Source of the DNA: Planctomycetota bacterium
Lineage (GTDB): Bacteria; Planctomycetota; Phycisphaerae; Sedimentisphaerales; Anaerobacaceae
Assembly: GCA_023481165.1 (NCBI GenBank)
Contig: JAMCWO010000122.1
Coordinates: forward strand, 1 to 40,173
Length of the DNA stretch: 40,173 nt
Direction: 5' to 3'
Made by a program: the position numbers and the translations under genes. Within the stretch, counting starts at the first letter, position 1. Each line of letters starts with the position of its first letter. Positions 1 through 40,173 of the stretch are shown here, one piece after another. The notes beneath the pieces were generated by a model that was not told where the DNA came from, ran no database searches, and was given only the letters and a program-made list of their open reading frames with translations.

Positions 1-2
1 GG

Positions 3-500
3 AAATGGCACAGCAGCGCGGGGAAATGGATGGGATTGCTCCTGGCGGTAGCGGCCTTCCCGCCCGCCTGCTTCTCGTCGTTCATTGCCGCCAACAGCTT
101 CAAGACCACCTTGCCAACCGTGAATCCCTTCATTTCCGTAGGGATTGGAACGGCGGTCAGCATCATCCTGGCGGTGACCGGATGGGCCGGCCAGTTGGCC
201 AGCGTGTTCACCGTGATTGGCGCGTCCTTCGGACCCATCTGCGGCGCCATGCTCGTGGATTACATCCTGTCCGGGCAGACCTGGGCCGGTCCTCGGAGGG
301 GCTGGAACATGGCTGGGTGGATCTCGTGGGCCCTCGGCTTCCTGGTGGGCATCGCCCCCTTGGTCAAGATCGCCAACATTCCGGCCGCACCGCTGTTTGC
401 GTTCATCGTCGGGGCCGTCGTGTACTTTGCCTTGGCGAAGGCCGGGCTCCAGCCGCCGGCGGTTGAGATGCCGGGCGCCGCGCCAAAGCCGCAAGCGTGA
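3..500 (+). CDS. NCS1-family (cytosine/purine permease-like) transporter, C-terminal part
   Basis: The frame is open to the left edge, so only the C-terminal ~165 residues are visible; the ATG at 30 is internal. Several hydrophobic helices are seen (around MGLLLAVAAFPPACFSSFIA, SVFTVIGASFGPICGAMLVDYIL, WISWALGFLVGI, APLFAFIVGAVVYFAL). The segment ending GAMLVDYIL followed by a short loop and a Trp-rich helix resembles the GxxxADY region of NCS1 nucleobase permeases such as CodB. It probably imports a nucleobase or related compound across the inner membrane. The tail is short, hydrophilic and Pro/Ala-rich. The family call is from sequence resemblance only; another APC-superfamily permease is possible. 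A strong terminator follows 60 bp downstream. Confidence 0.6.
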   Translation, partial: KWHSSAGKWMGLLLAVAAFPPACFSSFIAANSFKTTLPTVNPFISVGIGTAVSIILAVTGWAGQLASVFTVIGASFGPICGAMLVDYILSGQTWAGPRRGWNMAGWISWALGFLVGIAPLVKIANIPAAPLFAFIVGAVVYFALAKAGLQPPAVEMPGAAPKPQA

Positions 501-559
501 TGTCGCAGGCTCGCGCACAGGCGATCCGGGTATTCGTCGAACGCGGTTAGACCCCTTAC

Positions 560-593
560 AGGGACTCGACACCAGTCGAGTCCCTGCTTTTTT
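560..593 (+). terminator. Rho-independent terminator after the permease
   Basis: A perfect 10-bp stem (GGGACTCGAC, 561-570, with GTCGAGTCCC, 575-584) closes a 4-nt loop and is followed within two bases by a run of T. It lies 60 bp after the permease stop and before the promoter of the next transcription unit. Confidence 0.85.
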
Positions 594-637
594 GTCTTGG
601 GCCGGAAAATGTGTAACAAATCAGCCGGCGGCGCAAC

Positions 638-666
638 TTGACAAGGGACAGGACGGTCGATACGAT
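638..666 (+). promoter_or_regulatory. Sigma-70-like promoter for the lipoprotein-Agl23-ApbE operon
   Basis: TTGACA (638-643), a 17-bp spacer and TACGAT (661-666). The predicted transcript start near 673 would leave a leader of about 90 nt before the ATG at 765. It sits between the terminator of the permease and the next gene. Confidence 0.5.
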
Positions 667-764
667 GTGGTTTTTCGTCCGATTGGGACTGGACCTGTTT
701 CGCAGGGTGAAACAGTCGAGGTAGAGTGAAGGATATCAAGTTAGGTGAGAAGAGGTTAGTCAAA

Positions 765-1637
765 ATGAACAAGAGACTGGATTCCATGACAAGAATAGTC
801 CTGCTGGTGGTTCTGGCGTTCGCGGTGTGCCTTGCCAGTTCCTGTGCGAAGAAGCAGCCGCCCCAGACGCCGACGAAAGCCCCGCAAAAGACGGCCCCCG
901 CCACACCGGCCAAGGCTCCGGAAGCCGCGAAGCCGGCCGTGCAGCCTGCGGCGCTGACCACGGAAGCCCCGAAGCCGGCGGCCCCGGCTCCGGCCCCGCA
1001 GCCCCCAGCGGCCGCCGCCCCGTCCGCTGGCAAGATGGTTGAGCTTGCGATTGAACTGCCCAAGCCGATGTTCGTCGGCACGCCGCAGGATATCAAAGTG
1101 GAAAACCTGGAGAAACCACTGGGCAAGCCACGGCACCCTATGCTGGTTCCCGAGGGCACCGTGAACCTGGCGAAGGATAAGCCCGTCAAGTCCAGCGATG
1201 AGATGCCGATCATCGGCGAGATCAGCTACATCACCGATGGGGACAAGGAAGCGGCCGACGGCAGCTACGTCGAGCTCGGACCGCTTGTGCAGCACATCAC
1301 GGTCGATCTTGGCAAGACGTGCGAGCTGTATGCCATCGTGGTGTGGCACTATCACAAGCAGCCGCGCGTGTACACGGACGTGGTGGTGCAGGTGTCCAAC
1401 GACGCGGACTTCATCAAGGACGTCAAGACGGTCTTCAATAATGACCTGGACAACTCCGCCGGGCTGGGCGTCGGCACGGACAAGCACTACATCGAGACCT
1501 CCGAAGGCAAGCTGATCGACCTGATCTCGCAGGGCAGCCCGAAGGCCCGGTACGTCCGTTTCTACAGCAACGGCAATACGAGCAACGACCTGAACCACTA
1601 CATCGAAGTTGAGGTTTACGGCAAGCCGGCGCAATGA
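765..1637 (+). CDS. Lipoprotein with Ala/Pro-rich linker and discoidin-like domain
   Basis: A 290-residue exported protein. The ATG at 765 is preferred over an upstream in-frame GTG at 726 because AGAAGAGG lies just before it and it puts a signal peptide at the N-terminus. The signal helix ends in ASSC, a plausible lipobox, so it is probably lipid-anchored. Residues ~30-100 are a low-complexity Ala/Pro/Lys linker. The C-terminal ~160 residues (VNLAKDKPVKSSD, VDLGKTCELYAIVVWH, YVRFYSNG, IEVEVYGK) have the pattern of an F5/8 type C (galactose-binding-like) beta-sandwich, which usually binds carbohydrate. The stop overlaps the next start (ATGA), so it is translationally coupled to the Agl23-like gene. 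The ligand is unknown. Confidence 0.8.
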   Translation: MNKRLDSMTRIVLLVVLAFAVCLASSCAKKQPPQTPTKAPQKTAPATPAKAPEAAKPAVQPAALTTEAPKPAAPAPAPQPPAAAAPSAGKMVELAIELPKPMFVGTPQDIKVENLEKPLGKPRHPMLVPEGTVNLAKDKPVKSSDEMPIIGEISYITDGDKEAADGSYVELGPLVQHITVDLGKTCELYAIVVWHYHKQPRVYTDVVVQVSNDADFIKDVKTVFNNDLDNSAGLGVGTDKHYIETSEGKLIDLISQGSPKARYVRFYSNGNTSNDLNHYIEVEVYGKPAQ

Positions 1638-3298
1638 AATGGTTCGATTGGGTCTCCGGCGACGGGAGGCTCAAGCTATACTGGTTCTCCATCTTGGTCG
1701 TGGCGCTCGGGGCGTTGGCACTCCGAGCGCCACGGCTGAGTCTGCGGCCGATGCACACCGATGAGGCCGTCCACGCCGACAACTTTGGCACCCTCCTCGA
1801 AGGCGGCACCTACAAGTACGATCCCCACGAGTATCACGGTCCCACCCTCAACTACTTCACGCTGATTCCCGCTCGCCTGACCGCGAAGGACACCTATGCC
1901 TCGCTTACCGAAACCACGCTGCGGATTGTCCCGGTTATTTTCGGCACGTTGCTGGTTTTGATGAGCCTACTGCTCGTGCGGGGTCTGGGGCCCGGCGCCG
2001 TGGTGGTGGCTCTGCTGGTGGCCCTCTCGCCGGCCATGGTCTTCTACAGCCGCTACTATATCCAGGAGATGCTGCTGGTCTGCTTCACATTCGGCGTCAT
2101 CGTCTGCGGCTATCGCTATCTGCGCACGCAGGCGCTGCCGTGGGCGCTCGCGACCGGGGCTTTCGTCGGGCTGATGCATGCCACGAAAGAGACGTGTATC
2201 ATCGCGTGGTGTTCCATGGGACTGGCCCTGGTGCTGTCGCGCCGCGAGCGTCCTGTCCGCGCCAGCATCAAGCCGCTTCACCTGCTCTTTGGTCTTGCAG
2301 TCGCAGTGGGCGTCTCCGCCTTGTTCTACTCCTCGTTCGGCCGCCATCCCCAAGGGGTGCTGGATTCGTATCTGACGTACGCGACGTACTTGGGCCGCGG
2401 GGCCGGCGAAAACACCGCGCACGTTCACCCCTGGTACTACTACCTCCAGATGCTTGTATTCGCGAAGTACTTTGATGGTCCGATCTGGACGGAAGGGTGG
2501 ATCGTGCTGCTGGCCCTCGTGGGCATGGCCGCAGCGGCCAAGGGCACCGGCCTCGGTTCCATCGATCCCAAGCTGGTGCGGTTCCTCGTCGTGTACACGA
2601 TCGCCATGACGGTAGTGTACTCCGCCGTCCGCTACAAGACGCCCTGGTGCCTGCTGAGCTTCCTGCATGGCATGATTCTCCTGGCCGGCGTCGGCGCGGT
2701 GATGCTCCTGACATGGGTGAAAAGGCGCGGTCCGCGTGCCGTTCTCGCCGTGCTGTTGGTTGGTGCGGCGGGGCATCTGGCCTTCCAAGCCTACCGGGCG
2801 AACTTCGTCTACTATGCGGATAGCCGCAATCCGTACGTGTACGCCCATCCCACAACGGAGGTCTTCACCATCGTGGAGAAGGTCAAGGAGTACGCGGATC
2901 TGCCCGATTTGGATCATTCCAACGCGGTGCCCATCCAGGTCATCGTCCCCGGCCAGGACTATTGGCCGCTGCCCTGGTACCTGCGGGCGTACCGCGTAGG
3001 GTGGTGCACCGAGATTCCGGATCAGGTCGGGCCGCTGGTCCTTATCTCGGACAAGCTCGAAGAGGCTCTGACGCGCAAACTCTACGTGGACACCCCGCGC
3101 GAGAAGCGGCAAATGTACCTGTACCTGTTCCCGGCCCCGTACTACCTGTGGTTTCGACCCGGGGTCAAGATGCTCGGCTTCGTCCGCAAAGACCTGTGGG
3201 ACGAGCGTGCCAACCAAGAATCCGTCGCGAGCGTACGGATGGAGGGAAAACATGGACAGCCACACCCAACCACCGGAGACGCAGTTCGTAGTCAGTGA
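1634..3298 (+). CDS. Agl23-like (TIGR03663 family) membrane glycosyltransferase-type protein
   Basis: 554 residues with about ten hydrophobic helices in the N-terminal two thirds. The early motif APRLSLRPMHTDEAVHAD is the loop-1 acidic/His pattern of GT39/GT83-like lipid-dependent glycosyltransferases and of the TIGR03663 family ('flippase activity-associated protein Agl23'). The second hallmark HEYHGPTLNYFTL follows at about residue 60. The C-terminal third is soluble and may be periplasmic. It likely transfers sugars from a polyprenyl carrier during protein or surface-glycan modification; the substrate is unknown. It overlaps the upstream lipoprotein gene by 4 bp and its 3' end overlaps the start of ApbE by 47 bp, so the three genes look like one operon. 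Confidence 0.85.
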   Translation: MKWFDWVSGDGRLKLYWFSILVVALGALALRAPRLSLRPMHTDEAVHADNFGTLLEGGTYKYDPHEYHGPTLNYFTLIPARLTAKDTYASLTETTLRIVPVIFGTLLVLMSLLLVRGLGPGAVVVALLVALSPAMVFYSRYYIQEMLLVCFTFGVIVCGYRYLRTQALPWALATGAFVGLMHATKETCIIAWCSMGLALVLSRRERPVRASIKPLHLLFGLAVAVGVSALFYSSFGRHPQGVLDSYLTYATYLGRGAGENTAHVHPWYYYLQMLVFAKYFDGPIWTEGWIVLLALVGMAAAAKGTGLGSIDPKLVRFLVVYTIAMTVVYSAVRYKTPWCLLSFLHGMILLAGVGAVMLLTWVKRRGPRAVLAVLLVGAAGHLAFQAYRANFVYYADSRNPYVYAHPTTEVFTIVEKVKEYADLPDLDHSNAVPIQVIVPGQDYWPLPWYLRAYRVGWCTEIPDQVGPLVLISDKLEEALTRKLYVDTPREKRQMYLYLFPAPYYLWFRPGVKMLGFVRKDLWDERANQESVASVRMEGKHGQPHPTTGDAVRSQ

Positions 3299-4247
3299 CT
3301 GGGCCGCCGTGCCCAACGTGCATCGCTTCGCCCACCAGGCGATGGCGACCACGTTCGAGGCCATTATCCAGTACGAGGACCGGACCTACGCGCAGCAGGC
3401 CGCCCGGGCGGCCTTCGATGAGGTGGACCGCATCGAAGGGCACTTGAGCCGGTTTCTCGAAACCAGCGACGTTACGCGGATCAACCATCTGGCCGCCGGG
3501 CAGCCGATCCAACTGAGCCTGGACACGTTCGAGTGTCTGAAGATCAGTGTCGAGGTCTGCGCCGAGACCGGTGGGGCTTTCGACGTCACGGTCGGTTTCC
3601 TCGTGGACTGCTGGCTGGACAAGGCGAAGAAGATGCCGCGCACACCGACGCCGGAGGAACTACAGTTCGCCCGCGCACATACCGGCATGGACCTGATCCT
3701 GTTTGATGAGCCCACCCATGCGGTGGCGCTGGTCGACAGCCCCGTCCGGGTGGACCTGGGCGGTGTGGGCAAAGGGTACGCCGTCGATCGGATGGCGGAC
3801 CTCCTGCGCGAGTGGAGCATCGACCGGGCCCTGATCCACGGCGGCTTCAGCTCGGTCCTGGCCCTCGATCCACCGCAGGGCATGGTCGGCTGGCCCGTGA
3901 CGCTCAGCGATCCGAAGGATCGCCGCCGTACGCTCGCCCGCGTCCAACTGGCGGGCGCCTCCATCAGCGGCTCCGGCGTGGAGAAGGGCCGGCATATCAT
4001 CGACCCGCGCACGGGCGAGCCGGCCGAAGGCAAGAGCGCGAGCTGGTCGATCGCTCCCGATGCGGCCCGTGCCGACGCCTTCTCAACCGCCTTCATGATC
4101 ATGACTTCGGACGAAGTCAAAGACTATTGCGTGAATCACCCCCAGGTCCGCGCCCTGCTCATCATACGAGGCGACGAAGCGGGCCTCACTGAGAAGATCA
4201 TCTCGACAGGCGAGTGGAAGCCGGGGGAGCTTGTTAGTTTGACCTGA
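3252..4247 (+). CDS. apbE: FAD:protein FMN transferase (ApbE family)
   Basis: 331 residues. ApbE proteins attach FMN from FAD to Thr/Ser of target flavoproteins, or handle flavin in the periplasm. Diagnostic motifs are VDLGGVGKGYAVDRM (~167-181), HIIDPRTGEPA and DAFSTAFM (the D and T/S of the Mg2+ and FAD site). The usual GGD/GGN motif after the DLGG block reads HGGFSS here. The start at 3252 follows GGAGGG at 3241-3246; an in-frame ATG at 3207 lies inside the Agl23-like gene. No signal peptide or lipobox is seen, unlike many ApbE proteins, so it may act in the cytoplasm. No obvious flavoprotein target lies next to it. Confidence 0.9.
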   Translation: MDSHTQPPETQFVVSDWAAVPNVHRFAHQAMATTFEAIIQYEDRTYAQQAARAAFDEVDRIEGHLSRFLETSDVTRINHLAAGQPIQLSLDTFECLKISVEVCAETGGAFDVTVGFLVDCWLDKAKKMPRTPTPEELQFARAHTGMDLILFDEPTHAVALVDSPVRVDLGGVGKGYAVDRMADLLREWSIDRALIHGGFSSVLALDPPQGMVGWPVTLSDPKDRRRTLARVQLAGASISGSGVEKGRHIIDPRTGEPAEGKSASWSIAPDAARADAFSTAFMIMTSDEVKDYCVNHPQVRALLIIRGDEAGLTEKIISTGEWKPGELVSLT

Positions 4248-4264
4248 CCGATTCCTGTGCCCTG

Positions 4265-4370
4265 CTTGTCATCCTGAACGGAGCGTAGCGAAGTGAAGGA
4301 TCTGGGACGCGGACGAGAGTGGCCTTTGTTTCGCCGGCCGGATCCTTCGGCTTCGGCTCAGGATGACAAG
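4265..4370. repeat. Intergenic inverted repeat (GTCATCCTGA type)
   Basis: The left arm (4265-4302) starts CTTGTCATCCTGA and contains GAAGGATC. The right arm (4340-4370) is its imperfect reverse complement, ending CAGGATGACAAG. The ~37-bp loop contains TGGCCTTTGTTTCGCC, which faintly resembles the short AT-rich repeat at 7.9-8.9 kb. It lies between convergent genes (ApbE and GT2) and could fold as a long hairpin at both transcript ends. It looks like a dispersed palindrome of the kind common in environmental bacterial genomes. Confidence 0.7.
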
Positions 4371-4390
4371 AGGGTCGATGTCTCGGCGGC

Positions 4391-5146
4391 TCAACCCTGT
4401 TTCTGTATGTTGGGCCTGTTGTTGCTGCTGCTCGTCATAGCGCGTCGCAGCGCGCGCAGCTCGGAAAGGACGGGCCAGGGGGTGCGGGCGACCGAGAGAC
4501 GCGTGTCCCGATCGCAGGCCCACTGGACGGGGAACTCGCGGACGCGGTAGCCTTTTCGGATGGCTCGCAGGAGGATCTCGATGTCGAACAGGAAGCCGTC
4601 GGTGACGCACTGGCCGTACAACTCCCGGGCGACATCGCCCCGATAGATCTTGAAGCCGCACTGGGTATCCGTGAACTCGCGCGGGACGCCCAGCATGGTC
4701 CGGACCGTGGCTTTGAAGGTGCGCGAGATGAGCCGGCGGTGCCACGGCTGGTCCCGGAGGATGCTGCTTTGGATGTGCCGGCGGGAGCCGTGGGCGATGT
4801 CGCAGGCCCCGCTCCTGAGCAGCTCCAAGCCGGTCAGGACATTGTCGTAGGGGATGCAGAGCCCGCAATCGGCGAACATTGCATATTGGCCGCTCGTTGC
4901 CACCATTCCGGTGCGCACCCCGTAGCCTTTACCCCGGTGGGCCTCGTAGCGAAGCACCCGGCGCTGAATGCCCTCCGGGACTGCCACATCTTGCGCGGCT
5001 TGGGTCGTGTTGTCGCTGCTGCCATCGTCCACGACGATGATCTCGCCGCGCAGATCGTGGGCACAGAAGAACTGAGCCGCCGCCGTTACATCGCGGGCGA
5101 TCTTGTGGCCTTCTTCGTAGGCCGGTATGACAATCGATAAATCCAT
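4391..5146 (-). CDS. GT2 glycosyltransferase, dolichol-phosphate-sugar synthase type
   Basis: 251 residues. N-terminal MDLSIVIPAYEEGHKI and EIIVVDDGSSDNT are the nucleotide-sugar binding motifs of family 2 glycosyltransferases. GFKIYRGD..RELYGQCVTDGFLFDIEILLRA is typical of the ALG5/DPM1-like branch that loads a sugar on a polyprenyl phosphate. It may supply lipid-linked sugar for the Agl23-type protein upstream. The expected DxD metal site is altered: the equivalent stretch reads FADCGLCIPYDNV. No membrane helix is evident. The ATG lies only 8 bp from a TATAAT box, so the mRNA may lack a leader. Confidence 0.88.
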   Translation of the reverse strand: MDLSIVIPAYEEGHKIARDVTAAAQFFCAHDLRGEIIVVDDGSSDNTTQAAQDVAVPEGIQRRVLRYEAHRGKGYGVRTGMVATSGQYAMFADCGLCIPYDNVLTGLELLRSGACDIAHGSRRHIQSSILRDQPWHRRLISRTFKATVRTMLGVPREFTDTQCGFKIYRGDVARELYGQCVTDGFLFDIEILLRAIRKGYRVREFPVQWACDRDTRLSVARTPWPVLSELRALRRAMTSSSNNRPNIQKQG

Positions 5147-5154
5147 CCAAGAGT

Positions 5155-5183
5155 ATTATACGGCACGCACCGTAGCTTGACCA
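5155..5183 (-). promoter_or_regulatory. Promoter of the GT2 gene, near-leaderless
   Basis: On the minus strand TTGGTC, an 18-bp spacer and a perfect TATAAT (5160-5155) precede the ATG at 5146 by 8 bp. Transcription would start at or within a few bases of the start codon. No Shine-Dalgarno sequence is seen. Confidence 0.5.
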
Positions 5184-5221
5184 AAGAAAACGACCGCGTT
5201 CGTGAGGCCAACGCGGTCGTT
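5184..5221 (-). terminator. Rho-independent terminator after the class V aminotransferase
   Basis: On the minus strand a perfect 12-bp stem (AACGACCGCGTT with AACGCGGTCGTT, arms 5210-5221 and 5189-5200) is followed by TTTTCTTT. It lies 31 bp past the aminotransferase stop. Its U-tract abuts the -35 box of the next gene. Confidence 0.85.
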
Positions 5222-5251
5222 GGCAAAACAGCAATTACCGGCGAACGCGGC

Positions 5252-6343
5252 TCAATGGACCTCTTCGTCGATCCAGCCGAGCAGTTGCCGCACCTCATCG
5301 ATCGTGATATCGCCCATGTGCGCGATGCGGAAGGTCTTATCCTTGAGCTGCCCGTAGCCGGCGCTGAAGATCGCGTTGTGCTTCTTCTTGACGGCGCCAA
5401 TCACGTCGCCCACGTTGATGTTGCGCGTGTTCTTGATCGTTGTCAGGGTGTTCGAGGCGTAGCGCTCCTCACAGAACAGGGAGAACCCTTTCTGCTTGGC
5501 CCAGCTACGGACGAGATCGCCCATCTTCTTATGGCGGGCCCAGACGTTCTCCATGCCTTCCTTGACGAACTTCTGGCACTGGTAGTGCAGGCCCATGATG
5601 TGCGGAATGCTCGGCGTCACGAGGGTTTGGTTCTTCTCGGCCGCCTTGGCCCACTCGATGAAGTTGAAGTAGTAGCCCTTGGCCGGCACGCTCTTGGCCT
5701 TCTCGACGGCCCGCTTGCTGACCGCGGCGACCGTGAATCCCGGGGGCAGCCCGAACGCCTTCTGCACGGAGGCGAACCCGACATCCCAGCCGAGCTCATC
5801 GAAGTGGATCGGCTGGCCGATCATGCCGCTGACGGCGTCGACGAACACCAGTACATCCGGGTACTTGGCCTTCATCATCTTGGCAATGTCGTAGATCGGG
5901 TTCATCAGGCCGGTGCTGGTCTCGTTGTAGATCAGCGTGATCGCCGCGTATTTGCCGCCGGCGAGCTTGGCGTCGATCAGCTCGGGTGTAGTGGCTTGGC
6001 CCCACTCGACCTTGAGCACATCGACATTGCGGCCGCAGTCTTTTGCCACATCCGCCCACTTGTCGCTGAAGGCGCCGCAGCAGGTGGCGAGCATCGTCTC
6101 ATTCGGCGCGACGCAGTTGCGGATGGAGGCCTCCCAGAGCCCCGAGCCGCTGGAGGTGGAGAGAAAGATGTACTGGTTCGTGAACAGGAGCTTCTTGAGC
6201 ATGTCGGCCACTTCACCGTGAAGCTGCGCGTATTCCTTGTCGCGGTGGCCCAGGGTTCGATGGGCCAGCTCTTTCAGCACGTCCGGCTTGACCTCGATGG
6301 GGCCGGGGATGAACAAGGTGGGCGGGTTTCTCCAATCTGTCAT
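5252..6343 (-). CDS. PLP-dependent class V aminotransferase (alanine/serine-glyoxylate type)
   Basis: 363 residues from the ATG at 6343, which has GGAG upstream; a TTG at 6355 is an alternative. It has FIPGPIEVKPDVL near the N-terminus, LGHRDKEY, FVDAVSGMIG (Asp169 contacts the PLP pyridine) and SVQKAFG (Lys195 forms the Schiff base). These match the AGXT/serine-pyruvate/serine-glyoxylate aminotransferase group of fold-type I class V enzymes, which move amino groups between Ala, Ser, Gly and glyoxylate; phosphoserine aminotransferase activity in this subgroup is possible. It is preceded by the DUF1015 gene with a 19-bp gap, a pairing that suggests a shared role in serine/glycine metabolism. 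A terminator follows. Confidence 0.88.
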   Translation of the reverse strand: MTDWRNPPTLFIPGPIEVKPDVLKELAHRTLGHRDKEYAQLHGEVADMLKKLLFTNQYIFLSTSSGSGLWEASIRNCVAPNETMLATCCGAFSDKWADVAKDCGRNVDVLKVEWGQATTPELIDAKLAGGKYAAITLIYNETSTGLMNPIYDIAKMMKAKYPDVLVFVDAVSGMIGQPIHFDELGWDVGFASVQKAFGLPPGFTVAAVSKRAVEKAKSVPAKGYYFNFIEWAKAAEKNQTLVTPSIPHIMGLHYQCQKFVKEGMENVWARHKKMGDLVRSWAKQKGFSLFCEERYASNTLTTIKNTRNINVGDVIGAVKKKHNAIFSAGYGQLKDKTFRIAHMGDITIDEVRQLLGWIDEEVH

Positions 6344-6362
6344 GGGGGTCTCCAAGAAGCGG

Positions 6363-7670
6363 TTAGAGTTTTTGAATCGTCAATCCGGTGAACATTTTCG
6401 GATAGAAGTACGTCGATTTGTGCGGCATGCGCTCGCCGGCGTCGGCGACCGCCGTCAAGCGCCGCATTTTGACCGGGTTGGTGAAGAAGGCCACCTGCTT
6501 GCGGCCTGCATCGACCTGTCCGATCAAATCGTTCATGGCGTTGGGCACATCCTTGACGTATTCCACATAGTCGGGATTGCCCATCTTCTCCTCGTCGAAG
6601 CCCAGCAACTGCTCCAGCACAAGCTTCTGGAGCACCGCCACATCGAGGGCACGCCACGCCTCGCTCTTGTCGGGCGCGGCAGCCGCCATGAGGGAGCCAT
6701 CCTTCAGGGCCGCCACATAGAAGGACCGGTCTCCCATATACAGACCGAGGGTGGTTTCGTCCCGCTCGTGCAGATTTCGCATCTCGGCGAGCATGCGCTG
6801 CCTGGCTTGCTCCTTGGTGTCGCGCGAGAACTTGAACGACACCAGGCGAAAGCTGCTTTCCAGTCGCGCGCAGAACTCCGAGCGTTGGAAGCCGGCGATC
6901 CCGCCGACGAGGCGGTGGGTCGCCAGGACCACCAGGCCTTTCTGCTCGGTGTTGGTGAAGGCGATCATCTGGTATCGGGCCTTCGGATTGCCGCTCTCGT
7001 GCATGTATTTCAGGCCGGTCGTATAGCGGTGGTGGCCGTCCGCAATGATGCAGCTTTTGTCCTGCATCATCGTCTCGACCGCTTGGATGTCGTCCTCGGC
7101 TACGATGGCGTAAAGCCGATGCCGTACGGCCTGCTCATCCATGAAGTCGATCAGCGGCGCCTGCCTCATGGCCTTGGTGATGATCCGGTCGGCGATGTCT
7201 TGCGAGTCCTCGTAGAGCATGAAGACCAGTCCGAAACGCGCCGCCGTGGCCCTTTCGAGATTCAGCCGGTCGAGCATGGGTTTCTCGAAAACCTGCTCGT
7301 GCGGCCGGACCACTTTGCCGAAGTCCTCCAGCCGGGCCAGCGCGATGAAGCTCAGACGCTGGAACGCCGTGCCGCCCAGCTCGAAGTCCTGGACGTATCC
7401 ATAGATGGTGTCCTGAGAGTCTTCTTGGAGTGCCCCTTCCGTGATCCAATTCTGGAGATACTCGGCGGCACGGGTGTACGGATTATGCCGGTCGTCGTCA
7501 CAACTGGCGGCCTTGCCTTTTGTGATGTGCACAATATTATACTTGCTCTTGCGATAAAGCTCGTCTCGTTCACCGTCGCTGATGACATCGTAGGGCGGGG
7601 CGATGCACTTGCCCACGTCGCCGACTACGCCGGTGTTGAAGCGGAACGCTTTGAAAGGCTTCACTTCCAT
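6363..7670 (-). CDS. DUF1015 family protein
   Basis: 435 residues, the usual length for the family. Conserved blocks are IAPPYDVIS (~23-31), VRPHEQVFEKP (~121-131), DKSCIIADGHHRYTTGLKYM (~204-223) and the C-terminal FFTNP. The biochemical function is not established; members are often found beside serine biosynthesis genes. The ATG at 7670 is where family similarity begins. The frame stays open upstream to 8939 only because the repeat array has no stops, so that extension is not taken as coding. It is the first gene of an operon with the class V aminotransferase, driven by a good promoter at 7761-7789. Confidence 0.85.
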   Translation of the reverse strand: MEVKPFKAFRFNTGVVGDVGKCIAPPYDVISDGERDELYRKSKYNIVHITKGKAASCDDDRHNPYTRAAEYLQNWITEGALQEDSQDTIYGYVQDFELGGTAFQRLSFIALARLEDFGKVVRPHEQVFEKPMLDRLNLERATAARFGLVFMLYEDSQDIADRIITKAMRQAPLIDFMDEQAVRHRLYAIVAEDDIQAVETMMQDKSCIIADGHHRYTTGLKYMHESGNPKARYQMIAFTNTEQKGLVVLATHRLVGGIAGFQRSEFCARLESSFRLVSFKFSRDTKEQARQRMLAEMRNLHERDETTLGLYMGDRSFYVAALKDGSLMAAAAPDKSEAWRALDVAVLQKLVLEQLLGFDEEKMGNPDYVEYVKDVPNAMNDLIGQVDAGRKQVAFFTNPVKMRRLTAVADAGERMPHKSTYFYPKMFTGLTIQKL

Positions 7671-7760
7671 TATCACGATCTTTGCCGTCCTTGCGACTCT
7701 CCAACCTCCCCATAGACCGCAGGGCTGATTCCCTGGACTCCGAGTCTGTGGAAGACGCGA

Positions 7761-7789
7761 ATAGTAGTCAACGCACCGGTGTTTGTCAA
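7761..7789 (-). promoter_or_regulatory. Sigma-70-like promoter of the DUF1015-aminotransferase operon
   Basis: On the minus strand TTGACA (7789-7784), a 17-bp spacer and TACTAT (7766-7761). The leader would be about 85 nt. It lies between the repeat array and the gene, which argues that the array is outside the coding region. Confidence 0.55.
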
Positions 7790-7920
7790 GCGGGAACGCA
7801 GACCGGGTGCATGACGCGTGCGGGCGGCATCGGGCTGGAATACTGGAATAGTGGAATACTGGAACAATGGGGGCTCGCGACGGCCGCCACGGCCGACACC
7901 GCCTCGGTGCCCCCTTCGGG

Positions 7921-8897
7921 CAATTGGCTTTGTTTCGCACGGCAGGCCCCGCTGAATTGGGTTTGTTTCCCGAAGCGGGGCATCGAGGCGATGTCGCACA
8001 ATCCGCCCTCCCGGGAACGCCGATCTCCCGATCGGCACAATGACAGGAATTGGGTTTGTTTGTACAACAGCCTGCGACTCCCGTTCTCCAGACTCCGTCC
8101 CACCCGGCCCCACCGGGAATTGGCTTTGTTTGTACAACTGCCCCCCGGTCCGGTGGCCCGCAGAGGGCGTCCCGGCGTAGGTCTGTCCCCAATCCGCAAT
8201 CCGCAATCGCGGAATTGGCTTTGTTTTGCCGAGGCCTATGGACTGTACGATTCACCATAACTCCTCTCCCGCAAAGCACTTGCCTGCTCCTTCCCGCGGC
8301 CGGAATTGGGTTTGTTTGTACAGCACCCCACACCCCCCGGCCCACAGGCATCGCCCCGCCCGGCCCCGCCGGGCAAATTGGGTTTGTTTGTACAGCCGAC
8401 CCCCGGCCGCCCACGTTGCCGGAAATTGGGTTTGTTTGTACAACCAGCCACCGGCCGACACCGCCTCGGTGCCCCGCTTCGGGCAATTGGGTTTGTTTCG
8501 TATGACTCCCTCCGGCGAAATTGGGTTTGTTTGGCACGATAGGCTTCCGCGACGGCCCCGCCTGCCTGTCCGGCAGGGGCAAATTGGGTTTGTTTGTGCG
8601 GCGAGCCCCGTCGCGACCGGGCGGAATTGGGTTTGTTTGTACAACCGGCCCGCGCAGGCCAGAGGTGGCGGGCCGCAGCGGGCTTCCTGCCAAATTGGGT
8701 TTGTTTGTACAAGACCATCGAGACCGTCTCCCAGATGCCCCAACTCGCCCAAGTTTGGCTTTGTTTGCACGAATATCCACCACGGAGACACCGAGGCCAC
8801 GGAGAATGAAATCGAGGTCATGTCTCTCAAGGGAGCTAAGAGTACCTCTGTGCTCTCTGTGCCTCTGTGGTGAACCCCTGCAAATTGGGTTGGCACG
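7921..8897 (+). repeat. Array of 15 short AT-rich repeats, consensus AATTGGGTTTGTTTGTACAA
   Basis: Fifteen copies in one orientation begin near 7921, 7954, 8047, 8117, 8212, 8303, 8374, 8422, 8484, 8517, 8580, 8624, 8691, 8751 and 8881 (the last truncated). The core ATTGGGTTTGTTT is nearly invariant; the 3' part alternates between TGTACAA and CGCAC/GGCACGA. Spacing is irregular (33-130 bp) and the spacers are GC-rich and mostly unrelated, though CACCGCCTCGGTGCCCC before a copy occurs twice (near 7898 and 8459). The core has no stop codon in any of six frames, which creates long false reading frames. It is not CRISPR-like because spacer length is uneven. Two further copies lie at 30387-30453. 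Confidence 0.85.
8777..8875. repeat. Imperfect inverted repeat (CACCACGGAG / CTCTGTGGTG type)
   Basis: The left arm at 8778-8804 and the right arm at 8848-8874 match in about 21 of 27 positions, with a ~43-bp loop. It lies between copies 14 and 15 of the short repeat and resembles the CACCACAGAG palindromes widespread in planctomycete and other environmental genomes. No coding content is seen. Confidence 0.6.
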
Positions 8898-8908
8898 CGT
8901 CGTCACGA

Positions 8909-9118
8909 CTCTTGCTTCCGCTTTCCAATCATAAATCATGAATCCGAGGGGCTCTGCCTCAGAGCAGACTGTCCCCCCATATAGGGGCCGTGTTGCACGA
9001 ATTGTGCCGAAATTCTGTGCGCGGGCGAGGCCCGAACCTCGCGTAACTCCTTATGCCCGAAGGAATAAAGAATTTCTCGCACGCGGGGTGTTCTACCTTT
9101 TCGACTGTTGCACAAACG
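8909..9118 (+). repeat. Module B, copy 1 (~210 bp, second copy at 30619)
   Basis: This begins CTCTTGCTTCCG and ends GTTGCACAAACG. It matches 30619-30821 over its whole length with scattered differences. A hairpin at its front is kept by compensatory change: GCTCTG/CAGAGC here and GCTCCG/CGGGGC in the other copy, where one T-A pair becomes C-G. A second hairpin, GCGAGG/CCTCGC, follows. GTTGCAC occurs twice in direct orientation (8992 and 9107). It directly follows the short-repeat array in both loci. No open reading frame is shared by both copies. It may be a small structured RNA or a miniature mobile element. Confidence 0.65.
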
Positions 9119-9205
9119 GTACGCGGAAGGCCGGAGGCGCTAGGCTATAGGCCGGAGGGCAGACCGCCTACCGACTACCGATCTTTGAATCGGGAGTCGG
9201 AGGGC

Positions 9206-9251
9206 ACCATACTCAATTGGGGGCCGCAAAAAGTAAGATGCCCCCGGAATT
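9206..9251 (+). repeat. REP-like 46-bp end, left of element A1
   Basis: This runs from ACCATACTCAATT to CCCCCGGAATT. Similar copies lie at 12394-12439 in the same orientation and at 9681-9726 in inverted orientation. The last one pairs with this copy as ~46-bp terminal inverted repeats around element A1. The style recalls repeats mobilised by REP-associated (Y1) transposases, but no such transposase is in the window. Confidence 0.6.
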
Positions 9252-9252
9252 A

Positions 9253-9603
9253 AGAGGCGGTTCAGGGTGTGGGAATGTTGGGATTGTTCCAGGCACAGGG
9301 AGCCGGTGAGTCGGACGCGTCGGTCCGTCTGTGTGTAAGATCACACGTGCCCGGAAGGAGAAGAGACCGGGCACAAGCGGATGAGGCCGGAATCAGGAAG
9401 GCGAAGCCTGCAATGAGACTCCTTCCGCAGGAATCCGCTTATGGGCCGTCTGCAAAAGGGTTTCGGCTCATGAACCGCCTCCGGAGAACGTCGCAAGTGC
9501 ACGCGACGTTGCCCGCAGCGCCGCTGCGCGTCGGGGTTGGGAGCTGGACCGGTGGCGGGTCCGTGCGTAGCGTCCACACCCCTGAACCGCCCTTGTGGGT
9601 ATG
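9253..9603 (+). repeat. Structured element A, copy 1 (candidate noncoding RNA or MITE)
   Basis: A ~350-bp sequence repeated at 12511-12863. Ends pair: GGCGGTTCA (9256-9264) with TGAACCGCC (9583-9591). Internal helices in order are GTGCCCGG/CCGGGCAC (9347-9354, 9367-9374), AAGCGGAT/ATCCGCTT (9375-9382, 9433-9440) enclosing GGAAGG/CCTTCC, ATGGGCCG/CGGCTCAT (9441-9448, 9464-9471) and AACGTCGC/GCGACGTT (9487-9494, 9503-9510). The last helix is maintained in copy 2 by a compensatory G-C to C-G swap. There is no conserved reading frame. GTGTG after the 5' arm and the GAACCGCC near the end recall group II intron 5' and domain V motifs, but no reverse transcriptase is present. Confidence 0.6.
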
Positions 9604-9680
9604 TTCGCGGGCGTGGCTTTAAAGTGTGAGGGAACCATCGTGGTATGCGAAGCAAGGAGGCATTATGAATTCCGGGGACA

Positions 9681-9726
9681 AATTCCGGGGGCATCTTACT
9701 TATTTCGTCCCCGTATTGAGTATGGC
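9681..9726 (-). repeat. REP-like 46-bp end, right of element A1, inverted
   Basis: This is the inverted counterpart of 9206-9251, running AATTCCGGGGGCATC to TTGAGTATGGC. It is followed by short tandem pieces CCCCGAATTCCC (9729-9757) that abut the IS30 remnant. Together the two ends bound a ~520-bp unit. Confidence 0.6.
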
Positions 9727-9756
9727 GTCCCCGAATTCCCCGTCCCCGAATTCCCC

Positions 9757-10092
9757 GTCGCGGCGCGGCTCCGACAGACCCTCCGAAAACTCCCCGCCGC
9801 GAAACGCCGCAGCCTGACGCTGGACAATGGCCATGAGTTCGCCCGCCCGCTCGAATTGGAGAAAAAGCTGGAGCTACCGATCTACTTCGGCCATCCTTAT
9901 CATGCGTGGGAACGCGGCACCAACGAGAACACCAACGGCCTCTTACGCCAGTATCTGCCCAAAGGCACCGACCTGAGCCAGATCACGGAGGAACAATTGC
10001 GCTCTCATGTCCGCCAAATCAACCACCGGCCCCGTAAATGCCTCGGCTTTCAAACGGCTTTCGAGGTCTTCCACCTCCAGCCATCGGGATAG
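9757..10092 (+). pseudogene. IS30-family transposase remnant (C-terminal part)
   Basis: The reading frame encodes ~110 recognisable residues: LTLDNGHEFA (second catalytic Asp of DDE), PIYFGHPYHAWERGTNENTNGLLRQYLPKGTDL (with the catalytic Glu) and the tail INHRPRKCLGFQTAFEVF. This is the classic end of IS30 transposases. The N-terminal HTH domains and the first catalytic Asp are missing: upstream the frame runs into REP-like repeats rather than transposase sequence. It is therefore a decayed insertion sequence, cut on its 5' side and not functional. Confidence 0.85.
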
Positions 10093-10195
10093 CTCTTGCC
10101 CCCGACTCCTACGTTCGATACTCTGGCAGCGCCGGCGCGGAGGATAGGGCCCTGCTGGGAAGCAACCCGAGCGCCGCGCCGGCCCAGGGACAGGA

Positions 10196-10223
10196 GGCGA
10201 CGTTGTATCGATACTACGTCGCC
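10196..10223. repeat. 28-bp near-perfect palindrome centred on ATCGAT
   Basis: GGCGACGT and ACGTCGCC arms enclose GTATCGATAC; 26 of 28 positions are symmetrical, with one T/T mismatch pair. It lies 104 bp past the IS30 remnant, in the 390-bp gene-free stretch before the propeller gene. It could be an IS end, a recombinase or regulator site, or a terminator hairpin without a clear U-tract. Nothing else is recognisable in 10093-10482. Confidence 0.5.
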
Positions 10224-10482
10224 TTCTCCTCTCTACCCGCCTCTGGCCCAAAGCGTTAAATCCCAGGGGTCTGGGGAGCGTCCCCAGAAGTATCGAAGGA
10301 AACAGCAACCGGCTGGCTCGCGATTGTCACGCCGTGTTGCGCTTCGCGTGTTAATGCGCCGAATCAAGAGGGAAGTTGGGGCCCCTACCCATCTCAGACG
10401 GGAATTCCCTATGGATCGGGAGCCCGGCTCAGCGAGAGGTCCCGATTTCTGCGGAACACGCGATACGGTGGGAGAACTAGTT

Positions 10483-12279
10483 GTGAAGGAATGGATCATG
10501 ATAGGACTGGCAACAGGAGTCACGTTCTTATCCCTGTCCTGCGCCCTGGCGCACCGGCCCACACCAGCGGTATCGGTCCGAGAGCAGAGGCTGGGAGACG
10601 TGCCGGACGATCGGCACCACGAGACCATCACTCGGCAGGGACGGCACATCGCCTGGGTCGTCCGGCGCGGCGTCAAGTCCATGGCCGTCATCGATGGCCA
10701 AGAGGGGACGGCGTACGAAGAGATACTCGCCCCAAGATCTGAGGAACCCGCGGAGTTCATCGAGGGCTTGAAGCAGGTGCTCGGGGAAGAACTTGTCGCA
10801 CGCTACCAGCTCTTGCCCCCCTGGCTGGATGGGAGCCCGGATGGCCAGCGCCTGGCTTACCGGGCCAGACGAGATGGCCAATGGCATGCGGTCGTGGACG
10901 GCAGGGAAGGGGCTCCATATGATGAGATTGGCTCGGTCGGATTCACGCCGGACAGTCTTCACGTCTGGTATCGAGCCAGAAGAGGCGAGAAGTGTGTCAT
11001 GGTGATGAACGAAAGGGAAGGTCCGGAATACGACGAGTGGGCGAACGGACCTTGGTTTAGCCAAGAAGGGGGTCATGTGGCCTGTGTCGCCGTGAGGGCC
11101 GAGAAACAGATTCCGGTCGTGGACGGGAAGGACGGGGACCCTCACGATTTGATTCGCCGCATCGTGTTCAGCCCGGATGGCAGACGCTCGGGCTGGATCG
11201 CTCGAGATGACGACCGGTGGTTCGTCATCGTTGACGGTCAGACGGGCCCGGCCTATAGTTGGATTGGCGGCCTGGAATTCAGTCCGGACGGACAACATAT
11301 CGCCTACCGGGCGATGAGGGGCACCCGGTCTGTTATGGTTGTGGACCACCAGGAAGGACCCGAATATGACGTGGTCGAGACTCGTCAGGAGTACGGCGGG
11401 TCCGCTTTCAGTCCGAAGGGCAATCGAGTGGTCTATCAGGCGGCTACCAGAAACGGAAGGTCGCGGATCGTTGTGGATGGACGGGAGGGCCCGGAATTCG
11501 ATCTGACGCACAGTTGGGGATTCAGCCCGGACGGCAGGCACGTGGTGTATGAAGCGCGGCGCGGTCAAAAGCAAGTCATAGTCGTGGACGGCGAGCTTGG
11601 GCCTGAGTACGATTTGGCGTGCGAATTCCGTTTCAGCCCGGATGGTGGGCGGTGGGCGTATGAAGCCACGGCGGGACAGAGGTCCCTCGTGGTCGTGGAC
11701 GGTCGATCCGGGCCTGCCCATAATGGCGAGGTCTTTAGTCTGACGTTCAGCCCGGACGGCAGACGTATAGCGTACTGGGCGTGCGACAACGGAAACATGT
11801 CAGCAATCATAGACGGCCAGGCTGGACCCGCGTACGAGGATATCGGGTATCTGAAGTTCAGCCCCAATAGCGAGCGAGTTGCCTATTACGCGAAACAGGG
11901 TGACAAGTGGTTCATGGTCGTGGACGGCCGACCCGGGTCCGGTTTCGACGAGATCTCCCGCCCGGTTTTCAGCCCCGACAGTAAACGTGTGGCCCACTGG
12001 GCGAAAACGGGCGAGATGGAACACATGGTTCTGGATGGCCGGCCCGGACCCGCATACGACAAGGTTGACGCGCGTGTCCCCGTGTTCAGCGACGACAGCG
12101 GACATCTGGCGTACCGGGCCGAGAGGGATGGCAAGCATCTTGTCGTCGTGGACGGTCAAGAGGGGCCCGCGTACGACCGCATCATCAGCACGCGAACGGT
12201 TCTCCAGGCCGGTGGAACACTCGAGTATCTGGCCGTGAGGGAAGCTTCGCTCTACAAGGTCACGGTAGTCGCACCATGA
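10483..12279 (+). CDS. Secreted protein with 13 WD40/PD40-like beta-propeller repeats
   Basis: 598 residues from a GTG at 10483 with GGAG eight bases upstream; the ATG at 10498 is a near alternative. A signal peptide (IGLATGVTFLSLSCALA) is followed by about 13 repeats of ~42-45 residues. Each repeat has (V/I)VDGxxGPxYD then FSPDGxx(I/V)AYxAxR, as in TolB/PD40 beta-propellers. It should fold as one or two propellers outside the cytoplasm; no catalytic motif is seen. Unlike usual WD40 blades, every unit carries the VDG-x-x-G-P signature. The gene stands alone between mobile-element debris and the two copies of element A. Function unknown. Confidence 0.8.
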   Translation: MKEWIMIGLATGVTFLSLSCALAHRPTPAVSVREQRLGDVPDDRHHETITRQGRHIAWVVRRGVKSMAVIDGQEGTAYEEILAPRSEEPAEFIEGLKQVLGEELVARYQLLPPWLDGSPDGQRLAYRARRDGQWHAVVDGREGAPYDEIGSVGFTPDSLHVWYRARRGEKCVMVMNEREGPEYDEWANGPWFSQEGGHVACVAVRAEKQIPVVDGKDGDPHDLIRRIVFSPDGRRSGWIARDDDRWFVIVDGQTGPAYSWIGGLEFSPDGQHIAYRAMRGTRSVMVVDHQEGPEYDVVETRQEYGGSAFSPKGNRVVYQAATRNGRSRIVVDGREGPEFDLTHSWGFSPDGRHVVYEARRGQKQVIVVDGELGPEYDLACEFRFSPDGGRWAYEATAGQRSLVVVDGRSGPAHNGEVFSLTFSPDGRRIAYWACDNGNMSAIIDGQAGPAYEDIGYLKFSPNSERVAYYAKQGDKWFMVVDGRPGSGFDEISRPVFSPDSKRVAHWAKTGEMEHMVLDGRPGPAYDKVDARVPVFSDDSGHLAYRAERDGKHLVVVDGQEGPAYDRIISTRTVLQAGGTLEYLAVREASLYKVTVVAP

Positions 12280-12393
12280 GAAGAGGACCATCCAGACGAC
12301 CTGGAGCGAGAATCCGGGGACATCTATGAGCAAGCCGTTGTCAAGACGGTCGCGGGATTTTTTCGCGGGAATTCCACACATCTATTCGGCGTC

Positions 12394-12439
12394 ACCATAC
12401 TCAATTGGGGGCCGAAATAAATAAGAGGTCCCCGCAATT
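12394..12439 (+). repeat. REP-like 46-bp end upstream of element A2
   Basis: A third copy of the ACCATACTCAATT repeat, separated from element A2 by ~70 bp of unrelated sequence. A degenerate inverted version (GGAATTCCACACATCTATT, from 12368) directly precedes it, so the pair looks like a palindromic BIME-type unit. Confidence 0.55.
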
Positions 12440-12510
12440 CAGAAGGTGCGTGCGTGACGTTGGGTGATAGTTCCCGCGGAGATGGGGCCACTGGGAAGAA
12501 CACGAAGAGA

Positions 12511-12863
12511 AGAGGCGGTTCAGGGTGCGGGAATGGTCGGACGCTTCCAGGCACAGGGAGCCGCTGAATCGGACGCGTCGGTCTGTCTGCGAGTAAGATC
12601 ACACGTGCCCGGAACCAGAAGAGACCGGGCACAAGCGGACGAGGCCGGAATCAGGAAGGCGAAGCCTCAAATCGAGACTCCTTCCGTAGAGCCTGCCCCC
12701 GCGCCGGCGGGGGAATCTGCCTATGGGCCGTCTGCAAAAGGGGTCCGGCCCATGAACCGCCTCCGGAGAACCTCGGCAGGGAACGCGAGGTCCATGGGGT
12801 CCTGGGCCAGCGGTGGGCACGTGCGCAGCGTCTACCCACTGAACCGCCCTTGTGCGGGCATGG
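12511..12863 (+). repeat. Structured element A, copy 2
   Basis: Second copy of the 9253-9603 element, in the same orientation and ~3.26 kb away. GGCGGTTCA (12514-12522) can pair with TGAACCGCC at 12840-12848 or at 12753-12761. It keeps GTGCCCGG/CCGGGCAC, GGAAGG/CCTTCC and ATGGGCCG/CGGCCCAT (all Watson-Crick here, one G-U in copy 1). It has ACCTCG/CGAGGT (12770-12775, 12786-12791) where copy 1 has ACGTCG/CGACGT. It carries a ~25-bp GC-rich hairpin insertion at ~12691-12715. The pattern of change favours selection on RNA structure over protein. Confidence 0.6.
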
Positions 12864-13087
12864 ATGGGCTGGACCGGGACCCGCATCGGGGATTATCATT
12901 GGTACCGTCAGTGGAGGTTACGCTTATGACGACAAGATATGGAGGACGAGGATACGCCTTATACTCTTGCCGACCTCAAGGAATCCTTCTCATGATCCAA
13001 GAGGGCCAGACCTCTCCTACACGCAGGCGCTGCCGTGCGGCAGGGGCTGCTTGACGGAATCGGCTGGCTGGTGATACACTGGTCCGC

Positions 13088-13567
13088 ATGAAGCCCAAGG
13101 TTTACATCGAGACCAGCGTAGTCAGTTACCGTGCAGGACGAGCGAGCCGAGACGTCGTCATCGCGGGGCGGCAACAGTCGACTCTGGACTTCTGGGCTTT
13201 ACTGGGTGGGGAGTTGTCACCCTTTGTCTCCGCTCTCGTCGTGAAGGAGGCAGGGAAGGGCAATTCGGAATTGGCGCAATGCCGGCTCGACACGATCCAA
13301 TCGTTTCCCGTCCTGCGGACAACGCCCGAGGCGGAGCGGCTCGCGGAGGCGATTCTCGAGGCGCGGGGCGTACCTGCGGAATATCCCGAAGATGCGTTGC
13401 ACATCGCTCTGGCCGCCCTCGCGGGAATGGATTTCATCGTCACTTGGAATTTCGCTCACATCAACAATCCCTTCACCAAGATGATGATCCGGCAGGCGGT
13501 GGAAAATGCCGGATACGAGTGTCCGGAAATTGTTTCCCCGGACGCGTTCCTGGGAGGCGAAACATGA
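13088..13567 (+). CDS. PIN-domain protein, VapC-like toxin candidate
   Basis: 159 residues. The N-terminus MKPKVYIETSVVSY has Glu where most PIN domains have the first metal-binding Asp, a variant seen in one VapC-like subgroup. PEDALHIALAALAGMDFIVTWNFAHI is the PIN C-terminal block. PIN toxins cleave RNA using Mg2+. The stop overlaps the start of the next small gene (ATGA), so the toxin-like gene comes first and the putative antitoxin second, the reverse of the usual order. A poor Shine-Dalgarno sequence upstream suggests coupling to an earlier frame (see findings). Confidence 0.78.
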   Translation: MKPKVYIETSVVSYRAGRASRDVVIAGRQQSTLDFWALLGGELSPFVSALVVKEAGKGNSELAQCRLDTIQSFPVLRTTPEAERLAEAILEARGVPAEYPEDALHIALAALAGMDFIVTWNFAHINNPFTKMMIRQAVENAGYECPEIVSPDAFLGGET

Positions 13568-13764
13568 AAGACCCATTCGTGGAAGAAGTGCGCAAGCACC
13601 GTCTGGAACATACGCGTCAGTTCGATTCCGACCTCCATCGGATCTGTGAAGACCTGAGGGAGTTCGAAGCGACGTTGGGCGAAAGAGTCGTCACTCTTGA
13701 GCCGAAGAGAAGACGCCCCGCGACGGCATCCCGCAAAGCGACGCCAAAACGCCGCAAGCCCTGA
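13564..13764 (+). CDS. Small partner of the PIN protein, putative antitoxin
   Basis: 66 residues, beginning MKDPFVEEVRKHRLEHTRQF then DSDLHRICEDLREFEATLG and a basic tail ending KRRKP. Proteins with an MKDPxVEEVRxxRxxH start are common immediately downstream of this kind of PIN gene in planctomycete and cyanobacterial genomes. The first half is predicted amphipathic helix; the tail could contact nucleic acid. It overlaps the PIN gene by 4 bp. The antitoxin role is inferred from context alone. Confidence 0.65.
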   Translation: MKDPFVEEVRKHRLEHTRQFDSDLHRICEDLREFEATLGERVVTLEPKRRRPATASRKATPKRRKP

Positions 13765-13852
13765 GGCCTCTTGCTCTGATTTGTGCGCACCTTGGCCCAG
13801 CATTCCGCCCCTGGCAGATAGAAAGTTGCTCTCTCACATCTCCAAAGATCCG

Positions 13853-13869
13853 CATGGGCTGAAGCCCAT
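13853..13869. repeat. Short palindrome ATGGGCT-GA-AGCCCAT
   Basis: A perfect 7-bp arm hairpin between the convergent PIN pair and nfnB, overlapping the last few bases before the nfnB stop. It may help end transcription on both strands but has no U-tract. It resembles the GGGCTTCAGCCC repeats scattered in planctomycete genomes. Confidence 0.5.
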
Positions 13870-13870
13870 C

Positions 13871-15373
13871 CTACACGGCGTTTCGTCTGGTCAGTTTCTT
13901 CTGGGCCAGGTATTCGTTCATGGCAGCGGCGGCGATGCGGCCTTGGCCCATGGCCAGGATGACCGTGGCGGCGCCGAGCACGATATCACCGCCGGCGAAG
14001 ACGCCCGTCATCGAGGTCCGGCAGTTCTCGTCGACGATGATATTGCCCCATTTGTTGAACTCCAGGCCGGGGGTGGTCTGGCGGATCAGGGGGTTGGCCA
14101 GGTTGCCGATGGCGATGATGACCGTATCGACCTCGATCTGAAACTCGGAGCCGGGGATGGCGACGGGCCGTCTGCGGCCGGAGGCGTCCGGCTCGCCCAA
14201 TTCGTAGCGGAGACACTCGATGGCGACCACGTTGCCGTTGACGTCGCCGAGGATGCGCTTGGGGTTCTGGAGCAGGTGGAACTCCACGCCCTCCTGTTTG
14301 GCGTGGTGGACCTCTTCCACCCGGGCCGGCATTTCCTTCTCTGTCCGGCGGTAGATCAGGTAGACCTTTTCGGCCCCCAGCCGCACGGCGGTTCGCGCGG
14401 AGTCCATCGCCACGTTGCCGCCGCCTACGACGGCGACCCGTTTCGACCTGGCGATCGGGGTGTCGGCCCCCGCGCCGAACTGGTAGGCCTTCATCAGGTT
14501 GGCGCGGGTCAGGTACTCGTTGGCACTGTAGACCCCCACGAGCGATTCGCCTTCGACATTCATGAAGCTGGGCAAACCTGCACCAACGCCGATATACACG
14601 GCGTCGAAGCCGTCTTCCTTCATCAACTGCTCGATGGTCCTCGTCCGGCCGACGATGAAGTTGGTGATGATCTTGACGCCCATCTGTTTGAGGGTCTCGA
14701 TTTCCTGCCGGACGATCGCCTTGGGCAGCCGGAACTCCGGGATGCCGTAGACCATGACGCCGCCCGGCTTGTGGAAGGCTTCAAATATGGTCACCTCATG
14801 TCCAGCGCGGCGGGCGTCGGCGGCGGCGACGATACCGCCCGGACCCGAGCCAATGATCGCGACCTTCATGCCCGTCGGCGCGGCCACCGCGGGTACAGCG
14901 GCGCTACCGTTGCGGCCCAGATCCGCGACGAACCGCTCCAAGCGGCCGATGGAAACCGCTTTCGAGACATCCTTGAGGCTCAGCCCGACCGTGCATTTCT
15001 CCTGGCACTGGACTTCCTGGGGACAGACGCGGCCGCACACCGCCGGCAGCAGCGAGTTCTCCTTGATGAGGTCCAGGGCCTTGCGGTAGTCACCTTCGGC
15101 AATAGCGCCGACGAAATCCCGGATACGGATGCGAACGGGGCAACCCTCAATGCACGGGGCATTCTTGCACTGCAGGCAGCGCAGGGCCTCGAGGCGGGCC
15201 TGTTCCTCCGTGTAGCCCAAGGCGACCTCGCTCACATTGCGGCGCCGAGCGTCTGCGTCCTGTTCGGGTATCTCCTGCGGCGGAATCGCCAAACGATCCT
15301 TGGTCTTGAGACCGCCGGCGTTTCTCTTGGCCAGCAGTTCCTGCAACAGCTTTCGTCTTTCTTCCGGTGTCAC
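13871..15373 (-). CDS. nfnB: NfnB/GltA-like FAD- and Fe-S-containing NADPH oxidoreductase subunit
   Basis: 500 residues from the GTG at 15373. Two [4Fe-4S] sets are visible: C66, C69, C74, C78 and C113, C117, C123, C127. An FAD motif GSGPGG (175-180), an NADPH motif GGGN (317-320) and the C-terminal FAGGDIVLGAATVILAMGQGR follow. This is the layout of the glutamate synthase small-subunit family and of NfnB, which with NfnA performs electron-bifurcating NADH/ferredoxin/NADPH exchange. Adjacent nfnA favours NfnB (SudA) over glutamate synthase; no large glutamate synthase subunit is nearby. Starts at ATG 15409 or 15454 would read through a mobile palindrome, so family similarity (VTPEERRK) was used to choose the GTG. 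No strong ribosome-binding site supports any of them. Confidence 0.88.
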   Translation of the reverse strand: MTPEERRKLLQELLAKRNAGGLKTKDRLAIPPQEIPEQDADARRRNVSEVALGYTEEQARLEALRCLQCKNAPCIEGCPVRIRIRDFVGAIAEGDYRKALDLIKENSLLPAVCGRVCPQEVQCQEKCTVGLSLKDVSKAVSIGRLERFVADLGRNGSAAVPAVAAPTGMKVAIIGSGPGGIVAAADARRAGHEVTIFEAFHKPGGVMVYGIPEFRLPKAIVRQEIETLKQMGVKIITNFIVGRTRTIEQLMKEDGFDAVYIGVGAGLPSFMNVEGESLVGVYSANEYLTRANLMKAYQFGAGADTPIARSKRVAVVGGGNVAMDSARTAVRLGAEKVYLIYRRTEKEMPARVEEVHHAKQEGVEFHLLQNPKRILGDVNGNVVAIECLRYELGEPDASGRRRPVAIPGSEFQIEVDTVIIAIGNLANPLIRQTTPGLEFNKWGNIIVDENCRTSMTGVFAGGDIVLGAATVILAMGQGRIAAAAMNEYLAQKKLTRRNAV

Positions 15374-15386
15374 GGCAAGGGTTTCC

Positions 15387-15459
15387 GTAGGGTGGGCTGT
15401 GCCCACCATTTGTCGTTTTGATTGAGCGAACGGGAGTTGGTGGGCACAGCCCACCCTAC
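15387..15459. repeat. Perfect 22-bp inverted repeat (GTAGGGTGGGC type)
   Basis: Arms at 15387-15408 and 15438-15459 are exact reverse complements with a 29-bp loop. Each arm is itself palindromic (GGTGGGC-TGT-GCCCACC). The element sits between nfnA and nfnB, right at the 5' end of nfnB, and supplies two in-frame ATG codons to its frame. It looks like a dispersed palindromic repeat that landed inside the operon. Confidence 0.85.
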
Positions 15460-15528
15460 CGTCTCGTCATAGGTGTTGGTTATCGATGGTTGCAGGGGAG
15501 GTCCTCTCAAATAACCAATCATCAACCA

Positions 15529-16383
15529 TCAATTCCCCAGTCCTACTTTGCATTGGTGCTGCTTGTATTCCTCGTAGGCCTGCTGCTCCTGTCTCTTATA
15601 GGCGTTGATGCGCTTGATCATCAGGTCGAAATTCACTTTGTGGCCGTCGAACTCAGGACCGTCGACGCACACGAACTTCGCCTGGCCGCCCACCTCGACC
15701 CGGCAGCCGCCGCACATGCCGGTCCCATCGACCATGATCGTGTTCAGCGAGACCTCCGTCGGCACGCCGAATGGGCGCGTCGTCTCGCAGCAGAATTTCA
15801 TCATCAGGGTCGGGCCGATAACAAAAACGTGGTCCGGCTTGGGGCTGCGCTGACAGACTTCTTTGAGCGGCTCCGTCACAAGTGCCTTGCGCTTATAGGA
15901 ACCGTCATCGGTGCACACGATCATCTCGTCGCTGACCTCGGCGAAACGGTCTTCGAGAATCATCCGGCTCTTGTCTCGCGCGCCGAGGATGCTGATGACC
16001 CGATTGCCCGCCTGCCTGAGAGCCGTGGCGATGGGCAGAAGCGGGGCGTTGCCGATCCCGCCGCCCACGCACACGACCGTGCCAAACCGCGCAATGTGGG
16101 TGGGCGTGCCGAGCGGACCGGCGACGTTGGCAATCTGCTCGCCCTCGTTCAGTTGCGCCAGCCGGGCGGTCGTTTTACCCACCCGCTGCCAGATCAACTC
16201 GATTGTTCCCGTAGTGGGGTCGGCGCCGGCAATGGTCAGCGGGATGCGCTCGGAACCATCATTATCCACACTGAGAATGATGAATTGGCCGGGCCGCCGG
16301 GCCTGGGCGATCAGGGGCGCTTCCACCCGGGCCCAGAAAACGTCCGGCCCGATCTGCTTCTTACTGACGATCCTGTGGGACAT
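15529..16383 (-). CDS. nfnA: NfnA-like FAD/NAD(H)-binding [2Fe-2S] subunit
   Basis: 284 residues, the usual length for NfnA, SudB and the dihydroorotate dehydrogenase electron-transfer subunit. It has a flavin-binding region (RPGQFIIL, RIPLTIAG), a nucleotide-binding GGGIGNAPLLPIA (~107-120) and MCGGCRVEVGGQAKFVC (C224, C227, C239) for the [2Fe-2S] cluster. Asp219 precedes this motif; an Asp ligand at this place has been reported for NfnA. It pairs with NfnB to bind NADH and bifurcate electrons. It starts 7 bp after the trxA stop, so it belongs to the same operon. Confidence 0.88.
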   Translation of the reverse strand: MSHRIVSKKQIGPDVFWARVEAPLIAQARRPGQFIILSVDNDGSERIPLTIAGADPTTGTIELIWQRVGKTTARLAQLNEGEQIANVAGPLGTPTHIARFGTVVCVGGGIGNAPLLPIATALRQAGNRVISILGARDKSRMILEDRFAEVSDEMIVCTDDGSYKRKALVTEPLKEVCQRSPKPDHVFVIGPTLMMKFCCETTRPFGVPTEVSLNTIMVDGTGMCGGCRVEVGGQAKFVCVDGPEFDGHKVNFDLMIKRINAYKRQEQQAYEEYKQHQCKVGLGN

Positions 16384-16389
16384 TTGACC

Positions 16390-16716
16390 TCAAAGCAACT
16401 TCGTAAGGGCGTCGCTGATATCCTTCTTGCTGGTCAGGCCGACCCATTTCTTCTGCATCTTGCCCTCTTTGAACAGCATCACCGTGGGGATGGCGCTGAT
16501 GCCGAACTCGATGGCCGTATCCCGGGCTTCATCTGTGTTCAGCTTGCAGACCTTGGCCTTGCCGGCAAATTCGTCGGCGACCTGCTCAATGAGCGGCGCC
16601 AACATCCGGCATGGCCCGCACCACGGCGCCCAAAAGTCCACGAGGACAGGCGTCTGCGCAGTATGGATCGTCTCGTCGAAACTGGCGTCCGACAATTCGA
16701 TCACATTGCCTGCCAT
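16390..16716 (-). CDS. trxA: Thioredoxin
   Basis: 108 residues, the standard length. The redox motif WCGPC is at 32-36, the cis-proline is in AIPTVMLF, and the buried Asp is in VLVDFWA. The ATG at 16716 follows AAAGGAT. It reduces protein disulfides in the cytoplasm and is the likely electron donor for the Bcp-type peroxiredoxin at 23.2 kb. It is the fourth gene of the trpS operon, 46 bp after scpA, a gap holding GATTGATGATT repeats. Confidence 0.95.
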   Translation of the reverse strand: MAGNVIELSDASFDETIHTAQTPVLVDFWAPWCGPCRMLAPLIEQVADEFAGKAKVCKLNTDEARDTAIEFGISAIPTVMLFKEGKMQKKWVGLTSKKDISDALTKLL

Positions 16717-16762
16717 GACTGATCCTTTCGATTGATGATTTATGATTGATGATTGCCCTCCA

Positions 16763-17722
16763 TCAATCATTCTTCCCCAAAGGCTCATCCAAGAGCGGAT
16801 CGTCGTCCGCCAGGGCGGCATCCAGCTCTTGGTCCTGATCCTCCCGCTCCTGAATCTGGGCACTGGACTTGGGCGGCAGTTCCACAATTGGGATAGGAGG
16901 TGTCTGAGGCGCTGGGGCGACTTCCTGCTTGACCCCGTTTTCCGCTTCGCCGACAGCCATGATGGCTCTCTGCACTGCCTGTTCCGGCGGCTCATCCGTC
17001 AAGGAGCGCACGTAGATCTGGGACGAGTTCTCGGGCTGCTCGGCCCAGATGAGCTTGTCGCGAATCAGCTCCAGCATCGCCAGGAAGAGCCCGACCAGCA
17101 CCAACCGGTTCGGCTTGCCCTCGAAGATCCGCTCGAACGTCAGCGGGCCTTCAGCCTGCAGGCGGTGGAGAACCTCAATCTGGTACAGGTCGATGGGCGT
17201 ATCGTCGCGGATATGGCCGGTGTACGCCGGCGTTCCCGTGGCTTTGCAGACGGCGTCAAACGCCTCCAGCAGGTCCCAGATGCTGACCTGGTCCATGTCC
17301 ACTTCCGGCTCGGCCTGCGGGGTCAGTTGACTGATCAGGCTGGTGGGCCGACCGAACCGCTCCTGCTGCCGTTCGGCCGCCGCGTCGAGCAGATTGGCCG
17401 CGTCTTTGTATCTCTTGTACTCCAGAAGCTGGCGAATGAGCTCGACCCGCGGATCGCCTGATTCCTCCTGCGCCATTTGTTCCGGCTCGGCCTTCGGCAG
17501 CAGCATGGCCGACTTGATCTCCATCAGCGTGGCCGCCATGACCAGGAAGTCACCCGCCAGATCGATATCGAGCTGCTTGAGTATTTCGAGGTAGCGCAGA
17601 TACTGGTCGGTGATCTTGGCCAGGGGGATGTCGTAGATGTCCACTTCTTCCTTGCGGACCAGATACAGCAGTAGGTCGAGGGGGCCGGCGAAGATGTCGA
17701 GATTGACGCGATAATCACCCAA
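16763..17722 (-). CDS. scpA: Segregation and condensation protein A
   Basis: 319 residues. The N-terminus FAGPLDLLLYLVRKEEVDIYDIPLAKITDQYL is the ScpA signature that contacts the SMC neck, and LAGDFLVMAATLMEIKSAMLLP follows. ScpA is the kleisin of the SMC-ScpAB condensin. The C-terminal winged-helix part (~190-250) is present, followed by an unusual acidic/Pro-rich tail of ~60 residues. The start is a TTG at 17722 with AGGAG upstream. It begins 3 bp after the DUF2007 stop. No scpB is seen in the window. Confidence 0.92.
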   Translation of the reverse strand: MGDYRVNLDIFAGPLDLLLYLVRKEEVDIYDIPLAKITDQYLRYLEILKQLDIDLAGDFLVMAATLMEIKSAMLLPKAEPEQMAQEESGDPRVELIRQLLEYKRYKDAANLLDAAAERQQERFGRPTSLISQLTPQAEPEVDMDQVSIWDLLEAFDAVCKATGTPAYTGHIRDDTPIDLYQIEVLHRLQAEGPLTFERIFEGKPNRLVLVGLFLAMLELIRDKLIWAEQPENSSQIYVRSLTDEPPEQAVQRAIMAVGEAENGVKQEVAPAPQTPPIPIVELPPKSSAQIQEREDQDQELDAALADDDPLLDEPLGKND

Positions 17723-17725
17723 GTG

Positions 17726-18037
17726 CTACTCCTGTTCGCCCTCCGGTTCCTGGTCGAACTCCGGCTCATCTTCGTCGAAGTCCTGATCCTCGCCCAACTC
17801 CTGACTCTCCTGCCGGTTCGCTTCCAGAATCTCCCGAGCCTCCTCGGCTTCGCTTTCCGCCGTCTGCAGTTCGATGTCAATGACGGCCGGCACGCCGGAA
17901 TAGACGTTGCCCACGTTCTGGCCCAGGACGAAGGCCTTGATTCCCTCGTCTTCCAGCAACTGGCGCGCCAGGTCCGCCTTCATGTAATCCTCGAACCGCG
18001 CCACGGTGACCAGCTTCACTTTATCTTTGTCTTTCAT
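17726..18037 (-). CDS. DUF2007-type small protein
   Basis: 103 residues. The first ~70 (VKLVTVARFEDYMKADLARQLLEDEGIKAFVLGQ..VYSGVPAVIDIELQ) match the DUF2007 'putative signal transducing protein' fold, an ACT-like alpha/beta domain that spans one covalent unit. The rest is a very acidic tail (EDQDFDEDEPEF). The ATG overlaps the trpS stop by 4 bp and GGGAGAG precedes it. The function is not known. Confidence 0.8.
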   Translation of the reverse strand: MKDKDKVKLVTVARFEDYMKADLARQLLEDEGIKAFVLGQNVGNVYSGVPAVIDIELQTAESEAEEAREILEANRQESQELGEDQDFDEDEPEFDQEPEGEQE

Positions 18038-19005
18038 CTTCGCTCTCCCAAGCCCGCGGCTTTTCGAGCCGCCAAAAGAGTCGGTCCGGCGACCGCCCGC
18101 GCCCGCTCAGCGCCTCTCTTGAGCATAGCGTCCACGACAGCGGGATTGTTCTCCAGTTCCGTCCGTTTCTGCCGGTAAGGCCGGAAATACTCGATCATCA
18201 GCTCGGCCAGGCGTTTCTTCGCTTCGCCATAGCCCATCCCGCCCGCTCGGTAGCGACGGTCCCACTCGGCCAACTCCTCGGGCGAGGCAAAGAGCTTCAG
18301 CAGGGCGAACACGTTGCACGTATCGGGGTTCTTCGGCGCCTCGACCGGCGTGGAGTCGGTCACAATCTTCATGACCTTGCTCTTGATGCTCTTTTCCGGC
18401 TCGAAGATCTCGATCGTGTTGCCGTAGCTTTTGCTCATCTTGCGGCCGTCGACGCCCGGCACCACGGCCACCGACTCGATGATGTAATCCGCCGGGATTT
18501 TGAAGACCTCGCCATAGGTGTTGTTGAACCGCATGGCGATGTCGCGGGTCACCTCGATGTGCTGCTTCTGGTCCGCGCCGACGGGCACCAGGTCCGACTG
18601 GAAGATCAGGATATCCGCCGCCTGCAGAACCGGATAGGCGAACAAGCCGTGGTTGGGGCTCAGGCCCTGGGCGATCTTGTCCTTGTAGCTGACGCATTTT
18701 TGCAGCAGGCCCATCGGGGTAATGCACGAGAGCAGCCAGGTCAGCTCGGTCACTTCGGGCATGTCCGACTGCCGCCAGAACACGGTCTTCTCCGTATCGA
18801 GCCCCAGGGCCATGTAATCCATCGCCACGCCCAGCGTGTACTCGGCCACTGCCTTTGGTGCCGGATTGCTGGTCAGGGCGTGATAGTCCGCGATGAAGTA
18901 AAAGCACTCATGCTCCGCCTGCATGCGCAGGTGCTGGCGCATGGCGCCGAAATAGTTGCCTATGTGCAGGCGGCCTGACGGCTGGATGCCCGACAGAACT
19001 CTCAA
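18034..19005 (-). CDS. trpS: Tryptophanyl-tRNA synthetase
   Basis: 323 residues from a TTG at 19005, chosen because GGAGG lies 5 bp upstream and the protein then begins MRVLSGIQPSGRLHIGNYFG exactly where bacterial TrpRS usually does. Class I signatures are HIGN (14-17) and KMSKS (189-193). It charges tRNA-Trp with tryptophan in the cytoplasm. It leads an operon running DUF2007, scpA, trxA, nfnA, nfnB with overlaps or short gaps between most genes. Confidence 0.95.
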   Translation of the reverse strand: MRVLSGIQPSGRLHIGNYFGAMRQHLRMQAEHECFYFIADYHALTSNPAPKAVAEYTLGVAMDYMALGLDTEKTVFWRQSDMPEVTELTWLLSCITPMGLLQKCVSYKDKIAQGLSPNHGLFAYPVLQAADILIFQSDLVPVGADQKQHIEVTRDIAMRFNNTYGEVFKIPADYIIESVAVVPGVDGRKMSKSYGNTIEIFEPEKSIKSKVMKIVTDSTPVEAPKNPDTCNVFALLKLFASPEELAEWDRRYRAGGMGYGEAKKRLAELMIEYFRPYRQKRTELENNPAVVDAMLKRGAERARAVAGPTLLAARKAAGLGERR

Positions 19006-19063
19006 TGCAGCCTCCAAACGTAAAGCGAGAACCTAAAATAGATTACGCGCGGTCAATATCGAG

Positions 19064-19092
19064 AGGATAGTGAGGATGGGCATGAATGTCAA
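19064..19092 (-). promoter_or_regulatory. Sigma-70-like promoter of the trpS operon
   Basis: On the minus strand TTGACA (19092-19087), a 17-bp spacer and TATCCT (19069-19064). The predicted leader is about 50 nt. The -35 box overlaps the stop codon of the upstream URO-D-like gene, so no gap separates the two units. Confidence 0.5.
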
Positions 19093-20297
19093 GCATTGAC
19101 CGCGTCGAACATGGCGACGATGTTCTCGGGGGGGACGTTGGCGAGGATGTTGTGGACCTGCTGGAAGACGAAGCCGCCGCCGGGGCGCAGGATTTCGACC
19201 TGTCGCCTGACGTGCTCGGCCACCTGCTTCGGTGTGGCGCTGATCAGGATCTCCCGGGTATCGCAGCCGCCACCCCAGAAGGTGATATCTTTACCGAACT
19301 CGGCCTTGAGCTCGGCGGCATCCATCCCCCGGCAACTGATCTGGACAGGATTGATGGCGTCCAAGCCTGCCTCGATCAGGTGCGGCAGAAGCTCCCGAAC
19401 GCCGCCGCAGCAGTGGAGCATGACCTTGACATTGGCCAGTTTCTTGGCGCGATTCCACAGCAACTGATGGCGTGGCTTGAAGAACTCGCAATACATCTGC
19501 GGCGACATCATCGGCCCGGTCTGCATGCCGAGATCGTCGCCGAACAGGATGATGTCGATCGATGGCCCTACCGCCTCGAGGAAGCGATCCAGGTTCGCCA
19601 CATGGATCTCCATCAGCTCATCGAGGAATGCGTGGGCCTTCCCGGGCTCGCCGGCCAGCATCATCATGAAATTGTCGTTGCGGTAGCAGAATTGGCCGAT
19701 CTCGAAGAGGTTGCCGCCGAACAGGCCGATGATCGCCCGCTCGGTGCTCGCGCGGAGTTGCCGGGCGCCTGCGCGGAGAGCCTCATGATCGACGGGGCCG
19801 GGCGGGCTGGCGATGGCGGTCCACATGGTCCGGTTGAGCGCTTCGCGAACGGTGCGAGGGCCGTGCTCCTCGGCCAGCGGAAAGCAGGTCTGCTCAAAGT
19901 ACAGAGCGCCATCGGGCATCTGAGCGAGGATCGTGCCGTCTTGAGCGCGGATGATCCAGCGGTGCGGCTCGCGCTCAATCCGAGTCCAGGCGGGTACGAG
20001 GCAAGGTGTGCCGTCCGGCAGTGTCCAAGGGGTCCAGTCGTCCGGCCGCAGGGCAAAACCTCGTCCCAACTCGACCGCGTCGACGCCAAAACGCTGGAGC
20101 ACATCCTCGCCCACGATGGCCAACTGCTGCACGACATCGTAGACGTAGGTTGGGGCGGGCGGCAGGTCCAGAGCCCGCCGCAGCTTCGGGTAGGCCAGGG
20201 CGGCAATGCCGGAAGAACGATGGCCGGAAAAGTCAACGGGGATGCGCGCTGTCTCATGATGATTCAGCGCCGACAGAACACGCTCTCGTGACGTCAT
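19089..20297 (-). CDS. Uroporphyrinogen decarboxylase-like / corrinoid methyltransferase-type protein
   Basis: 402 residues from the ATG at 20297; a longer frame upstream lacks similarity. It starts MTSRERVLSALNHHETARIPVDF, typical of URO-D family proteins that are not heme enzymes. MLHCCGGVRELLPHLIEAGLDAINPVQ has the His-x-Cys motif that binds zinc in MtaA/MtbA/CmuA methyltransferases. The end is VFQQVHNILANVPPENIVAMFDAV. Such proteins move methyl groups between a corrinoid protein and a thiol; the substrate is unknown and no corrinoid protein gene is next to it. It is very unlikely to be HemE. Confidence 0.85.
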   Translation of the reverse strand: MTSRERVLSALNHHETARIPVDFSGHRSSGIAALAYPKLRRALDLPPAPTYVYDVVQQLAIVGEDVLQRFGVDAVELGRGFALRPDDWTPWTLPDGTPCLVPAWTRIEREPHRWIIRAQDGTILAQMPDGALYFEQTCFPLAEEHGPRTVREALNRTMWTAIASPPGPVDHEALRAGARQLRASTERAIIGLFGGNLFEIGQFCYRNDNFMMMLAGEPGKAHAFLDELMEIHVANLDRFLEAVGPSIDIILFGDDLGMQTGPMMSPQMYCEFFKPRHQLLWNRAKKLANVKVMLHCCGGVRELLPHLIEAGLDAINPVQISCRGMDAAELKAEFGKDITFWGGGCDTREILISATPKQVAEHVRRQVEILRPGGGFVFQQVHNILANVPPENIVAMFDAVNA

Positions 20298-20393
20298 ATA
20301 TTCGGATTCCCACAGGGCGTACAGAAAACACAAGCGAACGCGCGATCACCAGCCGCGCATCCCTCACCCGGGCATCGGCCAGCCGCAAGCCTG

Positions 20394-20464
20394 ATGCCGG
20401 GTGCCACGCTCAATCGTTCGGCACGCTCAGGGGAACCACGCCACTTGGGCATGGCACCCGGCAT
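20394..20464. repeat. Inverted repeat with 13-bp perfect arms (ATGCCGGGTGCCA)
   Basis: Arms at 20394-20406 and 20452-20464 are exact reverse complements with a 45-bp loop containing GCCACTTGGGC. It lies in the 430-bp stretch between the URO-D-like gene and the small HTH gene. A further hairpin (CCGCCGGA/TCCGGCGG, ~20581-20601) follows. No gene is seen in 20298-20727. Confidence 0.7.
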
Positions 20465-20727
20465 GACGCCTGGGAAGCGAGACCCATACTCTGGCAGAAA
20501 GAGACTTGAGAACCTGACCCCTCCCCAAACACAGCGGCGAGGGTATCCCGCCCCTGGCACTCGCGCCCCGCACCGATCCCGACCGCCGGATCATGTCCGG
20601 CGGGGTGATCATAAGGGCTGGAGACCCTCGCCACCGTTGCGTTTCGTTATCCGCTGGGCCCGGGAATCGGACATCTTCCGGATCCAGAGACCTCGACGCG
20701 GCGCGGCGCTGGGAGAGGGGGCCCCGG

Positions 20728-20919
20728 CTACGTCCGGCCCAGAGACCTCATATACCTTCTGGACTTCTTCAATCCCATTCTCGATGCCTTCTTCTTGACA
20801 GCTTCGGTGGGACGGCCGAGTGAAGCGGCGACCTCCGCTGTCGGACGATCGGGAAACAGCTTCTTGAGCTGCTTCACATCGTCCCTCGTCCATGAACCCT
20901 TTGTACCCATTCTGGCCAT
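20728..20919 (-). CDS. Small SANT/Myb- or HTH-like protein
   Basis: 63 residues: KGSWTRDDVKQLKKLFPDRPTAEVAASLGRPTEAVKKKASRMGLKKS. This is a three-helix DNA-binding pattern in which WTxxDVxxLKxLFPxxxTxEVAxxLGRxxxAVxxKAxRLGL recurs in planctomycete proteins. AAAGGAG lies before the ATG at a good distance. It probably binds DNA, perhaps near its own gene. The residues after the HTH (RRYMRSLGRT) are basic. It transcribes away from the aldolase operon. Confidence 0.7.
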   Translation of the reverse strand: MARMGTKGSWTRDDVKQLKKLFPDRPTAEVAASLGRPTEAVKKKASRMGLKKSRRYMRSLGRT

Positions 20920-21102
20920 CTCGTGACTCCTTTCAGTAAGCTATCATTATGGATTGAGATTAGCCTTGTACCATTGTAGTCCTCGGGCGCGCGGCCTGCA
21001 AACACTTTTCCCTTATTTGGGGGTAGGAAAAACCCTCAGTCGCCGGGGACAGATGTCCCTGTTCTCCGGCCCCCGGGTACGGCGGAATTGCCCCGGCGAT
21101 GG

Positions 21103-21131
21103 TTGCAGGGTCCCGGCCCAACGGCTATCTT
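21103..21131 (+). promoter_or_regulatory. Candidate promoter of the aldolase operon
   Basis: TTGCAG (21103-21108), a 17-bp spacer and TATCTT (21126-21131), placing the start near 21138, 40 nt before the ATG. The match to consensus is moderate. A small hairpin (GGGGACA/TGTCCC region, ~21046-21059) lies further upstream. Confidence 0.35.
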
Positions 21132-21177
21132 GGGGCGGTGGTTCGGCCCAAGGTCGCGGCCGCTGGAAAGGAAACGT

Positions 21178-22032
21178 ATGGCACTGGAAAATCTCAGAGC
21201 GATGCTGTCGAAGGCGGCTGCGGGCCGGTATGGCGTCGGCGCCTTCAATATTCTGGACTACAATTCCGCTAGGGCGGTCGTGCAGGCGGCCGAGGAGCTT
21301 GGCGCTCCTGTGATCATTCAGACTTCGGCCAAAACGGTCACGTTCTGGGGCTGCCGGACCCTGGTGGGCTGGATCGAGGACCTGGCCGGCCGCGCCAAGG
21401 TGCCGGTCGCCCTGCACCTGGACCACTGCAAGGATCTGGGTCTCATCCGGGAGTGCATCGAGACCGGCTGGACCTCCGTGATGATTGACGCGTCCGCCAA
21501 ACCGTTCGAGGAAAACCTGGCTTTGACCCGGCAGGTGGTGGAGATGGCCCGGCCGAAGGATGTCACCGTGGAGGCGGAACTGGGCGCTATCGTCGGCGTC
21601 GAGGACGAAATCCACGTCAAAGAGCAGGATTCGCACCTGGCGGACCCCCGGCAGGCATTGGAATTCTGCATGCAGGTCCAGCTCGACTGCTTCGCGCCGG
21701 CCATCGGCACCGCGCACGGCATCTACAAAGGCGAGCCGAAGATTGCCTACCATATCCTGGAGGAAGTGGCGACGAGCACCGGGGTGCCGATCGCCCTGCA
21801 CGGCGGCACGGGCCTGTCCGATGAGGTCTTCCGACGCTGCATTGCGCTGGGCTGCGCCAAGGTCAATATCTCCACGCAGATCAAGTATGCCTTCATCGAC
21901 GGCTTCGTCGGTTACCACAACGCGCACCACACCCAGTACGATCCCCTCAAGGTCATCCAGGCCCAGTTCGACGAGATGAAGAAGGCGATTGCGGGGAATA
22001 TCAAGCTGTTTGGCAGTGCGGGAAAGGGCTAA
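21178..22032 (+). CDS. Class II fructose-bisphosphate/tagatose-bisphosphate aldolase family
   Basis: 284 residues, typical of the GatY/KbaY/FbaA size class. Visible zinc ligands are His83 (in ALHLDHCKD; Asp82 is catalytic), His180 (GTAHGIY) and His208 (ALHGGTGL). VNISTQIKYAF binds the phosphate of the substrate. The start at 21178 follows GGAAAGGA. It cleaves or forms a ketose 1,6-bisphosphate in glycolysis, gluconeogenesis or sugar catabolism; the sugar specificity cannot be read from the sequence. A HAD phosphatase gene follows after 4 bp, suggesting sugar-phosphate handling. Confidence 0.9.
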   Translation: MALENLRAMLSKAAAGRYGVGAFNILDYNSARAVVQAAEELGAPVIIQTSAKTVTFWGCRTLVGWIEDLAGRAKVPVALHLDHCKDLGLIRECIETGWTSVMIDASAKPFEENLALTRQVVEMARPKDVTVEAELGAIVGVEDEIHVKEQDSHLADPRQALEFCMQVQLDCFAPAIGTAHGIYKGEPKIAYHILEEVATSTGVPIALHGGTGLSDEVFRRCIALGCAKVNISTQIKYAFIDGFVGYHNAHHTQYDPLKVIQAQFDEMKKAIAGNIKLFGSAGKG

Positions 22033-22036
22033 GGGG

Positions 22037-22762
22037 ATGAACAGGCTCAAAGCGTTGATTTTCGATTGCGATGGCGTGCTGGCCGAGACGGAGCGGGATG
22101 GACACCGCATCGCGTTCAACCGGACGTTCGCAGCGAAGGGATATGACTTCAAGTGGGACATCGCCCTGTACAAAGAACTGGTGAAGATCGGCGGGGGCAA
22201 GGAGCGGATGAAACACTTCTTTGACCGAACCTCCTGGCCCCCCGGCACGAGCGATCCGGATACCCTGATCAAGGAATTGCACAAGCTCAAGACGGACTAC
22301 TACACGCAGATCGTCGAGTCAGGGGAATTGCCGCTGCGGCCGGGTGTGGCCCGGCTGGTCGATGAGGCGGCCGCGGCAGGCGTCAAGCTCGCCGTCTGCT
22401 CGACCTCGAACGAGAAGGCTGTACACACGCTGATTGAGAGATTGCTCGGCCCCGCGCGGAAAGCGCGATTCGACGTGATTCTGGCGGGCGATATCGTGTC
22501 GAAGAAGAAGCCCGATCCCGAGATCTATACCCTCGTGCTGGACCGGTTGCACCTGAAACCCGCGGAGTGTGTCGTGGTGGAGGACAACCGCAACGGCCTG
22601 CTCGCCGCCAAAGGCGCGGGAATGCACTGCGTCGTGACCGCCAACGGCTACACGGAGGATGAGGACTTCCGGGAGGCGGATCTGGTCGTCTCCGAGTTGG
22701 GCGATCCGCCACACGTGCAGGTGGATCTGGCGACAATCCGCAGACTGCTTGAGAAAGATTGA
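22037..22762 (+). CDS. HAD-IA hydrolase, CbbY-like
   Basis: 241 residues. Motif I FDCDGVLAET has Asp10 (nucleophile) and Asp12; motif II is CSTSN at 121-125; motif III is KKKPD with Lys158; motif IV is VVEDNRNGL with Glu182-Asp183. The helical cap lies between residues ~15 and 95. Members of the CbbY group dephosphorylate xylulose-1,5-bisphosphate and related sugar phosphates. The gene is 4 bp after the aldolase, and GGGG immediately before its ATG is a weak ribosome-binding site. Confidence 0.85.
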   Translation: MNRLKALIFDCDGVLAETERDGHRIAFNRTFAAKGYDFKWDIALYKELVKIGGGKERMKHFFDRTSWPPGTSDPDTLIKELHKLKTDYYTQIVESGELPLRPGVARLVDEAAAAGVKLAVCSTSNEKAVHTLIERLLGPARKARFDVILAGDIVSKKKPDPEIYTLVLDRLHLKPAECVVVEDNRNGLLAAKGAGMHCVVTANGYTEDEDFREADLVVSELGDPPHVQVDLATIRRLLEKD

Positions 22763-22772
22763 GGTGTCGCGC

Positions 22773-23165
22773 ATGAGAACGAGAGGGGTGGTGTGGGCCA
22801 TGGCGTCAGTCCTGATGGGTCTCGTGGCGGTGGGGCTGGCCCAGCCGGTGACGGGCGACTTGAGCAAGGCTGTCGCGGCCCAACTCGTCTGGTCGAGTTG
22901 GAGTCCGGGCTATCTGCGCGGCATTTCCATCAATGGCGCCCAGGTATTCGAGACGGAGGGGCCGAAATACCAATACTACTTCCACCGGGTGAACGTGAGC
23001 GATCCGACCGTATTCAAACCGGGCATGAATACCTTGGTCACCGGTAAGACACCGCTGATCAACGGCCAGATGGTCCACGGCATGGAGGTGAACTGGCCCG
23101 GCATCATGGTCCTGATCCAGTACGCGGAGGAGAACCAGACCAGCGGCCGGCCCACGCACCGCTAG
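22773..23165 (+). CDS. Exported protein of unknown function
   Basis: 130 residues with a signal peptide (VVWAMASVLMGLVAVGLAQ) cleaved near Ala-Gln. The mature part (~105 residues) has alternating hydrophobic residues and many aromatic ones (VWSSWSPGYLRGISING, YQYYFHRVNV, WPGIMVLIQY), suggesting a beta-sandwich. No known motif was recognised. It begins 10 bp after the HAD gene, so it is probably co-transcribed with it. Confidence 0.65.
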   Translation: MRTRGVVWAMASVLMGLVAVGLAQPVTGDLSKAVAAQLVWSSWSPGYLRGISINGAQVFETEGPKYQYYFHRVNVSDPTVFKPGMNTLVTGKTPLINGQMVHGMEVNWPGIMVLIQYAEENQTSGRPTHR

Positions 23166-23193
23166 ACGACTATTCCGCCGAGAGCCCGTTTCC

Positions 23194-23655
23194 TCAGGCG
23201 AGCGTCTCCTGGGCCTTGGGTACCGTATCCTCCGGCTTCACGCCGTAGGTGACTTGCAGGACTTTGCCGTCCTCGTCGATCAGGAAAGAAGAACGGATGA
23301 TCCCCTCGTAGCTCTTGCCGTACAGGGACTTCTTGCCCCAGACGCCATAGGCTTCGGCGACCTTATGGTCCGGATCGGATAGCAGAGGGAAGTGCAGGTC
23401 GTACTTGTCGTCGAATCTCTTCTGATCTTCCGGCCGATCCGGGCTGATGCCGACCACCGCCGCACCGGCTTGCTGCAAGAGTTCCGCCGCATCCCGGACG
23501 CTGCACGCCTGTCGTGTGCATCCCGGCGTGTCCGCCTTCGGATAGAAGTACAGCAGCAACTTCGTCCCTTTGAAGTCCGCCAGGGACACAGTCCGGCCGT
23601 TCTGATCCACCAGGGAAAATGACGGCGCCCGATCCCCAACCCGTAATGTGGCCAT
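23194..23655 (-). CDS. bcp: Thiol peroxidase of the Bcp/PrxQ type
   Basis: 153 residues. FYPKADTPGCTRQACSVRD carries the peroxidatic Cys46 and the resolving Cys51 five residues later, the PrxQ arrangement. It reduces peroxides using thioredoxin, here plausibly TrxA at 16.4 kb. The ATG at 23655 has AAGGAG upstream; longer frames lack similarity. It converges with the operon to its left and is preceded by the alpha-galactosidase gene on the same strand with a 123-bp gap. Confidence 0.92.
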   Translation of the reverse strand: MATLRVGDRAPSFSLVDQNGRTVSLADFKGTKLLLYFYPKADTPGCTRQACSVRDAAELLQQAGAAVVGISPDRPEDQKRFDDKYDLHFPLLSDPDHKVAEAYGVWGKKSLYGKSYEGIIRSSFLIDEDGKVLQVTYGVKPEDTVPKAQETLA

Positions 23656-23778
23656 ATCGATCTCCTTCGCTTCTGTGGCAGCCATCCGGCGCATCGGCTT
23701 GGCTTGCCGCCGCACACACGGCACATCGGTAATACGTGGCGATCTGCTTCCAGTTCGGCGAAGAAGACGCCGCTGCCA

Positions 23779-25764
23779 TTACTCGGCCGGGAACAAACGG
23801 ATCAACACGACGCCGTGGCGCGGGATTTCGGTCTCGAACCGGCCGTCGAACGTGCCGAGGTCTTTCTGCCGCCAGAGGTCACGCACCCGCATCTTGCCGC
23901 TGAGCTTCAGATCGGACCATTTGGCTGTCACTGTCCTGGGTATTTCATCCCGGTTGAAGAGACCCGCGGCCACCGAGCCATCCTCCATCGGCTTGGCCCA
24001 GACCTCCGACGAGCCTTCCTGGGCGATGCGGCGGGCCTGCCGGCCCAACGGGTCCTGGTTGACTTCCAGGACCTCGTCGTTCGTGAGCAGGTTCAGGGCG
24101 AAGGCATCGAGCTGGGTCATGTCGCAGCCGATCAGCAGCGGCGAACACAGCAGGCACCAGAGGCTGATGTGGGTGTACTGTTCGTTGGGTGTCAGGTGCG
24201 TGTTGTGCAGGCTCGGTCCCCAGCCGACCTTGCCGACGACGAGCATATCCGGGTCATTGAAGTGCCCCGGCCCGGCGTAGGGCGCCGGCGTGTCCTGGGC
24301 GAACCCGATGCCGCTCATGCTGCCCCAGCTATCGGTGATGTCGCCGGTGGTGCGCCAACTGTTGCCGCCGACCTCAGCGCCCCATTCCCAGACATTGCCC
24401 ATGCCATACTGGCACAGGCTCAAGAGGATGTCACGCGGCGCCTTGTCCAGCGCCGCCCGCATGACCAGGTACGGCTTCTTGAGGTCGTCGAGCTTCGGAT
24501 TCCTCGGGGCGACCTGGCCATAGCTGCACCAATCGTACTTGAGATAATCGAACCCCCATTCCCCATACCGCTCGGCATCCTGCTGCTCATGTTGATAGCT
24601 GCCGACGCAGCCGCCGCAGGTCAGCGGGCCGGGCGAGGAATACAAGCCGATCTTCAGGCCCAGGGCATGAACGTAGTCCACCAGCCCCTTCATGTCGGCG
24701 AAACGCGGGTTCGGCAGGATGCGGCCCTGGTCGTCGCGCTGCGGACCTTGCAGCGTCGGGTCATTGGTGGCCCCGGGATTGACCTCCCAGAAGTCATCGA
24801 TGTTGATGTAGGTCCAGCCGTGCTGAGCCAGGCCGCTGCTGATCATCGCCTCCGCGGCGGCTTTGACCTTCTCGGCGGTGACGGCTCCGGCGAAGCAGTT
24901 CCAGCTATTCCAGCCCAGCGCCGGTGTCAAGCCGATCCGGGGGCCGCACACAATCCTGAACTTCCGCTGCACCATGCCCAGGGCATTTCCAGCCTGTAGT
25001 GTCACCACATATTCACCTTTGTCCGGGAGCGAGCCGGTGATGATGCCGGTCTCGGAATCGAGTCGCAACCCGGCCGGCAGTCCCACCGCGCTGAAGGTCA
25101 TCGGACGGTCTCCGGTCGCCGGGATCATGTAGAGAAAAGGATGGCCCGGCCGGACGCCAAAGACCTTGGCCCCCTTGATCTGCGGCTGGGGCGAGGGCTT
25201 GGGCGTCAGGATCACGGCCTCTTCTTTCGGGGCATGCACGGTGTCGGGTTTCGACCCGACCCCTTCGATCATCGCATCGGCCCAATCCGCATGGTCGAAA
25301 TTGATGCCGTCAAGGCCGGAATTGACGAGCAGGATCAGCATCTTGACCGCGGAGACATCCACGTCGAACGGCTTGGCGCTGTCCCCACCCTTCAGAAGGC
25401 CACTCTGGTAGATCTCTTTGCCGTCGGCCAGAATCCGGAATTCGACGCTTCCTTTCCGGCCGACCTCATCGTCCACGCCGACCCAGCCCGTGAACTTGCG
25501 GCCGCGGCCGTCAAGCTGCACGTACAAGGCGCTGTCGGCATGAGTGCCGAGGCCGTGCTCAAAGGCCCGGCCGCCGATCCGCAGGGGGTGGCCGTCTACG
25601 GAGCTGTTGCGGTGCGGCTCGCCCCAACCCTGCTGCGTCTTGCTGATGTCAAGGTCCGACAACCAAACCTTCTGAGTTGTTGCCGCCTCTCGGGCATTGA
25701 CGGTGATGCCGCCGAGGAGAGCGGCCGCGATCAGGCACAGTGCGATGGGAACACGCCTTTGCAT
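23779..25764 (-). CDS. Secreted alpha-galactosidase, GH27, with NPCBM-like and Ig-like domains
   Basis: 661 residues. A signal peptide (~1-24) is followed by an NPCBM-type carbohydrate-binding domain (~30-165: VWLSDLD, FEHGLGTHADS, WVGVDDEVG), an Ig-like putative (He_PIG) domain (~200-272: RPMTFSAVGLPAGLRLDSETGII) and the GH27 catalytic domain (~276-580). The nucleophile is Asp411 in KYDWC and the acid/base is Asp475 in WRTTGDITDSW. CGGC at 383-386 may form a disulfide. It releases terminal alpha-galactose from plant-type or algal glycans outside the cytoplasm. The start has AAAGGA upstream and a good promoter lies at 25805-25834. Confidence 0.93.
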   Translation of the reverse strand: MQRRVPIALCLIAAALLGGITVNAREAATTQKVWLSDLDISKTQQGWGEPHRNSSVDGHPLRIGGRAFEHGLGTHADSALYVQLDGRGRKFTGWVGVDDEVGRKGSVEFRILADGKEIYQSGLLKGGDSAKPFDVDVSAVKMLILLVNSGLDGINFDHADWADAMIEGVGSKPDTVHAPKEEAVILTPKPSPQPQIKGAKVFGVRPGHPFLYMIPATGDRPMTFSAVGLPAGLRLDSETGIITGSLPDKGEYVVTLQAGNALGMVQRKFRIVCGPRIGLTPALGWNSWNCFAGAVTAEKVKAAAEAMISSGLAQHGWTYINIDDFWEVNPGATNDPTLQGPQRDDQGRILPNPRFADMKGLVDYVHALGLKIGLYSSPGPLTCGGCVGSYQHEQQDAERYGEWGFDYLKYDWCSYGQVAPRNPKLDDLKKPYLVMRAALDKAPRDILLSLCQYGMGNVWEWGAEVGGNSWRTTGDITDSWGSMSGIGFAQDTPAPYAGPGHFNDPDMLVVGKVGWGPSLHNTHLTPNEQYTHISLWCLLCSPLLIGCDMTQLDAFALNLLTNDEVLEVNQDPLGRQARRIAQEGSSEVWAKPMEDGSVAAGLFNRDEIPRTVTAKWSDLKLSGKMRVRDLWRQKDLGTFDGRFETEIPRHGVVLIRLFPAE

Positions 25765-25804
25765 GTGTCATCCTTTCCAAGAACTCGATGGAAACGAACA
25801 GTCC

Positions 25805-25834
25805 AGTATAATCCTGCCGCGACGAGGTCTTCAA
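25805..25834 (-). promoter_or_regulatory. Promoter of the alpha-galactosidase gene
   Basis: On the minus strand TTGAAG (25834-25829), an 18-bp spacer and TATACT (25810-25805). The leader would be about 35 nt. The rest of the intergenic stretch 25835-26052 shows nothing I recognise. Confidence 0.5.
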
Positions 25835-26052
25835 CTGTTCCGATCTCCACGGGCGTCTCCTCACGCTGTCTTCTTCGCTTATCGTTTCTCGGACCCTCCT
25901 TTTGTCGGGCCTGACAAACCTCTTGTTAACCGACACGGCGAAGCAGCCGATACACGGGTACGGTTCGGCTGGGGTCGCAGAGTGTACCTGCGGACAGCCG
26001 ACGGCAACAGTCTCCCGATGGGCAGCCAGGATCCCCGCGGAGGTATGCGACG

Positions 26053-26601
26053 ATGAGCAAGGCGCGCAAGACATGTGTGGTGACTGAAGGTCGGCGTCGT
26101 CCAGACACAGGCTCGCGGAAGCCGCTGGGAGTCATTCTCCTGCTGGCCATCATCTGTGTCCTGTGTTTTGCCGCCCGCTTCAGCTCAGCGCAGACCTCGA
26201 TGGAACTGATCCGCTGGCGCGAGTTCTCCTGCGCCCGGCAGAGCAACCAATTCGGCAGCCGCCTCACGGCCGTGGACGGCGTCCAGCGGGGCGGGTTCAT
26301 CGTGTTCGGCGAAGGCGAATTCGCCCGGCTGTGGAGCTCCACCGTTCACACCACCTCGCCCGAGGGCAAGGAGTTCTGCCAGGGATTCGTCATGTACGAC
26401 TTCGAGGACGGCTCCAGCATCCTCGCGAAGATCGACATTGCCGGCGAGCCCAAGACCAAACAGGTCGGGACGATCGTCTTTCTGGCCGGGAGCAAACGCT
26501 TCAAAGGCATCTCCGGCCGCGGCACCTTCACCTCGTGGGTCCCGGCCCAGTGGGATATGTACGCCGAGGTGGAAGCTACCTACTCCGTGCGTCCGCAGTA
26601 A
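26053..26601 (+). CDS. Exported protein resembling the allene oxide cyclase/dirigent-like barrel
   Basis: 182 residues with an N-terminal membrane/signal segment (LGVILLLAIICVLCFAARFSSAQ). The mature part contains GFVMYDFEDGSSILAKIDIAG..GTIVFLAGSKRFKGISGRGTFTSW and ends in EVEATYSV. The G(S)xRF(K)GIxGxGxF pattern is typical of eight-stranded AOC-like or DUF3224-like barrels. The function is unknown. The ATG follows GGAGG at 26039-26043. It stands alone, divergent from the alpha-galactosidase and convergent with the coiled-coil gene. Confidence 0.65.
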   Translation: MSKARKTCVVTEGRRRPDTGSRKPLGVILLLAIICVLCFAARFSSAQTSMELIRWREFSCARQSNQFGSRLTAVDGVQRGGFIVFGEGEFARLWSSTVHTTSPEGKEFCQGFVMYDFEDGSSILAKIDIAGEPKTKQVGTIVFLAGSKRFKGISGRGTFTSWVPAQWDMYAEVEATYSVRPQ

Positions 26602-26625
26602 GCGCTCTGTGGCTCCCCGCCGGTC

Positions 26626-27210
26626 TCAGGGAAACAGGCCCGCCTTCTGCAGTTTGAGGGTCAACTGGCGGACCTGATCGTCACTCTGCTTGGTTTGGGC
26701 GAGCGCTTCATCCCGCTCCTTGGTCGCCTGAAGCAGCGCCTTCGGGTCCACTCTGTTCGCGAGGCGCGCGTTCGTCTGCTGGACGGTGGTTTCGAGTTGC
26801 TGGAGCTTGGCGACCGTCGTGGTGAGCTGGTTTTCGAGCAAGTTGTGTCCACTCTTCAAGCCGGCCAGCTCGGAGCGGAGGTCCTGCACCAGGCGGGCGT
26901 TGGCCATGAGGTCGGCTTCGACGGCCTTGTTCCGCGTCTGAAGCTGCCGCAGCGTCGTTTGCAGCTCGGCGATGAGTTGCTTGTTCTGTTTCAGCTCCTT
27001 CCCCTGGAGAATGGGCGTTGCCAGGCTCGGTCGCGGCGCATCGGAGAGCGTGCACGCCGCCGCGACGATGATCCCCGCCACCGCGGCGCCGATCTCCAGC
27101 ATGATCTTGCGGGACTCGTGCCCCTCGCGCACATAATACGGAACCATAGTGTGCCAAACCCCCAACTGCACAATGATCCACGGGCCACGATTGCCCTGAC
27201 CCTGCGCCAT
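26626..27210 (-). CDS. Membrane-anchored coiled-coil protein
   Basis: 194 residues. One membrane helix (KIMLEIGAAVAGIIVAAACTL, ~35-55) is preceded by a short Gly/aromatic cytoplasmic segment and followed by a long heptad-rich region (LKQNKQLIAELQTTLRQLQ to the C-terminus), so it is likely a coiled coil. No enzyme motif is seen. A strong promoter (27253-27281) precedes it. It could be a structural or scaffolding protein; nothing nearby suggests a partner. Confidence 0.65.
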   Translation of the reverse strand: MAQGQGNRGPWIIVQLGVWHTMVPYYVREGHESRKIMLEIGAAVAGIIVAAACTLSDAPRPSLATPILQGKELKQNKQLIAELQTTLRQLQTRNKAVEADLMANARLVQDLRSELAGLKSGHNLLENQLTTTVAKLQQLETTVQQTNARLANRVDPKALLQATKERDEALAQTKQSDDQVRQLTLKLQKAGLFP

Positions 27211-27252
27211 CCCTTGCCCCTGGAAACCTCACCTCCCTGAGGATCACCCTAT

Positions 27253-27281
27253 AATATATCGTCCTCCCGGCGGGGTGTCAA
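27253..27281 (-). promoter_or_regulatory. Promoter of the coiled-coil gene
   Basis: On the minus strand TTGACA (27281-27276), a 17-bp spacer and TATATT (27258-27253), followed by GGGAGG. The leader would be about 35 nt. Confidence 0.6.
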
Positions 27282-27345
27282 CAGGAAGCGGCAGTATTGT
27301 CCAGCGATTTCCACATGATTTTTTCTGCGACCCATAAAAAAAGGC

Positions 27346-27375
27346 TTGCGGGTCTCCGGGATGTATGTATATAAT
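27346..27375 (+). promoter_or_regulatory. Candidate plus-strand promoter before a short, possibly broken frame
   Basis: TTGCGG (27346-27351), an 18-bp spacer and a perfect TATAAT (27370-27375). Downstream, GGAAGGA precedes an ATG at 27447 whose first ~48 codons (MADRDNRTSGSPPHG.., VPIREIMADYRAALLRREA) look protein-like. The frame then reads antisense through the PEP-CTERM remnant, so it may be a gene start cut by rearrangement. Confidence 0.3.
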
Positions 27376-27538
27376 ACCATATATCAGGTCGAGCCGGCCG
27401 CGGACGCACGTGTCGGCGCTGCCCCGCTCGACCGGGAAGGATATCGATGGCGGATCGGGATAACAGGACAAGCGGTTCACCGCCTCACGGTGCTCGGCGC
27501 TGGTCCGAGCCTGTCCCTATTCGTGAGATCATGGCCGA

Positions 27539-27862
27539 TTATCGGGCGGCGCTCCTGCGTCGGGAGGCCACCAGGGCGGCGCCCGTGCCGGCCAGGAGCA
27601 AGGCCCCCGGCGCGGGAACGACCGGGCACACCTCGAGGTTCCAGACGGCCTCCCTCCTGTCGTCTCCGCCGCCGGCACAGGCAAAGAGCGTCACGCCGTA
27701 CAGGTGCGTCGCATCCATGGGATACGTGCGTTCCCACGTGAGCGACCATTCGTTCGGCGGCCAGTCCCAGCCGCCACGGTCCTCGGAAGACCCGGGGTCG
27801 CCAGGGGCCGCGCACCAGGCGAGCGATGCGCCCGTGGTCAGATCGTCAAATGAGCAAAACAC
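27539..27862 (-). pseudogene. C-terminal remnant of a PEP-CTERM-sorted protein
   Basis: 107 codons ending VPAPGALLLAGTGAALVASRRRSAAR: the Pro-Ala-Pro-Gly motif, a hydrophobic helix and an Arg cluster form the planctomycete-type PEP-CTERM sorting signal. The body (WDWPPNEWSLTWERTYPMDATHLYGVTLFACAGGGDD) looks like the end of a secreted beta-rich domain. There is no signal peptide, and a stop lies directly before the only start (a GTG), so the front is lost. No exosortase gene is in the window; it would have to lie elsewhere. Confidence 0.55.
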
Positions 27863-27881
27863 GCATTATGGGTAGGCCCGC

Positions 27882-30290
27882 TTATTCGGGCGGCGCTTCG
27901 CGGTAGGGCCGGCCCGCTTGGTACAGCTTCAGGCGGGATTCGAGCGTTGCCGTGGAGGCTTTGGGATTGGTGCGGACGATCGCGATCGCCTGCTCGGTCG
28001 TGCGGATCGCCTGATCGAATTGGCCGATCTGGGCATAGGCCGCCGCGAGGCTGTCCAGCAGAGGGGGCGACTTGTAGGAGGTGGTCTTGCACGCCCATTC
28101 CGCCAGCCGCACCGCGCGGGGGCCGTCGCGCTGCGTCGCTTGCGGCGAGGTCGCCAGCAGCCAGGCCAGATTGTTGACAATGGTCACGTCTCCCGGATTC
28201 ACCGCGTAGGCGGCTTCCAGGTGGGCCAGAGCCTCGCCATAACGGCCGACACCGGAGAGCAGGCCGCCGAGAAGTCCATGCACGGCGGGGCTGTTCGGGG
28301 CCAGAACCGCCGCCTTGCGGGCGTAGCCAAGCGCTTCCTGCGGCCGGTCGAGGCGGGCCAGGCACGAGGCCAGCAGATACAGCGACTCCGTATGATTGGG
28401 CTCCTCGGCCAGGGCCCTGTGAAACTCCTCGATCGCCTTGGTGTACTCGTGACGCTGCTCGTAGCCTGCCCCGATCCGATAATAAGTATAGTAATCCGCG
28501 AATTCCTGCCGGATCTCCCGGAATTGTTCCGGCCGGACGTTGACGAATTCGGGAATATTGGCCGCCCGATCCGCCGCCGTGAAGTGCTCCAGCACTACGG
28601 CGGGACTGTCGTTGCCCTGCTCATCGATGTGCGTCAGCCAGAGCTGCGTGAAGGGCCCATTTGCCTTCGAAACGAAGACCAGCCAGCGCCCGTTCGGGGA
28701 CCAACTGTGCCAGGAATTCATCCGGCCGGGGAAGTTGCAGCGCATCTTCCGGGGCGTGCCCCCGGCGGCGGGCAGGATGTAGAGCGTGCTATCGGGCCGC
28801 AGCAGCATGAAAGAGTCACTCTGGCAATAGACGATCCACCGCCCATCGGGCGAGAAGCGCGGGAAGTAATTGCTCATCCCATTGCCGGACGCTCCTGCCA
28901 GCGGCGCCGCCTCGCCGCCCCGGCCCTCGTTGAAATCCACGCGGTAGAGGTCGTAGCGGAACTTCTTGCCGCCCTCGAAAAACTCGGTGACCTCATCCCT
29001 TTCCACTACGGCGGAAGAGGGGTCCTTGAGGCCGGTGAGCGCATAGGACTCAGCGCGGGCAAAGAGAATGGTTTTGCCATCCGGGCTCCACACCGGGTTG
29101 CTCTGGACGTACCGCCGGTCGTCGGCGCCCCTGAGGGGGAAGAATTGCTTCGTTTGGCGGTCGTAAACAACCATAATTCCCGCGACGGGAAAGAACCGCT
29201 GCGAGTAGAAGAGATCGTCCACGGGCGCGAACACGGACCGGTCCTTGACCGTGCTGATGACGTAGCGCCCATCCGGCGCGATCTGGGACAACAGGCCGAA
29301 TGTGAGCTCCTTATCCTCGCGGCGGTAGTCGCTCCAGGAGATGAGCGTGTCCTTGTCCAGGATGGTCCGGGGTCGGACCGGCGCGATGACATAGGACCCC
29401 TTATCGCTGCCGTAGTCGACGTCCATGGCCAACGTCCGGCCGTCGGGCGTGAAGGAATGGCAATTGCCGCAGACCTTCATCCCGGTCAAGAGAACCGGCG
29501 GCCGGTACGAGGAAACCTCGCCCAGGTGCCAGCGAATCGAGTCGATGTTCTTGAGAACATGGCGGAAGGGCAGCGGCACATCGCGATAGAAGATCGGCGC
29601 CCCCACCGGGTCCGGCGAGATGCTGATTTGCACCCGCCCGCGCGACAGAACCGTGGCGAGGGCATCGGGACCCCAAACGCGATCTTTCGCGCTTGGGTAC
29701 CCGTCCCGCCCTTGCGTCGTGCCGGCATCCTGCCGGCGCGCCAGTTCTGCACCCCGGAGGCCGACGATCGTAATGCTCAGGACCCGCCCCTGCGCCATAC
29801 TCTTGATCTGCTCCCAGACCGGTGGGCTGGGCATCCATCGTCTGGGCGGAACCCGCGGCTGGGGCGGCTTATAGGCGGCCCCCGCCTCGGAGGCGGTTCG
29901 AGGGTCGCTGTCCCGCGCCGGCGGCGGCGTAGCCCCTTGGGTGAGCACGTAAAGGGGCTCGCCTCTGTCGCCGCAGGACACCTCGATCACCCATGTGTTC
30001 GCCTCCGGCGCCGGGTCGCTCCAGATGACCGTCGGGGCCGCCATGTCCGGCGGAAATACGGCCTCATTCAGAGGGTAGTCGATGGCCAAAGAGACAAGAC
30101 CCGTGCGGGTGACCACCCCCCGCATCGCCCGCAGAATCGCCGCGCGGGACCTCTCGTCCAGTGCCGGCGAGGGGGTGCCGTTCGGGGCCAGGATCATGTC
30201 ATTAGCCTCCCCCAGCAGAACATGGGACGCGGGCCACGCCGTGGCGGTCACGGCTGCGAGGACAATCATAGTGGCAACAATTCTATGCAT
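27882..30290 (-). CDS. Secreted PD40 beta-propeller/TPR protein with one CxxCH motif
   Basis: 802 residues with a signal peptide (~1-20). The middle (~270-610) carries PD40/TolB-like repeats (FTPDGRTLAMDVDYG, WSPDGKTILFARAES, FSPDGRWIVYCQSD, WSPNGRWLVFVSK). C274-G-N-C277-H278 just before the first is a c-type heme site in sequence. The C-terminus (~620-790) has TPR units (EYTKAIEEFHRALAEEPNHTESLYLLASCLARL and more). Proteins with this CGNCH-propeller-TPR layout recur in Planctomycetota and Bacteroidota; function unknown. Residues ~186-205 look like translated dispersed repeat (see findings). Confidence 0.8.
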   Translation of the reverse strand: MHRIVATMIVLAAVTATAWPASHVLLGEANDMILAPNGTPSPALDERSRAAILRAMRGVVTRTGLVSLAIDYPLNEAVFPPDMAAPTVIWSDPAPEANTWVIEVSCGDRGEPLYVLTQGATPPPARDSDPRTASEAGAAYKPPQPRVPPRRWMPSPPVWEQIKSMAQGRVLSITIVGLRGAELARRQDAGTTQGRDGYPSAKDRVWGPDALATVLSRGRVQISISPDPVGAPIFYRDVPLPFRHVLKNIDSIRWHLGEVSSYRPPVLLTGMKVCGNCHSFTPDGRTLAMDVDYGSDKGSYVIAPVRPRTILDKDTLISWSDYRREDKELTFGLLSQIAPDGRYVISTVKDRSVFAPVDDLFYSQRFFPVAGIMVVYDRQTKQFFPLRGADDRRYVQSNPVWSPDGKTILFARAESYALTGLKDPSSAVVERDEVTEFFEGGKKFRYDLYRVDFNEGRGGEAAPLAGASGNGMSNYFPRFSPDGRWIVYCQSDSFMLLRPDSTLYILPAAGGTPRKMRCNFPGRMNSWHSWSPNGRWLVFVSKANGPFTQLWLTHIDEQGNDSPAVVLEHFTAADRAANIPEFVNVRPEQFREIRQEFADYYTYYRIGAGYEQRHEYTKAIEEFHRALAEEPNHTESLYLLASCLARLDRPQEALGYARKAAVLAPNSPAVHGLLGGLLSGVGRYGEALAHLEAAYAVNPGDVTIVNNLAWLLATSPQATQRDGPRAVRLAEWACKTTSYKSPPLLDSLAAAYAQIGQFDQAIRTTEQAIAIVRTNPKASTATLESRLKLYQAGRPYREAPPE

Positions 30291-30386
30291 AGAGCGGGCC
30301 TACCGATCTCCCTCATATAACCATCCTATCCTTCCGTCGTCCCCCCGGCAATACGTCGCGCAACGCCCGTGCCACTCGGCGTAGCC

Positions 30387-30453
30387 GAAATTGGGTTCGT
30401 TTTGCACGATGGGCTTCCAGCCCCTGCTGACCCTCGAATTGGGTTTGTTTTTC
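30387..30453 (+). repeat. Two more copies of the AATTGGGTTTGTTTG repeat
   Basis: Copies at 30387-30409 and 30436-30453, in the same orientation as the array at 7.9-8.9 kb. The first continues GCACGATGGGCTTCC, matching the sequence after array copy 10 (GCACGATAGGCTTCC, ~8534), so part of the spacer is shared too. They lie ~100 bp upstream of the start of the propeller/TPR gene. The rest of 30454-30618 shows no gene. Confidence 0.8.
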
Positions 30454-30618
30454 GCCTTTTGCCCTCCGCAGGCCGGAGGCCGCAGGGCCGCCAGTCGCGC
30501 GACCCCGCCATGACTCTTCTGCCTTCAATCCGCAATCCGACAACTCCGCCGCAGGCGGACGCCAGTTGCCCGGCGCCGTTCCGGAAATCCGCAATTCATA
30601 TGGCCCTCGTCCTGTCGT

Positions 30619-30821
30619 CTCTTGCTTCCGCATTCGTAAATCATGAATCCGAGGGGCTCCGCCTCGGGGCAGACTGTCCCTCTACCTAGGGGCCGTGTTG
30701 CACGAATCGCGCCGGAATTCTGTGCATGAGCGAGGCCCGAAAGCTCTGTAAGTCCTTGCGCTCCAAGGGATAAAGAATTCTTCGCGCGGGGTGTTTTACG
30801 TTTTCAGCCGTTGCACAAACG
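30619..30821 (+). repeat. Module B, copy 2
   Basis: Second copy of 8909-9118, from CTCTTGCTTCCG to GTTGCACAAACG, again directly downstream of the short repeats. Its front hairpin reads GCTCCG/CGGGGC. The 260 bp between it and the DUF2239 gene contain no recognisable feature except that gene's promoter. Confidence 0.65.
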
Positions 30822-31048
30822 TGATCGTTCGTAGCCCCTTTCACGAGGGCTCGCCACGGGGGAACCGGCTGTCTCTCCGCCGGTACCTGCAAAGCGCGAA
30901 GCGCCTCACTCCCGGCCGAAGACCGGGTTGGCAGGGAATCGGGCTCATCCCTGCACATTCCAGGTGCGACTGGCGTCTCCAACCCATGCGTCCTCAGGGG
31001 AGGCTCCTCCTGTAGTGCGCCGCCGGAATTATTTTTACCCGGGTGCTA

Positions 31049-31077
31049 TTGACGCCCGCATTATACCCGGATATAAT
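31049..31077 (+). promoter_or_regulatory. Near-consensus promoter of the DUF2239 gene, leaderless type, with dyad
   Basis: TTGACG (31049-31054), exactly 17 bp, and TATAAT (31072-31077). The ATG at 31085 is 7 bp from the -10 box, so transcription should begin at or next to it. A 12-of-14 palindrome, TATACCCGGATATA (31062-31075), covers the spacer and the -10 box and could be an operator. Confidence 0.65.
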
Positions 31078-31084
31078 TCTGTCC

Positions 31085-31636
31085 ATGGAACCTACGAAGA
31101 AATACACGGCATTTGTCGGCGAACGGCTCGTGGCGTCCGGGTCTCTGGAAGAGCTGCTCCCGAAACTCAAGGCTACCTTCGACTGCGATCGCAGCACGTT
31201 ATTCCTGATCTTTGACGACGAGACGGGCGCGCAGGTCGATTTGGATCTGCGCGGGACCGTCGCGGAAGTCCTGGCGCGGTGCAGTCCGAATCCGCCGCAG
31301 ACCGGCCCGGGCCGGCCGCGATTAGGGGTGATCTCCCGGGAAATCACGCTCTTGCCGCGCCACTGGGAGTGGCTCGGACGCCAGCCCAACGGCGCTTCGG
31401 CGACGATCCGTCGGCTGATTGACGAAGCCCGAAAACGAGAGCCTGCGAAGATGCGCCGACAAGAGGCCATGCAGGCGACCGAGCGTTTTCTCTTCGCCAT
31501 GGCCGGTAATTATCCCGGTTACGAGGAGGTCTCGCGTGCTCTCTTTCAGGGCGATAGCCGGCGCTTTGCGGAACTGGTTGCCCCGTGGCCGAAGGATGTG
31601 CGCAACTACGCGCTGCGACTATCGAAAGGGGAATGA
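31085..31636 (+). CDS. DUF2239 family protein
   Basis: 183 residues, matching the DUF2239 family: YTAFVGERLVASGSLEELLPKLKA, FDDETGAQVDLDLRGT, GRPRLGVISREITLLPRHWEWL, GASATIRRLIDEARK and a C-terminal GDSRRFAELVAPWPKDVRNYALRL. The SREITLLPRHWEWL..GxSATIRRLIDEA part has a ribbon-helix-helix-like look, so DNA binding is possible. An earlier ATG at 31043 would lie upstream of the promoter and is rejected. No Shine-Dalgarno is present, fitting a leaderless mRNA. The function is not established. Confidence 0.85.
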   Translation: MEPTKKYTAFVGERLVASGSLEELLPKLKATFDCDRSTLFLIFDDETGAQVDLDLRGTVAEVLARCSPNPPQTGPGRPRLGVISREITLLPRHWEWLGRQPNGASATIRRLIDEARKREPAKMRRQEAMQATERFLFAMAGNYPGYEEVSRALFQGDSRRFAELVAPWPKDVRNYALRLSKGE

Positions 31637-31744
31637 ACCAAGAGCCGTGGCAGATGGAGCGCCAGGAATCGGGGCTATCGAGCGAATAATCCCTGATCCG
31701 AGATGGGACCCGTGACCCCCCGTGACCCCGAATTCCTCTGTTGA

Positions 31745-31909
31745 CGCGTGGAGCCCCCGGAAATCCAACGGTCCCGCCACGGTTCGCAGCCGCTCCAACA
31801 ACTGGGGCCAATGCCCGCGCACCGTCTCACACTGCAGTTCCTGTCCGTTCGCGTCCAGAACACAATACGTCGAAGTGCTGTAGGGAACATCCAGTCCGAT
31901 GTACCGCAT
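31745..31909 (-). pseudogene. IS110-family transposase remnant (N-terminal part)
   Basis: The first ~50 residues, MRYIGLDVPYSTSTYCVLDANGQELQCETVRGHWPQLLERL, are the start of the RuvC-like DEDD domain of IS110 transposases. Similarity ends near LDF, where the frame runs into REP-like sequence (GAATTCGGGGTCACGG). AAGGAG precedes the ATG. The ~90 bp upstream (31910-31995) contain a CCGGC/GCCGG hairpin and may be what is left of the IS left end that, in intact IS110 elements, encodes the bridge RNA. It is not functional. Confidence 0.75.
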
Positions 31910-32058
31910 CGCAAGTCTCCTTATTGGGGTTTTGAAATACCCACCATTATCCCTGCCGGCTCACGGGCCGGAAGGAGGCTTGTTACATAGTCTCAGCTTA
32001 CTCCATTCGGGGTCGAAATAGATGTGATGTGCCCGGAATTCTCGTGGTGGACCCGATC

Positions 32059-32448
32059 TTACCACGTCGCGACGCTCAGGCCCTCGATCTGTTCGAAATG
32101 TGTGTCGCGCGTTACGAGCGTCAGATCATGTTGACGGGCGAGGGCGGCGATCCAGATGTCGTTCTCAGGTAGGGGGCGCCCCTTGATACGCAACGTATTC
32201 TTGATCCCACCGTACTGCCGTGCCGTCTCGCTATCGCAGGCAAGCACAACGTTCGTCAGCACCAGTTCGTCGATGCGAGCGACATTCTCATTCGGCTTGC
32301 CTGATTTCTGCGCCCCGTAGTACAGTTCGCCGATGCCTGTGCTGGGAAGGAACACCTCTTGCGCCATGGCAAGGCTGTTCCTGACGCTTGCTTCACCAGC
32401 GAAAAAAGCGATGACGATATTGCTGTCGAGGAGGTACCTACCATTCAT
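32059..32448 (-). CDS. vapC: VapC-type PIN-domain ribonuclease toxin
   Basis: 129 residues. The acidic metal-binding residues of PIN nucleases are present: Asp8 (YLLDSNIVIAFF), Glu41 (TGIGELYYGAQ), Asp97 (LPENDIWIAALA) and Asp115 (LVTRDTHF). It likely cleaves tRNA or rRNA when its antitoxin is lost. It overlaps the upstream antitoxin gene by 11 bp, the standard order for VapBC. Confidence 0.92.
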   Translation of the reverse strand: MNGRYLLDSNIVIAFFAGEASVRNSLAMAQEVFLPSTGIGELYYGAQKSGKPNENVARIDELVLTNVVLACDSETARQYGGIKNTLRIKGRPLPENDIWIAALARQHDLTLVTRDTHFEQIEGLSVATW

Positions 32449-32665
32449 TGGTGTCCACCTGCTCGCAGCCGCGTTCGATGGCCTCGTGCATCAGCCTTGC
32501 ATCCTCGGGTGAGATCGTGCCCGCGAAGCGCAACAACTGCTGGCCGGGCACGCCACGCGGAGTGGATTGGGCCAGGGCACGAGTGAATTCCAGCACCCGC
32601 CATTGCAGTTCCTGCGGCAACGCTTTCAGTTGCTCAATCACTTTGTCGACAATCGGCGTATCCAT
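32438..32665 (-). CDS. vapB: VapB-type antitoxin
   Basis: 75 residues. The N-terminal half (IVDKVIEQLKALPQELQWRVLEFTRALAQ) resembles the DUF2281-type antitoxin helix pair. The C-terminal part (FAGTISPEDARLMHEAIERGCEQVDTNEW) is the acidic toxin-binding tail with an SxEDA motif seen in many VapC partners. It should neutralise the VapC encoded just downstream and repress their promoter. Confidence 0.85.
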   Translation of the reverse strand: MDTPIVDKVIEQLKALPQELQWRVLEFTRALAQSTPRGVPGQQLLRFAGTISPEDARLMHEAIERGCEQVDTNEW

Positions 32666-32733
32666 GCGGCTCCCTTCGGTCTTCTTCCGTTTTCGCCGAT
32701 CAGCCTGCGATCAACACAGGTTCAGCCCAGATC

Positions 32734-32762
32734 ATTGTACCGCGATAGCTCAGTGGAAGCAA
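32734..32762 (-). promoter_or_regulatory. Candidate promoter of vapBC
   Basis: On the minus strand TTGCTT (32762-32757), a 17-bp spacer and TACAAT (32739-32734), leaving a ~60-nt leader. The spacer contains ATAGCTCAGTGG on the plus strand, which looks like a tRNA D-arm by chance. Confidence 0.4.
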
Positions 32763-33088
32763 CGTCCTCAGAATCTCGAATCTCGGTGCCCGCTCACTTT
32801 GGCTGGAGGATCGAACATGCAGGGTTTCGAGGGAGGATCGGAGTCAGGTCTTCATCATTCTGAAGCCTGCGTTGCAGGGGGCCCAAGCCCTTGGCGAGTC
32901 TTGGTTGGCAGAGGGTCGAGAAGGCCAACTTGGCTCAGATAGCCAAAAGAACAACACTAGCCATCCTGGCCATCTTCAACGGCTCGCAGCACCGATCTGG
33001 CGTTCGCCGGGTCCGGAGGCTGCCTCAATGCCGCTCGCGAGCGTACGCTGCAACACAGGATCAGGCCGGACATTCGTGGGTTCAGGCA

Positions 33089-33117
33089 TTGAACCAACGG
33101 CGGCCTTGCTCTATACT
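33089..33117 (+). promoter_or_regulatory. Promoter of the PQQ-type propeller gene
   Basis: TTGAAC (33089-33094), a 17-bp spacer and TATACT (33112-33117). The ~60-nt leader contains a hairpin (GGCAGG/CCTGCC, ~33129-33148). The stretch 32765-33080 upstream shows no gene I can support. Confidence 0.55.
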
Positions 33118-33183
33118 CCGGCGGCGAAGGCAGGCCGGTAGACCTGCCACTGTAACCCGGAAACCAGAATACAGAGGAGTCTC

Positions 33184-34470
33184 ATGAGAACATCGTCGAA
33201 TCGATCCTGCCGTTGGTTGGCGTTGGCTGTCGCCGGTTGTTGCTTTCTGTTCGCTACCAGCGCCCGGGCGGCGGACTGGCCGCAGTGGAACGGACCGAAC
33301 CGGGACGGCAAGTCCGCGGATACCGGCCTGCTCCAGGAATGGCCGAAAGAAGGTCCAGCGCTCGCCTGGAAGATCAAGGGTCTCGGCGGCGGCTACAGCG
33401 GCCCCGCCATTGCCGCCGGCCGGATCTTCGGCATGAGCTTTCGGGGTGAAGAGGAAGTCGTTTGGGCCCTGTCCGAGACGGACGGCAAGGAACTCTGGGC
33501 GACGCGTCTGGGGCCGGCCTACAAACAGCCCGGGTGGCCCCAAGGAAAAGAGGGGCCGGGATGCACGCCGACGGTCGATGGCGAACGGCTCTATGTCGAG
33601 GGCATGGGCGGCGCCATCGCTTGCCTGCAGGTCCAGGACGGCAAGATCCTCTGGCAACACAATCTGAAGGACGATTTCGGTGGGATCATACCACCCTGGA
33701 GTTACCGCGAATCGCCCCTTGTGGATGGGGATAAGGTCATCTACACGCCCGGCGGCAAGGACGCGACGCTGGTGGCCCTCGACAAGCTGACCGGCAAGAC
33801 GATCTGGAAGTGCCAGGTGCCCGACGGTCCCAAAGCGGCCTACACCTCGGCCATCCCTGTCGATTTCGAGGGGCAGCGTCAATACGTGCAGTTCACCCAG
33901 AAGGCACTCGTCGGTGTCGCGGCGTCCGACGGCAAGCTCCTCTGGCGGTATAACAAAGCCGCCAATGGCAACGGCATCATCTGTTCCACGCCGCTCTGGC
34001 ACGAGGGCCTGGTGTTCGCCGCCTCCGCCTATGGGGCGGGCGGTGGGCTGCTGAAGCTGAGCAAGGATGCCGGCGGCGGCATCAAGGCCGATGAAGTCTA
34101 TTTCACCAAGAAGATGCAAAACCACCACGGCGGCATGATCGTCCTCGACGGCTGCCTCTACGGCGCCAACGGCGGCAATGAGGGTGGTTCGCTCGTCTGC
34201 CTCGACTTCAAGACCGGCAACGTCCTGTGGGATGGACGCGACAGCGGTGCGCCGAAAGGCGCGCTGGCCCTGGCGGATGGCCGGCTCTACTATCGCCTCG
34301 AGAACGGCACCATGCTCCTGATTGAGCCGAACGCGAAGCAATACATCGAGCGGGGCCGCTTCCAGCAGCCCGACCGCACCAGGCAGCCCGCCTGGACGCA
34401 CCCGGTCATTGCCAACGGCAAACTGTACCTGCGCGACCAGGATCTGCTGCTGTGCTATGCCCTCAAATGA
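33184..34470 (+). CDS. Secreted PQQ-like beta-propeller repeat protein
   Basis: 428 residues. A signal peptide ending TSARA-A is followed by [25 protein letters not shown], the typical opening of planctomycete 'PQQ-binding-like beta-propeller repeat' proteins. Repeats such as [54 protein letters not shown] and [15 protein letters not shown] form propeller blades like BamB and quinoprotein dehydrogenases. No disulfide or metal site of a true PQQ enzyme is obvious, so it may be structural or binding. AGAGGAG precedes the ATG. Confidence 0.88.
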
Positions 34471-34543
34471 GAGGCGGGCCTCCGCTTCCGCAGCAAGAGA
34501 CGGGGAGAACCCCTCTGGCGCTCCTGTCTCCGTCCTGTCGCCC

Positions 34544-35482
34544 TCAGGCGAGAACCGGAACGAGGCCGGTCAGTGATTCCAGGTCCCACCCGGCCAGTCC
34601 GGCGTACTGGCGGTACGTGGTCTCCAGAAAATCCAGGATCTCCCCCTCGGGATCTTGCGCCCGCCGGACCTCGGCGTACGGCAGAATGCATTCCCGCAAT
34701 TCGGTATGGAAATACGAGGAGGCAGGACCAGTGTCGATGGTCTCGCATCCGGCGGGGGCGGGATAAAGGTACGAGTAGAAGGCCGCGTGGGGAAAACGTT
34801 CGTCGCCCGGCCAGAAGCCACACGTGAAGTTCTCTTCATTCTCCGCGTAACGCATGAAGCTGTAGCCCTTCGGCCAGTCGGTTCGATCCGGCAATCTTTT
34901 TCCGGAGAACCGCGTCGTATTGAGATCGAAGGACCCCCAGAAGAATTGCACCGGGCTGCTCTTGCCCCGGAAGTTCGTGCGGAACCGGTCCAGGATGAGA
35001 CTGCTGCGCAGTTGGATTTGCCACCATTGGGTCACGTAGCCGCTGTCGTAGGAGGCGTGCTGGGTATCTTCGGCGAAGGGAATCGGATGAGCGACTTCCG
35101 AGGGAACGGGCGTAATTGTGACGTGGATATCCAGGGCGGCCAGGGCCGACAGGAACTCCTGGTAGAACTGGGCCACGGAGCAAGGTCTCAGGAGAAGATG
35201 CTGCTCCTGGCCCTTGTTCGTCGTGAGCGCCAGGGTATGGGCCAGAAAATCAAAATCCACCGCAAATGCCTTATCCTGGTAGGGAATGCGCCCTGTGGTC
35301 ATCCCGCGCGGGGTAACCTCCAGCGCCACTTCCCACCATTGATTGAGAAACGGGCTGAGCTTCAGTTTTACCTTGCCGACGATCTGCATCCAGAGGTGCA
35401 GGGTAGCGCGGGTGTCTTGCCATTCTTCGTACGGCAGGGCACGCCAGACGGCGCGCGCGGTTCTCTCCTGGGCAGCAGGCAT
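34544..35482 (-). CDS. DUF5996 family protein
   Basis: 312 residues. The pattern WRALPYEEWQDTRATLHLWMQIVGKVKLKLSPFLNQWWEVALEVTPRGMTTGRIPY and later RSSLILDRFRTNFRGKSSPVQFFWGSFDLNTTRFSGKR, plus DERFPHAAFYSYLYPAP, is characteristic of DUF5996. No function is established; no signal peptide or membrane helix is seen. It starts 2 bp after the stop of the zinc finger gene, so the two are co-transcribed. Confidence 0.85.
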   Translation of the reverse strand: MPAAQERTARAVWRALPYEEWQDTRATLHLWMQIVGKVKLKLSPFLNQWWEVALEVTPRGMTTGRIPYQDKAFAVDFDFLAHTLALTTNKGQEQHLLLRPCSVAQFYQEFLSALAALDIHVTITPVPSEVAHPIPFAEDTQHASYDSGYVTQWWQIQLRSSLILDRFRTNFRGKSSPVQFFWGSFDLNTTRFSGKRLPDRTDWPKGYSFMRYAENEENFTCGFWPGDERFPHAAFYSYLYPAPAGCETIDTGPASSYFHTELRECILPYAEVRRAQDPEGEILDFLETTYRQYAGLAGWDLESLTGLVPVLA

Positions 35483-35484
35483 GG

Positions 35485-35751
35485 TCAGTCCGACATCAAT
35501 CGATCAATGTAACAATACTCCCACGCCTCTCCCGGCTCAAAAGACCGGATCACCGGATGGTGGGTTTGGTGGAAGTGCTGGGTGGCGTGTTTGTTTTTGG
35601 AGCTATCACAGCAGCCGACATGTCCGCACGTAAGACACAGCCGCAGATGGACCCAGCGTTCTCCCATCCGCAGACATTCTTCACAGCCCTCCGGCGTCTT
35701 CGGGGCAACGTCGGTTTCCGCTTCTTCCAGATGTTTACACGAGGTATCCAT
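35485..35751 (-). CDS. UBP-type zinc finger protein
   Basis: 88 residues: CKHLEE..CEECLRMGERWVHLRLCLTCGHVGCCDSSKNKHATQHFHQTHHPVIRSFEPGEAWEYCYID. The ordered Cys and His residues are those of the UBP (ubiquitin-hydrolase) zinc finger, which in eukaryotes binds the ubiquitin C-terminus. Bacterial single-domain versions are common, with unknown role. AAGGAGG lies before the ATG. It leads a two-gene unit with DUF5996. Confidence 0.9.
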   Translation of the reverse strand: MDTSCKHLEEAETDVAPKTPEGCEECLRMGERWVHLRLCLTCGHVGCCDSSKNKHATQHFHQTHHPVIRSFEPGEAWEYCYIDRLMSD

Positions 35752-35843
35752 AGCTCTTTACTCCTCCTTGCCCCATTCGTACGTGCTTTCCCCCGTGTCG
35801 GTTTCCTGGGATATTTTGCCTGTCCAAGTTGGCGATTTTCGTC

Positions 35844-35873
35844 TTGACACCCAGCATTTGGATAAGGTATAGT
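35844..35873 (+). promoter_or_regulatory. Promoter of the large cysteine-heptad protein
   Basis: A perfect TTGACA (35844-35849), an 18-bp spacer and TATAGT (35868-35873). The start near 35880 gives a leader of about 125 nt, long enough for regulation, though no known riboswitch was recognised. GGGAGG (35990-35995) lies just before the ATG at 36004. Confidence 0.6.
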
Positions 35874-36003
35874 TACTTTCGGCTGCGGGGGGCAGCTCCA
35901 GGACCAGGATAGGTGCGCAACCGGCACGCGGCGTGGTACGTCAGTTTTCTGCGGGACGGGCACGGAACCGCGAAACGCGTGCAACGGACGGGAGGATCAA
36001 GTC

Positions 36004-39000
36004 ATGAACCGATGGGTGCTGTCTGTCATACTCGCGGCGATGATGCCTCTGACGGTCTGGGGGGCGATCGTCTACTCCGGCTCGCAGAATGTGGTGATCC
36101 AACTGAGCCCCATGAATTCCATGTCTTCCATGGGGATCAACCTGGCTGAGCAGGGCGAGCGCTGGGATGACTTCCGGGTCGAGCTCTGGCTCGATACGGG
36201 CATGATGAACATGACCGGCATGTCGGCCATGATGGCGGACATGTCGGGGCCGTCCCTGACCATGATGACCCCGTCGAGCCGGTTGGCCCTCACGGCCCCC
36301 GGAGCCATGTTGCCTGTCGACATATCTAAAAGGATGGGGATGGACGCCGGCATGGGTATGGGAACGGGCATGGGCATGGGGATGGGAGGCATCCTCGGGT
36401 TCATGAATATGGCCGTGAATCTGCCGATGGGTTCCATGATCGGTCCGATGTCCGTCTTCCAGGATTGGGCGTATCTGTACAACGGCGGCGGGATTGATGA
36501 TGAGGGCGGCTATGTCGGGATCATGACCCCGGACGGCCGCTACGGCTGGCTCCACGTCGAGGGCCAATCCGGGATCGACACCGAGACCCACAGCGTGGTC
36601 ATCGACGGCTGGGCCTACGAGGACCGGCCGGGGGTGCCCGTGGCGGCGGGGGAGGGCCCCTGCGACTGGTTCCCGGGCGGGCCGCACAAGATGCACTGGC
36701 CCCAGGTGCCGGACTTCAGCCCCGCGGGCGTGGATGTCAGCGGCATGGGAACGGTTCTGGCGGATGATTTCAAATGCACGGCCAGCGGGCCCATCGCGCG
36801 CATTCATATCTGGGGCTCGTTTGCCCAGGATATCCTACCCGAGCGCGGCGCGGATTCCCTGGCCTTCGAGGTCAGTATCTACTCCGATGTCCCGGCCCAG
36901 CAGGGGGCCGCGAGCCGGCCGGGTACGCGCCTTTGGACCCGGACGTTCTCCCCGGGTGAGTACGCGGTTCGCCTGGTTCATGATGGGCCGGAAGGCTGGG
37001 CCGATCCGCTGCAGGACACCTATGCACGGGACAATCACCGGCAGGCCTACCAGTACAATTTCTGCGTGGATCAGGACGCGTTCGTGCAGCAGGAAGGGAC
37101 GATTTACTGGCTGGTGGTCAAAGTGCTCGAATCGGTCGACGCCGCGTACCGCTTCGGCTGGAAGAGCACGGGTCCTGAATTGCGCTGGAACGATGATGCG
37201 GTGTGCCTTGCGCCCGACGGCAGTTGGCGAACGCTGGCCTATCCGACCGGCCATGAGTACGCGGGTCAGGCGCTCGATCTGGCCTTCGTCATCGACAGCG
37301 GACGGGACTTGCAGGCCCGGTACGATCTGGGCGATGCGCCCGATAGCTCCAACAGCCTGGGCACGGAGATGACCGCCTATCCGAAGGGTGGTCCGCCGAG
37401 CGTGGCGGCCAATTTCCCGACGGTGTACCAGGCCGGGTCGCCGCCCTATGGGCCGCTCCATCTCGGCCCCAAGGACCGGGCGTTCCTGGGCTATGGGGTC
37501 ACACTGGAAAACGAGGCGGATATCGGGCCGGATGTGGACCCGTCGAACAATCTCGACCCGCCGGCCGATGCGCCGGACGCGGATGGCTCGGATGACGGTG
37601 TGATCGTGCCCCTGGCCCTGCCGGAGGCCAAGGCGGCCACGTTTGACTACGTCGTAACGGTGATCAACCCGGCGGCGATGCACCTGTACGTCAACGTGTG
37701 GTTCGATTGGAACCGCGATGGCGATTGGGACGATACGATGACCTGCCCCGATGGCGCGGAAGCCCCCGAGTGGGCCGTTCAGAATCAGGAGCTGAATCTG
37801 CCGGGGATCGGGCCGCACACTGTGGCGACTCCCTCCTTCCGGTCCTGGCATCCGAGCACACAGGGCGACCTCGATCCCATCTGGATGCGGATTACTCTGT
37901 CGGATACTCCCTGGGATCCTGCCTTCGGCGCCGGCGGCGCGGGGCCCGCGAATGGCTACGGCGCGGGCGAGACCGAGGACTACTACTTCCAGCCGAAGAA
38001 CGAGCCTGCGCCGGCGACTCGCGATTGGGGCGATGCCCCAGGCACGCGCACGAGCGGCTATCCGACGCTGGCGGAGCACAGCGGTGCTCACCACACGATT
38101 GCCGGGCCGTGGTTGGGCGATGAGTTCGGCGGCCCGGATGCAGAGTCGGATGGCCAGCCGGACCCTAACGCGCTGGGCGACGATCTCCATGACAGCGATG
38201 ATGAGGACGGTGTGTGGATTCCTCCGCTGATACAGGGAGAGCTGGCGATCCTCACGGTGAGCGTGGGCGGCGGCGGGGGCATCGTGCAGGGTTGGATCGA
38301 CTTCAACGGCGATGGCGCCTGGCAGGATGCCGAGCAGGTGTTCAACGGCTATCTGCCCGACGGCACCCACACCATCCCGGTATCCGTGCCCCCGGATGCG
38401 GTGGTCGGCCAGAGTTTTGCGCGGTTCCGCATCAGTACCCAAGGCGGTCTGGAGGCCGAGGGCCCCGCCGCCAACGGCGAGGTAGAGGACTACGATGTCT
38501 CGATCCGCGCAGCGCCGCCCCAGTTGAAGCGGATCCAATGGCCGGACCTGACGTTCAACGGGATCGACATCCGCGTGGACAACAGCGACGGCAAGACCCG
38601 CCGGCTGGCTGATGACTTCAAGTGTACCGCTTCCAACCGGATCACCGAAGTGAGCCTGTGGGGCTCGTGGAAGAACGATCGCCAGGGCAAGATTCAGAAG
38701 ATCCATTTGAGCGTCTATGCGGACGATCCGGCCGGCGCAGCCGGATTTGACAAGCAGAATCGTTTCTCCAAGCCCGCCCCGGACGTTCTGTGGTCCCGGT
38801 CCTTCGGCCCCACGGAATTCACCGAGACGCCGTACCACGTCGTGCGTGATGTCGGCGAGTGGTGGTGGGACCCGGCCACCGGGCAATTGGCGGCCGGCGG
38901 CGATACGGAGGTTTGGCGCGTCGATATCTCCATCAGTCCGCAGGATGCCTTCCTGCAGCAAGGGTCGCCGGCCAATCCCATCATCTACTGGCTGATGGTG

Positions 39001-40173
39001 CGCGTCGAGACGACCGAGGGGCAGTTCGGCTGGAAGACCCGCCGCTGGCCCGACCACTACATGGACGATGCGGTGTGGGATTTGGCCGCCCAGAAGCCGG
39101 CCGCGTGGAAGGAGCTGCGCTACCCGAAGAGTCATCCGTACTACGAAGCCCAGCAGAACTCGATCGACTTGGCCTTCGCGCTGACCTATACGGCGGAGGT
39201 CGTCGAGCATCCCACGACCAGGCCCGGGAGCGTGACGCAGTGCCCGGTCGTGGAAACGCAGTGTCCGGCGGTGGAGACTCGTTGTCCGGCGGTCAAAACC
39301 CAGTGCCCGACGTACGCGACGCGGTGCCCGACGGTAAGGACCCGGTGTCCCGCGACCGCGACAAAATGCCCGCCGGTTGCGACCCGCTGCCCCACAGTCA
39401 AGACCAAATGCCCGACAACCGCCACCCGCTGCCCGCCGACCAGGACGAAGTGCCCGGCGATGGCGACGCGCTGCCCCGAGTCGCTGACGAAGTGCCCGCC
39501 GACGCCCACCAAGTGTCAGGTCGTGGAGACCCAATGCCCGGCGGTGGCCACGAAGTGTCCGGTCTCGCTGACCAAGTGCCCCGAAGCGCCGACGAAATGT
39601 CCGGCGGTGACGACGAAGTGCCCGCCGACGGTGACCCAATGCTCGACGGTTGCCGGGGCGGCGACCCAGTGCCCGGCCGTGCTGACTCAATGTCCGCCGG
39701 TGACAACGCGGTGCCCTGAATCTCTCACCAAGTGCCCGCCGACCGCGACCCAGTGTCAGGTTGTGGAGACCCAATGCCCGGCCGTGGCCACGAAATGTCC
39801 GGCCGTGCTGACCAAATGTCCTGAATCCCTGACGAAATGTCCGCCGACGGCGACCAACTGCCAGGCGGTGGACACCCAGTGCCCGGCGGTGGAGACGAAG
39901 TGTCCCCCGGCGGCTACGAAATGCCCGGTTTACGCCACCCGGTGCCCGGAGGTGCTGACCAAGTGTCCGCCGACGGCGACCCAATGCCAGGTGGTCGAGA
40001 CCCAGTGTCCGGCGGTGGAAACGAAATGTCCGGCTGCGCTGACCAAGTGCCCCGAGTCGCTGACGAAGTGCCCGCCGACGCCGACCAACTGCCAGGCCGT
40101 GGATACGCAGTGCCCCGCCGTAGCGACGAAATGCCCGCCGGTCACGACAAAGTGTCCTCCCACGGCAACTCAA
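36004..40173 (+). CDS. Large secreted multidomain protein with Cys-heptad repeats, 3' end outside window
   Basis: At least 1390 residues, with no stop before the edge. A signal peptide (~1-20) is followed by a Met-rich segment (~35-150: MGMDAGMGMGTGMGMGMGG). A DDFKCTAS module occurs twice (~250-400 and ~868-1055), each with WGS, WSRSF/WTRTF, xDAFxQQ, IYWLxV and FGWKxxx..DDAVxxL. Between them lie two GEVEDY-type domains (~520-660 ending GAGETEDYYFQP; ~700-836 ending NGEVEDYDVSI). From residue 1078 to the edge there are 44 tandem heptads of pattern T-[KRQN]-C-P-x-x-x. All parts point to an extracellular surface or matrix protein that may be disulfide cross-linked. No enzyme motif is seen. The reading frame was checked by hand. 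Confidence 0.85.
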   Translation, partial: MNRWVLSVILAAMMPLTVWGAIVYSGSQNVVIQLSPMNSMSSMGINLAEQGERWDDFRVELWLDTGMMNMTGMSAMMADMSGPSLTMMTPSSRLALTAPGAMLPVDISKRMGMDAGMGMGTGMGMGMGGILGFMNMAVNLPMGSMIGPMSVFQDWAYLYNGGGIDDEGGYVGIMTPDGRYGWLHVEGQSGIDTETHSVVIDGWAYEDRPGVPVAAGEGPCDWFPGGPHKMHWPQVPDFSPAGVDVSGMGTVLADDFKCTASGPIARIHIWGSFAQDILPERGADSLAFEVSIYSDVPAQQGAASRPGTRLWTRTFSPGEYAVRLVHDGPEGWADPLQDTYARDNHRQAYQYNFCVDQDAFVQQEGTIYWLVVKVLESVDAAYRFGWKSTGPELRWNDDAVCLAPDGSWRTLAYPTGHEYAGQALDLAFVIDSGRDLQARYDLGDAPDSSNSLGTEMTAYPKGGPPSVAANFPTVYQAGSPPYGPLHLGPKDRAFLGYGVTLENEADIGPDVDPSNNLDPPADAPDADGSDDGVIVPLALPEAKAATFDYVVTVINPAAMHLYVNVWFDWNRDGDWDDTMTCPDGAEAPEWAVQNQELNLPGIGPHTVATPSFRSWHPSTQGDLDPIWMRITLSDTPWDPAFGAGGAGPANGYGAGETEDYYFQPKNEPAPATRDWGDAPGTRTSGYPTLAEHSGAHHTIAGPWLGDEFGGPDAESDGQPDPNALGDDLHDSDDEDGVWIPPLIQGELAILTVSVGGGGGIVQGWIDFNGDGAWQDAEQVFNGYLPDGTHTIPVSVPPDAVVGQSFARFRISTQGGLEAEGPAANGEVEDYDVSIRAAPPQLKRIQWPDLTFNGIDIRVDNSDGKTRRLADDFKCTASNRITEVSLWGSWKNDRQGKIQKIHLSVYADDPAGAAGFDKQNRFSKPAPDVLWSRSFGPTEFTETPYHVVRDVGEWWWDPATGQLAAGGDTEVWRVDISISPQDAFLQQGSPANPIIYWLMVRVETTEGQFGWKTRRWPDHYMDDAVWDLAAQKPAAWKELRYPKSHPYYEAQQNSIDLAFALTYTAEVVEHPTTRPGSVTQCPVVETQCPAVETRCPAVKTQCPTYATRCPTVRTRCPATATKCPPVATRCPTVKTKCPTTATRCPPTRTKCPAMATRCPESLTKCPPTPTKCQVVETQCPAVATKCPVSLTKCPEAPTKCPAVTTKCPPTVTQCSTVAGAATQCPAVLTQCPPVTTRCPESLTKCPPTATQCQVVETQCPAVATKCPAVLTKCPESLTKCPPTATNCQAVDTQCPAVETKCPPAATKCPVYATRCPEVLTKCPPTATQCQVVETQCPAVETKCPAALTKCPESLTKCPPTPTNCQAVDTQCPAVATKCPPVTTKCPPTATQ
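39235..40173 (+). repeat. 21-bp tandem repeat encoding T-x-C-P-x-x-x heptads
   Basis: 44 complete units and the start of a 45th, all in frame within the large gene. Only one unit (the 20th) breaks the length, with three added residues (GAA). Third-position bases vary freely (TGC/TGT, CCG/CCC/CCT, ACG/ACC), so the protein sequence rather than the DNA is conserved. The array continues past the right edge. Confidence 0.92.

Follow-up and report, generated by a model that had tools for sequence, protein, structure and literature searches.

The window, i.e. the whole 40,173-nt stretch of the Planctomycetota contig JAMCWO010000122.1 analyzed here, contains two similar sequences, and the question is whether these encode a structured noncoding RNA or belong to a mobile element. 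The original prediction had named both possibilities. The mobile half stood, based on dispersed copies, inner repeats and ISL3-type outer repeats in relatives, whereas the RNA half lost ground due to the strand symmetry of the structure and the lack of an Rfam match.

Two copies and the fold of the family

All sequence motifs initially cited for the two copies of this sequence, here called Element A, were present where they had been placed. Copy 1 contains AACGTCGC at 9487 and GCGACGTT at 9503, ATGGGCCG at 9441 with CGGCTCAT at 9464, and AAGCGGAT at 9375 with ATCCGCTT at 9433; the counterparts in copy 2 are ACCTCG at 12770 and CGAGGT at 12786, ATGGGCCG at 12723 with CGGCCCAT at 12746, and AAGCGGAC at 12633 with ATCTGCCT at 12715. 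The first 163 nt of the copies are 90% identical and a further 80 nt are 86% identical; length differences lie between these two stretches, and the whole-length alignment contains several indels. The extents first given (9253-9603 and 12511-12863) were correct in position but too short, as the conserved 3' tail of copy 1 (GAAGTGTGAGGGAAC..GCGAAGCAAGGAGGC) extends to ~9661. The two copies comprise the following features:

9250-9661, + strand: Element A copy 1, core and conserved 3' tail (family alignment, flank comparison)
9256-9267, + strand: left arm of the outer helix P1 in copy 1 (inner inverted repeat, GGCGGTTCAGGG), near invariant in the family
9347-9374, + strand: hairpin A of copy 1, GTGCCCGG..CCGGGCAC, whose loop GAAnnAGAAGAGA is conserved
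9375-9440, + strand: copy 1 central arm, AAGCGGAT..ATCCGCTT, enclosing the small hairpin C
9398-9409, + strand: copy 1 hairpin C, AAGGCGAAGCCT, with G-C to A-T covariation
9441-9471, + strand: hairpin B of copy 1, ATGGGCCG..CGGCTCAT, with covariation in relatives
9487-9510, + strand: copy 1 helix AACGTCGC/GCGACGTT, weakly maintained across the family
9580-9591, + strand: right arm of P1 in copy 1 (inner inverted repeat, CCCTGAACCGCC)
9592-9661, + strand: 3' tail of copy 1, whose terminal AAGGAGG may be a ribosome-binding site preceding the ATG at 9665
12504-12918, + strand: Element A copy 2, core and degenerate tail
12514-12525, + strand: copy 2 left arm of P1
12605-12632, + strand: copy 2 hairpin A
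12633-12722, + strand: copy 2 central arm, enlarged by a GC-rich hairpin inserted near 12691-12713
12723-12753, + strand: copy 2 hairpin B, ATGGGCCG..CGGCCCAT
12839-12848, + strand: copy 2 right arm of P1, CTGAACCGCC

According to the family alignment, the core runs from P1 (GGCGGTTCAGGG/CCCTGAACCGCC) through hairpin A, whose loop GAAnnAGAAGAGA is conserved across the family, and the central arm (AAGCGGA/TCCGC with hairpin C inside) to hairpin B and a weaker right part. The outer helix, hairpin A, the central arm and hairpin B are thereby predicted to adopt the layout of a four-way junction. The inner inverted repeat is near invariant, and copies of the TIR type, found in several MAGs, carry AAGAGAAGAGGCGGTTCAGGGG at both ends with the inverted 5' motifs ~300-440 nt apart, which corresponds to the terminal inverted repeats of a MITE. 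Most copies in the own genome run on into a tail of ~70 nt that ends in AAGGAGG, often followed by ATG, and many have this long tail in place of the right repeat. Other copies terminate in an inverted copy of the 5' end. Insertions, some of them large, are located in loops (e.g. the palindrome CCCAAACGCGATGCATCGCGTTTGGG). Elements of the Lake K MAG, which also contains relatives of Element A, are near-palindromes outside P1 (left half versus right half, z ~20-26), whereas the copies of the own genome are not palindromic (z about -0.4 to 2.3).

Dispersal and coding content

The claim that the two copies share the same helices in the same order held up, and chance can be excluded based on the abundance of the family: BLAST with copy 1 yielded 58 matches in the own genome (a 6.05 Mb Phycisphaerae MAG), and the 17-nt motif of the 5' end, exact or with one mismatch, was found there 38 times compared to one occurrence of the reversed control. 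The copies are multiple and dispersed, as is characteristic of MITEs. Among 60 relatives searched, matches were obtained in four of the eight genomes of the same genus and in one genome of another genus, and the exact 17-mer AAGAGGCGGTTCAGGGG occurred in 2/298 genomes of the class. Named records with the 19-nt end motif were mostly MAGs of Planctomycetota/Phycisphaerae; four single matches in unrelated bacteria were taken as chance. A phage origin was rejected since the 18-nt end motif had no match in viral contigs. A recurring neighbour protein was rejected as well, because all clusters obtained from the flanks overlapped Element A itself.

As originally noted, no reading frame is conserved: the copies have no common frame, and single-base indels are frequent, in agreement with the MITE feature of having no ORF of its own. 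An eroded protein-coding part of a transposon, which had been named as one finding that would overturn the initial view, was not borne out. Open frames of 100-200 aa do overlap each copy, but the missing common frame, the indels and the helices kept by double changes count against a protein-coding origin, which we regard as extremely unlikely.

RNA or DNA structure

An Infernal search against Rfam, which had been proposed as a check, did not return any family or covariance-model match for Element A, even with a permissive threshold. No intron was matched at this threshold either, and a group II intron was rejected on this basis; IscB/omega-RNA (HEARO) was rejected because of the missing Rfam match and because no RRXRR domain above the cut-off was present in the own genome.

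Covariation, another of the proposed checks, was found in part of the helices. In 26 aligned copies, hairpin B showed three pairs with double changes, a value reached by 1/500 shuffles, and hairpin C showed nine cells with double changes (0/500), with the shuffles ignoring the kinship among the copies. Variation in P1, hairpin A and the central arm is so scarce that these helices are uninformative in this respect. The helix AACGTCGC/GCGACGTT, one of those on which the RNA proposal was based, exists at its given place but is poorly kept across the family (135 paired, 17 A-C, 24 other mismatches, 6 G-U). Scanning for hairpin B with loose regular expressions yielded noise for the most part.

Both strands were then compared with respect to folding and wobble pairs, on the premise that selection on a + strand RNA would tolerate G-U above A-C. 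Folding of copy 1 exceeded that of dinucleotide shuffles on the + strand (z -3.1) and on the - strand (z -5.0), and copy 2 folded no better than shuffles (z -0.9). The RNAalifold energies were -169.7 (+) and -170.6 (-), and column-shuffled controls averaged -129 and -120. Counted across all predicted pairs, G-U to A-C stood at 70:63 for the + strand and at 78:84 for the - strand. Counting on 200 unfiltered rows gave mostly noise; filtered copies, counted over the clean helices, gave 19:12 (p 0.28; 13:9 as distinct events). A smaller set of well-kept pairs showed 15:5 (p 0.04, with related sequences), and the AACGTCGC/GCGACGTT helix was opposite in trend, with 6 G-U versus 17 A-C. There may be a weak preference for G-U on the + strand. 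Since neither strand shows a clear excess of G-U and both fold equally, these data provide no evidence for a structure acting as RNA.

A dispersed functional noncoding RNA, whose + strand transcript would form a cloverleaf on a long stem and act in trans or as a 5' leader, appears unlikely. Covariation of hairpins B and C, the conserved loop sequences, the z-scores of copy 1 on the two strands and the Shine-Dalgarno-like AGGAGG plus ATG at the end of the tail in many own-genome copies speak for such an RNA, but they are opposed by the poor folding of copy 2, the large insertions that distinguish copies, the G-U to A-C ratios in clean helices and over all predicted pairs, and the equal behavior of the opposite strand. 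Paired changes can also be produced by templated correction of imperfect DNA palindromes. The hairpins would most likely be kept at the DNA level, either by a single-strand or cruciform fold during transposition or by such templated correction, or else because they let read-through transcripts fold harmlessly.

Transposases and the origin of the core

Evidence for a carrier was obtained from the surroundings of the copies in relatives. With up to 6 mismatches of 24 allowed, the outer repeat GGCTCATCCGGTTTTCGCGTACTT was located within 150 nt of 23/85 copy ends, compared to 3/400 random 150-nt windows. These 23 ends are closely enclosed by outer inverted repeats of the kind that borders ISL3-family transposase genes in the same genus: in one relative (G005), the GGCTCATCCGGTTTTCGCGTACTT repeat is present at both ends of a 1.25 kb element carrying a gene for DDE_Tnp_ISL3 (PF01610), and the repeat adjoins PF01610 remnants in two others (G002 and G007). 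The 24-bp outer inverted repeat is nearly identical to that of the PF01610 elements of the same genus. Ends matching an autonomous ISL3 element were, however, confined to relatives; only 1/65 copy ends in the own genome carries an ISL3-type repeat, and no PF01610 gene was found in this genome or in G008. An 8-bp target duplication was reported for one transposon whose transposase belongs to the ISL3 family (PMC9782665). Comparing the 8-bp flanks of two complete ISL3-bounded copies gave 3/8 and 5/8 matches, and one other unit is flanked on both sides by CCAATTCG, which lies in a common repeat.

Taken together, Element A is probably a MITE-like family of non-autonomous transposons with hairpins in a conserved cloverleaf arrangement, mobilized in trans, and ISL3-type transposases probably account for at least part of this movement in relatives. 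The relatives' copies would have been moved by DDE enzymes of this type, and the own-genome copies, mostly without ISL3-type ends, may have spread inside another carrier or may be older remnants. Many copies, inner repeats, the outer GGCTCATCCGGTTTTCGCGTACTT repeats, the absence of a frame and of an Rfam family count for the MITE-like reading, as do strand-symmetric folding and substitutions, double changes keeping hairpins B and C, and the near-palindromic Lake K copies. Counted against it are the rarity of ISL3-type ends (1/65) and the lack of PF01610 in the own genome, the unconvincing 8-bp duplications, and the sequence conservation of loops and 3' tail, something that a bare MITE could do without.

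MITEs whose ends resemble those of an ISL3 element have been described before, e.g. the ISMac21-related MITE of Methanosarcina acetivorans (PMC3852290), which likewise lacks genes and has many copies. This MITE measures 179 bp, whereas units of Element A span ~450-820 bp, contain an internal conserved hairpin cloverleaf and, in the own genome, mostly lack ISL3 ends. A similar combination of dispersal, conserved predicted structure and mobile-element character is known from bcr1 of the Bacillus cereus group and other stem-loop repeats (PMC2267715). The likeness to bcr1 concerns these traits; bcr1 is ~150-170 nt long, whereas Element A measures 310-440 nt and has several hairpins as well as inner inverted repeats.

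Both copies in the window are accompanied by copies of one separate small repeat of the TIRYT type:

9192-9251, + strand: small repeat directly left of copy 1 and abutting it, its ends similar to those of Y1 (TIRYT-type) transposase genes
9681-9740, - strand: small TIRYT-type repeat, inverted, right of copy 1
12393-12443, + strand: small TIRYT-type repeat, left of copy 2

Movement by Y1 (HUH) transposases of the RAYT/TIRYT kind, which would make Element A a large relative of REP elements, nevertheless seems very unlikely. Further copies are adjoined by other TIRYT-type end motifs in mostly consistent orientation, and Y1 genes are close to element fragments on contigs C195 and C196 of G000 and C740 of G002. 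The Y1 genes, however, have ends of their own (GGGGACACCATAC..GTAAGGTGTCCCC) that are unlike the ends of Element A, and a Y1 transposase gene bounded by Element A repeats, as typical of REP/RAYT systems, was not found. On C740, the Y1 gene is interrupted by Element A, so that the adjacency looks like nesting. GTAG/CGTC REP and TIRYT elements (PMC3733652) are also palindromic planctomycete repeats, but Element A is far larger, has other ends and contains no Y1 transposase within them.

In G002 and G008, one copy each leads, downstream of the core, into an open frame that has a start codon and extends to PYGVG(V/I)DCHS(K/R). In its sequence, this frame is reminiscent of the beginning of a DEDD recombinase, with the first aspartate near residue 11. 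The matched DNA of the two genomes differs at third codon positions and by one V/I first-position change, a pattern as in coding sequence. The degenerate motif was found nowhere else in 99 relatives, and a search of 392 genomes across the phylum returned one match, judged to be chance.

Element A resembles the IS110 bridge RNA (PMC11208160) in that, in these two copies, a long structured noncoding stretch precedes a possible DEDD start; the likeness concerns this layout rather than a match of loops to target or donor. That the core stems from noncoding sequence at the upstream end of a recombinase gene, works like an IS110 bridge RNA and has been amplified without this gene still strikes us as quite improbable. 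The coding-like differences, the uniqueness of the motif among the 99 relatives and its similarity in form to starts of DEDD transposases (e.g. GVDLHS in G008) argue in this direction. On the other hand, homology between the G002 and G008 frames ends directly after the motif, the frames have no Pfam match, and no full-length partner gene was detected in the 99 relatives or the 392 phylum genomes. PF01548 and PF02371 are absent from the own genome, and the IS110 genes of relatives are not accompanied by Element A; no DEDD recombinase gene (PF01548/PF02371) adjoining the noncoding end was found beyond the two short DEDD-like frames. In addition, terminal inverted repeats are typically absent from IS110 elements (PMC11208160) but present in Element A, which has no recombinase gene left. 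There is a slim chance that the core served a DEDD (RuvC-like) recombinase, now lost or rare, as a guide-like noncoding RNA and became a gene-less mobile RNA module with a cloverleaf or Holliday-junction-like fold, later carried by other transposons.

As a MITE-like family, Element A belongs to an ordinary kind; what makes it interesting is how large and conserved its fold is, together with the DEDD-like gene start. It adds a previously unlisted high-copy repeat family with an unusually large conserved fold to the Phycisphaerae, and it illustrates that helix-preserving changes in repeated DNA can mimic the signature of an RNA. If the DEDD-like gene start indeed marks its origin, a recombinase-linked noncoding element can outlive its gene.

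Repeats and genes around the Element A copies

Besides Element A, a dispersed, hairpin-rich, MITE-like repeat family, the window carries the following features:

8926-9118 and 30631-30821: a second family of repeats, about 190 nt long, with GTTGCACAAACG at the end
9192-9251, 9681-9740, 12393-12443 and 31994-32044: small repeats of 50-60 bp with TIRYT-like ends, i.e. ends resembling those of Y1 (HUH) transposase genes
10492-12279: gene with about 12 PD40/WD40-like propeller repeats, between the two Element A copies
39235-40157: 21-nt periodic repeat within a long open frame on the minus strand (36835-40173)

On other contigs, too, the family of about 190 nt adjoins many Element A copies. Between positions 7900 and 8900, about 12 AATTGGGTTTGTTTGTACAAC motifs follow one another in a row, separated by GC-rich palindromic spacers, and this array overlaps a DUF1015 gene in the 5′ portion of its long frame on the minus strand. 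Similar motifs were found close to Element A copies on other contigs.

Y1 transposase genes

A full Y1 transposase gene with the ends GGGGACACCATAC..GTAAGGTGTCCCC is present on contig C195 of genome G000, and C196 of the same genome apparently carries another. In a relative's genome, G002, a Y1 transposase gene comes after the end of a group II intron maturase-like gene, and a copy of Element A interrupts this Y1 gene (locus L146, 300-1140, contig C740).

Insertions within Element A

In two species, copies of Element A contain the palindrome CCCAAACGCGATGCATCGCGTTTGGG at several differing insertion sites (loci L018, L020, L021, L025, L026, L051 and L075). Within Element A, this palindrome is a nested small repeat.
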